Assembly (NCBI GenBank): GCA_020441385.1
Contig: JAGRMG010000146.1
Span: 1 to 56,127 of the forward strand
Reading direction: 5' to 3'
DNA length: 56,127 bases
Source: Paracoccaceae bacterium
GTDB lineage: Bacteria; Pseudomonadota; Alphaproteobacteria; Rhodobacterales; Rhodobacteraceae
The position numbers and the translations under genes are program-made. The notes under the pieces are model-generated. The model saw only the letters and a program-made list of their open reading frames with translations, made no database searches and was not told where the DNA came from. The first letter of the stretch is position 1; each line of letters starts with the position of its first letter. This document shows positions 1-56,127 of this stretch, piece by piece.

Positions 1-2
1 AG

Positions 3-1823
3 GCCGGCACCGGGCGCGATCTGAGCGTCAGCGGCGATGTGCGGCTGACGCTGTGGCCGGTGCTGGGGGTCGAGACCGGCCCCGTCGTTCTTGCCAACGC
101 GGACTGGGCCGGACCCGAGCCGATGCTGCGCGCCGAGGCGCTTGCCATCGGCGTTTCCGCGCCCGAGTTGCTGCGCGGCGAGGTGCGCATCACACGGATC
201 GCCGCCACCGCGCCGGTTCTGCGGCTCGAGAGGGCGGCCGACGGGCGCGGCAACTGGGAATTCACCGGCCCCGCCGCTCCGTCGGCCCCGGCGGCCGGCA
301 CGGGCAAGGATGGCGCGGCGCTTCCCTTCCGGCTCGAGGCGTTGCGGCTGAGCGACGCGCGACTGATCTATGCGCCGGCCGGCGGGGAAGAGGTGCATCT
401 CGACCTCGCGGCGCTGGATTTGCGCTGGCCCGATGCGAGCGCGCCGGTCGAGATCGACGCGACGCTGCGCCCGTCCGGCGAGCCCGTCGAGATTTCTGCG
501 CGAATCGATGGCATGAGCGATTTCCTTGCCGGCGCGGTCGTGCCGGTGGCGCTGCGCGCTCTGCTGCCGGGGGGCGAGGCGCGCTTTGACGGGCGCGCCG
601 ATATCGCCGGAAACCTGGCCGGGCAGGTCGTGCTGGGGGCCGAGGATACCGCCGCCATGCTGGCCGGGCTGGGGCTGAAGGGCGCGGCGCCGCCGCGCGG
701 GCTGGGGCGCGCGATGAGGGTCGAGACGCAGGCGACCTATACCGCCGATGGCCGGCTGGCGCTGCGCGATCTGGCGCTGGCGCTGGATGGCAACAGCCTG
801 ACCGGCGCGGCCGATCTCGTGCCGGGCGATCCGCCCCGGCTCAAGGCGCGGCTGAACGCCGGCGCGCTCGATCTCTCGCCAGCCCTGCAAGGGGGCGGCG
901 CGGGGGGCGGCGCGCCGGACGCCGCGGGCTGGTCCAAGGATCCGATCGACGCTTCGGCGCTGGGGCTGGTGAACGCCAGCCTGCGCCTGACGGCCGACAG
1001 CCTCGATACCGGCACGGTGCGGATTGGCGCGATCCGCGCGACGCTCGATCTGGAGCGTTCGCGCGCCGTGCTGCATTTTGAGCCGGTATCGGTGTTCGGT
1101 GGCACGCTCGCGGGGCAGCTTGTGGCCAACAACCGGGGCCGCCTGTCGGTGGGCGGCAAGCTGCATGCCGAGAACATCGAGATGCGCAAGGCGCTGGGTG
1201 CGCTGGCGGGCGTCGAGCGCCTGTCGGGCGCGGCGGCGGGCGATCTGGAGTTTCTCGGCGTCGGGAACTCGGTGGACGCGATCATGCACTCGCTCTCGGG
1301 CAAGGGGTCGGTCGCGATGGGGCGCGGGGTGATCGCCGGGTTCGACCTCGACCGGCTGATGCGCGGCGCCGCCGCTGCCGGGGGCACCACGGTGTTCGAC
1401 AGCCTCGACGCCAGCTACACGCTGGCCGCGGGCGATCTGTTCAATGACGATCTGGTGTTGAAGCTGTCGCGGTTCCACGCCGAAGGCGCGGGCCGGGTGG
1501 GCCTGGGCGCGCGCGACGTGGACTATCTGTTCACGCCCGTGGCTTTGCAGGACGCATCAGGCGAAAGGCTGGCGGTTTCGGTGCGCGTTGTCGGGCCCTG
1601 GGCCGCGCCGCGCATCAAGCCGGAGCTGAGCGATGCGCTGAGGGAAAAGGTGGAAGAAAAACGCGACGAACTGGAGCGCAAGGCGCGCGACAAGGTCGAG
1701 GAGAAATTGCAGCGCGAACTCGGCGTGCGCGTGCCCGAGGGCCAGTCGGTCGAGGATGCGCTGAAGGACAAGCTGGAGGATGAGGCCAGAAAGGGCTTGC
1801 TGAAGCTGCTCGGCGCGGACTGA
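3..1823 (+). CDS. AsmA family protein, 5' end cut by window
   Basis: The reading frame is open from base 3, so the start and N-terminal signal/anchor lie upstream of the window. The first visible residues (GRDLSVSGDVRLTLWPVLG) match the repeated beta-strand pattern of AsmA-like proteins. The body is a long series of short hydrophobic strands rich in Gly, Ala and Leu, as in AsmA/TamB-type proteins thought to bridge the periplasm and influence outer-membrane lipid or protein assembly. The last ~70 residues form a highly charged predicted coiled coil (KVEEKRDELERKARDKVEEK). It converges on the phosphomannomutase gene with an 86-bp gap. The family is well supported; the exact substrate cannot be inferred. 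Confidence 0.8.
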   Translation, partial: AGTGRDLSVSGDVRLTLWPVLGVETGPVVLANADWAGPEPMLRAEALAIGVSAPELLRGEVRITRIAATAPVLRLERAADGRGNWEFTGPAAPSAPAAGTGKDGAALPFRLEALRLSDARLIYAPAGGEEVHLDLAALDLRWPDASAPVEIDATLRPSGEPVEISARIDGMSDFLAGAVVPVALRALLPGGEARFDGRADIAGNLAGQVVLGAEDTAAMLAGLGLKGAAPPRGLGRAMRVETQATYTADGRLALRDLALALDGNSLTGAADLVPGDPPRLKARLNAGALDLSPALQGGGAGGGAPDAAGWSKDPIDASALGLVNASLRLTADSLDTGTVRIGAIRATLDLERSRAVLHFEPVSVFGGTLAGQLVANNRGRLSVGGKLHAENIEMRKALGALAGVERLSGAAAGDLEFLGVGNSVDAIMHSLSGKGSVAMGRGVIAGFDLDRLMRGAAAAGGTTVFDSLDASYTLAAGDLFNDDLVLKLSRFHAEGAGRVGLGARDVDYLFTPVALQDASGERLAVSVRVVGPWAAPRIKPELSDALREKVEEKRDELERKARDKVEEKLQRELGVRVPEGQSVEDALKDKLEDEARKGLLKLLGAD

Positions 1824-1909
1824 GCGAGAGAGCAAGGGCGCGCCCGCCGCCGGGTAGGTGCCGGCAGCAGGAAACGGCGGGTCCGCGGCCTTGGTGAAGG
1901 CCCGCCGGC

Positions 1910-3406
1910 TCAGATGATCTGGTCGTAGGCGCCCACCGAGGGCTCGGTGCGGATCACCGCGTCGATATCGGCGAATATCGCCCGCAATTCGGCCTCGCTT
2001 TCGGGGCTTTCGCAGACCACGACCAGATTGGGCGTGTTCGAGGATGCGCGCACCAGGCCCCAGCCGCCGTTGTCGAGGATGACGCGGGCGCCGTTCACCG
2101 TTACCACGCGCTCGATCCGGCGGCCTCCGATGGTGCCGTTCTCGGCGGCCAGCTTTTCCAGCCTGCCCACCAGGCGCGACAGCACCTCGTATTTCTCGGT
2201 ATCGGCGCACCAGGGCGACATGGTGGGGGTGGAATAGGTTCTGGGCAGCGCGCGGCGCAGATCCGACATCGACTTGCCGGGGTTGCGATCCATCAGCTTG
2301 CAGATTTCCACCGCCACCCGCATGCCGCAGTCATAGCCCCGCCCGACCGGTTCGGCGAGAAAGTAGTGGCCCGACTTCTCGAACCCCGCCAGCGCGCCGA
2401 TGTCCTTGACCCGGCGTTTCATGTGGCTGTGGCCGGTCTTCCAGTAATCGGCCTTGGCCCCGTGTCTTTGCAATTCGGGGTCGCTGGCGAACAGGCCGGT
2501 CGATTTCACATCGGCCACGAAGGTCGCGCCGGGATACAGTCTGGCCAGATCCCGCGCCATGATGACTCCGACCTTGTCGGCGAAGATCTCCTCGCCCTCG
2601 TCGTCGACCACGCCGCAGCGGTCGCCGTCGCCGTCGAAGCCCAGCGCGAAATCGGCGCCCGATGCGCGCACCGTGGCGGCCATGTCGTGCAGCATCTCCA
2701 TGGCTTCGGGGTTGGGATTGTAGTGCGGAAAGGTGTAATCCAGCCGGTTGTGGCTGGGCACCACCTCGACGCCGAGGCGTTCTAACAGTTCGGGTGCGAA
2801 GGCGCTGGCGGTGCCGTTGCCGGTGGCGCAGACGACCTTGAGCTTGCGGGTCATGGCGAAATCGCCGACCAGATCGTCGAGGTAGGCCTCGCGCACGCCG
2901 TCGACGAATTCGCAGGAGCCGCCCGGATGGGCCTCGCCCTCGCCGTTCAGCACGATGCCCTTGAGTTCGTCCATTTCGTCGGGGCCGTGGGTCAGGGGGC
3001 GGTCAAAGCCCATCTTGACCCCGGTCCAGCCGTTGGGGTTGTGGCTGGCCGTGACCATGGCAACCGCCGGCACGTCCAGGTGGAACTGGGCGAAATAGGC
3101 CATGGGCGAGAGCGCCGGGCCGATGTCCTTCACCCTGATCCCGGCCTGCACCAGCCCGAGGATCAGCGCCTGCTTGATGGCCAGCGAATAGTCCCGGTAA
3201 TCGTTGCCGACGGCGATTTCCGGTTCGATGCCGCGCCGGCGCATCTGCGTGCCAAGGCCGAGGCCCAGCGCGGTCATGCCGGGCAGGTTGATCTCGTCGG
3301 GGTATTTCCAGCGCGCGTCGTATTCGCGAAACCCGGTGGGCGCGATCATCGGGTCACGAAGGAATTCCCAGGTGTTGGGCGTCACGGTGGCGGCGGGTCT
3401 GGTCAT
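1910..3406 (-). CDS. manB: Phosphomannomutase/phosphoglucomutase
   Basis: A 498-aa alpha-D-phosphohexomutase that interconverts hexose 6-phosphate and 1-phosphate, supplying sugar-1-phosphate for nucleotide-sugar synthesis in the cytoplasm. The phosphoserine loop TASHNPNGWTGVKMG puts the catalytic Ser near residue 121. The metal-binding loop GFDGDGDRCG is near residues 257-265. The sugar-binding motif EKSGHYF and the C-terminal phosphate-binding segment RASSNTPNLVV are both present. Length is normal for the family. It is the last gene of a minus-strand block with kdsA and the capsule export genes, 21 bp after kdsA, so a role in surface polysaccharide precursor supply is likely. Mannose versus glucose preference cannot be read from the sequence. 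Confidence 0.88.
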   Translation of the reverse strand: MTRPAATVTPNTWEFLRDPMIAPTGFREYDARWKYPDEINLPGMTALGLGLGTQMRRRGIEPEIAVGNDYRDYSLAIKQALILGLVQAGIRVKDIGPALSPMAYFAQFHLDVPAVAMVTASHNPNGWTGVKMGFDRPLTHGPDEMDELKGIVLNGEGEAHPGGSCEFVDGVREAYLDDLVGDFAMTRKLKVVCATGNGTASAFAPELLERLGVEVVPSHNRLDYTFPHYNPNPEAMEMLHDMAATVRASGADFALGFDGDGDRCGVVDDEGEEIFADKVGVIMARDLARLYPGATFVADVKSTGLFASDPELQRHGAKADYWKTGHSHMKRRVKDIGALAGFEKSGHYFLAEPVGRGYDCGMRVAVEICKLMDRNPGKSMSDLRRALPRTYSTPTMSPWCADTEKYEVLSRLVGRLEKLAAENGTIGGRRIERVVTVNGARVILDNGGWGLVRASSNTPNLVVVCESPESEAELRAIFADIDAVIRTEPSVGAYDQII

Positions 3407-3427
3407 GGGAAGTCCGTCAATAATGGG

Positions 3428-4261
3428 TCAGATTGCAATCGGGTCGGCCTTGGCAAGCGCATCGAAGCGCATCAAGGCGTCGATCAGCGGTGCCATCCGG
3501 TCAAGCGGGATCATGTTCGGCCCGTCCGAGGGCGCGCGGTCGGGGTCTTCGTGGGTTTCGATGAACACCGCCGCCACACCGATGGCCACCGCCGCGCGCG
3601 CCATCACGGGGGCGAATTCGCGCTGCCCGCCGGAACTGCCGCCCATGCCGCCGGGCTGCTGCACCGAATGGGTCGCGTCCATCACCACCGGATAGCCGGT
3701 GCGCGCCATCTGCGGCAGCGAGCGCATGTCGGCCACCAGCGTGTTGTAGCCGAACGAGCTGCCCCGTTCGGTCAGCAGGATCCGGGTGTTGCCGGTGCTT
3801 TCGATCTTGGCGATCACGTTGGGCATGTCCCAGGGCGCGAGAAACTGGCCCTTCTTGACGTTGATCGCCGCGCCGGTCTGCCCCGCGGCAAGCAGCAGAT
3901 CGGTCTGGCGGCACAGAAAGGCGGGGATTTGCAGGATGTCGACCGCCTGCGCCGCCGGGGCGCATTGGCCCTCGCTGTGCACGTCGGTCAGCACCGGCAC
4001 GCCCAGGCCCGTGCGGATGCCGTCCAGAACCTTCAGCCCGGCCTCGATCCCCATGCCGCGCCGGCCCGAAACCGAGGTGCGGTTGGCCTTGTCATAGGAC
4101 GCCTTGAACACGAACTGTGCCCCCGCGGCATCGCAGATTTCCTTCATGGTGCCGGCGATCATCTGGGCGTGATCGCCCGATTCCAGCTGGCAGGGGCCGG
4201 CAATCACCGTCAGCGGGCGGTCGTTGCCGATGCTCAGCCCGGCGACTTCAACATGTTTCAT
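3428..4261 (-). CDS. kdsA: 3-deoxy-8-phosphooctulonate synthase
   Basis: A 277-aa KDO-8-phosphate synthase, condensing phosphoenolpyruvate with arabinose 5-phosphate in the Kdo pathway for LPS and for the poly-Kdo linker of group 2-type capsules. The family motifs IAGPCQLES, the arabinose-5-P loop NRTSVSGRRG and the C-terminal FIETHEDPDRAPSDG are present. Cys24 in IAGPC replaces the Asn of the metal-independent E. coli-type enzyme. With His in MDATHSVQQPGG and the C-terminal Glu and Asp, this indicates the metal-dependent class. The gene lies between manB and the kpsE-like gene (19 bp from the latter), in the usual context of a capsule export operon. Confidence 0.95.
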   Translation of the reverse strand: MKHVEVAGLSIGNDRPLTVIAGPCQLESGDHAQMIAGTMKEICDAAGAQFVFKASYDKANRTSVSGRRGMGIEAGLKVLDGIRTGLGVPVLTDVHSEGQCAPAAQAVDILQIPAFLCRQTDLLLAAGQTGAAINVKKGQFLAPWDMPNVIAKIESTGNTRILLTERGSSFGYNTLVADMRSLPQMARTGYPVVMDATHSVQQPGGMGGSSGGQREFAPVMARAAVAIGVAAVFIETHEDPDRAPSDGPNMIPLDRMAPLIDALMRFDALAKADPIAI

Positions 4262-4280
4262 GACAGCCCTTGCACAGCCC

Positions 4281-5996
4281 TTACGATGACACCTGTTCGC
4301 GCAGGATCGACGCGGTAAGCGAGATCATCAGGTAGATACCGGAAAAGATCAGGAATGCCAAAATGGTATTCTCGAACTTGCGCGGAAAGCTGGGTTCCTG
4401 GCTGGCCACCGGTTCGACGCTTGTGGTCAGATAGCGCACCTGGCGGTTGGCTTCCATGCGGGTCTGTTCGACCTGCTGGAGCGCGGATTGCAGCATCATG
4501 TCGCGGGTCGCCAGATCGGCCTGGGCCATCTGGATGCGCACGCTGAGTTCGGCCAGCGAGTTTTCGCCCAGCGAGGCATCGAGCATCCGTTCGTTGAGCG
4601 CGGTCAGCAGGTTTTCCAGCCGCCGCACATCGGCGCTTGCGCCGTCCACCTTGGCCTGGTTGGGCCGCGCGTTGTCCAGCAGGGCGGCCAGTTGCAGCTG
4701 CTTTTCCTGCAACTGGATCTCGACGTTGTTGATCTGCCCGCGCAGCGCCGCGATCACCCCTTCGGGATCGAGCAGCGCCCCCCTCTGTTGCAGCGCGACC
4801 AGCGCCTCCTGCGCCTTCTGGCGTTCGGCCTCGGCTTCCTCAAAGCCCAGTTGCGCGTCGCGCATCTGGTCCTCGCGCTTCTGCTCGCTCAGGTGGTTGA
4901 CCCGCTCCTCGGCATAGGAAATGAGCTTGCGCGAATATTCGGCCGCGACCTCGGGGTCGGCGGCGGCAACGTCCATGCGCAGCACGCCCTCGGTCGGATC
5001 GTACCCGATCGTCACGTATTTCCGGTAGGTCTTGTAGGCCTCTTCGTTGCTGGGGTCGGGGCTCAGCCGCTGGATCGGGTCGATCCAGGGCTGGGTGAAA
5101 TGCGACTTGAACCCGACATCGCGGTCAAGCCGCAGCATCGCATCCTTGGATTGCAGATAGGACTGGACCGCGATCGAATCCTGGCTGGTGGCGAACTGGG
5201 TGCCCGAAAGCAGCCCGCCCAGACCGCCGCCGCCGGAATTGTCGGCCTTCAGGATCAGGAATTCCGATTTGGTCGAATAAATCGGCGTGGCGACCGCGTA
5301 GAAATACCAGCCGACGATGACGGTCGGCAGCAGCACGAAGAACGCCAGCCGGGTCATCAGCAGCGCCAGCTTGCGCCGCCGCCGCCGCGCGATGTCGCGC
5401 TGGATCTCGCCGATCTCGCGCATCCGCTTTTCCATCGGGTTCAGTTCGGTCGATGGCAGGGTCTGCTTGCCGGCGGGAATCGTCTGGGGCAGCTGGATGC
5501 GGCTTTCGGGCTTGTCCCTGTCGGCCCCGGGGCCGGCGTCGTCGCCCCCCCCATCGCCGCCGTCGCGGAACGGCACCACAAGTTCCAGCATGTTGGCGCG
5601 CTGGAACGGGTCGATTCCCGCCTGGCGCAGCAGGCGCACCGCGTCGAAATCCGAGGTTGCCGGCAGGTTGTGTTTCTGCGCCACGCGGCGGGCCATGCGC
5701 AACTGGCGCCCGGTCAGCCCCTCGCGGCGGATCGCGTCGATATCGGTCTCGGCCCGGGTTTCGCGGCTCGACGCGACATCGCCGTGCATCGCGCGGGGCT
5801 GCGCCTTCGGGGCTGAATCGCCGGTACCCACAGGCGCCGGCCGGTCGTCGCTGCCGGCGGGGTGCGGATCGGGCGCCTCGCGCAGCGCCGTGGCCGCCGC
5901 CGCGCCTGATGCCGCGCCTGATGCGGCCGTTGCACCCGCCGCTGCCGACGGGCTGCGCCGGATGCGGAATCTCTTAGCCTTGGGTTTCGTAGTCAT
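4281..5996 (-). CDS. kpsE: Capsule polysaccharide export inner-membrane protein (KpsE/Wzz-like)
   Basis: A 571-aa polysaccharide co-polymerase-like export protein of the KpsE/BexC/CtrB type. It has a first membrane helix at about residues 210-233 (LAFFVLLPTVIVGWYFYAV), a periplasmic part with long coiled coils (about 370-510) and a second membrane helix near the C terminus (ILAFLIFSGIYLMISL). Unlike enteric KpsE (~380 aa), it carries a ~210-residue cytoplasmic N-terminal extension. This holds a low-complexity Ala/Pro/Gly stretch, a compact segment around residues 92-142 (LTGRQLRMARRVAQKHNLP) and a basic RRRRR run before the membrane. Its start overlaps the end of kpsT by 23 bp, implying coupled translation. 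It probably spans the periplasm between the KpsT-type ABC exporter and an outer-membrane channel. Confidence 0.85.
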   Translation of the reverse strand: MTTKPKAKRFRIRRSPSAAAGATAASGAASGAAAATALREAPDPHPAGSDDRPAPVGTGDSAPKAQPRAMHGDVASSRETRAETDIDAIRREGLTGRQLRMARRVAQKHNLPATSDFDAVRLLRQAGIDPFQRANMLELVVPFRDGGDGGGDDAGPGADRDKPESRIQLPQTIPAGKQTLPSTELNPMEKRMREIGEIQRDIARRRRRKLALLMTRLAFFVLLPTVIVGWYFYAVATPIYSTKSEFLILKADNSGGGGLGGLLSGTQFATSQDSIAVQSYLQSKDAMLRLDRDVGFKSHFTQPWIDPIQRLSPDPSNEEAYKTYRKYVTIGYDPTEGVLRMDVAAADPEVAAEYSRKLISYAEERVNHLSEQKREDQMRDAQLGFEEAEAERQKAQEALVALQQRGALLDPEGVIAALRGQINNVEIQLQEKQLQLAALLDNARPNQAKVDGASADVRRLENLLTALNERMLDASLGENSLAELSVRIQMAQADLATRDMMLQSALQQVEQTRMEANRQVRYLTTSVEPVASQEPSFPRKFENTILAFLIFSGIYLMISLTASILREQVSS

Positions 5997-6633
5997 AGAG
6001 CTGTTTCGCTTCTTCCAAGGTATCGAACAGATGCAGCCGCCCGTTCATCAGCACACCGGCCGAACGGGCGAATTTTTCGAGAATGTCAGCCTGATGCGAG
6101 ACGATGACGATCGTCGTGGTGCGCAGCCGCTCCTCCAGGATGGCGCCGGCCTTGCGGTTGAACTCGGTATCGGTGGAACCGGGCATGCCTTCGTCGATCA
6201 GGTAGATGTCGAAATCCAGCGCCAGCATCAGCGAAAACGAGAATCGCGCCCGCATCCCCGATGAATAGGTGCCCAGCGGCTGGTCGAAATACTCGCCGAG
6301 GTTGCACAGCCAGCGGCAATAGGCCTCGACATAATCGGGATCGAGCCCGTAGAGCTTGGCGATGTAGCGCGCGTTCTCATGGGCCGAGATGCGGCTGATC
6401 ACGCCGCCCATGAACCCCAGCGGAAAGGACACGTTGCAGCCGCGCCGGATCTCGCCGTCGTCGGGTTTCTCCAGCCCGGCCATCATGTTGATGAGCGTCG
6501 TCTTGCCGGTGCCGTTGGGGGCCAGTATACCCAGCGAGTTGCCCAGTTCGACGCGAAACGACACCTTGTCCAGAATCACCTTGCGCTGGGTGCCGGTCCA
6601 GAAGGATTTGCTGACATTCTCGAATTCAAGCAT
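5974..6633 (-). CDS. kpsT: Polysaccharide export ABC transporter ATPase (KpsT-like)
   Basis: A 219-aa ATP-binding subunit of an ABC-2-type polysaccharide exporter, expected to power capsule export with a KpsM permease. The Walker A loop is APNGTGKTT at residues 38-46; its first position is Ala rather than the canonical Gly. The signature YSSGMRARFSFSL, Walker B FDIYLIDEG and the switch His in VSHQ are all seen. Length matches KpsT (about 220 aa). It is the first gene of the kpsT-kpsE-kdsA-manB unit. No kpsM permease gene lies on either side within the window, so the partner must be encoded elsewhere. Confidence 0.88.
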   Translation of the reverse strand: MLEFENVSKSFWTGTQRKVILDKVSFRVELGNSLGILAPNGTGKTTLINMMAGLEKPDDGEIRRGCNVSFPLGFMGGVISRISAHENARYIAKLYGLDPDYVEAYCRWLCNLGEYFDQPLGTYSSGMRARFSFSLMLALDFDIYLIDEGMPGSTDTEFNRKAGAILEERLRTTTIVIVSHQADILEKFARSAGVLMNGRLHLFDTLEEAKQLYDYETQG

Positions 6634-6970
6634 CGGTTCGGTTCTGGCGCTGCCCGTTGTCTCCTGCCGGTCGTGCCGACGGTCGCGGTCTTGCCGCCGC
6701 TGGCGTCTGTCCTCTCTATCAGAGGTATGTTAACGACCTAACAGTCGATCTTGGCCACATTATGTCGAATTGTGAAACAAATAGCCATTGGCGATGCCGC
6801 CGGCAAGCGGGCGTGTCGCGGGATCGGGCCGATGCGCGCGCGCCGGCGATCCGCGGCGCTGCAACCCATCGCAGGGGATGTGTTGTTTCCGCGCGCGAAA
6901 CACTGCCTGCACCAGACGCCGATGTGGCGCCCGCCGGCCCGACCCGCCGGCGGCGGGCGGACCGGGCGCC
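6634..6970. other. 337-bp divergent intergenic region, kpsT / UDG-like gene
   Basis: No gene is supported here. A less GC-rich core at about 6715-6790 (TATGTTAACGACCTAACAG, then CACATTATGTCGAATTGTG) is the likely promoter zone for the minus-strand capsule operon. I could not define a convincing -35/-10 pair. Confidence 0.4.
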
Positions 6971-7570
6971 ATGAACGGCCCGCAGGACGACCTGGCCGCG
7001 CACATCCGCGGCTGCCGATTGTGCGCCGACCGGTTCGCGGCCACCGCCACGGCCCACGCGCCGCGCCCCGTCGTCTGGTTCCGCCCCGGCGCGCGCATTC
7101 TCGTCGCCGGACAGGCGCCCGGGGCCAGGGTACATGCCTCGGGCCGGCCCTTCACCGACCCGTCGGGCGACCGGCTGCGCGACTGGCTGGGCATCGACGA
7201 GAAGACCTTCTATGACCGCGACCGCGTGGCGGTGGTGCCCATGGCCTTCTGCTTTCCCGGCTATGACGCGCGCGGATCGGACCTGCCGCCGCCGCCCCTC
7301 TGCGCCCGGACCTGGCACGCCCAGGTGATGGAGGCCCTGCGCGGCGTGGAACTGAGCGTGCTGGTCGGCGCGCATGCGCAGCGCTGGCATCTGGGCGTGC
7401 GCGCGCCGGTCACCGCCACCGTGCGCGGCTGGCGCGATCATGCGCCGCTGGTGTTTCCCTTGCCTCATCCGTCCTGGCGCAATACGGCATGGCTGAAGAA
7501 GAATCCGTGGTTCGCCGCCGAGTTGTTGCCGGCGCTGCGCGCCCGGGTCCGCGAGGTTCTGGATGCGTGA
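6971..7570 (+). CDS. Uracil-DNA glycosylase superfamily protein
   Basis: A 199-aa protein of the uracil-DNA glycosylase fold. It starts with a Cys pair (CRLC) of the kind that binds an Fe-S cluster in family 4/5 enzymes. It has the N-terminal motif VAGQAPGARVHASGRPF, matching the GEAPG/GxxPG water-activating loop, and a C-terminal LPHPSWRN motif matching the HPS minor-groove loop. Such enzymes remove damaged bases, but members with GQAPG are often uncharacterised and activity cannot be assumed. The ATG at 6971 is chosen because conserved sequence begins there. The gene overlaps the SseB-like gene by 8 bp, so the two form one unit. Confidence 0.75.
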   Translation: MNGPQDDLAAHIRGCRLCADRFAATATAHAPRPVVWFRPGARILVAGQAPGARVHASGRPFTDPSGDRLRDWLGIDEKTFYDRDRVAVVPMAFCFPGYDARGSDLPPPPLCARTWHAQVMEALRGVELSVLVGAHAQRWHLGVRAPVTATVRGWRDHAPLVFPLPHPSWRNTAWLKKNPWFAAELLPALRARVREVLDA

Positions 7571-8354
7571 AACCACCCCCCTTGATGCCGCCCATGCCGC
7601 GATGCAGGCCGCCCCCGAAGACGCGGCCCCGCGACTGCGGTTCTTCGAGACGCTGGCCGATGCCGAACTGTTCCTGATGCTGACCCAGGAGGCGCAGGGC
7701 GAAACCCTGTCGCCCGAGACGTTCGAGGTCGAGGAGGGGCGCTTTGTGCTCGCCTTCGACCGCGAAGACCGTCTGGCCGCCTTCACCGGCCGGGTGACGG
7801 CCCACGCGCTGCTTTCGGGCCGCGCACTGGCCGCCATGCTGGCGGGGCAGGGGATCGGCCTGGGGCTGAACCTCGACGTGGCGCCCTCCTCGATCCTGAT
7901 TCCGGCCGACGCGCTCTCCTGGCTGTGCGATACCCTGGGCCATGTTCCCGCCGAGATCGAGGCGCGGATCGCCGGGTTTGCGCCCCCCGAGGGCCCCGGC
8001 GGCGCGCTTGTCGCGGCGCTCGAGGCACGGCTGGCCGGGGCGGGCGGGCTGGCGGGGTCGGCCTGGCTGGCCCGCGTACGCTACCACGACGGTGGCAGCG
8101 GGCACATGCTGGGCTTTGTCGACGCCCGTCCCGGGGCGCGCGCCGCGCTGGCCAAGGCGGTCGGCGAGGCGGTGATATTCTCGGGGCTCGGGTCCGGCGC
8201 GCTCGATGTCGGCTTTTTCGCCGCCGCCGATCCGCTGGCGCAAGACCTCGAGTCGGCGGGCCACAGCATCGCGCTGCCCCGCCCCGAACCGCGTCAGCGC
8301 CCGGTGCGCGCCGCGCCGGGCAGCGACCCCGACAAGCCGCCGATCCTGCGCTGA
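7563..8354 (+). CDS. SseB family protein
   Basis: A 263-aa soluble protein with an SseB N-terminal-type domain in its first ~130 residues (segments RLRFFETLADAELFLML and VAPSSILIPADALSWL). No catalytic motif, signal peptide or membrane segment is visible. SseB-domain proteins are poorly understood; the E. coli member was linked to serine sensitivity. Translation is probably coupled to the upstream uracil-DNA glycosylase-like gene through the 8-bp overlap. Assignment rests on the domain pattern alone. Confidence 0.65.
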   Translation: MRETTPLDAAHAAMQAAPEDAAPRLRFFETLADAELFLMLTQEAQGETLSPETFEVEEGRFVLAFDREDRLAAFTGRVTAHALLSGRALAAMLAGQGIGLGLNLDVAPSSILIPADALSWLCDTLGHVPAEIEARIAGFAPPEGPGGALVAALEARLAGAGGLAGSAWLARVRYHDGGSGHMLGFVDARPGARAALAKAVGEAVIFSGLGSGALDVGFFAAADPLAQDLESAGHSIALPRPEPRQRPVRAAPGSDPDKPPILR

Positions 8355-8382
8355 GGCAGCGCGCTCGGGGTCCTGCCGCGTT

Positions 8383-9267
8383 TCAGCCGCCGGCGGCTTC
8401 GGGGTTCAGCTTGTCCTGCGTGCGGGTCTGAAAGTCGCCCGCGTCGTGGCGTTCGTGCAGTTGCAACGATGGCTCCCCGAAGGTGCGGTTGACCATGCGC
8501 CCGCGCCGAACCGCCGGACGGGCGTCGATCTCCCCGGCCCAGCGCACAAGGTTGCCATAGCTCTCCACATCCAGGAACCTGCCCGCATCGTAAAGCCGCC
8601 CCAGCGCCAACTGCCCGTACCAGGCCCAGATCGCCATGTCGGCGATGGTATAGTCATCGCCGGTGATGAAACGACGCTCCGCAAGGGCGCGGTCCAGCAC
8701 GTCGAGCTGGCGCTTGGCTTCCATCGCGAAACGGTCGATCGGGTATTTCCACTTCTCCGGCGCATAGGCATAGAAATGCCCGAACCCGCCGCCCAGATAG
8801 GGGGCGCTGCCCATCTGCCAGAACAGCCAGGACAGCATCTCGGGGCGCCGCCCGGGATCGGCCGGCAGGAAGGCGGCGAACTTCTCGGCCAGATACAGCA
8901 GGATGGCGCCCGATTCGAACACCCGCACCGCCGGATCGGCCGAACGGTCCATCAGCGCCGGGATCTTCGAGTTGGGGTTGACCGCCACGAAGCCGCTGCC
9001 GAACTGGTCGCCCTCGTCGATGCGGATCGGCCATGCGTCGTATTCCGCGCCCGCATGGCCGGCGGCCAGCAACTCCTCCAGCAGCACCGTCACCTTGACG
9101 CCGTTGGGAGTGGCCAGCGAATAAAGCTGCAAGGGGTGCCTGCCGACCGGCAGTTCCCGGTCGTGGGTCGGCCCGGCCACGGGGCGGTTGATGCCGGCAA
9201 AACGTCCGCCGCCCTCCTTGTCCCAGGTCCAGACGTCGGGCGGAGTATAGGATGGGGCGTCGGTCAT
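8383..9267 (-). CDS. yghU: YghU-type glutathione-dependent disulfide-bond oxidoreductase
   Basis: A 294-aa Nu-class glutathione S-transferase like E. coli YghU (288 aa). The extended N terminus ([20 protein letters not shown]) before the thioredoxin-like domain is typical of YghU, as are [16 protein letters not shown] and [12 protein letters not shown], the glutathione-binding segments. The C-terminal helical domain includes [14 protein letters not shown]. YghU-type enzymes reduce organic hydroperoxides and disulfide bonds using two bound glutathiones. The ATG at 9267 is preferred over upstream in-frame starts because homology begins here and the length then fits. It stands alone, with a repeat element upstream. 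Confidence 0.85.
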
Positions 9268-9373
9268 GGCTGCGGCCTTTCCTGCAATTGTGGCTCCGAC
9301 TCCATCAGCTATGTCAAACGCGGGCCGCCGCCAACCCCGCGCCGGCAAACAACACGCCGATTGCTCTCCGGGG

Positions 9374-9420
9374 CTTCATCTTGCCCGGGAAACTCCCGCC
9401 GGAGGCACAAGAGGCGGCGG
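9374..9420 (+). repeat. Intergenic repeat, copy A
   Basis: The sequence CTTCATCTTGCC followed by CGGGAAACTCC and a GC-rich tail matches copies D and E at 29.9-30.2 kb, and more loosely copies B and C. It sits between the minus-strand gcrA and yghU genes, reading on the opposite strand. Confidence 0.6.
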
Positions 9421-9482
9421 CCGCAGGCCGGCGCCGAGACGACAGCCATGCGCCGCAGGCGCGCATTCCGACCTGCGCCGGC

Positions 9483-10073
9483 TCAGCGGCGGCGGTCGCG
9501 CCTGGCGCTCATCGGCTGGAAAGCGACGCCGACATGGGCCTCGCAATAGGGTTTGCCGGCCTGCACCGGCAGGCCGCAGAACCAGAAATCGTCGGTTGCC
9601 GGATCGCCCACCGGCCATTTGCACGTCCGCTCGGTCAGTTCCATCAGGCTCAGCCGCCTGGCCTTCTTCTCGACCGCATTGACCTTGGCCAGCGCCTCGG
9701 GGCTGATCTCGTTGGCCGAGGGCTGCGGCGGCAGCGGCTGGCCGGCGGGAATGATCTGCTTGCGCGCCGGTGCCGGCGGGCGGCTTTCGGCGGCCGGTGC
9801 CGGATCGGGCGCCCGCGCCGGTTCGGTCCTGGCCGGCGCCGCCGCCTCGGCCCTGGGCCGCGCCTCGGGCCTGGCCGCGGCGGCGGGCTTTTCCCTGGGC
9901 TCGGGCTTGGCCGCGGCGCTGCCCGTGGTCCGGTTCGACAGACCCAGCCGATGCACCTTGCCGATCACCGCATTGCGCGTCACCCCGCCCAGTTCCTTGG
10001 CGATCTGGCTGGCCGACTGGCCCTCGCCCCACATTTTCCTGAGCAGTTCCACACGCTCGTCAGTCCACGACAT
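9483..10073 (-). CDS. gcrA: GcrA family cell-cycle regulator
   Basis: A 196-aa protein with the hallmark GcrA N terminus [18 protein letters not shown] and the helix-turn-helix segment [21 protein letters not shown] Pro/Ala-rich linker (about residues 55-130) and the conserved C-terminal motif [17 protein letters not shown] follow. In Caulobacter, GcrA binds the housekeeping sigma factor and activates promoters carrying CcrM-methylated GANTC sites. The family is restricted to Alphaproteobacteria, which helps place the organism. A GTG two codons upstream is possible, but the ATG at 10073 has a well-spaced GGAAGGG and matches the canonical start. Confidence 0.93.
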
Positions 10074-10140
10074 CGCCACCCTTCCAAAGCTGGGAAGCGG
10101 CCCCCGGCCATGGCCGCTTCCTCATTCATGACAGCGCCCT

Positions 10141-10168
10141 ATACTAATCACCCCGGCCCGAGTTACAA
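10141..10168 (-). promoter_or_regulatory. Candidate sigma-70 promoter of gcrA
   Basis: On the minus strand TTGTAA (10163-10168) and TAGTAT (10141-10146) are separated by 16 bp, about 70 bp upstream of the gcrA start. A GAATC (GANTC methylation site) lies about 25 bp upstream of the -35. This is inferred from pattern only. Confidence 0.45.
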
Positions 10169-10355
10169 GGCGTCCCGGACCGCCCGGCACGCGAATCGGC
10201 CCGCGCGTCGCGCACCGCTGCCCGTCTGGCGGCGCCATCCGGCGGCGCCGCGGCCGCCTTCGCACACCGCTTGCGGATTGCCCGCTTTCAGATCATTGAC
10301 GAAACCGCCCTTGGTGATGCATTCAAGGGCCTTGTGCCGCATAGAGGATGCCCCG

Positions 10356-11531
10356 ATGATCCCGTCCGTTCTGCCGACCTACAACCGCGCGCCGCTCAGC
10401 TTCGTCAAGGGCGAAGGATGCTGGCTGACCGAGGCCGACGGCCGCCGTTTCCTCGATCTGGGCGCGGGCATCGCGGTGAACGCGCTGGGCCATGCCCATC
10501 CGGCACTGGTGGCGGCGCTGACGGATCAGGCCAACAGGCTCTGGCATGTCTCCAACCTCTACGAGATCGCGCAACAGCAGGCGCTGGCCGACAGGCTGGT
10601 GGCGGCAACCTTTGCCGATACCGTGTTCTTCACCAATTCCGGCACCGAGGCCTGTGAACTGGCCGTCAAGATGGCGCGCCGGCATTTCTTCGACGCCGGC
10701 CGGCCCGGGCGTACCGACATCATCGCCTTCGATGGCGCCTTCCACGGCCGGTCCTCGGCGGCCATCGCCGCCGCCGGGTCGGAAAAGATGACCCGCGGAT
10801 TTGCACCCCTGCTGCCGGGCTTCGTGCATCTGCCCTGGGCCGATCACGACGCGCTCGCCGCCGCCATCACCGACACCACCGCCGCCATCCTGGTCGAGCC
10901 GGTGCAGGGCGAGGGCGGCATAAGACCGCTGCCCGACCAGTGCCTGAAGGGGATGCGCGATCTGTGCGACGAACACGGGGTCCTGCTGATCCTCGACGAG
11001 GTGCAGTGCGGCATGGGACGCACCGGGCGGCTCTTCGCCCATGAATGGGCCGGAATCGAGCCCGACATCATGATGGTGGCCAAGGGCATCGGCGGCGGCT
11101 TTCCGCTGGGCGCGGTGCTGGCCACCGAAGCCGCCGCCGCCGGCATGACCGCCGGCACCCACGGCTCGACCTATGGCGGCAACCCGCTGGGCTGCGCCGT
11201 GGGCTGCGCGGTGATGGACATCCTCGCCGATCCGCAATTCCTGGCCGGGGTCAACCGCCGCGCCGGATCGCTGCGCCAGAAACTCGAGGGGCTGGTGGCC
11301 GCCCATCCCGACGTGTTCGAGGAGGTGCGCGGCCTGGGCCTGATGCTGGGCCTCAAATGCCGCGTGCCCAACGCCGAACTCGTCGCCGCCGGCCATGCCG
11401 AGCAGCTGATCACCGTGCCCGCCGCCGACAACGTCATCCGCCTGCTGCCTCCGCTGGTCATCACCGAGGACGAGATCGCCGAAGGTGTGGCCCGTCTCGA
11501 CCGCGCCGCGGCCCGGATGACGCCGTCCTGA
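10356..11531 (+). CDS. argD: Acetylornithine transaminase (ArgD family)
   Basis: A 391-aa class III PLP aminotransferase that converts N-acetylglutamate semialdehyde to N-acetylornithine in arginine biosynthesis; family members can also act on succinyl-diaminopimelate. The phosphate-binding [13 protein letters not shown] (about residues 91-103), [14 protein letters not shown] and the PLP lysine K243 in [13 protein letters not shown] are present. The ATG at 10356 follows an AGAGGA ribosome-binding site and gives the normal ArgD length. It is followed by argF 81 bp downstream, a typical arginine pair, with repeat copy B in between. Confidence 0.92.
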
Positions 11532-11583
11532 CTTCTTTCTGGTGCAAAATACTCCCGGGGGTCCGGGGGCAGGCAGCCCCCGG
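11532..11583 (+). repeat. Intergenic repeat, copy B, with hairpin
   Basis: CTTCTTTCTGGTGCAAAATA then CTCC begins directly after the argD stop codon. A perfect 8-bp hairpin follows (CCGGGGGC at 11563-11570, GCCCCCGG at 11576-11583, loop AGGCA). It closely matches copy C near 45.0 kb. Confidence 0.7.
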
Positions 11584-11612
11584 CGCTTTCGGCAAGACGG
11601 AAAGCCGCCGAC

Positions 11613-12539
11613 ATGAACCACTTTCTCGACATCCACACCACCGACCGGGCGGCGCTGCGCGCCATGATCGACCAGGCCGGCGCCATGAAGCGTGCCCGTT
11701 CCGGGCGTTCGCGCGGGGCGTGCGACGACGAACAGCCGCTGGCCGGACGCATGGTGGCGCTGATCTTCGAAAAACCCTCGACCCGCACCCGCGTGTCCTT
11801 CGATGTCGGCGTGCGCCAGATGGGCGGGCAGACCATGGTGCTGTCGGGCAGCGACATGCAGCTCGGCCACGGCGAGACCATCGCCGACACCGCCCGCGTG
11901 CTGTCGCGCTATGTCGATCTGATCATGATCCGCACATATGATGAAACCGTGCTCAGCGAGATGGCGGAATTCGCCGATGTGCCGGTCATCAACGGGCTGA
12001 CCGACCGCACCCATCCCTGCCAGATCATGGCCGACGTGATGACCTTCGAGGAACATCGCGGCCCGATCGCGGGCAGGAAGGTGGTCTGGGCCGGAGACGG
12101 CAACAATGTCTGCGCCTCCTTCCTGCACGCGGCGGGCCAGTTCGGCTTCGATCTGACCTTCACCGGCCCGGCCCGGCTCGATCCGCAGGCCGACGCGATC
12201 GGCTTTGCCCGCGGCCGGGGCAGCAAGGTGATCATCGAACGCGACCCCGAAAAAGCGGTCGCGGGCGCCGATCTGGTCGTCACCGACACCTGGGTCAGCA
12301 TGCATGACGCGCAGTCCGCGCGCGAGCGGCGCCACAACATGCTGCGCCCCTATCAGGTGAACGAGGCGCTGATGGCGCAGGCCGGGCCAAAGGCCCTGTT
12401 CATGCACTGCCTGCCGGCGCATCGCGACGAGGAGGCGACAAGCGCGGTGATGGACGGGCCGCATTCGGTGGTCTTCGACGAGGCCGAGAACCGCCTGCAC
12501 GCGCAGAAGGCGATCATGCGCTGGTGCCTGGGCGTGTGA
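11613..12539 (+). CDS. argF: Ornithine carbamoyltransferase
   Basis: A 308-aa anabolic ornithine transcarbamylase making citrulline from ornithine and carbamoyl phosphate. The carbamoyl-phosphate loop [12 protein letters not shown] (STRTR near residues 56-60), the HPCQ motif near 134-137 and the ornithine-binding [12 protein letters not shown] are intact. Length is standard. It follows argD on the same strand and converges on the phosphate transporter gene with only 31 bp between stop codons. Confidence 0.96.
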
Positions 12540-12573
12540 GGGCGGGAATGCCGCGCGCCCCCGCCTGCCCTCA
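12538..12573. terminator. Possible bidirectional hairpin, argF / PiT transporter
   Basis: GAGGGC(GGG) and (CCCGCCT)GCCCTC form an imperfect inverted repeat spanning the two convergent stop codons. It lacks a T-tract, so this is tentative. Confidence 0.35.
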
Positions 12574-14046
12574 GCCGGTCAGCGCGTTCAGGATCAGGAA
12601 GATCACCCCCGACATCAGCGCCGCCGCCGGCACCGTGATCACCCAGGCCGCGATGACGGTCAGGAAATGGGACCGGCGCACCAGCTTGCGGCGGCGGCGT
12701 TCGTCGTTGCCGATCTGCTTGACCTTGGGCTTTTTCTCGCCATTGCCGCGCAGGCGCCGTTCCATGTGCCATTCGCGGTAAAAGCCCACCCCGAAGACTC
12801 CGCCCACGGCGATATGGGTCGAACTGACCGGCAAGCCCAGCCAGCTCGCCAAGATCACCGTGATGGCCGCGCTCAGCGCCACGCAATAGGCGCGCATCGG
12901 GTTCAGCTTGGTGATCTGGCTGCCGACCATGCGGATCAGTTTCGGCCCGAACAGGAACAGCCCGAACGAGATGCCGAAGGCGCCGATCACCATGACCCAG
13001 GTCGGGATCGACACCCGTTCGGCGAAGTCGCCGAATTGGGCGGCATGCACGATGGCCGCAAGCGGCCCCACCGCGTTGGCCACGTCGTTGGCGCCATGGG
13101 CGAAACTCAGCAGCGCCGCCGAGATGACCAGGGGCAGGGCGAACAGGGTCTTGATCGACTTGTTGCGGTTCTCCATGCCCTTGGCCCTGGCCCGGATCAT
13201 CGGGCGCGTCACGGCATAGACCGCCACGCCCGAAACGGCACCGATCAGCAGCGCCGTGGCAAGGTCGATCTCCAGCACCCGGCTCAGCCCCTTGAGCGCC
13301 AGATAGGTCGTGAAGGTGCCGGCCATGATGCCGACCAGGATCGGCACCCAGCGCCGCGCCGCGGCGATCTTGTCGTCCTGATAGATGATCTGCGCCTTGA
13401 TCAGCGCCAGGAACAGCGCCGCGACGATCCCCCCCAGCAGCGGCGAGACGACCCAGCTTGCGGCGATGGCGCCCACGGTCGGCCAGTTGACGGCTGCGGT
13501 GCCCGCGGCGACCACGCCGGCGCCCATCACGCCGCCGACCACGGAATGCGTGGTCGAGACCGGCGCGCCGATCCAGGTGGCCAGGTTCACCCACAGCGCC
13601 GACGAGATCAGCGCCGCCATCATCGCCCAGATGAAGACGTTCGTGTCCTGCACCGAGACGGGGTCGATGATTCCCTTGGATATGGTCGAGACCACGTCGC
13701 CCCCGGCCAGCAGCGCACCGGCGCTTTCGGAAATGGCGGCGATGGCGATGGCGCCGCCCATGGTCAGCGCGTTGGCGCCCACCGCCGGCCCCATGTTGTT
13801 GGCGACGTCGTTGGCGCCGATGTTGATCGCCATGTAGGCGCCGAAGGCGGCTGCCGCGACGACGACCAGATTGACCGGCGCGGTCCCGAAGAACACCGCC
13901 GCGGCCAGCGCCGTGACCGCGATGAAGGCCAGCGCGATGCCGGTCGCCACCATCGGCCGGCCGACATAGGCGGTTGCGGATTCGAGCTGGGAGATCCGGC
14001 CGAGATCCTTGTCCAGCGTCTTCCATCTGTTCGGTGTCGGTGTCAC
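12571..14046 (-). CDS. PiT family inorganic phosphate transporter
   Basis: A 491-aa integral membrane symporter for inorganic phosphate. The two copies of the PiT signature are clear: NIGANDVANNMGPAVGANA in the N-terminal half and FAHGANDVANAVGPLAAIV in the C-terminal half. Each half carries several hydrophobic helices, and a basic cytoplasmic segment (KKPKVKQIGNDERRRRK) precedes the last helix. The GTG at 14046 is chosen because AAGGGGA lies just upstream and upstream codons look non-coding. No DUF47/PhoU-like partner gene is adjacent, unlike many PiT genes. Confidence 0.9.
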   Translation of the reverse strand: MTPTPNRWKTLDKDLGRISQLESATAYVGRPMVATGIALAFIAVTALAAAVFFGTAPVNLVVVAAAAFGAYMAINIGANDVANNMGPAVGANALTMGGAIAIAAISESAGALLAGGDVVSTISKGIIDPVSVQDTNVFIWAMMAALISSALWVNLATWIGAPVSTTHSVVGGVMGAGVVAAGTAAVNWPTVGAIAASWVVSPLLGGIVAALFLALIKAQIIYQDDKIAAARRWVPILVGIMAGTFTTYLALKGLSRVLEIDLATALLIGAVSGVAVYAVTRPMIRARAKGMENRNKSIKTLFALPLVISAALLSFAHGANDVANAVGPLAAIVHAAQFGDFAERVSIPTWVMVIGAFGISFGLFLFGPKLIRMVGSQITKLNPMRAYCVALSAAITVILASWLGLPVSSTHIAVGGVFGVGFYREWHMERRLRGNGEKKPKVKQIGNDERRRRKLVRRSHFLTVIAAWVITVPAAALMSGVIFLILNALTG

Positions 14047-14231
14047 GTAATCCGTCCCCTTGCGGCGTGTCGCCGACCGCGTAGTACGATCGGACGCGGT
14101 GGCGCAAGGGCTTTGGCCGGGCCTGGCCCCGGCAGCCTGTCGAATGTTGCGTACAATCGCCGCTGCCCGCGGGGTTGCGGGCCGGGCGCGGCTGGGCCAC
14201 AACGGGCGCAGCAAACCCGGGGAGTGCCGCC

Positions 14232-14864
14232 ATGTCGAAATCCGTGACCGTCGTCGATCATCCGCTGGTTCAGCACAAGCTGACCCTGATGCGGGAAAAC
14301 GAAACGCCGTCCTCGGTTTTCCGCCAGCTCCTGCGCGAGATCACGCTGCTGCTGGCCTACGAGATCACCCGCGAAATGCCGCTGAGCCAGCGTTCCATCC
14401 GCACGCCGCTGGAAGAGATGCAGGCGCCCAGCCTGGCGGGGCGCAACATGGCGCTGGTGTCGATCCTGCGGGCCGGCAACGGCATGCTCGACGGGGTGCT
14501 CGAACTGGTGCCGCAGGCGCGGGTCGGATTTGTCGGGCTCTACCGCGACGAGGCGACGCTGCAACCGGTGCAGTACTATTTCAAGGTGCCCTCGGCTCTG
14601 GAGGAACGGCTGGTCATCGTCGTCGATCCGATGCTTGCCACGGGCAATTCCTCGGCCGCGGCGGTGGACCTTCTGAAAGGCGCCGGGGCGCGCAACATCC
14701 GCTTTCTGTGCCTGCTGGCCGCGCCCGAGGGGATCGAGCGGATGACCACGGCGCATCCCGACGTGCCCATCGTGACCGCCGCCGTCGATCGGCAGCTGAG
14801 CGACAAGGGCTATATCCTGCCCGGACTGGGCGATGCCGGCGACCGGATGTTCGGAACCCGCTAG
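14232..14864 (+). CDS. upp: Uracil phosphoribosyltransferase
   Basis: A 210-aa pyrimidine salvage enzyme forming UMP from uracil and PRPP. The PRPP-binding loop [16 protein letters not shown] and the uracil-binding C-terminal [16 protein letters not shown] are present; E. coli Upp is 208 aa. GGGGAG lies 8-13 bp before the ATG at 14232. It is divergent from the phosphate transporter and apparently monocistronic. Confidence 0.96.
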
Positions 14865-14992
14865 AAGCTGCCTCGTTCCGGGTCGGTCCGGGCGCGCCCC
14901 GGCGCCCGGCGCGCGGCCGCGTCCGGGCCAGAGTTCGCTTTACTCATGGCGTCATTTGCGGCATTCTGTTCCCATATGTTGTGGGGGCAGCG

Positions 14993-16189
14993 ATGAAATT
15001 GACGAGAATTATCGCAAGCGGCATCATTTTGGGGTCAGTCGCATTGACGACGCTAGATGCGCAGACGCTTCGCAACGCGCAGCCACCGGCGGAATTTCCG
15101 CCCGCCTCCTACACGGGCAAGCAGTATATCGACAGTCGCGGCTGCATCTACATCCGCGCCGGGATCGACGGCAACGTGACCTGGGTGCCGCGGGTGTCGC
15201 GCGCGCGCAAGCAGGTCTGCGGATACAAGCCCACGGCGGTTGCCGGTGCGAGCCCGGCGAAACCGGTCCAGAAAGTGACTGTGATCTCCAACCCGCAGCC
15301 CGCGGCGGCGAAACCCGCCGTGGCGGCGAAACCGGCGCCACCCAGGCCGTCACCCGCCCCGGCCCCGACGCGCGTGGCGACGCCGCGCACGGTCCCGGCG
15401 CCGGCTGCGCCTCGCGCCACCGCTCCGGCCACGACGCGCGTCACCACCGCGCGGCCGCCTGCGACGACGCGAACCACCACCGCCCGGCCGCCGGCGGCGT
15501 CGGTCTACCGGCCATCGCCGGGGCCTGCGCCCACCGTCGTTTCGCCGCAGGCCAAGCCCTCGGCGCCGCCGATCCAGCCGCGCCGCGCCAAGGCACCCGC
15601 GGCCTCGGGCGGGTGCCCCAACGCCTCGGCGTTCAGCCAGCAGTTCATCAACAAGACCGGGGTCCGCTGCGGCCCGCAGACCGAAGCGCCGATCACCTAC
15701 GGAAAGGGCTGGGACCGGTCGTCGTCGCTGACGCTGCCCAGCGATACGCGCGTGGTGCCGCGCCACGTTCACGACAAGCGTCAGAACACCACCAACGTCT
15801 CGGTGCCCGCCGGTTACCGGACGGTCTGGAAGGATGGCCGGCTGAATCCGCACCGGGCCGAACGCTCGCTGGCGCCCTCGGTGATCCAGGCGCGGCTGCC
15901 GGTGCCGGCGGGCTACAAGCGCGTCGAACGCGGGGACGACCGCCTGAACATTCATCGCGGCGTCAAGACGGCCGGCGGCGATGCCGCAACCGACCTGATC
16001 TGGACCCGCACCGTACCGCGCACGCTGGCGCCGGTCGAAACGCATCCGCGCGTGGTCAGGCTGAGCGGGCCCGCCGCGCGCTCGCTCGCCGAGGCGCGCG
16101 CGCCCGCGACGATCCGCGTCTCGTCGCGTTCGGCGCCCGAGGCGGCCGGCACCCGGCCAGCCCCGGCGGGCGCCGTTCGCAGACGATAG
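14993..16189 (+). CDS. Secreted Ala/Pro-rich protein with C-terminal repeats
   Basis: A 398-aa protein with a probable signal peptide (MKLTRIIASGIILGSVALTT, cleavage near TLDAQ). A short conserved block with two Cys (SRGCIYIRAGIDGNVTWVPR, then KQVCGY) comes next, then a ~130-residue low-complexity Ala/Pro/Thr region. The C-terminal part (about 205-398) contains GGCPNASAFSQQFINKTGVR and two related units, VPAGYRTVWKDGRLNPHRA and VPAGYKRVERGDDRLNIHRG. It resembles Rhodobacteraceae envelope proteins often annotated as SPOR-related. I do not recognise a clear SPOR domain, and the function is unknown. A periplasmic cell-envelope role is an inference from the signal peptide. Confidence 0.7.
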   Translation: MKLTRIIASGIILGSVALTTLDAQTLRNAQPPAEFPPASYTGKQYIDSRGCIYIRAGIDGNVTWVPRVSRARKQVCGYKPTAVAGASPAKPVQKVTVISNPQPAAAKPAVAAKPAPPRPSPAPAPTRVATPRTVPAPAAPRATAPATTRVTTARPPATTRTTTARPPAASVYRPSPGPAPTVVSPQAKPSAPPIQPRRAKAPAASGGCPNASAFSQQFINKTGVRCGPQTEAPITYGKGWDRSSSLTLPSDTRVVPRHVHDKRQNTTNVSVPAGYRTVWKDGRLNPHRAERSLAPSVIQARLPVPAGYKRVERGDDRLNIHRGVKTAGGDAATDLIWTRTVPRTLAPVETHPRVVRLSGPAARSLAEARAPATIRVSSRSAPEAAGTRPAPAGAVRRR

Positions 16190-16261
16190 GGCGGGCTGAC
16201 AGGGGGGCAGGGTCGCCCCTCTGCAACAGACCCCAGAACAACAGACCCCGGACCGGCGACC

Positions 16262-17275
16262 CTATGGGCCGCAGATGTTTTGCAGCCGCACCCAGTCGCG
16301 GTCGGGCAGGATCGGCTCAAGCGTGCGGCCGGCCATGGGATCGGCCTCGATCAGGCCCAGCACGGTTTCGCCGGTGATGTCGCGGGCATAGGCATAGGGG
16401 CTGGAGGGCACCGCCGCCTGCGCGAAAGCGGCCAGCAGCGTTTCGGTCGCCGGTTCGGGGCGCGGGGCCGACAGCATCCGTTCGGCGTAGCGGTCGAGCG
16501 TCCGGGGCGACAGCTGCCCGGTGGTCAGCAGGCGGAACGAGGCCGCCACCCCGCCACGGTCCAGCAGTTCGGCCAGCGGGTCGTTCTCGGCGGCGCGGAC
16601 CCGTTCGGCCAGGATGTAGCCCGCCACCGCCGCCGGGTCTTCGTGATCCTCGATCAGCGCGCGGTTCAGCAGGATCATGCCGCCGGGCAGAAGCAGGCTG
16701 TCGGCGATGCCCGAACGCAGGACGATCAGCCGCCCGGCGCCGGTGCGCTCGGCGAGGCGGGCAAGGACGGCGGTGGTTTCGGGGCCGGCGCAGGCGCTGC
16801 CGGTCACGCGCCGGATACGGCCCAGCAGGGCCTCGCCGATTTCCTGGCGCTTGATCTCGGGAACGACCGAGACGGCGTGGCGTTGCAGGGCGCCGGGAAG
16901 CCAGAAGACCATCAGCGCCAGAAACCCCAGCACCACCGCGAGAACCCCGACATGGCGCAGCCGGCCCGGATGCGGGCGGGCGCGTTCGATCGCCTTGCGC
17001 AGGCCCTCGATGGCGTCGATCATCTCGGCCTCGGACTCTTGCAGTTCCAGGGTTTCGCCGGGGTCGCCATCGGGCGAGAAGATCGCCGGGCGCACGCCCG
17101 GGTTCTGGCGTTCGATCGCGGCCAGCGACCAATGCGCCAGCGCCCGGTCGTTGAGGTCCGAGATGGTCAGCGTGGCATCTCCGACCGATACCACCACCTC
17201 GCGCCGCTGATCCTCGGGGGCCGCGCGCCACAGCCCGGTCGCTTCGAGCCGTTGGTATCGTGTCAGCGCCGTCAT
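16262..17275 (-). CDS. Membrane protein with degenerate M48-like domain
   Basis: A 337-aa protein with a cytoplasmic N-terminal ~110 residues (charged, VVVSVGDATLTISDLNDRAL), one membrane helix (VGVLAVVLGFLALMVFWLPG) and an extracytoplasmic domain. The latter has LLLPGGMILLNRALIEDHED followed by PAAVAGYILAERVRAAE, which aligns by pattern with the LPGG...ElaavlaHEigH core of M48 metallopeptidases. The HEXXH zinc motif is replaced by AGYILAE, so proteolysis is unlikely. The ATG at 17275 is preferred for its upstream AGGCGA and because the preceding codons look non-coding. Convergent with the secreted repeat protein. Family assignment is by eye only. Confidence 0.6.
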   Translation of the reverse strand: MTALTRYQRLEATGLWRAAPEDQRREVVVSVGDATLTISDLNDRALAHWSLAAIERQNPGVRPAIFSPDGDPGETLELQESEAEMIDAIEGLRKAIERARPHPGRLRHVGVLAVVLGFLALMVFWLPGALQRHAVSVVPEIKRQEIGEALLGRIRRVTGSACAGPETTAVLARLAERTGAGRLIVLRSGIADSLLLPGGMILLNRALIEDHEDPAAVAGYILAERVRAAENDPLAELLDRGGVAASFRLLTTGQLSPRTLDRYAERMLSAPRPEPATETLLAAFAQAAVPSSPYAYARDITGETVLGLIEADPMAGRTLEPILPDRDWVRLQNICGP

Positions 17276-17615
17276 GTCGCCTGAATCTGCCCGCTGTTCC
17301 GCTCGTGCCTGCCGTGTTTTCAACGATCCTAGCACGCGGGGCTTGCGGGCGGCAAACGCCATCGCCGCCCGTGACGGTGTTTCAGCACGGGGCGCGATCG
17401 TTTGGATGGCGATGCCGATCCGCCGGGGCGCGGCGGCGGTGTTCGGGTCTCGTGGACTCGTGATCCGCTACATCGGAAACCGGGCGCGAGCCGGATCGAA
17501 AACGATCCGGGCGGCAGCCGGCCGATGCAACGAACTTGCGATCCCACAAGACCGGAGCGGCGCGTCCGTCCCGGCGGGTGGAACCGCACGAACGCGCCAT
17601 GCCCTCATGCGGCGG
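17276..17615. other. 340-bp intergenic region, nothing recognised
   Basis: This stretch between the start of the M48-like gene and the end of the DUF2892 gene contains only GC-rich sequence without a supported gene. The upstream control region of the M48-like gene must lie in its first part. Confidence 0.3.
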
Positions 17616-17807
17616 TCAGGCGGTACGCAGCCCCATGCGCCGGAACAGCCCGGCCACCGGGCACAGGCCGGTAAAGGCCGATTGCAGCAGGTTGGCGCCG
17701 ACGAAGACGGTCAGCCAGACGAAATACGGCGATACGAAAACGGTCAGGACGACCGACAGCAGCACCATGAAACCCGCAAATGCCATGACGGCCCTGTTCA
17801 CACTCAT
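17616..17807 (-). CDS. DUF2892 (YgaP-like transmembrane) protein
   Basis: A 63-aa membrane protein with two hydrophobic helices (FAGFMVLLSVVLTVFV and WLTVFVGANLLQSAF) and the characteristic ending TGLCPVAGLFRRMGL. This matches DUF2892, the membrane part of the E. coli rhodanese YgaP. DUF2892 proteins recur in BigR/SqrR-controlled sulfide detoxification operons. Consistent with this, an ATTC-N8-GAAT site overlaps its promoter. AAAGGATAGGAAA gives a good ribosome-binding site at the ATG. No rhodanese or sulfide:quinone reductase gene is adjacent; it appears to be a single-gene unit. Confidence 0.85.
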   Translation of the reverse strand: MSVNRAVMAFAGFMVLLSVVLTVFVSPYFVWLTVFVGANLLQSAFTGLCPVAGLFRRMGLRTA

Positions 17808-17851
17808 TTTCCTATCCTTTCAGTTTGAAGGCGCCGCCCGTGCGGCTTTGC

Positions 17852-17884
17852 ATTCAAATATAGGAATATGTCTGGGGCTGGCAA
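17852..17884 (-). promoter_or_regulatory. DUF2892 promoter with SqrR/BigR-type operator
   Basis: On the minus strand TTGCCA (17879-17884) and TATATT (17857-17862) are spaced 16 bp. The inverted repeat ATTC-AAATATAG-GAAT (17852-17867) covers the -10. ATTC-N8-GAAT is, to my knowledge, the site reported for the persulfide-sensing ArsR-family repressor SqrR of Rhodobacter. Binding here would block transcription until sulfide or polysulfide is sensed. Confidence 0.65.
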
Positions 17885-17911
17885 GTCCGACGGGGTTCGG
17901 GTGACGCAATG

Positions 17912-19537
17912 TCACAGGCTGCGGGCGATTTCGCGAAGCTGGAACTTCTGGATCTTGCCGGTCGATGTCTTGGGCAGTTCCTGAAACAGCACGCGTTTTG
18001 GGGTCTTGAACCCGGCGAGGTGCTGGCGGGCGAAGGCGATCAGCCCGGCCTCGTCCACCGCAGCGCCCTCTTTCAGTTCGACGAAGGCGCAGGGTACCTC
18101 GCCCCATTTCATGTCAGGTTTGGCCACCACCGCGCAAAGGCTGACATCGGCGTGTTTCATCAGCACGGCCTCGACCTCGACCGACGAGATGTTCTCGCCC
18201 CCCGAAATGATGATGTCCTTGGCCCGGTCGGCGATCTTGATATAGCCGTCGGGGGTCTGGAAGGCGATGTCGCCGGTGTGGAAATAGCCGCCGGCGAAAT
18301 CCCTGGCGGTGGCCTCGGGATTCCTGAAATAGCCCTTCATCACGACGTTGCCGCGAAACATGATCTCGCCCAGCGTCGCGCCGTCGCGCGCCACCGGCGT
18401 CATGGTCTCGTCCATCACCGTGATTTCCTCCATCATCGGCATGCGGATGCCGGTGCGCGCCTTGATCTCGAAGCGTTCGTCGTCGGGCAGGCCGTCCCAT
18501 TCGGGCCGCCACAGACATTCGGTGCCCGGCCCGTAGGTTTCGGTCAGCCCATAGACCTGTGTGATGTTGAAGCCCAGCGGCTCGACCCTGGCGAGCGTTG
18601 CGGCGGGCGGCGGCGCGCCGGCGGTAAACACCTCGACCACATGGTCGAAGGCGCGGCGTTCGTCGGGGCGGGCGTTCACGATCATGTTCAGCACGATCGG
18701 CGCGCCGGCGAAATGGGTTGCGCCCTCGTCGGCGATGGCGTCATAGATCGCCCCCGCCGTGATGTCGCGGCAGCAGATCAACGTGCCCCCCAGAAGCGGC
18801 ATCATCCAGGTGTGGCACCAGCCGTTGCAGTGAAACAGCGGCACGATGGTCAGGTATTTCGGCCGCTGCGTCATGTTCCAGCTGACCACCTGCGAGAAGG
18901 TGCTGAGATACGCGCCGCGATGGTGATAGACCACGCCCTTGGGCCGCCCCGTGGTGCCCGAGGTATAGTTCAGCGCGAGGCTTTCCCATTCGTCCTCGGG
19001 CATGATCCACGCAAAGCCCGAATCGGCCTGCGCCAGCATGTCCTCGTATTGCGGATATCGCCCGCTTGCGGGGTGGCCGGCATGGGGGTCGGGCACCTCG
19101 ATGATGGTGGGGCCGTCGCCGTCCATCAGTTCTGTCGCGGCTTCGGCCAGCGCCATGAACTGGCTGTCCACCAGCGCCACCTTCGCCCGGCCATGGCCGA
19201 AGATGTAGGCCACGGTATCGGCTTCGAGCCTCGTGTTGATCGTGTTCAGCACGGCGCCGCAGGCGGGTACGCCGAAATGCGCCTCGGCCTGGGCGGGGAT
19301 GTTGGGCAGGATGGTGGCCACCACATCGCCCGGGGCCACCCCCATGCCGGCCAGGGCCGCGGCCAGCCGGGTGCAGCGGTCGTGATATTCGCCATAGGTC
19401 TTGCGGTGCGCGCCATAGACGACGGCGGGATGGTCGGGAAAGATGTCGGCGGCGCGCCGCAGATGCGACAGCGGCGTCAGGGCGACGAAATTCGCCGCGT
19501 TGCGTTCCAGCCCGGTTTCGTCCGCCATCCAGCCCAT
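17912..19537 (-). CDS. Acyl-CoA synthetase (AMP-forming)
   Basis: A 541-aa ANL-superfamily ligase that activates a carboxylic acid via an acyl-adenylate. The P-loop YTSGTTGRPKGVVYHHRG, the adenine-binding YGLTETYGPGTE, the hinge YIKIADRAKDIIISGGENIS and the catalytic Lys in KTSTGKIQKFQLRE are all present. VPLFHCNGWCHTWMMPL is typical of short/medium-chain or branched acyl-CoA ligases. The start has GGGAGGGG eight bases upstream. It is oriented away from the DMT permease gene. Chain-length preference cannot be fixed. Confidence 0.88.
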   Translation of the reverse strand: MGWMADETGLERNAANFVALTPLSHLRRAADIFPDHPAVVYGAHRKTYGEYHDRCTRLAAALAGMGVAPGDVVATILPNIPAQAEAHFGVPACGAVLNTINTRLEADTVAYIFGHGRAKVALVDSQFMALAEAATELMDGDGPTIIEVPDPHAGHPASGRYPQYEDMLAQADSGFAWIMPEDEWESLALNYTSGTTGRPKGVVYHHRGAYLSTFSQVVSWNMTQRPKYLTIVPLFHCNGWCHTWMMPLLGGTLICCRDITAGAIYDAIADEGATHFAGAPIVLNMIVNARPDERRAFDHVVEVFTAGAPPPAATLARVEPLGFNITQVYGLTETYGPGTECLWRPEWDGLPDDERFEIKARTGIRMPMMEEITVMDETMTPVARDGATLGEIMFRGNVVMKGYFRNPEATARDFAGGYFHTGDIAFQTPDGYIKIADRAKDIIISGGENISSVEVEAVLMKHADVSLCAVVAKPDMKWGEVPCAFVELKEGAAVDEAGLIAFARQHLAGFKTPKRVLFQELPKTSTGKIQKFQLREIARSL

Positions 19538-19614
19538 GATTGTCCCCTCCCGAGATTTGGTGCAAATCTTGCCGCCAGACGATATTGCGCCGACGCGCCA
19601 GCGATGGGAAGTCC

Positions 19615-20523
19615 ATGAATCCCAGCAGCGACGACAACACCCTGAAGGCGGCCCTGGTGATGATATGCGCGATGGCGGTCATCGGGGTGATCGACAATTT
19701 CATCCCGCACCTGGCGCGCGAAATCGGCCTGTGGCAGTTCCATTTCGTGCGCGCGCTGTTTGCCATCCCGCTGGTGGCGGCGCTGTCGCTGGTGGGGCTG
19801 GGCCGGGTGCGCCCGGTGCGCGCCTGGGCGGTGGCGACGCGCAGCCTGATGGTGGCGATATCGATGCTGTTCTATTTCAGCGCCCTGGCGCTGATGCCCA
19901 TCGCGCAGGCGCTGGCGGGGCTGTTCACCTCGCCGATCTTCGTCCTGCTGATCACCGCGATCGGCATGCGCCGGCGGATCGGGCCATGGCGGGTGCTGGC
20001 GGTGGCGATCGGCTTTGCCGGTATCCTGTGCGTGCTGCAACCCGATCCGCGCAGCTTCGACCTTGCCGTGCTGATCCCGGTGACGGCCGGGTTCTTCTAT
20101 GCGCTGGGCGCCATCTCGACCCGTGCGCTATGCGCCGGGGAAAGCACGGTGGCGATGCTGATGGGCATGTGGGTGGCGCTGGGCGTGTTCGGGGCGGTCG
20201 GGCTGGCCCTGCTGGGAATGTTCCCCGTGGAGGCAGCGCCCGGCCCGGCGGGGTTCGTCAGCCGCGGCTGGGTCTGGCCGATGTGGCAATCCGCGCCCTG
20301 GGTGGCATTGCAGGTCGTGGGCTCGATCACCGGGGTGTTCCTGATCATCAAGGCGTATCAGCTGGGCGAGGCGTCCTATGTCGCGGTGTTCGAGTATTCG
20401 GTGATGATCTTCGGCCCGCTGTTCGCCTGGGTCGCCTTCGGGCAGCCGGTGACGGGCTGGCAGGCCATCGGCATCGTGCTGATCGCCGCGGCGGGCGCGA
20501 TCATCGCGCTACGCTCGGCCTGA
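19615..20523 (+). CDS. DMT family (EamA) transporter
   Basis: A 302-aa integral membrane protein of two EamA repeats with about ten hydrophobic helices, for example ALVMICAMAVIGVIDNFIPH at the N terminus and VLIAAAGAIIALRSA at the C terminus. Typical motifs are FHFVRALFAIPLVAAL and the second-half EYSVMIFGPLFAWVAFGQPV. The family exports or imports metabolites and amino acids; the substrate is unknown. GGGAAG precedes the ATG at 19615. It is divergent from the acyl-CoA synthetase gene, 77 bp away. Confidence 0.85.
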   Translation: MNPSSDDNTLKAALVMICAMAVIGVIDNFIPHLAREIGLWQFHFVRALFAIPLVAALSLVGLGRVRPVRAWAVATRSLMVAISMLFYFSALALMPIAQALAGLFTSPIFVLLITAIGMRRRIGPWRVLAVAIGFAGILCVLQPDPRSFDLAVLIPVTAGFFYALGAISTRALCAGESTVAMLMGMWVALGVFGAVGLALLGMFPVEAAPGPAGFVSRGWVWPMWQSAPWVALQVVGSITGVFLIIKAYQLGEASYVAVFEYSVMIFGPLFAWVAFGQPVTGWQAIGIVLIAAAGAIIALRSA

Positions 20524-20710
20524 TTGCGCCCGGGCCGGCGCAACACCCCGTCGGCAAGGGCATGCCGGCGATGCCCGCGCCTTGTTCCGTGGCGCGGGAC
20601 CGGTGTTGCATGGCGGACGGGGCATGGCGGCGCGGCTTTCTTGACAAACCGTTCAGTATTCGCCCTGCTGGCGTGGCGGCACAAATGGATGCCCCCCGAA
20701 AGCAGGCGAA

Positions 20711-21550
20711 ATGGACCAGAACGCGAAATTCGAAACGTTCCGGGCGCTGCATCGCAGGACCGGCGCGTTCGTCGTGGCCAATCCGTGGGATGCCGGTTCG
20801 GCAAGACTTCTGGCCGCTCTGGGGTTCGAGGCGCTGGCCACGACAAGCGCGGGCTATGCCTTTTCCGTGGGAACGCGCGATTGCATGCCGGGGCTGCGCC
20901 GCGACGGGCTGCTGCAAAACGCGGCAGGGATCGCGAGCGCCTGTGATCTGCCGGTTTCCGGCGACCTCGGAAACGGATTCGGGGCCGATCCGGAAACCTG
21001 TGCCCAGACCGTTCGCATGGCTGCCGGTGTCGGGCTTGTGGGCGGTTCCATCGAAGATGCCACCGGCGATCCCGCCGACCCGATCTTCGATGCGGGGCTG
21101 GCGGTCGAGCGTGTCAGGGCCGCGGCCGAAGCTGCGGCGGGCCTGCCGCTGATGCTGACCGCCAGGGCCGAAAACCACCTCTGGGGGCGGGCGGATCTGA
21201 AAGACACGATCAAGCGGCTGCAAGCCTTCGCCGAAGCCGGAGCCGACGTGCTTTTTGCGCCCGGCCTGCCCGATATCGACGCGATCCGGAGCGTCTGCCG
21301 TGAGGTGGACAAACCCGTGAACGTGGTCATGGGGTTGCAGGGGAAAAACTATTCGGTTGCCGAATTGTCGGATGCCGGTGTCAGGCGGATAAGCGTCGGG
21401 GGCTCGTTCGCGCGGGCCGCGCTCGGTGCCCTGAGGCGGGCGGGCCGGGAGGTTCTTGAGAAGGGCACGTTCGGATATGCCGACGATGCGATTCCCCACA
21501 GCGCGATGGATGCCCTCATGTCTGCCGGGGCGGGCGCAAGCGGGCGATAG
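20711..21550 (+). CDS. Isocitrate lyase/PEP mutase family protein
   Basis: A 279-aa alpha/beta-barrel enzyme of the isocitrate lyase/phosphoenolpyruvate mutase superfamily. It has the substrate loop VVANPWDAGSARLLAALGF, the metal-binding region LPVSGDLGNGFGADPE and GLVGGSIEDATGDP. The KKCGH catalytic motif of isocitrate lyase is absent, as expected for this subfamily. Members cleave or rearrange C-C or C-P bonds next to a carboxylate; the actual substrate is unknown. A TTGACA hexamer at 20640 lies in its upstream region. Confidence 0.82.
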   Translation: MDQNAKFETFRALHRRTGAFVVANPWDAGSARLLAALGFEALATTSAGYAFSVGTRDCMPGLRRDGLLQNAAGIASACDLPVSGDLGNGFGADPETCAQTVRMAAGVGLVGGSIEDATGDPADPIFDAGLAVERVRAAAEAAAGLPLMLTARAENHLWGRADLKDTIKRLQAFAEAGADVLFAPGLPDIDAIRSVCREVDKPVNVVMGLQGKNYSVAELSDAGVRRISVGGSFARAALGALRRAGREVLEKGTFGYADDAIPHSAMDALMSAGAGASGR

Positions 21551-21688
21551 CCGCGCGCCTGTGCCCGGCCCGGCGGCGGTCGCGCATCGGCGCGGCATCG
21601 GCGCCGACGCGTCCGCTGGTTCCGGAAGTGTCCGCGGGCCGGAAAATATCCGGTTTTCGGCGCCCTCGCGGCGGCCTGGGGTTCGATC

Positions 21689-22354
21689 ATGATCCTTTCA
21701 CCCGGCCGCGGATTTGTCTTCATCCACATCCCGAAAACCGGCGGCACCGCGCTGGCGCTGGCGCTGGAGGCGCGGGCCATGAAGGACGACATCATGCTCG
21801 GCGATACGCCCAAGGCGCGCCGCCGCCGCCACAAGGCGCAGGCGGCGGGTGCGCGCGGGCGGCTGTGGAAGCACTCGACGCTGGCCGATATCGAGGGGCT
21901 GGTGCCCGATAGCGTGCTGGAGCGTCTGTTTGCCTTCACGCTCGTGCGAAACCCCTGGGACCGGGCGGCAAGCTACTACCACTGGCTGCGTGCGCAGGGC
22001 TTCGACCATCCGGCGGTGAGGCTGGCGGCCTCGCTGGATTTCGCGCAATTCGTCGCGCATCCGCAGACCCGGGCCAGCCTGCGCCGGTCGCCCGCGCCAT
22101 CCTACATGCGCCGCTCGGACGGGACGGTGCAGTGTTCGGCCTATATCCGCATCGAGCGGTTCGAGGAGGACGCGGCACCGCTGTTCCGGCATCTGGGGTT
22201 CCGGTTCGATCTGCCGGTCGCGAACCGCTCGGATCGGGCGCGCGACTTTCGCGGATACTACGACGATGCGACCGCGAGGATCGTCGGAGAGGATTGCGCG
22301 GAAGACATCGCGCGGTTCGGCTATGCGTTCGGCCCGGCGGGTGAATCCGGTTGA
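21689..22354 (+). CDS. Sulfotransferase family 2 domain protein
   Basis: A 221-aa PAPS-dependent sulfotransferase-like protein. The 5'-phosphosulfate loop FIHIPKTGGTALALALE is at residues 11-27, and the 3'-phosphate-binding motif LVRNPWDRAASYYHWL follows about 65 residues later. There is no signal peptide or membrane segment. Such proteins sulfate carbohydrates or other small acceptors and are frequent in marine Rhodobacteraceae; the acceptor is unknown. It precedes the Hint-domain gene by about 200 bp on the same strand. Confidence 0.8.
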   Translation: MILSPGRGFVFIHIPKTGGTALALALEARAMKDDIMLGDTPKARRRRHKAQAAGARGRLWKHSTLADIEGLVPDSVLERLFAFTLVRNPWDRAASYYHWLRAQGFDHPAVRLAASLDFAQFVAHPQTRASLRRSPAPSYMRRSDGTVQCSAYIRIERFEEDAAPLFRHLGFRFDLPVANRSDRARDFRGYYDDATARIVGEDCAEDIARFGYAFGPAGESG

Positions 22355-22560
22355 ACGCGACACGCGCCAGGCGCGATTGTCCCCGCCGGCGCGTCAATCC
22401 GCAAAACACGCGCGGCATTGTCGAAAACCGCCCCGGCAATGCCGCAATCTTGCCCGATTTTCGGCCCGCGAGGGACCATCGAATCAGGCTCCTTGGCGGA
22501 TGGGGCCGGGTCGATCCTCGCTCGTCCCGACACTGCTGCCAGATTCAGAGGAACGCACCG

Positions 22561-23268
22561 ATGTTCGGTTGGATGGAAGACAGGGGCGATGCCGCGCCCG
22601 GCACCGGTGGCCCCGGCGCGGCGACAAGCGATATTCTGATCACGGGCCATGCCGGTCTTGTTTCGGGCATGGGCGTTGCCACCGATCGCGGCTGGCGCAG
22701 GGTCGATGCCTTGCGGGTCGGCGACAGGGTGCTGACATTCGATCACGGCCCGCAGGCGCTGGTCGATATCCAGCGCGAGTCGTTTCAGCCGGCCGGGCGG
22801 GCGGCGGGCGACGCGGTCTGTCCGATCCGCGTGCCGAACGGGGCGCTGAACAATGCCGCCGATATCTGGCTGATGCCCGATCAGGGCCTGATGGTGGAAA
22901 GCGATACGGTGCTCGATGTCATGGACGACCCCTTCGCGCTGATCCCGGCGCGCGCGCTTGCCGGGTTTCGCGGCATCCGCCCGGAACTGCCCGAAGGCGC
23001 GTTGCAGATCACCACGCTGGCTTTCCGCGACGACGAGGTGATCTATGTCGAGGGCGGGCTTCTGGCGCATTGCCCGCGGCCGCGCTGCATCCTGACCGAC
23101 GGTGCCCTGACCGGCCGGTACCGGACGCTCGATTCGCGCGCCGCGCGCTATCTGGTGGACTGTCTGCGCGAGGACAACGATATCGCGGCGCTGGTTTGCG
23201 ACCCCGAGGAAATCGCCGGAATCGCCGCCCGCGGCGAACGCCTGCTGTCGCTGGCGGGGCAGGACTGA
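22561..23268 (+). CDS. Hint-domain protein, probably non-self-processing
   Basis: A 235-aa protein centred on a Hint (hedgehog/intein) fold of the kind common in Rhodobacteraceae. The segment GMGVATDRGWRRVDALRVGD matches the usual PGT.IAT..G.RPVEDLRPGD start, and DIWLMPDQGLMVESD corresponds to the usual SPQH-RILL region. The expected nucleophilic Cys at the splice start is replaced by Gly (HAGLVSGMG), and the PQHR His is replaced. Autoproteolysis therefore looks lost. AGAGGAA precedes the ATG at 22561. Function unknown. Confidence 0.7.
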   Translation: MFGWMEDRGDAAPGTGGPGAATSDILITGHAGLVSGMGVATDRGWRRVDALRVGDRVLTFDHGPQALVDIQRESFQPAGRAAGDAVCPIRVPNGALNNAADIWLMPDQGLMVESDTVLDVMDDPFALIPARALAGFRGIRPELPEGALQITTLAFRDDEVIYVEGGLLAHCPRPRCILTDGALTGRYRTLDSRAARYLVDCLREDNDIAALVCDPEEIAGIAARGERLLSLAGQD

Positions 23269-23335
23269 ACGGCGCGGGGCATGGATGCCCCTGGATGCCG
23301 CTGCGGCCACGGCCTTGCGCGGCACAGGGCGGGCA

Positions 23336-23369
23336 GGGGACGCGCCCGGCCCCCGGCGGGCGCGTCCCC
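23336..23369. terminator. Bidirectional hairpin terminator
   Basis: A perfect 12-bp stem (GGGGACGCGCCC, 23336-23347, with GGGCGCGTCCCC, 23358-23369) lies between the convergent Hint and DUF2269 genes. There is no clear T-run on either side. Confidence 0.55.
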
Positions 23370-23382
23370 GGTCTGACCGGCC

Positions 23383-23850
23383 CTACCACACCGGCTTGGT
23401 CAGCATCAGCCACAGGATGACCAGAACCGCCGCGAAGGCCGGAAACCCGAAGGCGAACCACCAGCGGAAGAGACGCCGGTAGGCCGGCGGCAGCGGAGAA
23501 CCCGTATCGCGGGCGTCGCGGGCGAGGTCGCGCATCCGCAACTGCATCCAGACCACCGGCAGCCAGAACGCCCCGACAACCGCATAAAGCGCGAGCGAGC
23601 CCCCCAGCCAGCCCTGCGACAGCGGCCAGCCGGCCTGACGGGCAAGGAAATAGCCCGTGAGCGGCTGGGCCAAGACCGCGGTGGCGGTGAACAGGGTATC
23701 GGCAAGCACCACGATCCCGGCCACATGCGCGATCAGCGCCGGGTCGCGGCTGCGGTGTGCCATCACCATGAAAAATGCGATGCCTGTCCCGGTGCCCAGC
23801 AGGACGGCGGCGCCGATGACATGCGCGAACAGCAGCGGTTCGTACATCAT
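23383..23850 (-). CDS. DUF2269 family membrane protein
   Basis: A 155-aa protein with four predicted membrane helices, starting MMYEPLLFAHVIGAAVLLGT and ending FAAVLVILWLMLTKPVW. The pattern with a His in the first helix and a conserved RWWFAFGFPAF near the end fits DUF2269, a family of small integral membrane proteins of unknown function. Its start overlaps the stop of the upstream SDR-DoxX gene as ATGA, so the two products are probably made in a fixed ratio and may work together in the membrane. Confidence 0.8.
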   Translation of the reverse strand: MMYEPLLFAHVIGAAVLLGTGTGIAFFMVMAHRSRDPALIAHVAGIVVLADTLFTATAVLAQPLTGYFLARQAGWPLSQGWLGGSLALYAVVGAFWLPVVWMQLRMRDLARDARDTGSPLPPAYRRLFRWWFAFGFPAFAAVLVILWLMLTKPVW

Positions 23851-25148
23851 CGCTCTTCCATCAGGAACCAGACCAGAAAGGCAAGCACGCCCGCCGGCAC
23901 CACCTTGACCATCGGGCCGAGCGGATCGGACCACAGATCGGGGGCAAGCGGCAGGCTTGCGGCCAGATAGGCCAGCGACAGCGCCATCATGCCAAGCGCG
24001 GCGCGCCGGGCCAGCGGGCGCACCAGAATCGCCAGGCCCAGGCAGATGTCGGCGATCGCGCCGCCGATTGCGGCAAAACCGGCCAGGCCGGTCGATGCGC
24101 CGCGATCGGTCAGAATGGCCGCCGCGCGGGAAATATCGGCCAGGGCGAGCAGCCCCGACACCCCCCAGAACAGCGCCAGGGTGGCGATGGCCAGCGGCAA
24201 GGCCAGGTAGAAGCGGGCGAAGAGACGTTCCTGCGCGGTGGCGGGAAGGGCGGCAAGGGTGGCCTCGAGCCCCCGGCAGGGCGGGCCACCCGCCGCGATC
24301 CAGGGCGCCGGATCGCCACGAACGCCCTCGCGCAGCGCCCGTATCGCGGTGCTGCGCAACGGCGAGCGCCATCCCAGACGGCCCAGCAGATCGGCACAGC
24401 GCCCGGCAAGATCGACAACCCGTTCGGGGATCCGCGGCCTGAACGGCGCATCGCCAAACCCCTGCCAGCGGCGGATCCGCGCCAGCAGGTCGCCGAAGGG
24501 GCGGGCCTGCGGTTCGGTCAGATCGGCGATCGTGCCCGCGCGCACATGCCCGTCGGCGCAGGCGACAACGGCCGCCGCGACATCGCCGACAAAGACGGTC
24601 TGGACCTGCGCCCCCGGCAGCAGGCGCGGCAGGCAGAGCGGCAGGGCCGCCGCCGCGCGCAGCAGCGCGGTACCGCCATAGGCATGCGGCGAAAGCACCA
24701 GGGTCGGACGCAGGATCGTCCAGTCTTGCGCGCCCGCGGCGATGATCGCGTCGCCGCGCGCCTTGGTGCGGAAGAACGCGCTGGATGCGCTCTGCGATGC
24801 GCCCGCCGCCGAGATCTGCACGATGCGGACCGCCCGCCCCCCGGTCGCGGCGACCAGACGTTCGATCATGCGCACATGGATGGCCTCGAGATCGTCGCGC
24901 GCACCGTCCTGCAAGGCGCCGGCGGCGTTGACGACGACATGCGCTCCGGCGCTCAGCCGGCGCCAGTCTTCTGTCGCGAGCGCGGCGATGTCGCGAATGA
25001 TCCACTCGGCCTCGGGGTCGGACATCAGCGCCGCGCGGCGCGAGCGGCCGACACCCGCAACCTCGTAACCGGCCGCGCGCAAGGCCCGCATGACCGCGGA
25101 ACCGATCAGCCCGTAGCCGCCAAGCACCAGCGCCCTGCGGCTAGCCAT
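23847..25148 (-). CDS. NAD(P)-binding SDR-like protein fused to DoxX-like membrane domain
   Basis: A 433-aa two-part protein. Residues 1-~290 form an extended/atypical short-chain dehydrogenase Rossmann domain (VLGGYGLIGSAVMRALRAAG, with VVNAAGALQDGA and WTILRPTLVLSP). Residues ~305-433 form a four-helix DoxX-like membrane module (LALPLAIATLALFWGVSGLL through KVVPAGVLAFLVWFLM). The catalytic YxxxK of classical SDRs is not obvious, so a redox-sensing or NAD(P)H-binding role is possible. It is translationally coupled to the DUF2269 gene. Similar SDR-DoxX fusions occur in other proteobacteria; the reaction is unknown. Confidence 0.75.
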   Translation of the reverse strand: MASRRALVLGGYGLIGSAVMRALRAAGYEVAGVGRSRRAALMSDPEAEWIIRDIAALATEDWRRLSAGAHVVVNAAGALQDGARDDLEAIHVRMIERLVAATGGRAVRIVQISAAGASQSASSAFFRTKARGDAIIAAGAQDWTILRPTLVLSPHAYGGTALLRAAAALPLCLPRLLPGAQVQTVFVGDVAAAVVACADGHVRAGTIADLTEPQARPFGDLLARIRRWQGFGDAPFRPRIPERVVDLAGRCADLLGRLGWRSPLRSTAIRALREGVRGDPAPWIAAGGPPCRGLEATLAALPATAQERLFARFYLALPLAIATLALFWGVSGLLALADISRAAAILTDRGASTGLAGFAAIGGAIADICLGLAILVRPLARRAALGMMALSLAYLAASLPLAPDLWSDPLGPMVKVVPAGVLAFLVWFLMEER

Positions 25149-25304
25149 GAGGCCGCCCCGCCGGAACGAGGATGGGAACGCGATGCACCGGGATCATGCC
25201 GGCGCAGGATAGAGGCAATCGCGCCCGCGGCAAGCCGCCTGTGCCTGTATCCGGTTCCGGCGGCTTCGCGGGGCCGGCCGGCGAACGCCCGGCCCCGAAC
25301 CGCC

Positions 25305-27506
25305 TCAGGCGGCGCTGGCCTGCGGGTCGAAGCGGCCATAGAAGGTTTCGCCCTTGTCGGCCATGTCGCGCAGCAGCGGCGGGCAGGCGAACCGCTCGCC
25401 GTATTTCGCGGCCAGTTCGTCGCAGCGATGGGCGGCGTATCCGGCCCCGATGATGTCGAGCCACGACAGCGGCCCGCCCGACCAGGGCGCAAAGCCCCAG
25501 CCGAGAACGGCGCCGACGTCGCCTTCGCGGATGTCCATCAGAACGCCCTCTTCCAGGGCGCGCACCGCTTCGAGCACCTGCGCGAACATCAGCCGTTCCT
25601 GCACCTCGATCAGGTCGGGCTGGGTTACGGCCAGGGGATACCTGTCCTGGATGCCCTTCCAATAGCCCAGCCGCTTGCCCTTATCGTCATAGTCGAAGAA
25701 CCCGGCCCCGGCCTTGCGGCCCAGCCGGCCCTCTTCCTCGAGCCAGAAGATCAGGTCGTCGGCGGGGCTGTCGGGATAGGCGTTGCCCATGGCCTGTTTG
25801 GTCGCCCGCGCGATCCTGGCGCCCAGGTCGATGCTGGTCTCGTCGGTCAGTTGAACCGGCCCGACGGGAAAGCCCAGCTGCTGCGCGGCATGGTCGATCA
25901 GCGGCATCGCCACGCCCTCGGTGATCATGCGCGCGCCTTCGTTGACATAGGGGATGATGCAGCGGTTGGCATAGAAGAACCGTGCGTCGTTGACCACGAT
26001 CGGCGTCTTGCGGATCTGGCGGACGTAGTCCAGCGCCTTGGCCACGGCCCGGTCGCCGGTCTTTTCGCCCTTGATGATCTCGACCAGCAGCATCTTTTCG
26101 ACCGGTGAGAAGAAGTGGATGCCGATGAACTGTTCGGGGCGCTGGCTGGCCTTGGCCAGCCCGGTGATCGGCAGGGTCGAGGTGTTGGAAGCGAAGATGC
26201 AATCCCCGGGGATGATCTTTTCCACCTTCCCGGTCATCTCGGCCTTGACCTTGGGATCTTCGAACACCGCTTCGATGATCAGGTCGCAGCCCTTCAAGCG
26301 GTCCAGGTCGGGCGTGGCGGTGATGCGCTCCAGCATCGCCGCTTTCTGCTCGGCCGTGGTCTTGCCACGCTTCATGCCCTTGTCGAGGTAGCTTTCGGTA
26401 TAGGCCTTACCGCGGTCGGCGCTGTGCTGGTCGCGGTCGATCAGGACGACCTCCATGCCGGCCTGTGCACTGACCAGCGCTATCCCTGCGCCCATCATGC
26501 CTGCACCCAGCACGCCCAGCTTGTTCACCCGCTGATCGGGGATATCGCTGGGCCGCACGGCACCTTTTTCCAGCGCCTCCTTGTTGATGAACAGCGACCG
26601 CATCATCGCACCCGAGGACGGGTTCATCAGGATATGCGTGAACCAGCGCGCCTCGATCCGCAACGCGGTGTCGAAATCGACCAGCGCGCCCTCGTAGACC
26701 GCGCTGAGCAGCGCCTTGGGGGCCGGAAAGGCGCCCTTGGTCTTGCCGTTGACCATGGCGTTGGCGCCCACGAAGGTCATGAAACCGGCCGGATGATAGG
26801 GCGCGCCGCCGGGCATCTTGTAGCCCTTGGCGTCCCACGGCTTGAGGATGTCGCCATCGCCGGCCTTCAGCACCCAGTCGCGGGCGGCGGCAACGGGGTC
26901 GCCCACCACCTCGTCGATCAGGCCGGCGGCCTTGGCCTTGGCAGGCTCCACCATCTTGCCTTCCAGCAGGAAGGGCGAGGCACCCATCGCCCCCAGCTTG
27001 CGCACCAGCCGGGTGGTGCCGCCGGCGCCGGGGAAGATGCCGACCATGATTTCCGGCAGGCCGATCCGCGCCTTGGGATTGTCGGCCACGAAGATGCGAT
27101 GCGTGGCCAGCGGCAGTTCCAGCCCGATACCGGCTGCGGTGCCGGGCAGCGCGGCGGCGATCGGCTTGCCGCCCTTGTTGGACTTGGCGTCCATGCCGGC
27201 GCGCTCGATCCGGCGCAGCAGCGCGTGCATCTGCATCACGCCCTGAAACAGGCCGCGCGCCGGATCGTCGCCGGCGTCGTCCCTGAGCTTGGCCAGCAGG
27301 TTCAGATCCATGCCGCCGGCAAAGGATCCCTCCTTTCCGCTGGTGATGACGATGCCCCTGACCGCGTCGTCGGCCAGCGCATCGTCGATGCAATCGCCGA
27401 GTTCCTGCAACCCGGTGAACGACATCACGTTCATCGACTTGCCCGGAACGTCCCAGGTGATCGTGGCGATGCCCTCGGCATCCTTGGTCATGGTGAAGTC
27501 GGTCAT
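25305..27506 (-). CDS. fadJ: Fatty-acid oxidation complex alpha subunit (FadB/FadJ type)
   Basis: A 733-aa multifunctional enzyme: enoyl-CoA hydratase/isomerase at about residues 1-190, an NAD-binding 3-hydroxyacyl-CoA dehydrogenase domain from about 315, and a C-terminal dehydrogenase domain to the end. The hydratase shows GSFAGGMDLNLLAKL and the catalytic Glu candidates in GIGLELPLATH and LPEIMVGIFPGAGG. The dehydrogenase has the Rossmann loop LGVLGAGMMGAGIAL, ASNTSTLPI and catalytic His in GIHFFSPVEKM. It is the last gene of the GST-thiolase-cupin-fadJ unit and overlaps the cupin gene by ATGA. Partner thiolase is two genes upstream. Confidence 0.92.
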   Translation of the reverse strand: MTDFTMTKDAEGIATITWDVPGKSMNVMSFTGLQELGDCIDDALADDAVRGIVITSGKEGSFAGGMDLNLLAKLRDDAGDDPARGLFQGVMQMHALLRRIERAGMDAKSNKGGKPIAAALPGTAAGIGLELPLATHRIFVADNPKARIGLPEIMVGIFPGAGGTTRLVRKLGAMGASPFLLEGKMVEPAKAKAAGLIDEVVGDPVAAARDWVLKAGDGDILKPWDAKGYKMPGGAPYHPAGFMTFVGANAMVNGKTKGAFPAPKALLSAVYEGALVDFDTALRIEARWFTHILMNPSSGAMMRSLFINKEALEKGAVRPSDIPDQRVNKLGVLGAGMMGAGIALVSAQAGMEVVLIDRDQHSADRGKAYTESYLDKGMKRGKTTAEQKAAMLERITATPDLDRLKGCDLIIEAVFEDPKVKAEMTGKVEKIIPGDCIFASNTSTLPITGLAKASQRPEQFIGIHFFSPVEKMLLVEIIKGEKTGDRAVAKALDYVRQIRKTPIVVNDARFFYANRCIIPYVNEGARMITEGVAMPLIDHAAQQLGFPVGPVQLTDETSIDLGARIARATKQAMGNAYPDSPADDLIFWLEEEGRLGRKAGAGFFDYDDKGKRLGYWKGIQDRYPLAVTQPDLIEVQERLMFAQVLEAVRALEEGVLMDIREGDVGAVLGWGFAPWSGGPLSWLDIIGAGYAAHRCDELAAKYGERFACPPLLRDMADKGETFYGRFDPQASAA

Positions 27507-27988
27507 GTTTCTTCTCCGATCTGTTCAGCCGTCAGCGGGCTGCCATCCTTGCGGGTGAAGTCGTCGCCGCTCGCGTCGATCTTCACCATCATGTCGATAT
27601 CGCTGTAATGCGCGCATTCGCTGTCGGTGCGGGTGCCGACAACCAGGAAGGCCGCCGGCGCGCCGGTGCGGTTTTCCAGGTGGTGGCCGTTGGGCACGCC
27701 GGCCGGAAAGGCGGCGCAATCGCCCGGGTGCAACCGGTGTTCGCCCTGATCGTCGATCAGGGTGCAGACCCCTTCGGTGACCATGACGAATTCGTCCTGG
27801 CGTTCGTGCCAGTGACGCAACGAGGACAGCCCGCCCGGTTCGAGCCGCACGAGGTTGACGCCGAACTGGGTCAGCCCGCCGGCATCGCCCAGCGCCTGCT
27901 TGCGCCGGCCCGCCACCGCGCGGGCCAGCCGGCCGGGATAGGACGATCCGCCGGTGAGCGGGATGCGCAAAAGGTCGAGCTTTGGCAT
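27503..27988 (-). CDS. Cupin domain protein within the beta-oxidation operon
   Basis: A 161-aa single-cupin protein. The first cupin motif is GGLSSLRHWHERQDEFVMV and the second is HPGDCAAFPAGVPNGHHLEN, retaining several His and Glu residues for metal binding. It ends by a 4-bp ATGA overlap with fadJ and starts one base inside the thiolase stop codon. The ATG at 27988 is favoured over a GTG three bases upstream because GAGAGGG is then correctly spaced. Its placement suggests a role tied to acyl-CoA metabolism, such as a regulator or small-molecule binder. The family alone does not give a function. Confidence 0.75.
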   Translation of the reverse strand: MPKLDLLRIPLTGGSSYPGRLARAVAGRRKQALGDAGGLTQFGVNLVRLEPGGLSSLRHWHERQDEFVMVTEGVCTLIDDQGEHRLHPGDCAAFPAGVPNGHHLENRTGAPAAFLVVGTRTDSECAHYSDIDMMVKIDASGDDFTRKDGSPLTAEQIGEET

Positions 27989-29199
27989 CACACCCTCTCG
28001 ATCACGGTGGCGGCCCCCATGCCCGACGCGATGCAGAGCGTGGCCAGCCCGACCTGCTTGTCCTGGCGCTCAAGCTCGTCCAGCACGGTGCCGATGATCA
28101 TCGCGCCGGTGGCGCCCAGCGGGTGGCCCATGGCGATCGAGCCGCCGTTGACGTTGACGCGGTCGAAATCGACATCGAAGGCCTGGCAGAAGCGCAGCAC
28201 CACGGCGGCGAAGGCCTCGTTGACCTCGAAAAGGTCGATATCGCCGATCTCCATGCCGCTCTCGGCCAGGATCTTCTCGGTCACGGGCACCGGGCCGGTC
28301 AGCATGATGGTGGGGTCGGTGCCGATCTTGGCGGTGGCGCGAATGCGGGCGCGCGGCTTCAGCCCCCATTTCTCGCCGAACTCCGCGTTGCCGATCAGCA
28401 CCGCGGCGGCGCCGTCGACGATGCCCGAGGAGTTGCCGGCATGGTGAATATGCTCGATCCTTTCCAGATGCGGATACTTGAGCAGCGCCACCTTGTCGAA
28501 ACCGGGCATCTGTTCGCCCATCATCTGAAACGACGGGTTGAGCGCGCCAAGGCTCTGCATGTTGGTCTGCGGGCGCATGTATTCGTCGCGATCCAGGATC
28601 GGCAGGCCGTTCTGGTCGCGCACGGTGATGACCGATCTGGCAAACCGCCCCTCGTCCCAGGCCAGCTTGGCGCGGCGCTGGGATTCGACCGCCAGCGCGT
28701 CGGCCTGATCGCGGGAAAAACCGTATTCGGTGGCGATGATGTCGGCGGAAATGCCCTGCGGTACGAAGTACTTCTCCATCGCCAGGCTCGGATCGACGGC
28801 AATGGCGGCGCCGTCGCTGCCCATGGCGACGCGGCCCATCATCTCGACCCCGCCGGCGATATAGGCCTCACCGGCGCCGCCCCTGACCTGGTTGGCGGCC
28901 AGGTTCACCGCCTCCATGCCGCTGGCGCAGAAACGGTTGATGGCCAGGCCCGGAATCGATTCGTCCAGATCCGAGGCCAGCACCGCCGAGCGGGCCAGGC
29001 ACCCGCCCTGCTCCATCACCTGCGTGACGTTGCCCCAGATCACGTCCTCCACGGCGTGCCCGTCGAGATTGTTGCGGTCCTTGATTGCGTTCAGCGTCAG
29101 GGCCGACAGCCGCAGGCTGGTCACTTCGTGCAGGGCGCCGTCCCTGCGGCCCTTGCCGCGCGGCGTGCGCAGGGCGTCGTAGATATAGGCTTCGGTCAT
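27988..29199 (-). CDS. fadA: Acetyl-CoA C-acyltransferase (thiolase)
   Basis: A 403-aa thiolase that performs the last step of beta-oxidation, releasing acetyl-CoA. The acylated cysteine is C91 in INRFCASGMEAVNLA, the catalytic His is in GGSIAMGHPLGATGA, and the second Cys is in LCIASGMGAATVIERV. Length fits FadA/AtoB-type thiolases. It lies 11 bp downstream of the GST gene and is coupled to the cupin and fadJ genes, so subunits of the oxidation complex are co-expressed. Confidence 0.93.
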   Translation of the reverse strand: MTEAYIYDALRTPRGKGRRDGALHEVTSLRLSALTLNAIKDRNNLDGHAVEDVIWGNVTQVMEQGGCLARSAVLASDLDESIPGLAINRFCASGMEAVNLAANQVRGGAGEAYIAGGVEMMGRVAMGSDGAAIAVDPSLAMEKYFVPQGISADIIATEYGFSRDQADALAVESQRRAKLAWDEGRFARSVITVRDQNGLPILDRDEYMRPQTNMQSLGALNPSFQMMGEQMPGFDKVALLKYPHLERIEHIHHAGNSSGIVDGAAAVLIGNAEFGEKWGLKPRARIRATAKIGTDPTIMLTGPVPVTEKILAESGMEIGDIDLFEVNEAFAAVVLRFCQAFDVDFDRVNVNGGSIAMGHPLGATGAMIIGTVLDELERQDKQVGLATLCIASGMGAATVIERV

Positions 29200-29210
29200 T
29201 TCGCTCTCCT

Positions 29211-29849
29211 TCAGGCGCGGTCCGACGGGTTGCCGGGCATCAGATCATAGGGGTGTTTCCAGCCGGGCAGGGCGGCGATGCGGTCCAGCCAGGCGTCGAT
29301 ACGGGGCCATTCGGCACGCTCGAAGCCGAAGGGTTCGGGATAGTAGAGATAGCCGCAGCAGGACAGATCGGCATTGGTGGGCCCACCGCCGACGATCCAG
29401 TCGCGGCCATCGAGGTGGCTGTCGAGAATGCCATAGACGGCCTTCAGCCGCCCCTGGTTGAACGCGATCACCTCGGCCGGGCGCTTGTCCTCGGGCAGGA
29501 AGTTCATCAGGAACCGGGTCATCCCGGCCATCGAGCTCAGCTTGTGATTGTCCCAGAGCACCCAGCGCAGGATCTCGTAGTTCTCCTCGCGGGTGGCGCC
29601 GCCGAACCTTCCCGACCTTTCGGTGACATAGGCCTGGATGCAGCCCGACTGCCCGATCCGGAAATCGCCGTCCACTAGCACCGGCGCCTCGCCCAGTTCG
29701 TTGACATCGGCGCGGTATTGCGGGGTCCGGGTCTCGCCGTTGAAGAAATCGACGAAGACCGGCCGCCAGTCGAGCCCGGAAAGTTGCAGCGCCAGCGCCG
29801 CCTTGTAGGAATTGCCGCTTTCGCCGAAACAATGCAGTCTGATGGTCAT
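29211..29849 (-). CDS. Glutathione S-transferase family protein
   Basis: A 212-aa cytosolic GST. The N-terminal thioredoxin-like domain is seen in IRLHCFGESGNSYKAALALQ and LGEAPVLVDGDFRIGQSG, the latter covering the cis-Pro and gamma-glutamyl binding residues. The C-terminal helical domain includes WIVGGGPTNADLSCCGYLY. The ATG at 29849 is chosen because the frame upstream runs into an intergenic repeat. It is the first gene of the GST-fadA-cupin-fadJ unit. A role in detoxifying reactive acyl or enoyl intermediates is conceivable but unproven. Confidence 0.85.
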   Translation of the reverse strand: MTIRLHCFGESGNSYKAALALQLSGLDWRPVFVDFFNGETRTPQYRADVNELGEAPVLVDGDFRIGQSGCIQAYVTERSGRFGGATREENYEILRWVLWDNHKLSSMAGMTRFLMNFLPEDKRPAEVIAFNQGRLKAVYGILDSHLDGRDWIVGGGPTNADLSCCGYLYYPEPFGFERAEWPRIDAWLDRIAALPGWKHPYDLMPGNPSDRA

Positions 29850-29892
29850 GGGTTTCTTCGCCCTCCCCGTGGCGTCTGTGGCGGGGGCCGGA

Positions 29893-29950
29893 GTGGGGGT
29901 TTCACACCCCCACACCCCCGTGGAGTTTTCCGGCAAGATGAAAAGGAGTT
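29893..29950 (-). repeat. Intergenic repeat, copy E, with hairpin
   Basis: Read on the minus strand: TTTTCATCTTGCC, GGAAAACTCC, then a perfect 8-bp hairpin (GTGGGGGT/ACCCCCAC; plus-strand 29893-29913). Its outer end also pairs with nearby sequence: CAAGATGAA (29934-29942) and TTCATCTTG (29953-29961) are perfect inverted arms. It lies between the candidate MerR-type operator and the GST start codon. Confidence 0.7.
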
Positions 29951-29958
29951 CGTTCATC

Positions 29959-29973
29959 TTGCGTTAACGTCAA
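29959..29973 (-). promoter_or_regulatory. Candidate MerR/LiuR-type operator, site 1
   Basis: TTGACGTTAACGCAA on the minus strand, upstream of the GST-fadA-cupin-fadJ operon. It matches the site upstream of the MerR gene at 33944-33958 in 13 of 15 positions. An operator role is inferred from this match and from the ACGT-centred pattern. Confidence 0.55.
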
Positions 29974-30088
29974 TGCCCTATCCCGGTTCTGCGTCGCAGG
30001 CTGGAGAGCCGAGCGGCGTGCAAGGTGAAGCCCCGTCTCTTCGGCCTCGGCGTGTCGCCGCCCGGAGGGGCGGGGTGGACCGTCCCGG

Positions 30089-30142
30089 CTTCATCTTGCC
30101 GGAAAAACTCCTGCCCGCCGCCCGACAGGCGGCTTTGCCGCC
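30089..30142 (+). repeat. Intergenic repeat, copy D
   Basis: CTTCATCTTGCC then GGAAAAACTCC, followed by a GC-rich stretch with a perfect GGCGGC-TTT-GCCGCC hairpin (30128-30142). It is inverted with respect to copy E about 140 bp away, and both lie in the 340-bp gap between an acyl-CoA dehydrogenase gene and the GST gene. Confidence 0.65.
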
Positions 30143-30189
30143 GACAGGGGAGGCTTTCGCAGGAGCGGTTTGCGCTGCGCTCGAGGGGA

Positions 30190-31347
30190 TCAAAGCGACC
30201 TCGCGATCAGTTCCTTCATGATTTCATTGGTGCCGCCATAGATGCGTTGAACCCGCGCGTCGGCCCACATCTCGCCGACCGCGTATTCCATCATGAAGCC
30301 GTAGCCGCCATGCAGTTGCAGGCAGTCGTCCAGCACCTCGCCCTGGATGTCGGTGGTCCAGTATTTCGCCATCGCCGCCTTGTCGACGCCGAGTTCGCCC
30401 TTCAGATGTTCGACGATGCACTCGTTCAGGAAGGCGCGGGCCACCATTGTCCTGGTCTTGCATTCGGCCAGCTTGAAACGGGTGTTCTGGAACTGGGTGA
30501 GGGGGGCGCCGAAGGCTTCGCGTTCGCGGCAATAGGCGATGGTGCGTTCGACCGCGCCTTCCATGGCGCCGACGGCGCCGCAGGCGATCGACAGCCGTTC
30601 CTGGGGCAGCTGCTGCATCATCTGGTAGAAGCCCCGGTTTTCCTCGCCCCCGAGCAGGTTCTCGGGTGCGATCTCGACATTGTCGAAGAACAGTTCGGAG
30701 GTGTCCGCGGCGTGCAGCCCGATCTTTTCCAGGTTGCGGCCGCGCTGAAAGCCCGCCGCGCCGTCGGTTTCCACCACCACAAGCGAGATGCCCCTGGCGC
30801 CCTGGTCGGGGTCGGTCTTGGCCGCGACCACGATCAGGTTGGCGTGCTGACCGTTGGAAATGAAGGTCTTCTGGCCCGACAGCCGGTAGCCGTTGCCTTC
30901 GCGCACCGCGCGGGTCCGGATCGCCTGCACGTCCGATCCGGTCGAGGGTTCGGTCATCGCCAGCGCCGCAACCAGTTCGCCGCTCACCAGTTTGGGCAGC
31001 CAGCGTTTCTTCTGTTCCTCGGTGCCATATGCCAGAATGTAGTGGCCGACGATGGGCGAATGGATGGGAAAGCCCCAGCTGGCCAGGTTGGCCCGCGTGC
31101 TTTCGATCATGACAACCACCTCGTGGCCGAAATCGCCGCCCGCGCCGCCGTATTCCTCGGGGATGGACGGGCAGAGCAGACCGAGCGCGCCGGCCTGGGC
31201 CCAGATGTCGCGATCCATCTCGCCCTGCTTGCGCCATCTTTCGAACTTCGGCGCCCATTCCCGTTCGATGAACTGCGCCGTCATTTCGGCCAGCATGCGG
31301 TGTTCGTCGCTCATCCATGCGGACGATTTTGCGAAGCTGTCTCTCAT
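30190..31347 (-). CDS. Acyl-CoA dehydrogenase (short form)
   Basis: A 385-aa FAD-dependent acyl-CoA dehydrogenase catalysing the first, alpha-beta dehydrogenation of beta-oxidation. The signature [19 protein letters not shown] and the second motif [20 protein letters not shown] with [16 protein letters not shown] are present. The Glu of the IYGGTNEI motif region is retained as a candidate catalytic base. Electrons would pass to electron-transfer flavoprotein. It lies 21 bp after the small RHH-like gene, downstream of the long acyl-CoA dehydrogenase, in one minus-strand operon led by the MerR gene. Substrate chain length is unknown. Confidence 0.9.
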
Positions 31348-31368
31348 CTCGGTCCTCCGGGGGGCAGT

Positions 31369-31581
31369 TCAGCGCTTGCGGTCTTCCAGTTCGGAATTGA
31401 ACAGCCGCAGGCGGTGGGTCAGGTTGTCGTTGTCGGTCACGCTGTCGAAGTTCTCGAACAGGAAGGACAGCGCCTCGCCCTCGTCGAGCCCGGCCTCGGC
31501 GGCGAAGCGTTTCAGCCGCCGGTAGCCATCCTCGGTCATGGCGACGGGGAAGCGGCGGGTGAGGCGGAAGCGTTTGGGCAT
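31369..31581 (-). CDS. Small RHH-like protein between two acyl-CoA dehydrogenases
   Basis: A 70-aa basic protein starting MPKRFRLTRRFPVAMTEDGY and continuing RRLKRFAAEAGLDEGEALSF. A beta-strand followed by two helices would fit a ribbon-helix-helix (Arc/MetJ-like) DNA-binding fold, here with an acidic C-terminal tail (FENFDSVTDNDN). It is separated from the two flanking acyl-CoA dehydrogenase genes by 21 and 52 bp on the same strand, so it belongs to the same operon. No enzymatic motif is visible. The RHH assignment is a pattern-based guess. Confidence 0.6.
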   Translation of the reverse strand: MPKRFRLTRRFPVAMTEDGYRRLKRFAAEAGLDEGEALSFLFENFDSVTDNDNLTHRLRLFNSELEDRKR

Positions 31582-31633
31582 GTCGGTCCTCCAGGCCGGG
31601 CGGCGGTGCGGGTGCGACCCCGCCGCCCGATGA

Positions 31634-33415
31634 TCAGAAATTCGCCGCGTCCAGCGCCATCACCGTATCGGCGCCGCTTTCGATGCGGGCCAGATGCGTG
31701 GCGGTCATCGGCAGGCGGCGCGCCATGTAATAGCGCCCGGTGGCCAGCTTGGTCTCGTGAAACGCCGTGTCGCCGGTGCCGGCATCGAGCGCGGCGCGCG
31801 ATGCACGGGCCATGCGCGCCCACATCAGCCCCAGGCAGACATGGCCGAACATGTGCATGAAGTCGGTGGAGCCGGCCAGCGCGTTGTTGGGGTTGCTCAT
31901 CGCGTTCTTCATGAAATACATGCCCGCCGCCTGCAAATCCTTGGACGCCGCCTTGAGCGGGTCGAGGAAGTCGCTGTCATAGGCCTCGTCCTGGCCGGCA
32001 TTGTCCTTGATGAAGGACTTGACCAGATCGAAGAAGCCCATCACATGCTTGCCGCCGTCCTGGGCCAGCTTGCGGCCCACCAGATCGAGCGCCTGCACCC
32101 CGTTGGCGCCCTCGTAGATCATTGCGATGCGGGCATCGCGCACGAACTGCGACATGCCGGTTTCCTCGATATAGCCGTGCCCGCCGAATACCTGCTGGGC
32201 CTGCACCGTCATGTCGAAACCCTGATCGGTCAGAAAGCCCTTGATCACCGGCGTCAGCAGCGACACCAGCCCGTCGGCCTCCTTGTCGCCGGCGCGATGG
32301 GCGCGGTCGATCAGCGTGGCGCCCCAGAGGATGAAGGCGCGGGCGCCCTCGACAAAGCTCTTCTGATCCATCAGCGAGCGGCGGATGTCGGGATGCACGA
32401 TCAGCGGATCGGCCGGACCGTCGGGGTTTTCCGCCCCGGTGACGGCGCGGCCCTGAAGGCGGTCCCTGGCGTAGGCCGCCGCGTTCTGATAGGCGACATC
32501 GGCCTGGCTGAGCCCCTGCATGCCGACGCCGATACGGGCCTCGTTCATCATGGTGAACATGGCGCGCATGCCCTTGTGTTCCTTGCCCAGCAGCCAGCCC
32601 TTTGCGCCGTCATAGTTCATGACGCAGGTCGAGTTGCCGTGGATACCCATCTTTTCCTCGATATGGCCGCAGGCGACGCCGTTTCTTTCGCCAAGCGTGC
32701 CGTCCTCGTTCACCAGGAATTTGGGCACGATGAACAGCGACACGCCCTTGATGCCCTCGGGGCCGCCGGGGATCCTGGCCAGCACCAGATGGATGATGTT
32801 CCCGGCCAGGTCGTGTTCGCCGGCCGAAATGAAGATCTTCTGGCCCGTGATGGCATAGCTGCCGTCGTCTTGCGGTTCGGCCCTGGTGCGCATCAGCCCC
32901 AGATCGGTGCCGCAATGGGGTTCGGTCAGGTTCATGGTGCCGGTCCATTCGCACGACACCATTTTGGGCAGCCAGGCCGCCTTCTGCCGATCGGTGCCGT
33001 GGGCCAGAATCGCGCCGGCGGCACCGTGGGTCAGGCCCTGATACATGGTAAAGGCCTGGTTGGCGGCGGAAAACATCTCGCCCACGGCGGTGCCCAGCAC
33101 ATAGGGCATGTTCTGGCCGCCATATTCCTCGGGCATGTCGAGCCCCGGCCAGCCGCCTTCCCGCATCTGTTCGAACGCGGCCTTGAAGCCCCTGGGCGTG
33201 CGCACGATCCCGTTTTCCAGCACGCAGCCTTCGGTATCGCCCACCGCGTTCAGCGGGCTCAGCACTTCGCTGCTGATCTTGCCGGCCTCGTCCAGAACCG
33301 CCTGGGTGAAATCGCGTTCGAGTTCGTCATAGCCCGGAATCTTGGCGTCCGAGACGTTCAGGACATCGTGCAGGATGAACTGCGTATCCTTGGTGGGGGC
33401 GGAATAGCTGGGCAT
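31634..33415 (-). CDS. Long acyl-CoA dehydrogenase (FadE/DmdC type)
   Basis: A 593-aa acyl-CoA dehydrogenase with the additional C-terminal domain found in long FadE/DmdC-type enzymes. [20 protein letters not shown] and [20 protein letters not shown] cover the FAD- and substrate-binding motifs; [20 protein letters not shown] contains the typical catalytic Glu of this subgroup. The final ~130 residues are helical with Met-rich segments. In Ruegeria, closely similar enzymes (DmdC) oxidise 3-methylmercaptopropionyl-CoA from DMSP, but others act on fatty acyl-CoA. The operon context here points to general beta-oxidation. It follows the MerR gene by 58 bp. Confidence 0.88.
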
Positions 33416-33473
33416 CTGGGTCTCCCTGACTTGTGCAATGCGTGTAGGCGGGGTCCGCTTCAGGCGGCGCCGG

Positions 33474-33875
33474 TCACTCGGCGGCCTCGCGGGGGTGTTT
33501 CATCGAGGCGACCATGGATTCGCCCCATTGCAGCTGCTCCTTCAACTCGTCGATGGCCTCGTCCAGTTCGGCGCGCTGGCGCTCCATGTCGGCGAGGCGT
33601 TCGCGCGCCAGTTCGCAGGTGCGGATCAGCTGGGTCTGCTGCTGGTCGCCCATGTGGTAGAGGTCCAGCAACTGGCGGATTTCCTCGAGGCTGAAGCCGA
33701 ACCGCTTGCCGCGCAGGATCAGTTTCAGCCGGGCGCGGTCGCGTTTGGTGAACAGGCGTTTCTGGCCCTGGCGGATCGGGAACAGCAATTCCTTGGATTC
33801 ATAGAAGCGCAGGGTACGCGGCGTCACCTCGAACGCCTCGCACATCTGGCGGATTGTCATCGTCTCTTCGGTCAT
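33474..33875 (-). CDS. MerR family regulator of the beta-oxidation operon
   Basis: A 133-aa MerR-family regulator. The winged-helix domain has [20 protein letters not shown] and [21 protein letters not shown] dimerising coiled coil ([16 protein letters not shown]) follows. No metal-binding cysteines are present, as in LiuR-type regulators of branched-chain or fatty-acid degradation that sense acyl-CoA-related ligands. It is the first gene of a unit with two acyl-CoA dehydrogenases, and a candidate operator sits 69 bp upstream, suggesting autoregulation. The ATG at 33875 is preferred to a GTG 18 bp upstream because GAG-rich sequence precedes it. Confidence 0.85.
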
Positions 33876-33943
33876 GATCTCAACTCTCGTCACCGTTTGC
33901 CTGGGTTTCAGGTGGGGTGTCTGTCCGGCTTTACAACATCTGC

Positions 33944-33958
33944 TTGACGTTGACGTAA
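33944..33958. promoter_or_regulatory. Candidate MerR/LiuR-type operator, site 2
   Basis: TTGACGTTGACGTAA, upstream of the MerR-acyl-CoA dehydrogenase operon and 13/15 identical to the site before the GST-fadA operon. A further ACGTTGCGTCA half-match follows at about 33963. Confidence 0.55.
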
Positions 33959-34133
33959 CCCGGACGTTGCGTCACGAGAAAGGTGACGTAGGATCAGGCC
34001 GCGTCAACCTTGCCGATGTGTGTGCATCGGCCCGGCGGCGCAGCCGGAGACGCCCGACGATCCGCTAATGGCGGGGCCGGGCGGCGCGCGGGGGCGGGCC
34101 GGCCGGCCCCCGCGCCACAACCGCCCGCCGGGT

Positions 34134-34502
34134 TCAGCGCGCGCCGCGCAGCGCCACCTCGCGCAGGTCGCGCAATTCCGCCAGTGCCTCGTCGATCTGC
34201 CGGCGCTGGCTGTCCAGTTCCGTGATCTGCCGGTCGGCCATGTCCACGAACGCCTCCATCTGCGCCTCGTTGCCTTCATTCTCGTAGATCATCAGCCACT
34301 GGCGGATCTCTTCCAGGTGAAACCCGAACTTGCGGCCGCGCAGAATCAGCTTCATGCGGGCGCGTTCGCGCGGGCCGTAAAACCGCGACCGGCCCTCGCG
34401 GTCGGGCTCGAGCAGTTCGATATACTCGTAATAGCGCAGCGTACGCGGCGTCACCTCGAACTCGGCGCACATGTCCTTGAAAGAAAGTCGGGTATCGGTC
34501 AT
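34134..34502 (-). CDS. Second MerR family regulator (paralogue)
   Basis: A 122-aa MerR regulator closely related to the one 260 bp downstream. It shares [20 protein letters not shown], the ARMKLILRGRKFGFHLEEIR core and a C-terminal coiled coil (ITELDSQRRQIDEALAELRD), and likewise lacks ligand-binding cysteines. The start MTDTRLSF at 34502 is chosen because domain homology begins there. It is divergent from a thioesterase operon, so it may control that operon, itself or the beta-oxidation genes. Heterodimerisation with the neighbour is possible but speculative. Confidence 0.85.
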   Translation of the reverse strand: MTDTRLSFKDMCAEFEVTPRTLRYYEYIELLEPDREGRSRFYGPRERARMKLILRGRKFGFHLEEIRQWLMIYENEGNEAQMEAFVDMADRQITELDSQRRQIDEALAELRDLREVALRGAR

Positions 34503-34623
34503 TCCAGCGTCTCCGTCGTGGCGCAACGGTAGGCCGTTGAAAACCCGAGTGCAACTGCCGGGCTTGCCCTTGGGCGACGGCGCGGCACATAAAGGCGGCA
34601 GCGGCAGGACAGGAGCGTGACGT

Positions 34624-35046
34624 GTGGTAGACAAGTCGGGGCTGGCACGGCAATTCATAGAGGCGATCCCCCATGCGCGGGCGCTGGCGATGGAACTGAC
34701 CGATATCGGAGAGGGCACGGCGGTGATCCGCATGCCCTATGACAGGCGCCTTGTCGGCGACCCGAAAAGCGGGGTGATCCACGGTGGCGCGGTGTCGGCG
34801 GTGATGGATACCTGCTGCGGCGCAGCGGTGATGAGCCACCCTTCGGCGCCCGGCGGTACGGCGACCATAGATCTGCGCATCGACTACATGCGCGCGGCCA
34901 GCCCGGGCCAGGCGATCGTGACGACAGCGACCTGCTATCACATCACCCGCAACGTCGCCTTCGTGCGCGCGACGGCGGTGGATGACGATACCGAAAATCC
35001 CGTCGCCACCGCTTCGGGTGCCTTCACGGTGGAGCAGAGGTTTTGA
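34624..35046 (+). CDS. PaaI family hotdog thioesterase
   Basis: A 140-aa hotdog-fold thioesterase of the PaaI/4HBT type. The core SGVIHGGAVSAVMDTCCGAA, containing the HGG motif and the downstream Asp, is typical of acyl-CoA hydrolases with this fold. It begins with GTG, preceded by AGGAGCG. Its stop overlaps the start of a second thioesterase gene (TTGA), and the pair continues into a MATE transporter gene. It may recycle CoA from stalled acyl-CoA; its substrate is unknown. Confidence 0.85.
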   Translation: MVDKSGLARQFIEAIPHARALAMELTDIGEGTAVIRMPYDRRLVGDPKSGVIHGGAVSAVMDTCCGAAVMSHPSAPGGTATIDLRIDYMRAASPGQAIVTTATCYHITRNVAFVRATAVDDDTENPVATASGAFTVEQRF

Positions 35047-35564
35047 GCCGCAAGCGTCCCGAACCGATGCAGGTGGTCAAGCAGCGCCGCGACGCGACGC
35101 TGAACGCGCTGGTGCATGGCGTGCCCTATATCCGCTTTCTCGGCATCGAGTTCGACCGCCGGGGCGACGAATTGACCGGGGTGCTGAATTTCGATGACGA
35201 TTTGATCGGCAACCCGTTCCTGCCGGCCCTGCATGGCGGCGTGACGGCGGCCTTTCTGGAAGTGACCTCGATCATCACGCTAAGCTGGATGCACCTGTTT
35301 CCGCATATCGAATCCGGCGCCATCGACCCCGAGGACATGGCCGCCGGCAATCTGCCGAGGCTGCCCAGGACCATCGACTTCACGGTCGATTACCTGCGCT
35401 CGGGCCTGCCGCGCGATGCCTATGCCCGCGCCACGGTCAGCCGGTCGGGGCGGCGCTATGCCTCGGTGCATGTGGCGGCCTGGCAGGATCATGCCGACAA
35501 GCTTTTTGCCCAGGCCACCGGGCATTTCCTGATGCCCCCGCCCCTTGACGGATCCGGTGACTGA
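35043..35564 (+). CDS. Second PaaI-like hotdog thioesterase
   Basis: A 173-aa hotdog-fold protein with FLPALHGGVTAAFLEVTSII as the core motif and FTVDYLRSGLPRDAYARATV as the second conserved strand region. It is longer than its upstream neighbour, with an insertion after the central helix (MHLFPHIESGAIDPEDMAAG). Start is TTG overlapping the preceding TGA stop, so it depends on translational coupling. The end overlaps the MATE gene. Probable acyl-CoA thioesterase, possibly forming a mixed complex with the upstream product. Confidence 0.8.
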   Translation: MSRKRPEPMQVVKQRRDATLNALVHGVPYIRFLGIEFDRRGDELTGVLNFDDDLIGNPFLPALHGGVTAAFLEVTSIITLSWMHLFPHIESGAIDPEDMAAGNLPRLPRTIDFTVDYLRSGLPRDAYARATVSRSGRRYASVHVAAWQDHADKLFAQATGHFLMPPPLDGSGD

Positions 35565-36882
35565 GACCGCCCGCCGGGCCGGACCGGTCAGCCATGGCCG
35601 GGTTCTGCAAATCGCGCTGCCGATCGTGATCTCCAACGCCACGGTGCCGATCCTGGGCGCCGTGGATACCGCCGTCGTGGGCCAGATCGGGCTTGCCGCG
35701 CCGATCGGGGCGGTCGGGCTGGGGGCGGTGGTGCTGACCGCGCTCTACTGGGTGTTCGGATTTCTCCGGATGGGCACGGTGGGCCTGACGGGGCAGGCGC
35801 TTGGCGCCGGGGACCGGGCCGAGGTGGCGGCGCTGCTGACCCGGGCGCTGATGATCGGGCTGGGCGCCGGCGCGGGGCTGATCCTGTTGCAGGTGCCGCT
35901 GTTTCGCGGCGCCCTGCTGATCGCGCCGGCCAGTGGCGACGTCGAGGCGCTGACCCGCGAGTACATGGCGATCCGGGTCTGGTCGGCGCCGGCGGCGATT
36001 GCGATCTACGGCATCACCGGCTGGCTGATCGCGCAGGAGCGCACCCGCGCGGTGCTGGCGCTGCAACTGTGGATGAACGGGCTGAACATCGGTCTGGACC
36101 TGTGGTTCGTTCTGGGCCTGGGCTGGAGCGTGCAGGGCGTGGCGCTGGCCACCTTCCTGGCGGAATGGTCGGGGCTGGCGCTGGGCCTGTGGTTCTGCCG
36201 GGCCGCCTTTTCCGTTCCGGACTGGCGCGATTGGGCGCAGGTGTTCGACAGGGCACGGCTCGGGCGGATGCTGGTGGTCAATACCGACATCCTGATCCGG
36301 TCGCTGCTGTTGCAGGCGATGTTCGTGTCGTTCATGTTCTTCGGCTCCGGTCTGGGCGACGTGACGCTGGCGGGCAACCAGGTGCTGATGCAGTTCCTGA
36401 TGATCACCGCCTACGCGATGGACGGGTTCGCCTTTGCCGCCGAGGCCATGGTGGGCCGCGCCCTGGGCGCGCGGGCGCGCGACCGGCTGCGCCGCGCCGT
36501 CGTGCTGACCGGGCTCTGGGGGCTGGGCACGTCCCTGGCGCTGGTGCTGGGCTTTGCGCTGGCCGGAGGGGCGATAATCGACGCGATGGCCAAATCCGAA
36601 CCCGTCAGGGCCGAGGCGCGCGTCTATCTGCCCTACATGGTGGCCGCCCCGCTGCTGGGGTGGGCGGCCTGGATGCTCGACGGGGTCTTCATCGGCGCCA
36701 CGGCGACGCGGGACATGCGCAACATGATGATGGTCAGCTTCGGCATATATGCGGCGGCGCTGGCGCTGCTGTTGCCCTGGCTTGGCAATCACGGGCTGTG
36801 GCTGGCGCTGCTGCTGTCCTTCGTGGCGCGCGGCGTGACGCTGGGCCTGCGCTATCGCGCACTGGAACGCGCCGCCGCCTGA
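35545..36882 (+). CDS. MATE family efflux transporter
   Basis: A 445-aa multidrug and toxin extrusion transporter with about 12 hydrophobic helices in two halves. It has the typical N-terminal ALPIVISNATVPILGAVDTA and GQALGAGDRAEVAALLTRAL, and the mid-protein AMDGFAFAAEAMVGRALGAR, resembling DinF-type members. Such pumps use Na+ or H+ gradients to export cationic compounds. Start is TTG at 35545 or GTG at 35557, within the end of the thioesterase gene (20-bp overlap), indicating coupling. Substrate unknown. Confidence 0.88.
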   Translation: MTDPVTETARRAGPVSHGRVLQIALPIVISNATVPILGAVDTAVVGQIGLAAPIGAVGLGAVVLTALYWVFGFLRMGTVGLTGQALGAGDRAEVAALLTRALMIGLGAGAGLILLQVPLFRGALLIAPASGDVEALTREYMAIRVWSAPAAIAIYGITGWLIAQERTRAVLALQLWMNGLNIGLDLWFVLGLGWSVQGVALATFLAEWSGLALGLWFCRAAFSVPDWRDWAQVFDRARLGRMLVVNTDILIRSLLLQAMFVSFMFFGSGLGDVTLAGNQVLMQFLMITAYAMDGFAFAAEAMVGRALGARARDRLRRAVVLTGLWGLGTSLALVLGFALAGGAIIDAMAKSEPVRAEARVYLPYMVAAPLLGWAAWMLDGVFIGATATRDMRNMMMVSFGIYAAALALLLPWLGNHGLWLALLLSFVARGVTLGLRYRALERAAA

Positions 36883-36895
36883 GAGGCGCGAAATG

Positions 36896-37240
36896 TCAGA
36901 GCAGCTCTAGCAGCCGTTCGGGCGGCCGCCCGATCACGGCGCGGCCGCGCCCGATCGCCAGCGGCCGTTCGATAAGCACCGGATGCGCGGCCATTGCCGC
37001 CATCAGCGTGGCATCGTCGTCGCCCTTGCTCAGCCCGAGCTGTCTGAACAGCGCCTCGCCGGGGCGCATCATGTCGATGGCCGGCGGCTGGCCCAGGGCC
37101 GCGCGCACGGCCGCGATTTCATCCGCCGACGGCGCATCCTCGAGATAGCGGCGCACCGTGACCTCGGCGCCGCGTTCTTGCAGCAGGGCAAGCCCGGCGC
37201 GCGATTTGGAGCAGCGGGGGTTGTGCCAGTATTCTATCAC
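36896..37240 (-). CDS. arsC: ArsC/Spx-like reductase (glutaredoxin-type)
   Basis: A 114-aa ArsC/YffB-family protein with the N-terminal active-site segment [13 protein letters not shown], placing the redox Cys at residue 10. [16 protein letters not shown] follows, and [19 protein letters not shown] near the end contains the Arg residues that contact oxyanions in arsenate reductase. It starts with GTG overlapping the pyrD stop (GTGA). No other arsenic genes are nearby, so arsenate reduction is uncertain; a general glutathione-linked reductase role fits equally. Confidence 0.8.
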
Positions 37241-38298
37241 AGCCAGTCCTTTCGTGAGGTTCCGCAGGCTTCGGCCACATTGGCGAAACCGTCGCGTTGC
37301 AAAAGCCCGTCCAGCCCCCGGGCGATCTCGGACACCAGGCCCAGACCGCCATAGACCAGCGCGGTATAAAGCTGCACGGCGCTGGCACCGGCGCGGATCT
37401 TGGCATAGGCGTCCTGCGCCGAGCCGATGCCGCCGACCCCGATCAGCGGGATCCCGCCCCCGGTCAGCTGGTGCAGCCGGGCCAGGACGCGGGTCGATCT
37501 TTCAAACAGCGGCGCGCCCGACAGCCCGCCGGCCTCGGCCCGGTGCCGGCTGCGCAATCCCTCGCGCGACAGCGTCGTGTTGGTGGCGATCAGGGCGTCG
37601 ATGCCGACGTCGCGCGCCACCGCGGCGATATCGGCCAGTTCCGCATCGCCGAGATCCGGCGCGATCTTGAGGAACACCGGCACCCGGCGGGCCAGCCCGT
37701 CGCGGGTGTCGATCACGTCGCGCAAAAGCGCCCCGAGCGCCGCCTTGCCCTGAAGATCGCGCAGCCTTTCGGTGTTGGGCGAAGACACGTTGACGGTGGC
37801 GAAATCCAGATGCGCGCCGCAATGGGCCAGCACGCGGGCGAAATCGCCGGCGCGGTCGGCGCTGTCCTTGTTGGCACCCAGGTTCAGCCCGATCACCGCG
37901 CCCGCGGGACGAACGGCCAGGCGCGTGGCGATGGCCTCCATGCCGTCGTTGTTGAACCCGAACCGGTTGATCACGGCGCGCTCGCGCGTCAGGCGAAACA
38001 GGCGCGGGCGCGGGTTGCCGGGCTGCGGGCGCGGCGTCGCGGCGCCCGCCTCGATAAAGCCGAAACCGGCCTGCGCCAGCGGCCCCAGGGCAATGGCGTT
38101 CTTGTCGAAGCCGGCCGCCAGCCCCACCGGGTTGGGCAGATCCAGCCCCGCCAGCCTCGTGCGCAGCCGGTCCGAGTTGAGCGGGCCGGGCGCGGGTGCC
38201 AGCCCCAGGCGCAAGGCCTTCATCGCCAGCCCGTGCGCGGTTTCCGGGTCGAGCCGCCGCAACACCGCCAGCCCGGCCCGTTCGAGCGCCCACGGCAT
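37237..38298 (-). CDS. pyrD: Dihydroorotate dehydrogenase (quinone), class 2
   Basis: A 353-aa membrane-associated flavoenzyme oxidising dihydroorotate to orotate and reducing quinone in pyrimidine synthesis. The N-terminal helix ([20 protein letters not shown]) forms the quinone tunnel of class 2 enzymes. FMN and substrate motifs are [41 protein letters not shown] (with the catalytic Ser) and [17 protein letters not shown]. It overlaps the upstream DUF1330 gene by one base (TGATG) and the downstream arsC-like gene by GTGA. Confidence 0.95.
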
Positions 38299-38732
38299 CA
38301 GCCGAACACCGCCCCCGCATCGGCCCCGGCGCAGCGGATCAGCCGCGAGGTTTCCACCGCCGCCTGCCGATGCACGACCGCCAGCCGATAGGCGGGGTCG
38401 GTTATCATCTCCAGAAACGCGTGGGCGGTGGGATAGCGGGCGATGAAACAATGATCCCATGTCTCGTCCTGCGGCCCGATCAGGACCGTTTCGAACCTGC
38501 CGCGCCAGACGATGGCCCCGCCGACCCTGGCAAATACCGGGCCGCTCTCCTCGCCATAGCGGGCATAGGCGCGCGCGCCGCTCAGCCCCGAACCGGCCAG
38601 CGCGTGATCTTCGGGATAGACCGCCAGCCCGCGCAGCCGCACCAGGTTCAGCATGTCGATGGGCCGGTCGCGGTCCAGCCCCTTGAATGCCGCGAACTGG
38701 GCGCGGTCCGGGTCGATATGGGCGTCGGTCAT
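38298..38732 (-). CDS. DUF1330 family protein
   Basis: A 144-aa ferredoxin-like-fold protein of the DUF1330/dimeric alpha-beta barrel kind. Seen are [40 protein letters not shown] and the conserved [20 protein letters not shown]. There is no signal peptide. It is tightly coupled to a DUF952 gene upstream (ATGA) and to pyrD downstream. Function is unknown; the operon position does not by itself link it to pyrimidine synthesis. Confidence 0.8.
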
Positions 38733-39067
38733 GTCATGCCCTCGGGAAAGCGGTGGGCGCCGTCCACCAGCGGCAGCGGCTTGGCCCAGATCACCTCGTC
38801 CAGCCGCAGCGCCCGGTAGAGATGGGGAAACAGCGCGCCGTTGCGCGAGGGCTCCCATTTCAGCGCCTCGCCCATGCCCTCGGCCTCGAGCGCCAGCAGG
38901 ACCAGCGCCCGTGCCCCGGCGAAGTGCTTCGCGGCCGTTTCGGCGGCCTGCTCGCGGGTCGAGAAATGCACGAACCCGTCGGCCAGATCGACCGGCGCGC
39001 CGAGGGTCTGCCCATCGGCCTGGAAGGCGGCCCATTCGTCGGGCCGGAATATCTTGTAGATCAGCAT
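38729..39067 (-). CDS. DUF952 family protein
   Basis: A 112-aa protein that matches DUF952 from its first residues ([19 protein letters not shown]), with [20 protein letters not shown] containing the conserved HxS/T motif related to ADP-ribosyl-transferase-like folds. The end ([17 protein letters not shown]) is also typical. It is the first gene of the DUF952-DUF1330-pyrD-arsC-like unit, divergent from the 5'-nucleotidase gene. Function unknown. Confidence 0.82.
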
Positions 39068-39216
39068 GGGCCGCTGATGCCCCGCAGGCGCGGCGGAATC
39101 AAGCGGCAATAGCGCCGCCCGCCCGATCCGGTCGGTCCGGTCCGGCGCCGAATCTTTGACAGGCGCGCGGATGCGGCGCAGACTCGCGGACAAAACCGAT
39201 ACCGGGGAGACCGACC

Positions 39217-40791
39217 ATGCTGAAGATCCTTCTGGGCAGCGCCGCCGCGCTTGGCCTGTGCGCGGGAATGGCAACGGCCGACTACGCGCTCACCATCCTG
39301 CACACCAACGACTTCCATTCCCGCTTCGAGCCGGTCAGCAAGTACGACAGCGGCTGTTCGGCCGGGGACAACGCCGAGGGCAAGTGCTTCGGCGGCTCTG
39401 CGCGCCTGGTGACGGCCATCGCCGAGGCGCGCGCGCGGTCCGGCAATTCCATACTCGTGGACGGGGGCGACCAGTTCCAGGGCTCGCTGTTTTATACCTA
39501 CTACAAGGGCAAGGCCGCAGCCGAGATGATGAACAAGATGGGCTATGACGCGATGACCGTGGGCAACCACGAATTCGACGATGGCCCCGAGGTCCTGCGC
39601 GGTTTCATGGACGCGGTGGATTTTCCCGTGCTGATGTCCAATGCCGATGTCTCGGGCGAGGAGACGCTGGCCGGCGTCCTCGGCAAATCCACGGTGATCG
39701 AAAGGGGCGGAGAGAAACTCGGCCTGATCGGCCTGACGCCGCAGGACACGGACGAACTGGCCAGCCCCGGCCCCGATATCGTTTTCACCGACCCCGTGGC
39801 CGCGGTGCAGCAGGAAGTGGATCTCCTGACCGGGCAGGGAGTAAACAAGATCATCGTGCTGAGCCATTCCGGCTATGGCACCGATCAGCGCATCGCGGCC
39901 GCCACCAGCGGCGTCGACGTGATCGTCGGCGGGCATACCAACACGTTGCTGTCCAATGTCTCGGACCGGGCCGCAGGGCCCTACCCGACCATGGTGAACG
40001 GCGTCGCCATCGTGTCGGCCTATGCCTATGGCAAGTATCTGGGCGAACTGAACGTGACCTTTGACGATGCGGGCAACATCCTTGAGGCGGTGGGCGAGCC
40101 GCTGGTGATGGATGGCACCGTGACCGAGGATGCCGCCACCGTCGAACGCATCGGCGAACTGGCAAGGCCGCTCGACGAGATCCGCAACAAGGTGATCGCC
40201 AGCGCCGCCGCGCCCATCGACGGCCGCCGCGAGACCTGCCGCGTTCAGGAATGTTCCATGGGCAACCTGGTGGCCGACGCCATGCTCGACCGGGTCGCCG
40301 ATCAGGGGGTTCAGGTGGCCATCGCCAATTCCGGCGGGCTGCGCGCCGGCATCGACGCGGGCGAGGTGACCATGGGCGAGGTGCTGACGGTGCTGCCGTT
40401 CCAGAACACCCTGTCGACCTTCGAACTCACCGGCGCCGAGCTGGTCGAGGCGCTGGAAAACGGGGTCAGCCAGGTCGAGGAGGTCGCGGGCCGGTTCCCG
40501 CAGGTGGCGGGGCTGACATTCACCTGGGACGCCTCGGCGCCGGCGGGCAAACGCATCGGCGAGGTGATGATCGCCAGCGAGGACGGCTGGGCGCCGGTCG
40601 ACGCGGAGGCGACCTACCTGGCGGTGACCAACAATTACGTGCGCAACGGCGGGGACGGCTACCGTATGTTCACCGGCGATGACAGGAACGCCTATGATTT
40701 CGGGCCTGACCTGGCGGATGTCACGGCGGAGTATCTGGCCCGGAACCAGCCGTATCAGCCCTATACCGACGGGCGCATCGCGAGGAAATGA
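39217..40791 (+). CDS. Secreted bifunctional metallophosphatase/5'-nucleotidase
   Basis: A 524-aa UshA-like nucleotidase exported by a signal peptide (MLKILLGSAAALGLCAGMAT, cleavage near ATADY). The metallophosphatase domain carries LHTNDFHSRFEP, VDGGDQFQGS, VGNHEFDDGPEV, LSHSGYGTD and GGHTN, which together form the dimetal site. The C-terminal 5'-nucleotidase domain has NSGGLRAGIDAGEVTMGEVL and FQNTLSTFELTGAELVE. It would hydrolyse extracellular nucleotides in the periplasm, releasing nucleoside and phosphate. Single gene followed by paired hairpins. Confidence 0.92.
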   Translation: MLKILLGSAAALGLCAGMATADYALTILHTNDFHSRFEPVSKYDSGCSAGDNAEGKCFGGSARLVTAIAEARARSGNSILVDGGDQFQGSLFYTYYKGKAAAEMMNKMGYDAMTVGNHEFDDGPEVLRGFMDAVDFPVLMSNADVSGEETLAGVLGKSTVIERGGEKLGLIGLTPQDTDELASPGPDIVFTDPVAAVQQEVDLLTGQGVNKIIVLSHSGYGTDQRIAAATSGVDVIVGGHTNTLLSNVSDRAAGPYPTMVNGVAIVSAYAYGKYLGELNVTFDDAGNILEAVGEPLVMDGTVTEDAATVERIGELARPLDEIRNKVIASAAAPIDGRRETCRVQECSMGNLVADAMLDRVADQGVQVAIANSGGLRAGIDAGEVTMGEVLTVLPFQNTLSTFELTGAELVEALENGVSQVEEVAGRFPQVAGLTFTWDASAPAGKRIGEVMIASEDGWAPVDAEATYLAVTNNYVRNGGDGYRMFTGDDRNAYDFGPDLADVTAEYLARNQPYQPYTDGRIARK

Positions 40792-40812
40792 CCGCGCCGC
40801 CGTGGCGCGCCC

Positions 40813-40858
40813 AGAGCTTTGAGAAAAGCTCTGATCCAAAATTCCCTGCGGAATTTTG
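40813..40858. terminator. Tandem hairpins between convergent genes
   Basis: Two perfect stems lie end to end: AGAGCTTT/AAAGCTCT (40813-40832, loop GAGA) and CAAAATTCC/GGAATTTTG (40837-40858, loop CTGC). They sit between the stops of the nucleotidase and TPR-sulfotransferase genes. A/T-rich stem bases can supply U-rich ends in both directions. Confidence 0.7.
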
Positions 40859-40872
40859 TTTCCGGCGCGAGA

Positions 40873-42615
40873 TCAGCGGACCTGCGGCCACAGAGCCGGA
40901 TCGAGTCCGGCGATGAAGGGCGCCAGTTCGTCCGCATGCCGGCGCCAGCCGCCGATGGAGCGTGCATGCACCGGCTGGCGCAACTGGCCGGCCGAATGCG
41001 TCAGTATCTGGCCCGCCGCCAGGTCGGGCCGCAGCATCGCCGGATGCCGGTCGAGTCCGCAGAAGGCGGCCAACCGGCGGCTGGCAGTGTCCACGTCCTG
41101 CACGAGATCCTCGTAGGCGAGATCGAGGATCGCGCCGGGAAACACGCGGCGCCAATGCGCCATCGCCCGGGCATAGAGGTTGAAGCGATGCGCCATCGCG
41201 CGCAGGTCGTAGGTATAGTTCAGCGCCGTGCCGGAAAAATGCGCGCGCCACATCGACAGCGCCACGTCGCGCGGGTCGCGGATCAGGTTCACGATCCGGG
41301 CATTGGGGTAGGCGGTCAGAAGAAAGCCGATCAGGCGATAGTTCTCGGGCATCTTGTCCACCCAGATCGTCGTGTCCGGCGCAAGGTCGGGGCGCATCCG
41401 GCGGTCGGCGGCGATGAACCGTTCGATGGCCGGGGCGTCGAAGGGCAGATTCTCGGTGATGACGGCGTTCAGCAGCATGCCCGAGACCGCCCGTTCGCCC
41501 AGCGCGGCGACCCTTGGATGCGCGCCCAGCATCGCCTCGGTCAGCGTGGTGCCCGACCGCGGCAGGCCCAGCACGTAGACCGGCTTCGGGAGTTCATCGG
41601 TTTGCGCGCCGCTCACGGGCCCCGGAAACCGCGCCAGCAGGTCGGCGTGCAGCGCGGCGTCGGCGTCGCCGTCATAGGGCAGGCGCGCGGCCATCTCGCG
41701 ATTCGCCTCGGCAAGGTGCGTGGCGGCCGCTTGGCCGTCGCCGGCCTGATCGGCGATGCGCGACAGGGCAAAGTGCAGGCTGGCGCGGGCCTCGGATTTG
41801 CGCGGTGCGGATTTCAGCGCAGCGCGGGCCTGCGGTTCGAGCGCCCGGTTGCCGGCGCCATCCTGCAGCGCGGCCAGCTGTTCGATGGCTTCGGCGTGCT
41901 CCGGCACGATCTCCAGCACCTCGCGCAACCCCGCGATTGCCGCGGCGCGCTCGCCGGTCTGCGCCAGGTGCATGGCCAGCCGCAGCCGCGCGCCGGCATG
42001 GCCCGGGGCCAGCTTCACCGCCCGGCGCAGCGCAGCCAATGCGTCATCCTCGCGCATCTGCCGGGCCAGCGGCAGCGCCATGTTGACCAGGGTCTCGACA
42101 TCGTCGGGCTTGATCGCCAGTGCGGCTTCGTAATCGGCGATCGCTTCGGGCAGACGGCCCATGCGCTCGCGGATCAGCGCCCGCAGGTTCAGGGCGCGCG
42201 GCTGGCGCGGGCCGGCGGCGATGCAGCGCGTGGCCGCGTTCTCGGCGGCAACCGCATGCCCCAGCGCCAGTTCGGCCTGTGCCAGCAGGTACCAGGCGCC
42301 GGCATCGCCCGCAGACATGTCGGCCAGCCGCTGCACAAGCGCCCGCGCGGCCTCGTGCTGGCCCAGAAAGATCAGCGTCTGGGCCAGGTTGCGGCGCGCA
42401 TCCGCGAAACCCGGGTCGAGCTTGATCGCCTTGCGCAGCATCGCCGCCGCTTCGCGGTGATCGCCCAGACGGCCCAGCGCGATGCCCGCGATATTGGCGG
42501 CCGGTGCCGATTTCGGCTGCTTGCGCAGGGCCGATTTCGCCGCCTTCAGCGCCGGTTTGAACCGGCCCTGTTGCAGATGCGCCTGCGCGGCGGACAGATC
42601 GGCCTGAAACGTCAT
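40873..42615 (-). CDS. Tetratricopeptide-repeat sulfotransferase
   Basis: A 580-aa fusion. Residues ~1-300 are TPR helices (for example AAKSALRKQPKSAPAANIAG and EAIADYEAALAIKPDDVETL). Residues ~340-580 are a sulfotransferase domain with the 5'-phosphosulfate loop PVYVLGLPRSGTTLTEAML and the 3'-phosphate motif IVNLIRDPRDVALSMWRAHF. No signal peptide is seen, so the enzyme is probably cytoplasmic. TPR-sulfotransferases are common in marine Alphaproteobacteria, probably sulfating peptides or glycans; the substrate is unknown. It is a second sulfotransferase in this window, of a different type from the one at 21.7 kb. Confidence 0.88.
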   Translation of the reverse strand: MTFQADLSAAQAHLQQGRFKPALKAAKSALRKQPKSAPAANIAGIALGRLGDHREAAAMLRKAIKLDPGFADARRNLAQTLIFLGQHEAARALVQRLADMSAGDAGAWYLLAQAELALGHAVAAENAATRCIAAGPRQPRALNLRALIRERMGRLPEAIADYEAALAIKPDDVETLVNMALPLARQMREDDALAALRRAVKLAPGHAGARLRLAMHLAQTGERAAAIAGLREVLEIVPEHAEAIEQLAALQDGAGNRALEPQARAALKSAPRKSEARASLHFALSRIADQAGDGQAAATHLAEANREMAARLPYDGDADAALHADLLARFPGPVSGAQTDELPKPVYVLGLPRSGTTLTEAMLGAHPRVAALGERAVSGMLLNAVITENLPFDAPAIERFIAADRRMRPDLAPDTTIWVDKMPENYRLIGFLLTAYPNARIVNLIRDPRDVALSMWRAHFSGTALNYTYDLRAMAHRFNLYARAMAHWRRVFPGAILDLAYEDLVQDVDTASRRLAAFCGLDRHPAMLRPDLAAGQILTHSAGQLRQPVHARSIGGWRRHADELAPFIAGLDPALWPQVR

Positions 42616-42820
42616 GGAGCAGTTTCTGACCGCTCGGGGCCGGCTGCGCAAGGGCCAACGCGGACGGATCGGCACCACCTGCCCAGGCAACAGAGGAGAT
42701 GGCGCCATCGCAGGGCGAAACCGTCAGCCGCAGGTCGCCTTTTGCGCCCGGCCCCCGGACGACCGCCCGCGCCTCGATCGCTATCGGCGCGGGCGGCGGT
42801 CCGGCGCCGCTCCCGCGGGC

Positions 42821-43513
42821 TCAGACCTCGATCGGCTGCATCACCTGGGGTTCGATCACCTTCACCCCGGGCAGCGCAAGCGCCAGCGCCTCGGCCGATT
42901 GCTCCAGGACCGGGAAGGTGCGGTAGTGGCCGGGGATCACGATCCTGAAGTCGAAAAAGCGTTTCGCGGCATAGGCGGCCTTGGCCATGTCCATGGTGAA
43001 ATGCCCGCCCGCGCTCAGGATGCCGATGTCGGGTTTGTAGTAATCGGCGAACCATTCCATATCGGCAAGGATGTCGGTGTCGCCGCTGTGATAGAGGGTA
43101 TGGCCTTCGGCGGCGATCATGAAGCCGCATTCGCTGCCGCCGCATCTCGGCCCCTCCGGCGTGCCGAAGGATGACGAATGCACCGCGTTGACCATGCTGA
43201 CCTTCACGCCGCCCAGATCAATGGTGCCGCCCTTGTTGAAGCCGATGGTCTCGATCTTCTCGGCCTCCGCCCAGTGATCCATCACGTCGTACTGGCCCAC
43301 CACCGGAATCTTCAGCCGCCGCGACAGCGCCACCGCATCGGCCGAATGGTCGAAATGCGCATGCGTCATCAGGATGTGGGTGGCGCCCGCGACCGCGTCG
43401 ACATGGCGGTCCTCGGGCAGGACCGGATTGCCGGACAGCCAGGGGTCGATCAGCAGCGCCTTGCCGCCGGTCTCGATGCGAAAACTGCCATGCCCGTGCC
43501 AGATGATCTTCAC
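42821..43513 (-). CDS. Metal-dependent hydrolase, MBL fold (UPF0173 type)
   Basis: A 230-aa metallo-beta-lactamase-fold hydrolase of the UPF0173 kind. The zinc motif is THAHFDHSADAV, with further ligands in YHSGDTDILADM and IPGHYRTFPVL. The GTG start at 43513 has an ideal AAGGAGG seven bases upstream, which decides it against upstream starts. Length and the opening (KIIWHGHGSFRIETGGKALL) agree with the family. Physiological substrate is unknown. It stands alone, divergent from an MFS permease. Confidence 0.85.
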   Translation of the reverse strand: MKIIWHGHGSFRIETGGKALLIDPWLSGNPVLPEDRHVDAVAGATHILMTHAHFDHSADAVALSRRLKIPVVGQYDVMDHWAEAEKIETIGFNKGGTIDLGGVKVSMVNAVHSSSFGTPEGPRCGGSECGFMIAAEGHTLYHSGDTDILADMEWFADYYKPDIGILSAGGHFTMDMAKAAYAAKRFFDFRIVIPGHYRTFPVLEQSAEALALALPGVKVIEPQVMQPIEV

Positions 43514-43764
43514 GTCCGTCCTCCTTGAATCGATGACCGGCCCCTGCCGGCCTCTGCTGCGGCACAGCCTAGCACCCCGGATCGGGAAATCCACGCCCGG
43601 CGCGCGACTGTCGCGGAATCGATCGCCCGGGCCGTGCGCCGCCTGCGACCCATCGGCGCGGGTGCCGCAGGACGGCGCCGCGGGCGACGGACCGGCGATG
43701 GACTTGGCGCCCGGCCATGGGCTAAGCCTTTCGGCGGGCCGGCAGGGGATCGGCGGAGGGGGCC

Positions 43765-44955
43765 ATGCGCTCACGCTATATCGTTGTCGCCGGCGCGTGC
43801 CTGACGCAGTTCACCGTGATCGGGCTGCTGTTCGCCTTCGGGCTGTTCTTCAAGGTGTTCGAGACCGAGTTCGGATGGTCGCGCACGCTGCTGTCGGCCT
43901 GTTCGTCGGTCGCCTTCCTGGTGATGGGCGCGATGGCCATGGTCGGCGGCCGGCTGAGCGACCGATACGGCCCGTCGCGCGTGCTGGCGGCGTCGGGCAT
44001 CGTCTACGGGCTGGGCTTCGTGCTGATGTCGCAGGTCGCCCAGCCCTGGCAGCTGCTGGCCATCTGCGCCACCTTCATGGGCGTCGGCCTCAGCACGCAC
44101 GATGTCGTCACCCTGTCCACCGTGGCGCGCAGCTTCGCCGCGCGGCGGGGCATGATGTCGGCGGTCGTGAAGGTCGGCACGGCGCTGGGCCAGGTCGCGG
44201 TGCCGCCGATGGTCGCCGCGCTGATCCTGGGCATCGGCTGGCAGGCCACGCTGATCGCGATGGGGCTGGGGGCGATGGCGCTGCTGCTGGTCGCGGCGCT
44301 GATGATGCGCCCGCCGGCCCTAGTTGCGGGCGCCGGCGCCGGGCCCGCGATCCGGCCCGATGGGCAGAGCTATGGCGAGGCGCGCCGCAGCCGCGTGTTC
44401 TGGACGCTCTGCGCCATCCAGTTCCTGTTCTTCACCTCGCTCATGACCGTGCCGACCCATCTGGCGGTGCACGGCATGGATCTGGGAATGCAGGCCGCGA
44501 CCGCGGCCGGGCTGCTTTCGGTGGTCGGCGCCTCCAGCATCGCCGGGCGGCTGGGCATGGGCAAACTGGCCGACCTGATCGGCGGGCGCGCATCGCTGGC
44601 GCTCTGCCTCGCCACGCTGATGGCGGGTCTGGCGGGGTTCATGGGGGTTGCCGCCCATGGCGCCCTTTACGGTGTGGTCGCGCTCTACGGTTTCGGGCAT
44701 GGCGGTCTGTTCGTGGTGGTCTCGCCCATGGTGGCGGAATATTTCGGCATGCGCGCGCATGGCGCGATCTTCGGCACGGTGCTGTTCTTCGGCACCCTCG
44801 GTGGCGGCATCGGGCCGGTTCTGGCCGGGCTGGTGTTCGATCTGACCGGCAGCTATTTTGCCGCCTTCGCCGGCCTGCTGGCGCTGACGGCCCTGGCTCT
44901 GGCGCTGGTGCTGTCGCTGCCGCGCCCGGCCCGTACCGGGCTTGCCGCGGCCTGA
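43765..44955 (+). CDS. MFS transporter
   Basis: A 396-aa major facilitator with 12 predicted helices. The loop 2-3 signature is GGRLSDRYGPSRVLAASGIV, with a related GMGKLADLIGGRASLALCLA in the second half. It resembles oxalate/formate antiporter-like or monocarboxylate-type MFS members that begin with a short N-terminus and FKVFETEFGWSRTLLSA. Substrate unknown. It is followed by a hairpin and repeat copy C before gatC. Confidence 0.85.
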   Translation: MRSRYIVVAGACLTQFTVIGLLFAFGLFFKVFETEFGWSRTLLSACSSVAFLVMGAMAMVGGRLSDRYGPSRVLAASGIVYGLGFVLMSQVAQPWQLLAICATFMGVGLSTHDVVTLSTVARSFAARRGMMSAVVKVGTALGQVAVPPMVAALILGIGWQATLIAMGLGAMALLLVAALMMRPPALVAGAGAGPAIRPDGQSYGEARRSRVFWTLCAIQFLFFTSLMTVPTHLAVHGMDLGMQAATAAGLLSVVGASSIAGRLGMGKLADLIGGRASLALCLATLMAGLAGFMGVAAHGALYGVVALYGFGHGGLFVVVSPMVAEYFGMRAHGAIFGTVLFFGTLGGGIGPVLAGLVFDLTGSYFAAFAGLLALTALALALVLSLPRPARTGLAAA

Positions 44956-44978
44956 CCCGGCGCCGCCCGCGCGCCGGG
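44956..44978 (+). terminator. Hairpin after the MFS gene
   Basis: A perfect stem CCCGGCGC/GCGCCGGG (loop of 7) starts immediately after the MFS stop codon. It is not followed by a T-run. Confidence 0.45.
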
Positions 44979-44994
44979 GGCGGGCCGGCAACGG

Positions 44995-45030
44995 CTTCTT
45001 TCTGGTCAAAAATACTCCGGGCGCGCCGCC
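44995..45030 (+). repeat. Intergenic repeat, copy C
   Basis: GCTTCTTTCTGGTCAAAAAT then ACTCCGGG, nearly identical to copy B after argD. It lies between the MFS gene and gatC, again downstream of a coding region on the same strand. Confidence 0.7.
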
Positions 45031-45115
45031 GGGTTCGCGCGAACCGCTTGCGACCGTGCCCGGGCGGCGGTAAATGCCCGGTGACGCGCAATTCGGCGCG
45101 AAAAGGGGACCGCCC

Positions 45116-45403
45116 ATGTCCATTGACCAAGACAGCGCCGCCAAGGTGGCGAAACTGGCCCGGATCAGGGTCGAGGAGGATGCGCTGCCGGCGCTGGCCT
45201 CGGAATTCAACACCATCCTGGGCTTCATCGAACAGCTGAACGAGGTCGATGTCGCGGATGTCGAACCGATGACCTCGGTCACGCCGATGCGCCTGAAACG
45301 GCGCCCCGACATCGTGACCGACGGCGGACGGCCCGACAAGATCCTGTCCAACGCGCCCGACGCCCGCGAGGGGTTCTTCGCGGTTCCCAAGGTGGTGGAG
45401 TGA
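45116..45403 (+). CDS. gatC: Asp-tRNA(Asn)/Glu-tRNA(Gln) amidotransferase subunit C
   Basis: A 95-aa Gat[41 protein letters not shown] and the C-terminal [20 protein letters not shown] are all family hallmarks. It wraps around GatA in the GatCAB complex that amidates misacylated tRNAs. The gatA start follows the stop by one base, an obligate operon. gatB is not in the adjacent sequence, so it is encoded elsewhere. Confidence 0.96.
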
Positions 45404-45404
45404 C

Positions 45405-46892
45405 ATGAGCGAACTGAACAAGCTCGGTCTGGCCGAGGCCCGCGACGCGCTGCGCCGGGGCGAGACGACATCGCTGGAACTGACCGAGGCCTGCCTCGGC
45501 GCGATCCAGGACGCAGGCGCGCTCAACGCCTTCGTCCACCACACCCCCGAGATCGCGATCGAGCGCGCCCGCGCGGCGGATGCGCGCATCGGGGCGGGCG
45601 ATGCACCGGCCATGTGCGGGCTGCCCATCGGCATCAAGGATCTGTTCTGCACCCGGGGCGTGCCCAGCCAGGCCGCATCGCGCATCCTCGAGGGGTTCGT
45701 GCCGGAATACGAATCAACCGTCAGCCAGCAACTGGCCGATGCCGGCGCGGTGATGCTGGGCAAGCTGAACATGGACGAATTCGCCATGGGGAGCAGCAAC
45801 GAAACCTCCACCTACGGCAACGCCATCAACCCCTGGCGGCGCGGCAATGACGACGCGGCGCTTACGCCGGGCGGATCCTCGGGCGGGTCGGCCGCGGCGG
45901 TGGCCGCCGACCTGTGCCTCGCGGCGACCGGCACCGATACCGGCGGTTCGATCCGCCAGCCGGCGGCGTTCACCGGCATCACCGGCATCAAGCCGACCTA
46001 TGGCCGCTGCTCGCGCTGGGGCATCATCGCGTTCGCCTCCTCGCTCGACCAGGCCGGGCCGATGACCAAGTCGGTGCGCGACGCCGCGATCATGCTGGGC
46101 GCGATGTGCGGGCACGATGCGAAGGATTCGACATCCGCCGACCTTCCCGTGCCCGATTTCGAGGCGCTGCTGAGCGGCGATATCCGGGGCCGCCGGATCG
46201 GCATCCCGCGAGAATATCGCATGGACGGCATGCCGGCGCGGATCGAACGGCTCTGGACCGATGGCGCCGACATGCTGCGCGACGCGGGCGCCGAGATCGT
46301 GGACATCTCGCTGCCGCACACGAAATACGCGCTGCCGGCCTATTACGTCATCGCCCCCGCCGAGGCGTCGTCGAACCTGGCGCGCTATGACGGGGTGCGC
46401 TATGGCCACCGCGCCGCGCTGGCCCGGGGCGACGGCATCACCGAGATGTATGAAAAGACCCGCGCCGAGGGCTTCGGCCACGAGGTGCAGCGCCGGGTGA
46501 TGATCGGTACCTATGTCCTGTCGGCGGGGTTCTACGACGCCTATTACAACCGCGCCCGCAAGGTGCGCACCCTGATCAGGCGCGACTTCGAGAACGTGTT
46601 TGCAAGCGGCATCGATGCGATCCTGACACCGGCCACGCCTTCGGCCGCCTTCGGGCTGGGTGAAATGACGGATGCCGATCCGGTGCGGATGTATCTCAAC
46701 GACGTGTTCACGGTGACGGTGAACCTGGCCGGCCTGCCGGGAATCTCGGTGCCCGCCGGGGTGGACGAACAGGGGCTGCCGCTGGGGCTGCAACTGATCG
46801 GCCGCCCATGGGAGGAGGGCGATCTGCTGAACACCGCCTACGCACTGGAAACCGCGGCCGGCTTTGTGGCCAAACCGGGCAAATGGTGGTAG
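45405..46892 (+). CDS. gatA: Asp-tRNA(Asn)/Glu-tRNA(Gln) amidotransferase subunit A
   Basis: A 495-aa amidase-signature enzyme. It releases ammonia from glutamine for transamidation of Glu-tRNA(Gln) or Asp-tRNA(Asn). The Ser-cisSer-Lys triad is seen in [14 protein letters not shown] (K78), [17 protein letters not shown] and the nucleophile in [16 protein letters not shown]. Length matches GatA (about 490 aa). The first codon is two bases after the gatC stop. Next downstream is a lipoprotein gene 40 bp away, possibly co-transcribed. Confidence 0.97.
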
Positions 46893-46932
46893 GACTCCGC
46901 CCTACAAGAGCAGGAATGGCAGGACGGCAGTC

Positions 46933-47772
46933 ATGCGCATCATGTACAAGGCCCTGGTTCTGGGTGTGCTCGGGGCGTGTTCCCCGGCGATCCCCGACAG
47001 CGGCGCCGGTATCGGTTTCGACAATTCGCCGGATTCGCAACGCGCCCGCGAGGCGGCGCTGGCCAATGGCGGCACCATTACCGGCGATCCGCTGATCCCG
47101 CCCTCGGCGGTGTCTTCCGAAACGCTCGACCCGGCGCCGGGCGCGGCCGCGGTGCAACCCGGCGGCATGGCGCCCGCCACCGGCCAGCCCCTGCCGCTGT
47201 CGGCCATGGCGCAGGTGCAAGACGCGCCGGCGCCGCAGACACCGGCGCTGCCGGGGGGGGGCGATTCCGACGACATCGCCCGGGAAACCGCCGCCGCGCT
47301 GGCCGCGGCATCGGCCAATTCCGGGGTGGCCCCGGTGCAGGCCAGCCCGTCGAACCCGCCGCCGGGCAACTACGGCAACCCGGCGATCTCGGACGAGAAC
47401 AGCTTTGCCGCCGTGTCCAGCCGCGAGACCATTCAGAGCGACGCCCAGAGAATCGCGCGAAACAGCGAACAATACCAGCAGATCGCGCCGACCGCCCTGC
47501 CGCCGCGGTCGGGCAACGATTCGCCCAATATCGTGCGCTATGCGCTCTCGGCATCGAATCCGGTAGGCGCGCGCCTCTATTCGCGCACCGGCTTCAACCT
47601 CGCGGCCAAGGCCGCGCGCAACTGCGGCAAGTATCCTTCCGACGATCAGGCCCAGATCGCGTTTCTCGATCGTGGCGGGCCCGAGCGCGACAGGCTGGGG
47701 CTTGACCCGGACGGGGATGGCTATGCCTGCAGCTGGGATCCGGCCCCGTTTCGCAACGCGGTGAAGAACTGA
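46933..47772 (+). CDS. Lipoprotein with Excalibur-like C terminus
   Basis: A 279-aa protein with a short signal and lipobox (LVLGVLGACS, lipid-modified Cys at about residue 16). A long, low-complexity Ala/Pro/Gly region (about 20-170) follows. The compact C-terminal domain is conserved, with NPVGARLYSRTGFNLAAKAA, RNCGKYPSDDQAQIAFLDRG and the ending LGLDPDGDGYACSWDPAPFR. The DPDGDGYAC motif resembles Excalibur calcium-binding loops. It is probably anchored to a membrane facing the periplasm. Function unknown. It lies just upstream of the amidase gene, 14 bp from its start. Confidence 0.75.
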   Translation: MRIMYKALVLGVLGACSPAIPDSGAGIGFDNSPDSQRAREAALANGGTITGDPLIPPSAVSSETLDPAPGAAAVQPGGMAPATGQPLPLSAMAQVQDAPAPQTPALPGGGDSDDIARETAAALAAASANSGVAPVQASPSNPPPGNYGNPAISDENSFAAVSSRETIQSDAQRIARNSEQYQQIAPTALPPRSGNDSPNIVRYALSASNPVGARLYSRTGFNLAAKAARNCGKYPSDDQAQIAFLDRGGPERDRLGLDPDGDGYACSWDPAPFRNAVKN

Positions 47773-47786
47773 TCGCGCCGCCGCCG

Positions 47787-48431
47787 GTGCGATGGTGCCC
47801 CTCGCCCTCGTTCGGGGCGCGCCGCAACGGGCTGAAGCCGTCGCTGATCGTGCTGCACTATACCGCGATGGCGGATGCGCATGCCGCGCTCGACCGGCTG
47901 TGCGACGGCGGGGCCGGGGTGTCGGCGCATTACCTGATCGGCAGCGACGGCACGATCTGGCAGATGGTGAAGGAAGATGCGCGGGCCTGGCACGCCGGGG
48001 CGGGCGAATGGGCGGGAATGGATGACATCAATTCGCGTTCGATCGGCATCGAGCTGGACAACCGCGGCGATCATCCCTTCTCCGAACCGCAGATGGCCGC
48101 GCTCGAGGGGCTGATGCCCGCGATCATGGACCGCTGGGGGATCGGGGCCCGCGGCGTGATCGGGCATTCCGACGTGGCGCCGGGGCGCAAGCGCGACCCG
48201 GGTCCGCGATTCGACTGGGCGCGCCTGGCGCGGCGTGGGCTGGCGCGCCCGGCCGGGCGGGGCGGTGGCGGCGCACCTGACGGCGCGCGGCTGCGCGCGC
48301 TCGCCCGCGCGCTGGGCTTTACCGCCGACATGGACGACGCGCTGCTGCTTGAAACCGTCCGGCTGCGGTTCCGCCCCTGGGGGCGGGGGCCGCTGTGCGG
48401 CGCCGACATGGATGCGCTCCCCGGCCCGTAG
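47787..48431 (+). CDS. N-acetylmuramoyl-L-alanine amidase (AmpD/AmiD-like)
   Basis: A 214-aa zinc amidase of the amidase_2 family that cleaves the bond between N-acetylmuramic acid and L-alanine in peptidoglycan fragments. Zinc and catalytic motifs are LIVLHYTAMADAHAAL, ARAWHAGAGEWAGMDDINS, IGIELDNRGDHPF and IGHSDVAPGRKRDPGPRFDW. The last ~40 residues form a small helical peptidoglycan-binding-like domain. The GTG at 47787 is the first plausible start after the lipoprotein stop. No signal peptide is present, suggesting a cytoplasmic recycling role, though other exports are not excluded. Confidence 0.88.
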   Translation: MRWCPSPSFGARRNGLKPSLIVLHYTAMADAHAALDRLCDGGAGVSAHYLIGSDGTIWQMVKEDARAWHAGAGEWAGMDDINSRSIGIELDNRGDHPFSEPQMAALEGLMPAIMDRWGIGARGVIGHSDVAPGRKRDPGPRFDWARLARRGLARPAGRGGGGAPDGARLRALARALGFTADMDDALLLETVRLRFRPWGRGPLCGADMDALPGP

Positions 48432-48469
48432 GCGGGGGATGGCCAGGGGGCCGACTTGCGCCGCCTGCC

Positions 48470-48497
48470 TTGCGCAAGGGCGCGCTTGCGCCTATGT
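48470..48497 (+). promoter_or_regulatory. Candidate rnpB promoter
   Basis: TTGCGC (48470-48475) and CTATGT (48492-48497) are separated by 16 bp. The predicted RNA 5' end at 48505 is eight bases after the -10. Confidence 0.5.
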
Positions 48498-48504
48498 CGG
48501 GCGG

Positions 48505-48931
48505 GCGCGGAGGGCCGGATGGCCGCTGTGGCGGGGCATACCCGGCGCAGAGGAAAGTCCGGACTCCATGAAGCATCGGTGCCGGGTAACGCCCGGGCGG
48601 GACCGGCGGGGCAACCTGCCGCGGCCCCGACGGAAAGCGCCACAGAGAACAGACCGCCGGCCCCCGGGCCGGCAAGGGTGAAACGGTGGGGCAAGAGCCC
48701 ACCGCGGGGCCGGCAACGGCCACGGCACGGCAAGCCCCACCGGGAGCAATGCCGAATAGGACCCCCGCGCGGGCCGGTCCGGGCAACCGGATACCGCCGC
48801 TAGGCCCGCTTCAGCCAAGAGGGGTCGGGTTGGCAGCAAGAGGCGCGCGGCGACGCGCGCCCCAGATGAATGGTCATCGAACGGCGGGGCGACCCGCCGG
48901 GAACAGAATCCGGCTTACAGGCCCTCCGCGC
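48505..48931 (+). ncRNA. rnpB: RNase P RNA (type A)
   Basis: The RNA subunit of ribonuclease P, which cleaves the 5' leader of pre-tRNAs. The hallmarks are in order: GGCCGGATGGCCGC at the 5' side, AGAGGAAAGTCCGGACTCC, ACAGACCGCCGGC, AGGGTGAAACGGTG, AAGAGCCCACCG, AGATGAATGGTCATC and ACAGAATCCGGCTTAC. The P1 helix is a perfect 12-bp pair: GCGCGGAGGGCC (48505-48516) with GGCCCTCCGCGC (48920-48931), which sets the ends. Size (~427 nt) fits alphaproteobacterial type A RNase P RNA. It fills the otherwise gene-free gap between the amidase gene and a convergent acyl-CoA ligase gene, only 3 bp away. Confidence 0.96.
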
Positions 48932-48934
48932 GCT

Positions 48935-50497
48935 TCAGACCGCCCCTTTCCCGCCGTAGATCTCGCGCAGCTCGCGCTTGAGAACCTTGCCGTTGGCATT
49001 GCGCGGCAGCACATCCTGAAACGCCAGCCCGGCGATGCGCTGACGCTTGCCCACCCTGTCGTTGACCCACTCGCGCAGGCTTTCCGGATCGGGGCTCGTG
49101 CCCGGTTCGGGCACCACCACGGCAAAAGGGGTCTCGCCCCATTTCTCGTGCGCGATGCCGATCACCGCGCAATCGTTCACCTCGGGATGGGTGATCAGCA
49201 CGGTTTCGATGTCGGAAGGATAGATGTTCTGCCCGCCCGACAGGATCATGTCCTTGAGCCGCCCGACGATATAGAGAAACCCGTCTTCGTCGAGCCGCCC
49301 CAGATCGCCCGTGCGCAGCCACATGCGGCCCTGCGCGCAGGTCCAGACGGTTTCGGCGGTGGCGGCCTCGTTGTTGTAGTAGAACGGCATGGTGTGGGGG
49401 CCGCGCCCGACGATCTCGCCGTCCTGGCCGGGGGGCACTTCGCGGCCCCGGTCGTCGATGATCCTGATGTCGGTGCCCAGGATCGGCTTGCCGACCGAAC
49501 CCAGCAGCCGCGCGCAATCCTCGCCGTCGATGATGGTCAGCGGCCCCTCGGTCAGCCCGTAGGCCTCGATCAGGATCGGCCCCAGCCGGTCGATGATGCG
49601 GCGTTTCAGATCGCTGTAAAGCGGCGATCCGACCGACAGGACGCATCTGAGCGAGGACAGGTCGCGTTCGCCGAATCCGGGCTGGTCCCAGATCATCTGG
49701 AACTGGATCGGAACCATCAGGACATGGCTGATGCGCTGCTCCTCGATCGCCTGCACCACCGCCGCCGGGTCGAACCGGTCGAGGATGCAGACGGTGCCGC
49801 CGGTCAGGAAGGTGACGATCGCCGAAGTCATCGAGATGTTGGAATAAAGCCCGATCGTCACCAGGGTGCGCGCCTGGGTATCGAGGCGCAGCGATATGGC
49901 CATGTCCCGCGCAAAGGCGGTGCGGCGGGCATGAGCATGCGCGATGCCCTTGGGCAGGCCGGTGGTGCCGGACGAATAGATGATGTTGAACAGATCGTCG
50001 GGCGCCACCCGGATGCCGGGGTTGTCGGGGCTCTGGGTATCACGCCAGCCGGCATAGCCGGTCCAGCCATCGGCGGCCTCGCCATGGGCGATGCGCCCCC
50101 CGGGCAGCAGCGACCCCAGTTCGCGGCAGACGGCATCGACCCGCTCGACCAGGGCGGCATCGGCGAAGATCGCCGATACCGCGCTGTCGCGCAGCATCGC
50201 GGCCATGCCCTCGGGCGTGACCGACAGGTTCAGCGGCACGATGACGCCGCCGGCGCGCAGGATGGCGAACATCGCCTCGAGCATCTCGATGGAATTGTCC
50301 ATGACCACCGCCACCCGGTCGCCATGCGCCAGCCCCAGCCCCAGCAGCCCGTTGGCGACCCGGTTCAGCGCCGCGTCGAATTCGCCCCAGCTGCGCGTCC
50401 GCGCGCCCTGGATCAGCGCCGGTTTGCCCGCCTGCCATTTGCCGTGCAGCGCCAGGATTTCGTTGTAGTCGGGCTGGGGGGCGTCGAATGTCGTCAC
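48935..50497 (-). CDS. AMP-dependent acyl-CoA ligase
   Basis: A 520-aa ANL-superfamily ligase. It shows the P-loop IIYSSGTTGLPKGIAHAHAR, LIEAYGLTEGPLTIIDGED, the hinge FLYIVGRLKDMILSGGQNIY and the final catalytic-Lys motif LPRNANGKVLKRELREIYGG. It lacks signatures for one acid; family neighbours include benzoate, cyclohexane carboxylate and medium-chain fatty acid ligases. The gene converges on rnpB with three bases between ends. It is the second of three acyl-CoA ligases in the window. Confidence 0.87.
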   Translation of the reverse strand: MTTFDAPQPDYNEILALHGKWQAGKPALIQGARTRSWGEFDAALNRVANGLLGLGLAHGDRVAVVMDNSIEMLEAMFAILRAGGVIVPLNLSVTPEGMAAMLRDSAVSAIFADAALVERVDAVCRELGSLLPGGRIAHGEAADGWTGYAGWRDTQSPDNPGIRVAPDDLFNIIYSSGTTGLPKGIAHAHARRTAFARDMAISLRLDTQARTLVTIGLYSNISMTSAIVTFLTGGTVCILDRFDPAAVVQAIEEQRISHVLMVPIQFQMIWDQPGFGERDLSSLRCVLSVGSPLYSDLKRRIIDRLGPILIEAYGLTEGPLTIIDGEDCARLLGSVGKPILGTDIRIIDDRGREVPPGQDGEIVGRGPHTMPFYYNNEAATAETVWTCAQGRMWLRTGDLGRLDEDGFLYIVGRLKDMILSGGQNIYPSDIETVLITHPEVNDCAVIGIAHEKWGETPFAVVVPEPGTSPDPESLREWVNDRVGKRQRIAGLAFQDVLPRNANGKVLKRELREIYGGKGAV

Positions 50498-50695
50498 GGC
50501 GAAAACCTCCTGCGCGCGGTGGGGTCGGTGCGCTCAGGTTAGCAAGGCCGCGCCCCGGCGCAAGAGCGACGCGGGGTCGAACGGGCCGGCGGGCAGGACG
50601 GGCGAATGCCGGTTGACTCGGGCCGCCAAGCGCGTAAAAGGCGGGCTTCACGAGATATCGACGGGCCGCGCTGCGCCCGGTGCAGGAGACCCATC

Positions 50696-50863
50696 ATGGC
50701 GAAGCCGACCACCATCAAGATCCGCCTGAATTCGACCGCGGGCACGGGCCATTTCTATGTGACCAAGAAGAACGCCCGGACCATGACCGAAAAGATGACG
50801 GTGCGCAAATACGACCCCGTCGCGCGCAAGCATGTCGAATACAAGGAAGGCAAGATCAAGTGA
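50696..50863 (+). CDS. rpmG: 50S ribosomal protein L33
   Basis: A 55-aa L33 protein. The sequence starts [20 protein letters not shown] and continues with [18 protein letters not shown], matching alphaproteobacterial L33. It has no cysteines, so it is the zinc-independent (C-) form. AGGAGA precedes the ATG at 50696. It is followed by a strong terminator, consistent with a monocistronic, highly expressed gene. Confidence 0.97.
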
Positions 50864-50924
50864 CCTGAGCCGCCCGGCCCCGCGAGGGGCCGCGACTTGA
50901 AACCCGGTTGAGACCCGGATCCCG

Positions 50925-50981
50925 AACCCGGCCAAGCGTTGCCAGCCCCGCCACGCGGGCGCGCCGACGGCCGGGTTTTTT
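50925..50981 (+). terminator. Intrinsic terminator of rpmG
   Basis: AACCCGGCC (50925-50933) pairs with GGCCGGGTT (50969-50977), followed by a run of T to 50981. The loop itself contains a smaller CCCGCC/GGCGCG-type fold. Confidence 0.75.
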
Positions 50982-51061
50982 CGTGCCCGGCCGCCGGGGC
51001 GCCGCCCGGGTTCGCGTCTGGCCGGGCCGCGGCCGGCGCATCCGCCCCCGGCCCGCGCGTA

Positions 51062-52687
51062 TCATGCGCCGCGTTCGATCAGCGTATCGCCGAATTTCTC
51101 GCGCAGCTTGTTCTTGAGCATCTTGCCGGTGCCGTTCAGCGGGATGGCGTCGGTGAAGACCACGGCGTCGGGGATCTGCCATTTCGCCACCTTGTCCTCG
51201 AACATCGCCAGCACCTCGGCTTCGGAGGGATCCGCGCCGTCGGCCTTCACCGCGACGATGATCGGGCGTTCGTCCCATTTCGGATGACGCGCCCCGATCG
51301 CCGCGGCCATGGCGATACCGGGATGAGCCACAGCGATGTTTTCCAGATCGACCGAGGAAATCCACTCGCCGCCGGACTTGATGATATCCTTGGTCCGGTC
51401 GCGGATCACCATGTAGCCGTCGGGGTCGATGGTGGACACATCGCCGGTGTCGAACCAGCCGTCCTCGGTCAGGGCGCTCTCCTGCTTGCCGAAATAGGTG
51501 TCCACGACCCAGTAGCCGCGCGCCTGCAACGCGCCTTCGGTATGGCCGTCCTCGGGCAGGGGGGCGCCCTTGTCGTCGACGATGCGCAATTCGATCCCGA
51601 ATGGCGGGCGGCCCTGACCCAGCCGCAGCGCCGCCATGGCGTCCGCATCGAGGCCCTTGTGCTTGGCCTTGATCTGGTTGGCGCTGCCCAGCGGGCTGGT
51701 TTCGGTCATGCCCCAGGCATGGATGGTTTCGCAGTCGTACTTGTCGCGGAACGTGGCGATCATCGAGGGCGCGGCGGCCGAACCGCCGATCACGTTGCGT
51801 TTCAGGCTTTCCAGCCGGGAACCGGACTTGGCCGCCGAGGCCAGCAGCATCTGCCAGATAGTCGGCACGCCCAGCGCCAGCGAAACCCGGTAGTCGTCGA
51901 TCAGCCCGACCAGGCTGTCCCCGTCCAGCCCCGGCCCCGGCATCACCAGCTTGGAGCCGGTCATCGCCGCGGCATAGGGGATGCCCCAGGCGTTGGCATG
52001 AAACATCGGCACCACCGGCAGCACCACCTCGCGCGCCGACAGGTTCAGCGCGTCGGGCAGCGAGATCGCGAGCGTGTGCAGCATGGTCGAGCGGTTGGAA
52101 TAGAGCACGCCCTTGGGGTTGCCGGTCGTGCCCGAGGTATAGCACAGCGAGCAGGGCGTGGTCTCGTCCAGTTCCGGCCAGTCATAGGCGGTCTCGCCGC
52201 CGACCAGATCGTCAAAGAAGATCACGCCGGGCAGCGCCGCGGCCACCTCGGAATCGTGCGGGCCCATGCAGATGAAATGCTCGACCGTCTTCAGATGCTC
52301 GCGGGTGCCGGTGACCAGCGGCAGGAAGGTCTTGTCGAACAGGATCACCCGGTCTTCGGCATCGTTGACGATGAAGATCAGCTGTTCGGGAAACAGCCGC
52401 GGGTTCAGCGTGTGACAGACCATGCCTCCGCCCGACACCGCGAACCAGATCTTGAGGTGGCGGTGGTTGTTCCAGGCGATGGTGGCGACCCGGTCGCCGG
52501 TTCTCAGCCCCATCTTGCCCAGCGCCGCCGCCAGCCGGCGCGACTGGTTCTCGACCCCCGACCAGGTGGTGGTGTGCATGGTGCCGTCGGTTTCGCGCGA
52601 CACGATTTCGGTGTCGGCATGGTATTTCGCGGCGTGCCGGATCAGGTCGCTGATCAGCAGCGGTTTCGTCATCATGGAGCCGAGCAT
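51062..52687 (-). CDS. Acyl-CoA ligase, DmdB-like
   Basis: A 541-aa AMP-forming ligase. It opens with MLGSMMTKPLLISDLIRHAA and HTLNPRLFPEQLIFIVNDAE, which to my knowledge closely follow the 3-methylmercaptopropionate-CoA ligase DmdB of Ruegeria species. Standard motifs are CYTSGTTGNPKGVLYSNRST, WGMTETSPLGSANQIK, the hinge YMVIRDRTKDIIKSGGEWIS and LNGTGKMLKNKLREKFGD. It may activate 3-methylmercaptopropionate from DMSP demethylation, or medium-chain fatty acids, since the subgroup includes both. No dmdA or dmdD gene lies in the window. A DmdC-like dehydrogenase is about 18 kb upstream. Confidence 0.86.
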   Translation of the reverse strand: MLGSMMTKPLLISDLIRHAAKYHADTEIVSRETDGTMHTTTWSGVENQSRRLAAALGKMGLRTGDRVATIAWNNHRHLKIWFAVSGGGMVCHTLNPRLFPEQLIFIVNDAEDRVILFDKTFLPLVTGTREHLKTVEHFICMGPHDSEVAAALPGVIFFDDLVGGETAYDWPELDETTPCSLCYTSGTTGNPKGVLYSNRSTMLHTLAISLPDALNLSAREVVLPVVPMFHANAWGIPYAAAMTGSKLVMPGPGLDGDSLVGLIDDYRVSLALGVPTIWQMLLASAAKSGSRLESLKRNVIGGSAAAPSMIATFRDKYDCETIHAWGMTETSPLGSANQIKAKHKGLDADAMAALRLGQGRPPFGIELRIVDDKGAPLPEDGHTEGALQARGYWVVDTYFGKQESALTEDGWFDTGDVSTIDPDGYMVIRDRTKDIIKSGGEWISSVDLENIAVAHPGIAMAAAIGARHPKWDERPIIVAVKADGADPSEAEVLAMFEDKVAKWQIPDAVVFTDAIPLNGTGKMLKNKLREKFGDTLIERGA

Positions 52688-52988
52688 GTCTGGATTTCCT
52701 TGTCTGTTGCGGTTCTCTTACTGGGTGCCCGCCGGTTCGGGCGCGGGCGGACGGTCCGGGGCCTGCGCCCGCGATGCCATGGCCGAACGGCATCGGGCCG
52801 TCCTTCCCGCGCGCCCTGTTGCGCATGGCGCGACGGGCAAAGTTAACCGGGGAAAGCGGTGCAAAGTCCAGACCCTTCGGCGTGCCCCGCGGCGTCGGTG
52901 TCGCAACGTCGCCGGGCGCGCGATGGCCCGGAACGAGAAAGGGCCGGTCGCTTGGACCGGCCCTTTGAAATTCGCGCTGGCGGCGGGG
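52688..52988. other. Intergenic region, acyl-CoA ligase start to BI-1 gene
   Basis: About 300 bp without a supported gene. It contains the upstream region of the DmdB-like gene and, near its right end, the terminator of the BI-1 gene. Confidence 0.4.
52938..52966 (-). terminator. Terminator of the BI-1 gene
   Basis: A perfect 12-bp stem AAAGGGCCGGTC/GACCGGCCCTTT with loop GCTTG lies 22 bp beyond the stop of the minus-strand BI-1 gene. The downstream T-content is weak. Confidence 0.75.
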
Positions 52989-53738
52989 TTATTCGCGGCT
53001 GCCGAACAATTGCAGCAGGAACATGAACATGTTGATGAAGTCCAGATAGAGACGCAGCGCGCCCATGATCGCGGACTTGCCCAGCCACTCGCTATCGCCG
53101 TGATGGGCGTGCTGGAGATATTCGTTCTTGATGCTCTGCGTGTCGTATGCGGTCAGCCCGGCGAAGATCAGCACCCCGAGGACCGAGATCGCGAACATGA
53201 TCGCGGGCGAACCGAGGAAGATGTTGACGATCGAGGCCACGATCAGGCCGATCACGCCCATGATCAGGAACGAGCCCCAGGCCGAGATGTCCTTTTTCGT
53301 GGTATAGCCCCACAGCGACAGGCCGGCGAAGGAAATCGACGTCACCAGGAACACCTGCGCGATGGAAAACCCGGTGAAGGCGACGAAAATCCAACTGAGC
53401 GACAGGCCCATGACCGCGGCGAAGGCATAGAAGAAAAGCTGCGCCCCGGCGGCCGAGAGCTTGTTGATCGCGGCGGAAAACGCGAACACCATGATCAGCG
53501 GGGCGAACATGACGATCCAGCCCAGGATGTTGGGCTGCAATGTCGCCGGATCGCGGAACACGGCCAGCAGCGCCGGGCTCGTTCCGACCGCCCAGGCCAC
53601 GAGGAACGTCAGCAGCATGCCCACGGACATGGTGCCGTAAACCTTGTTCATGTGGGCGCGCAGACCTTCGTCGATCTGGGCGGTCCTTGCGCCGGCGGCC
53701 GTGCGGCTCGTCATCCGGCTCGTGTCGAATTCAGCCAT
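52989..53738 (-). CDS. Bax inhibitor-1/YccA family protein
   Basis: A 249-aa membrane protein with seven predicted helices and a cytoplasmic N-terminal ~30 residues. Characteristic segments are RAHMNKVYGTMSVGMLLTFL, LIFAGLTAYDTQSIKNEYLQ (the conserved Asp-containing pore/pH sensor region) and ALRLYLDFINMFMFLLQLFG. The family includes E. coli YccA, a modulator of FtsH, and calcium-leak channels. A heat-shock-like promoter lies upstream, which would fit an envelope stress role. Single gene with its own terminator. Confidence 0.93.
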   Translation of the reverse strand: MAEFDTSRMTSRTAAGARTAQIDEGLRAHMNKVYGTMSVGMLLTFLVAWAVGTSPALLAVFRDPATLQPNILGWIVMFAPLIMVFAFSAAINKLSAAGAQLFFYAFAAVMGLSLSWIFVAFTGFSIAQVFLVTSISFAGLSLWGYTTKKDISAWGSFLIMGVIGLIVASIVNIFLGSPAIMFAISVLGVLIFAGLTAYDTQSIKNEYLQHAHHGDSEWLGKSAIMGALRLYLDFINMFMFLLQLFGSRE

Positions 53739-53798
53739 TCATGGTCTCCATTCAAACCTTTCAGGCCGCCAGATCTGACCGGCGGCTTCATGTCAGAA

Positions 53799-53827
53799 AT
53801 ATCGGAGAGTTTCGTCGGTATTTCAAG
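53799..53827 (-). promoter_or_regulatory. Candidate RpoH (sigma-32) promoter of the BI-1 gene
   Basis: On the minus strand CTTGAAA (53821-53827) is followed after 15 bp by CCGATAT (53799-53805). This approximates the alphaproteobacterial heat-shock consensus CTTG-N17-18-CYTATNT. It lies about 60 bp upstream of the start codon. Confidence 0.45.
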
Positions 53828-53858
53828 CTGCCCGGGGCGCAAATCGTGCATGTCGCGC

Positions 53859-53890
53859 AAAAAATGCGGGCCGCCGGCCGGGCGGCCCGC
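53859..53890 (-). terminator. Intrinsic terminator of the DUF1127 gene
   Basis: A perfect 10-bp stem GCGGGCCGCC (53866-53875)/GGCGGCCCGC (53881-53890) is followed on the minus strand by a six-T run. Confidence 0.8.
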
Positions 53891-53922
53891 CATGGACGGG
53901 AGAAATGGCGGGGCAGGTGCGC

Positions 53923-54132
53923 TCAGGCGCGCCAGGTCTGGGGCGCGTCCCAGATCGGCCGGCTGGCCTCGGCCAGGGCCTGGGCGCGCGTCACGCCGAT
54001 GTCGGCCAGCGCGCGGTCGTCCAGGTGGCGCAGCGACTGGCGCTGGCGCCAGACGGCATGCAAGGTCTTCAGGCCGGCCCACAGCGGAAGCGGGGTCGGG
54101 CGGGGCGCGCGGCGTGCGGTGATCGGGGTCAT
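53923..54132 (-). CDS. DUF1127 small protein
   Basis: A 69-aa basic protein of the DUF1127 family. The domain is seen in LKTLHAVWRQRQSLRHLDDR followed by ALADIGVTRAQALAEASRPI, the conserved L..L.DR.L.DIGL.R.....E pattern. Small DUF1127 proteins are RNA-binding in Rhodobacter (for example CcaF1) and phosphate/stress-linked in other Alphaproteobacteria. AAAGGACA precedes the ATG at 54132. It is divergent from a LysR gene, with paired inverted repeats between them, and ends in a strong terminator. Confidence 0.88.
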   Translation of the reverse strand: MTPITARRAPRPTPLPLWAGLKTLHAVWRQRQSLRHLDDRALADIGVTRAQALAEASRPIWDAPQTWRA

Positions 54133-54193
54133 GACATTGTCCTTTCCGAATCCGTGATCTTTCAAGCGGATTTCATCAACCTGCTTGATCCAT

Positions 54194-54245
54194 ATGGCCA
54201 AGTGTGGTCCATTTTAAAAGCGAATGTTTATGATGCAATTCATCA
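54194..54245. promoter_or_regulatory. Candidate LysR operators between DUF1127 and lysR
   Basis: Two imperfect inverted repeats are visible: ATGGCCA-AGTG-TGGTCCAT (54194-54212) and TGATGCAATTCATCA (54231-54245). The second abuts the AAGGAG ribosome-binding site of the LysR gene. They could serve divergent control and autoregulation. Confidence 0.4.
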
Positions 54246-54258
54246 AGGAGTGTGATTC

Positions 54259-55134
54259 GTGCGCAACCTCGACATCACGACGCTCAGGTCTTTCGTCGCC
54301 GTGGCCGACAGTGGCGGCGTCACCCGTGCCGCCGGGTTCCTGCATCTCACGCAATCGGCGGTGTCGATGCAGATCAAGCGGCTGGAAGAAACCCTCGGGC
54401 TGAACCTGCTGGACCGGGCCGGCCGGGGCATCGCCCTGACGGCCTCGGGCGAACAGCTGCTGGCCTTCGCGCGGCGCATGGTGGCGCTGAACGACGAGGC
54501 GATCGGGCGGCTGACCGACCAGGCCTTCGAGGGCGAGATCACGCTGGGTGTGCCGCGCGACATCGTCTATCCGGTCATCCCGCGTGTCCTGCAACGCTGC
54601 AACGCGGCGTTCCCGCGGGTCAGGGTGCAACTGGTGACATCCTACACGACGCGCCTGAAAGAGATGTTCGGGCGCGGCGAATGCGATCTGATGCTGACCA
54701 CCGAATCGACCGGCGGCAGCGATTGCGAGACGCTGTGCGAACTGCCGCTGCGCTGGATCGGGACACCCGGCGGCGCGGTCTGGCGGCATCGGCCGCTGCG
54801 GCTGGCTTTCGGGCGGCGGTGCATGTTCCGGCCCAAGGCCATCGCGGCCCTGGACGCCGCCGGCATCGACTGGGAAATGGCGGTGGACTCCGACAGCGAC
54901 CGCACCATCGAGGCGACCGTCAGCGCCGATCTGGCGGTCAGCGCGGTGCTGGAGGGAACCGAACCGTCGCATCTGAGCCGCATCGACCATGGCGGCGCGC
55001 TGCCCGACCTGCCGGCGCAGAAGATCAACCTCTACGGGGGCGGCAGCGGCGATCCGATCGCGGAGGAGCTTGGGGATCTGCTGCGCAAGAACTTTGCCGG
55101 CCCGCTAGTGGCACCGATCCGCGCCGTGGGCTGA
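54259..55134 (+). CDS. LysR family transcriptional regulator
   Basis: A 291-aa LysR regulator. The N-terminal helix-turn-helix is clear (LRSFVAVADSGGVTRAAGFL, then LTQSAVSMQIKRLEETLGLN). A linker and a substrate-binding domain follow, beginning GEITLGVPRDIVYPVIPRVL. The start is GTG at 54259 with AAGGAG nine bases upstream. It is divergent from the DUF1127 gene. LysR partners of DUF1127 genes are often found in Rhodobacteraceae; its co-inducer is unknown. Confidence 0.9.
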   Translation: MRNLDITTLRSFVAVADSGGVTRAAGFLHLTQSAVSMQIKRLEETLGLNLLDRAGRGIALTASGEQLLAFARRMVALNDEAIGRLTDQAFEGEITLGVPRDIVYPVIPRVLQRCNAAFPRVRVQLVTSYTTRLKEMFGRGECDLMLTTESTGGSDCETLCELPLRWIGTPGGAVWRHRPLRLAFGRRCMFRPKAIAALDAAGIDWEMAVDSDSDRTIEATVSADLAVSAVLEGTEPSHLSRIDHGGALPDLPAQKINLYGGGSGDPIAEELGDLLRKNFAGPLVAPIRAVG

Positions 55135-55165
55135 GGCGCCGGGCCGAACGCCGCGCCCGCCCGGA

Positions 55166-56122
55166 TCAGGGCACGATCACCACCTTTCCGGTGGATTTGC
55201 GCCCGCGCAGCAACTCCATCCCCTCGGCGGCGCGTTCGAGCGGCAGAACGTGGCTGACATGCGGGTGCAGGCGGCCCTCGGCATACCAGCCAAACAGCGT
55301 GCGCAGGCTGTTTGACACAACTTCGGGGCGAAAACGCAGATAGCCGCCGATATAAAAGCCGATGACGTCCAGGTTCTTGACCAGCAGGTGATTGGCCGGA
55401 ATCTGCGGCACCTCGCCGCTGGCAAAGCCGATCGCCAGCAGCCGCGCCTCGGGGTTGCAGGCGCGCATCGCGGCCTTGAACGTGTCTCCGCCCACCGCGT
55501 CGTAGACGACATCGGCGCCGCCCAGGTCCAGCACCCGGGCGCGCAGATCTTCGCCGGCATCTATCAGGTGATCGGCCCCGGCGGCGCCAGCGACGCGCAG
55601 CTTTTGCGCCCCCCGCGCCTGCGCGATCACCCGGGCGCCCATCAACTTGCCGATCTCCACCGCCGTCAGCCCGACGCCGCCCGCCGCGCCGGTGACGAGC
55701 AGGGTTTCGCCCGGTTGCAGGCGGGCGCGGTGATGCAGCGCGACATGGCTGGTGCCATAGGCGACGGGGAAGGCGGCGGCATGTTCGAACGGCATCGTGC
55801 CGGGAATCGGGGCGGCGCGCGTGGCGTCGAACACCGCATATTCGGCCAGCCCGCCATGGCCGGCATGAACCGCCACCCGCGCGCCCAACGGGGTGGCCGC
55901 CACATCGGGCCCCAGGGCATCGACGATGCCCGCGATCTCCATGCCCGGGGTGAAGGGGGCGGGCGGCATGTCCTGGTAGCTGCCCTTCTGCATCAGCAGA
56001 TCGGCAAAGTTCAGCCCGCAGGCGCGCACCTTGACGCGCACTTGCCCCGGTCCCGGCTCGGGCACCGGAAGATCGGCCAGTTCCGCCCCGGCCCCGGGCG
56101 CCGCTATCCGTATCGCGCGCAT
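55166..56122 (-). CDS. NADPH:quinone oxidoreductase family protein (MDR)
   Basis: A complete 318-aa zinc-independent medium-chain dehydrogenase/reductase. It has the N-terminal GroES-like domain (VRVKVRACGLNFADLLMQKG), the cofactor motif LVTGAAGGVGLTAVEIGKLM and VVYDAVGGDTFKAAMRACNP. The zinc-binding Cys/His residues of alcohol dehydrogenases are missing, as in quinone oxidoreductases. It may reduce quinones, enones or crotonyl-like substrates. It ends 32 bp from the convergent LysR stop, and its start is five bases before the window end. Confidence 0.88.
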   Translation of the reverse strand: MRAIRIAAPGAGAELADLPVPEPGPGQVRVKVRACGLNFADLLMQKGSYQDMPPAPFTPGMEIAGIVDALGPDVAATPLGARVAVHAGHGGLAEYAVFDATRAAPIPGTMPFEHAAAFPVAYGTSHVALHHRARLQPGETLLVTGAAGGVGLTAVEIGKLMGARVIAQARGAQKLRVAGAAGADHLIDAGEDLRARVLDLGGADVVYDAVGGDTFKAAMRACNPEARLLAIGFASGEVPQIPANHLLVKNLDVIGFYIGGYLRFRPEVVSNSLRTLFGWYAEGRLHPHVSHVLPLERAAEGMELLRGRKSTGKVVIVP

Positions 56123-56127
56123 GTTGG

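Follow-up and report, generated by a model that had tools for sequence, protein, structure and literature searches.

A predicted SqrR/SoxR-type operator over the promoter of a stand-alone YgaP-like membrane protein gene

The gene, its promoter and the overlapping site

The stretch of DNA analysed here (the window, 56,127 nt) carries a gene for a 63-aa protein that matches the Pfam family PF11127 (YgaP-like_TM, formerly DUF2892) at 47.6 bits (cut-off 25.3). Its fold is given by a solved relative, the transmembrane domain of E. coli YgaP (2mpn), which its profile matches with an E value of 1.8e-7, and the product is predicted to span the inner membrane with two helices and to correspond to the membrane half of YgaP. 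It is the only PF11127 gene found in the 3.71 Mb genome (273 contigs, 94.8% complete). A Cys49-Pro50 pair is present in every row of a 12-sequence alignment, in which Cys49 is invariant, and the GxCP motif recurs in 78 of the 80 relatives described below, with one of the other two having a QFCP variant that keeps the Cys-Pro. In the profile alignment with the YgaP membrane domain, Cys49 falls opposite a serine of 2mpn; judging from the residue count, this serine would replace the native Cys159 that was mutated in the structural work (PMC4730233).

No sulfur-oxidation genes were found among the neighbours examined, which encode an AMP-binding acyl-CoA synthetase, a protein without assignment, upp, a PHO4 transporter, an EamA transporter, a PEP-mutase-like protein, a sulfotransferase-family protein and a Hint protein. 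A sequence-only reading of this DNA had described the gene as standing alone, with no rhodanese, persulfide dioxygenase or sulfide:quinone reductase gene beside it, and that description holds. The acyl-CoA synthetase gene upstream (17912-19537) is syntenic in Jhaorihella (L099), Thalassovita (L103) and Rhodalgimonas (L111), with the operator lying between the two genes each time.

The gene is preceded by a sigma-70-like promoter, TTGCCA-16-TATATT, which makes 10 of 12 consensus matches where the consensus scan expected 0.1 such promoters. The sequence ATTCAAATATAGGAAT, an exact ATTC-N8-GAAT inverted repeat, lies 44 bp upstream of the ATG and covers the whole of the -10 hexamer (Table 1). The promoter scan and the Pfam hit thus agree with the earlier reading, which had placed the repeat over the -10 of a well-spaced promoter in front of a DUF2892 gene and had named ATTC-N8-GAAT as the binding site of SqrR; this motif is stated in print as the deduced SqrR site (PMC9774250). 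The flanks of the repeat lengthen it to an extended palindrome that has only five perfect matches in the whole genome.

Table 1. Coordinates of the gene, its promoter elements and the predicted operator in the window, with two sites found elsewhere
Feature	Position	Strand	Basis
YgaP-like transmembrane (PF11127) gene, 63 aa	17616..17807	-	Pfam, alignment, 2mpn profile match
Shine-Dalgarno-like AAAGGA	17815..17820	-	7 nt before ATG; read from sequence
Predicted SqrR/SoxR operator ATTCAAATATAGGAAT (gene-strand, minus, reading ATTCCTATATTTGAAT)	17852..17867		Exact match; site kept upstream of stand-alone orthologues
Extended palindrome RYATTC-N8-GAATRY	17850..17869		Flanks of predicted operator lengthen repeat
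-10 hexamer TATATT	17857..17862	-	Promoter scan; fully within predicted operator
-35 hexamer TTGCCA	17879..17884	-	Promoter consensus scan
Site before 5-aminolevulinate synthase-like gene, this genome (G000)	C177:1686-1705 (L181)		
Site before 5-aminolevulinate synthase-like gene, relative G031	C2:168939 (L228:1501)		

The motif occurs once in the window, where 0.46 copies were expected, and at least one copy appeared in 38 of 100 shuffles of the window, which is not significant on the window alone. Shuffling the 104-bp intergenic gap (17808-17911) produced the motif by chance with p = 0.0026, and the density of the motif in the genome predicts 0.0006 sites in a gap of this length. Because so many window shuffles contain the motif, and given this gap value, the sequence by itself is only suggestive, and the case for an operator rests on the cross-genome tests.

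The site upstream of orthologues and of other sulfur genes

Among the first relatives compared, G003, G005, G010, G016, G024 and G031 carry the exact site 41-87 bp upstream of the start codon. G022 and G048, where the gene lies directly behind an sqr of the same type, have no exact site there. A scan of the collection extended the comparison to 80 named relatives from the Rhodobacteraceae, Rhizobiales, Caulobacterales, Gammaproteobacteria and other groups. A relative was classed as linked if it lay within 6 kb of sqr, an sqrR-type gene or a rhodanese gene, and exact copies of ATTC-N8-GAAT were counted within 200 bp upstream. The 50 linked relatives often lie directly behind sqr, and one of them has an exact site of its own, against 15 of the 30 stand-alone relatives, some of which are on short contigs (Fisher p = 3e-7, for relatives that are not phylogenetically independent). 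Shuffled upstream regions of the 30 stand-alone genes contained a mean of 0.18 sites and never more than two, and just 7 of 3986 other 200-bp windows from these loci contained the motif. The other half of the stand-alone relatives have no exact copy; some of these have a contig end close by or a degenerate site. This is the pattern that a dispersed regulon gene would show, with no switch of its own inside an operon and its own switch outside. The earlier statement that DUF2892 genes recur with BigR/SqrR genes also stands, as most of the 80 relatives adjoin sqr or an sqrR-type gene. Relatives also have a larger PF11127 subtype (profile 1-65), which was set apart as a different subfamily because only three of its loci had the exact motif.

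The spacers and flanks of the sites vary among relatives, as does the part of the promoter that is covered. The -10 is covered in the window and in Jhaorihella, Rhodalgimonas and Thalassovita. In Tabrizicola oligotrophica (L121), Thiosulfatihalobacter (L126), Shimia (L145) and Gemmobacter aestuarii (L149) it is instead the TTGAAT half of the site that forms the -35, with TAGATG or TATATC placed exactly 17 bp downstream. Two further loci (L116 and L155) combine TTGAAT at this 17-bp spacing with weaker hexamers, as read from the sequence. The layouts differ and the overlap with the core promoter is constant, as expected of a repressor that acts by blocking. A chance palindrome, with the DUF2892 gene constitutive or otherwise regulated, would be in keeping with the AT-richness of promoters and with the window shuffles. 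It cannot explain 15 sites among the 30 stand-alone relatives at varied promoter positions and with varied spacers, however, and the gap shuffle also speaks against it; on these two grounds we rule chance out as a scarcely credible origin of the site.

The genome contains 23 exact copies of ATTC-N8-GAAT, most of them inside coding sequence. With eight fixed bases only, this scatter counts against the operator reading. The earlier reading had named random scatter away from sulfide genes as a point that would refute it; the distribution is not of that kind, as 4 of the 23 sites precede the DUF2892 gene, a rhodanese gene, sqr and the sox cluster. The first of the three sulfur-related targets besides the window gene is an sqr on contig C265, with the motif 53 bp upstream, whose product has Acidithiobacillus ferrooxidans SQR as its best solved relative (E 7e-147). 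The second is soxX (TIGR04485) on C34, in a cluster that also encodes SoxY, thioredoxin-like proteins and a SoxR-type repressor, and the third is a rhodanese gene on C33 with the motif 83 bp upstream. A reversed-motif control of the genome search was set aside as proof because the reversed motif contains stop-like words that genes avoid.

Of 13 rhodanese orthologues with at least 41% identity, 10 keep the exact site and the remaining three have it with one mismatch; no exact site was found at more distant rhodaneses. The footprint at sqr is weaker, with an exact site in 2 of 10 orthologues, including that of the genome studied here, and one mismatch in five more. The extended motif occurs 4-13 times per genome in eight relatives, and 25 of 37 occurrences are intergenic, mostly less than 100 bp from a start codon, in what is a hand-picked sample processed with a crude gene finder. 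The gene types that recur behind it are thioredoxin 2 (trxC) and a membrane-like protein without a Pfam match (three genomes each), as well as an exported protein of the metallo-beta-lactamase fold and a membrane-fusion adaptor (two genomes each); a TauE-type permease, a DUF302 protein and an SQR-like flavoprotein are also found there. Sulfide, or the loss of sqrR, raises R. capsulatus trxC more than 20-fold, and the primer published for the start of this gene includes ATATTCGCGTTGCGGAATAT (PMC10044876), a sequence that fits the extended motif.

Candidate repressors and proposed control

Genes for two SqrR/SoxR-type ArsR proteins lie on C39 (product up to 126 aa) and C34 (111 aa), the latter within the sox cluster. 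The best solved relative of both is R. capsulatus SqrR (6o8k-6o8o, 13ct), with E values of 5e-33 for the C39 protein and 2e-35 for the C34 protein, and both retain the two sensor cysteines, in MILCHL and in LFC near the C-terminus. The SqrR/BigR homologue with two conserved cysteines that the sequence-only reading called for is thus present in duplicate. Against the NCBIfam BigR equivalog they score 107 and 93 bits, below the 155-bit cut-off, and are therefore relatives nearer to SqrR rather than BigR itself. Upstream of the C39 sqrR gene there is only a half-site (AATTGAATGT), and autoregulation of that gene is not claimed. A possible operator between the gene on the SoxR side and soxV was likewise dismissed, as only a degenerate repeat (ATTCACATATTCAGAT) is found there.

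We consider it highly likely, from the sequence comparisons above, that the site is an operator of persulfide-responsive ArsR repressors of the SqrR/BigR/SoxR group and that the DUF2892 gene is a dispersed member of a sulfane-sulfur regulon. The same motif stands on the sulfur-oxidation genes, and therefore the stand-alone gene very probably turns on with them. Without sulfide, a reduced repressor dimer on ATTC-N8-GAAT would cover the -10 and block RNA polymerase. Oxidation of sulfide or thiosulfate would raise cellular polysulfide, and sulfur atoms would come to link the two cysteines of the repressor. The repressor in this form would then leave, allowing expression of the DUF2892 gene along with the sox cluster, sqr and rhodanese genes, which lie elsewhere in the genome and bear the same site. 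The binding and release steps at this site are proposed by analogy with studied relatives.

Either of the two repressors could act here. A realistic, if minority, reading assigns the operator to the SoxR of the sox cluster, in control of thiosulfate oxidation, rather than to an SqrR-type sensor, and would make the DUF2892 gene a member of the Sox regulon. The location of the SoxR-type protein in a cluster whose soxX has the same motif fits this, as do two relatives (G016 and G024) that have the gene with its exact site yet a single ArsR of the SqrR/SoxR kind. However, the motif also precedes sqr and the rhodanese gene, both of which have counterparts under SqrR control in R. capsulatus (sqr and rhodanese rcc01557; PMC9995734), and a second, SqrR-type protein is present on C39. 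In Hyphomicrobium, SoxR binds the same DNA as its relative sHdrR (PMC12423496), so that the SqrR-type and SoxR-type proteins may share the site. Sequence cannot tell whether the SqrR-type protein, the SoxR-type protein or both use the site, and SoxR is as possible as SqrR. The earlier proposal of an orphan sulfide-regulon gene under SqrR is thus supported as regards membership, while SqrR is not the sole candidate for its control.

Control by the SqrR/BigR/SoxR group has several precedents, and the YgaP-TM gene is an addition to the known SqrR/SoxR network rather than a new type of system. The R. capsulatus SqrR regulon shares the operator, the two-cysteine regulator and the sqr, rhodanese and (in relatives) trxC targets; it differs in that here a stand-alone YgaP-TM gene has an operator of its own and a SoxR-type repressor is present as well. 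In the papers searched, which did not include the original RNA-seq tables for R. capsulatus, no DUF2892 gene is named as an SqrR/BigR or sulfide target. In E. coli, the ygaVP promoter has a similar sequence on which YgaV, an SqrR/BigR homologue, leaves a footprint (PMC9774250), and there a repressor of the same group sits over the promoter of a gene whose product contains the matching membrane domain. In E. coli, however, that domain is fused to a rhodanese and its gene is linked to that of the repressor, whereas here the membrane part, the rhodanese and the two repressors are encoded on four contigs. BigR of Xylella and Agrobacterium resembles the proposed repressor in that it acts around the -10 of the promoter under its control (PMC5823870), while its operon unites bigR, blh (DUF442-ETHE1) and a sulfite exporter, none of which adjoins the DUF2892 gene. 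SoxR of Hyphomicrobium and Pseudaminobacter is a sulfane-sulfur-sensing ArsR repressor of sox genes with a close homologue in the present sox cluster; the available text of those reports does not spell out the operator sequence, and no DUF2892 target was found in it.

YgaP consists of a rhodanese joined to a membrane domain, and thiocyanate export has been proposed for it. The N-terminal rhodanese fusion of full YgaP is not found here, as the 63 aa comprise the TM domain only and the rhodanese is separate. As a guess, the membrane protein probably handles sulfane sulfur at the membrane, and it possibly works beside the soluble rhodanese from the co-regulated gene on C33. A more specific version, which we think doubtful, is that of a split YgaP, in which the membrane and rhodanese halves are encoded apart under the same persulfide-controlled operator and cooperate via Cys49 to pass on or export sulfane sulfur; Cys49 would then correspond, by the numbering given above, to the membrane cysteine of YgaP. 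The co-regulated genes form a short list in which to seek the partner of the membrane protein. More broadly, regulation now joins gene neighbourhood in tying a widespread membrane family, DUF2892/YgaP-TM, to sulfane-sulfur control. Genes outside sulfur operons tend to have an operator of their own, by which the regulon would be held together as its genes scatter.

Other occurrences of the motif

The extended motif GCATTC-N8-GAATGC lies before a 5-aminolevulinate synthase-like gene (Pfam Aminotran_1_2) in two genera (Table 1). It may point to a connection between sulfide sensing and tetrapyrrole synthesis, or it may be the site of another regulator. Sites such as these, which precede genes without an obvious sulfur role, would suit the idea that the site at the DUF2892 gene serves a different regulator whose inverted repeat is similar. 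We consider this very unlikely, since the motif accompanies sulfur genes and the genome encodes members of the regulator family that reads it in other bacteria (SqrR, YgaV). An operator of the SqrR/BigR/SoxR group thus remains the preferred interpretation.

The genome motif scan also returned exact sites before ctaD and petA, which are not counted here as operators. A perfect palindrome, ATATTC-N8-GAATAT (C136:44226-44245), extends across both the start codon of trxA and its ribosome-binding site; it is left unproven because of this position and because TrxA1/A2 of R. capsulatus are not SqrR-controlled (PMC10044876). An identical extended motif inside a helicase-like coding sequence is shared by two genera (G000 C157:9285 and G010 C1:979053, L230). 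This is probably coding conservation, and warns that conservation of the motif alone is no proof.

In three relatives (L275:2045-2088, L277:1976 and L285:2009), the extended operator stands shortly before the gene for a membrane-like protein of about 404 aa, with two tandem sites in L275, the copy for which the absence of a Pfam match was established. In two others (L222:1501 and L232:1501), it lies 23-38 bp before the gene for the exported metallo-beta-lactamase-fold protein, a candidate member of the regulon.
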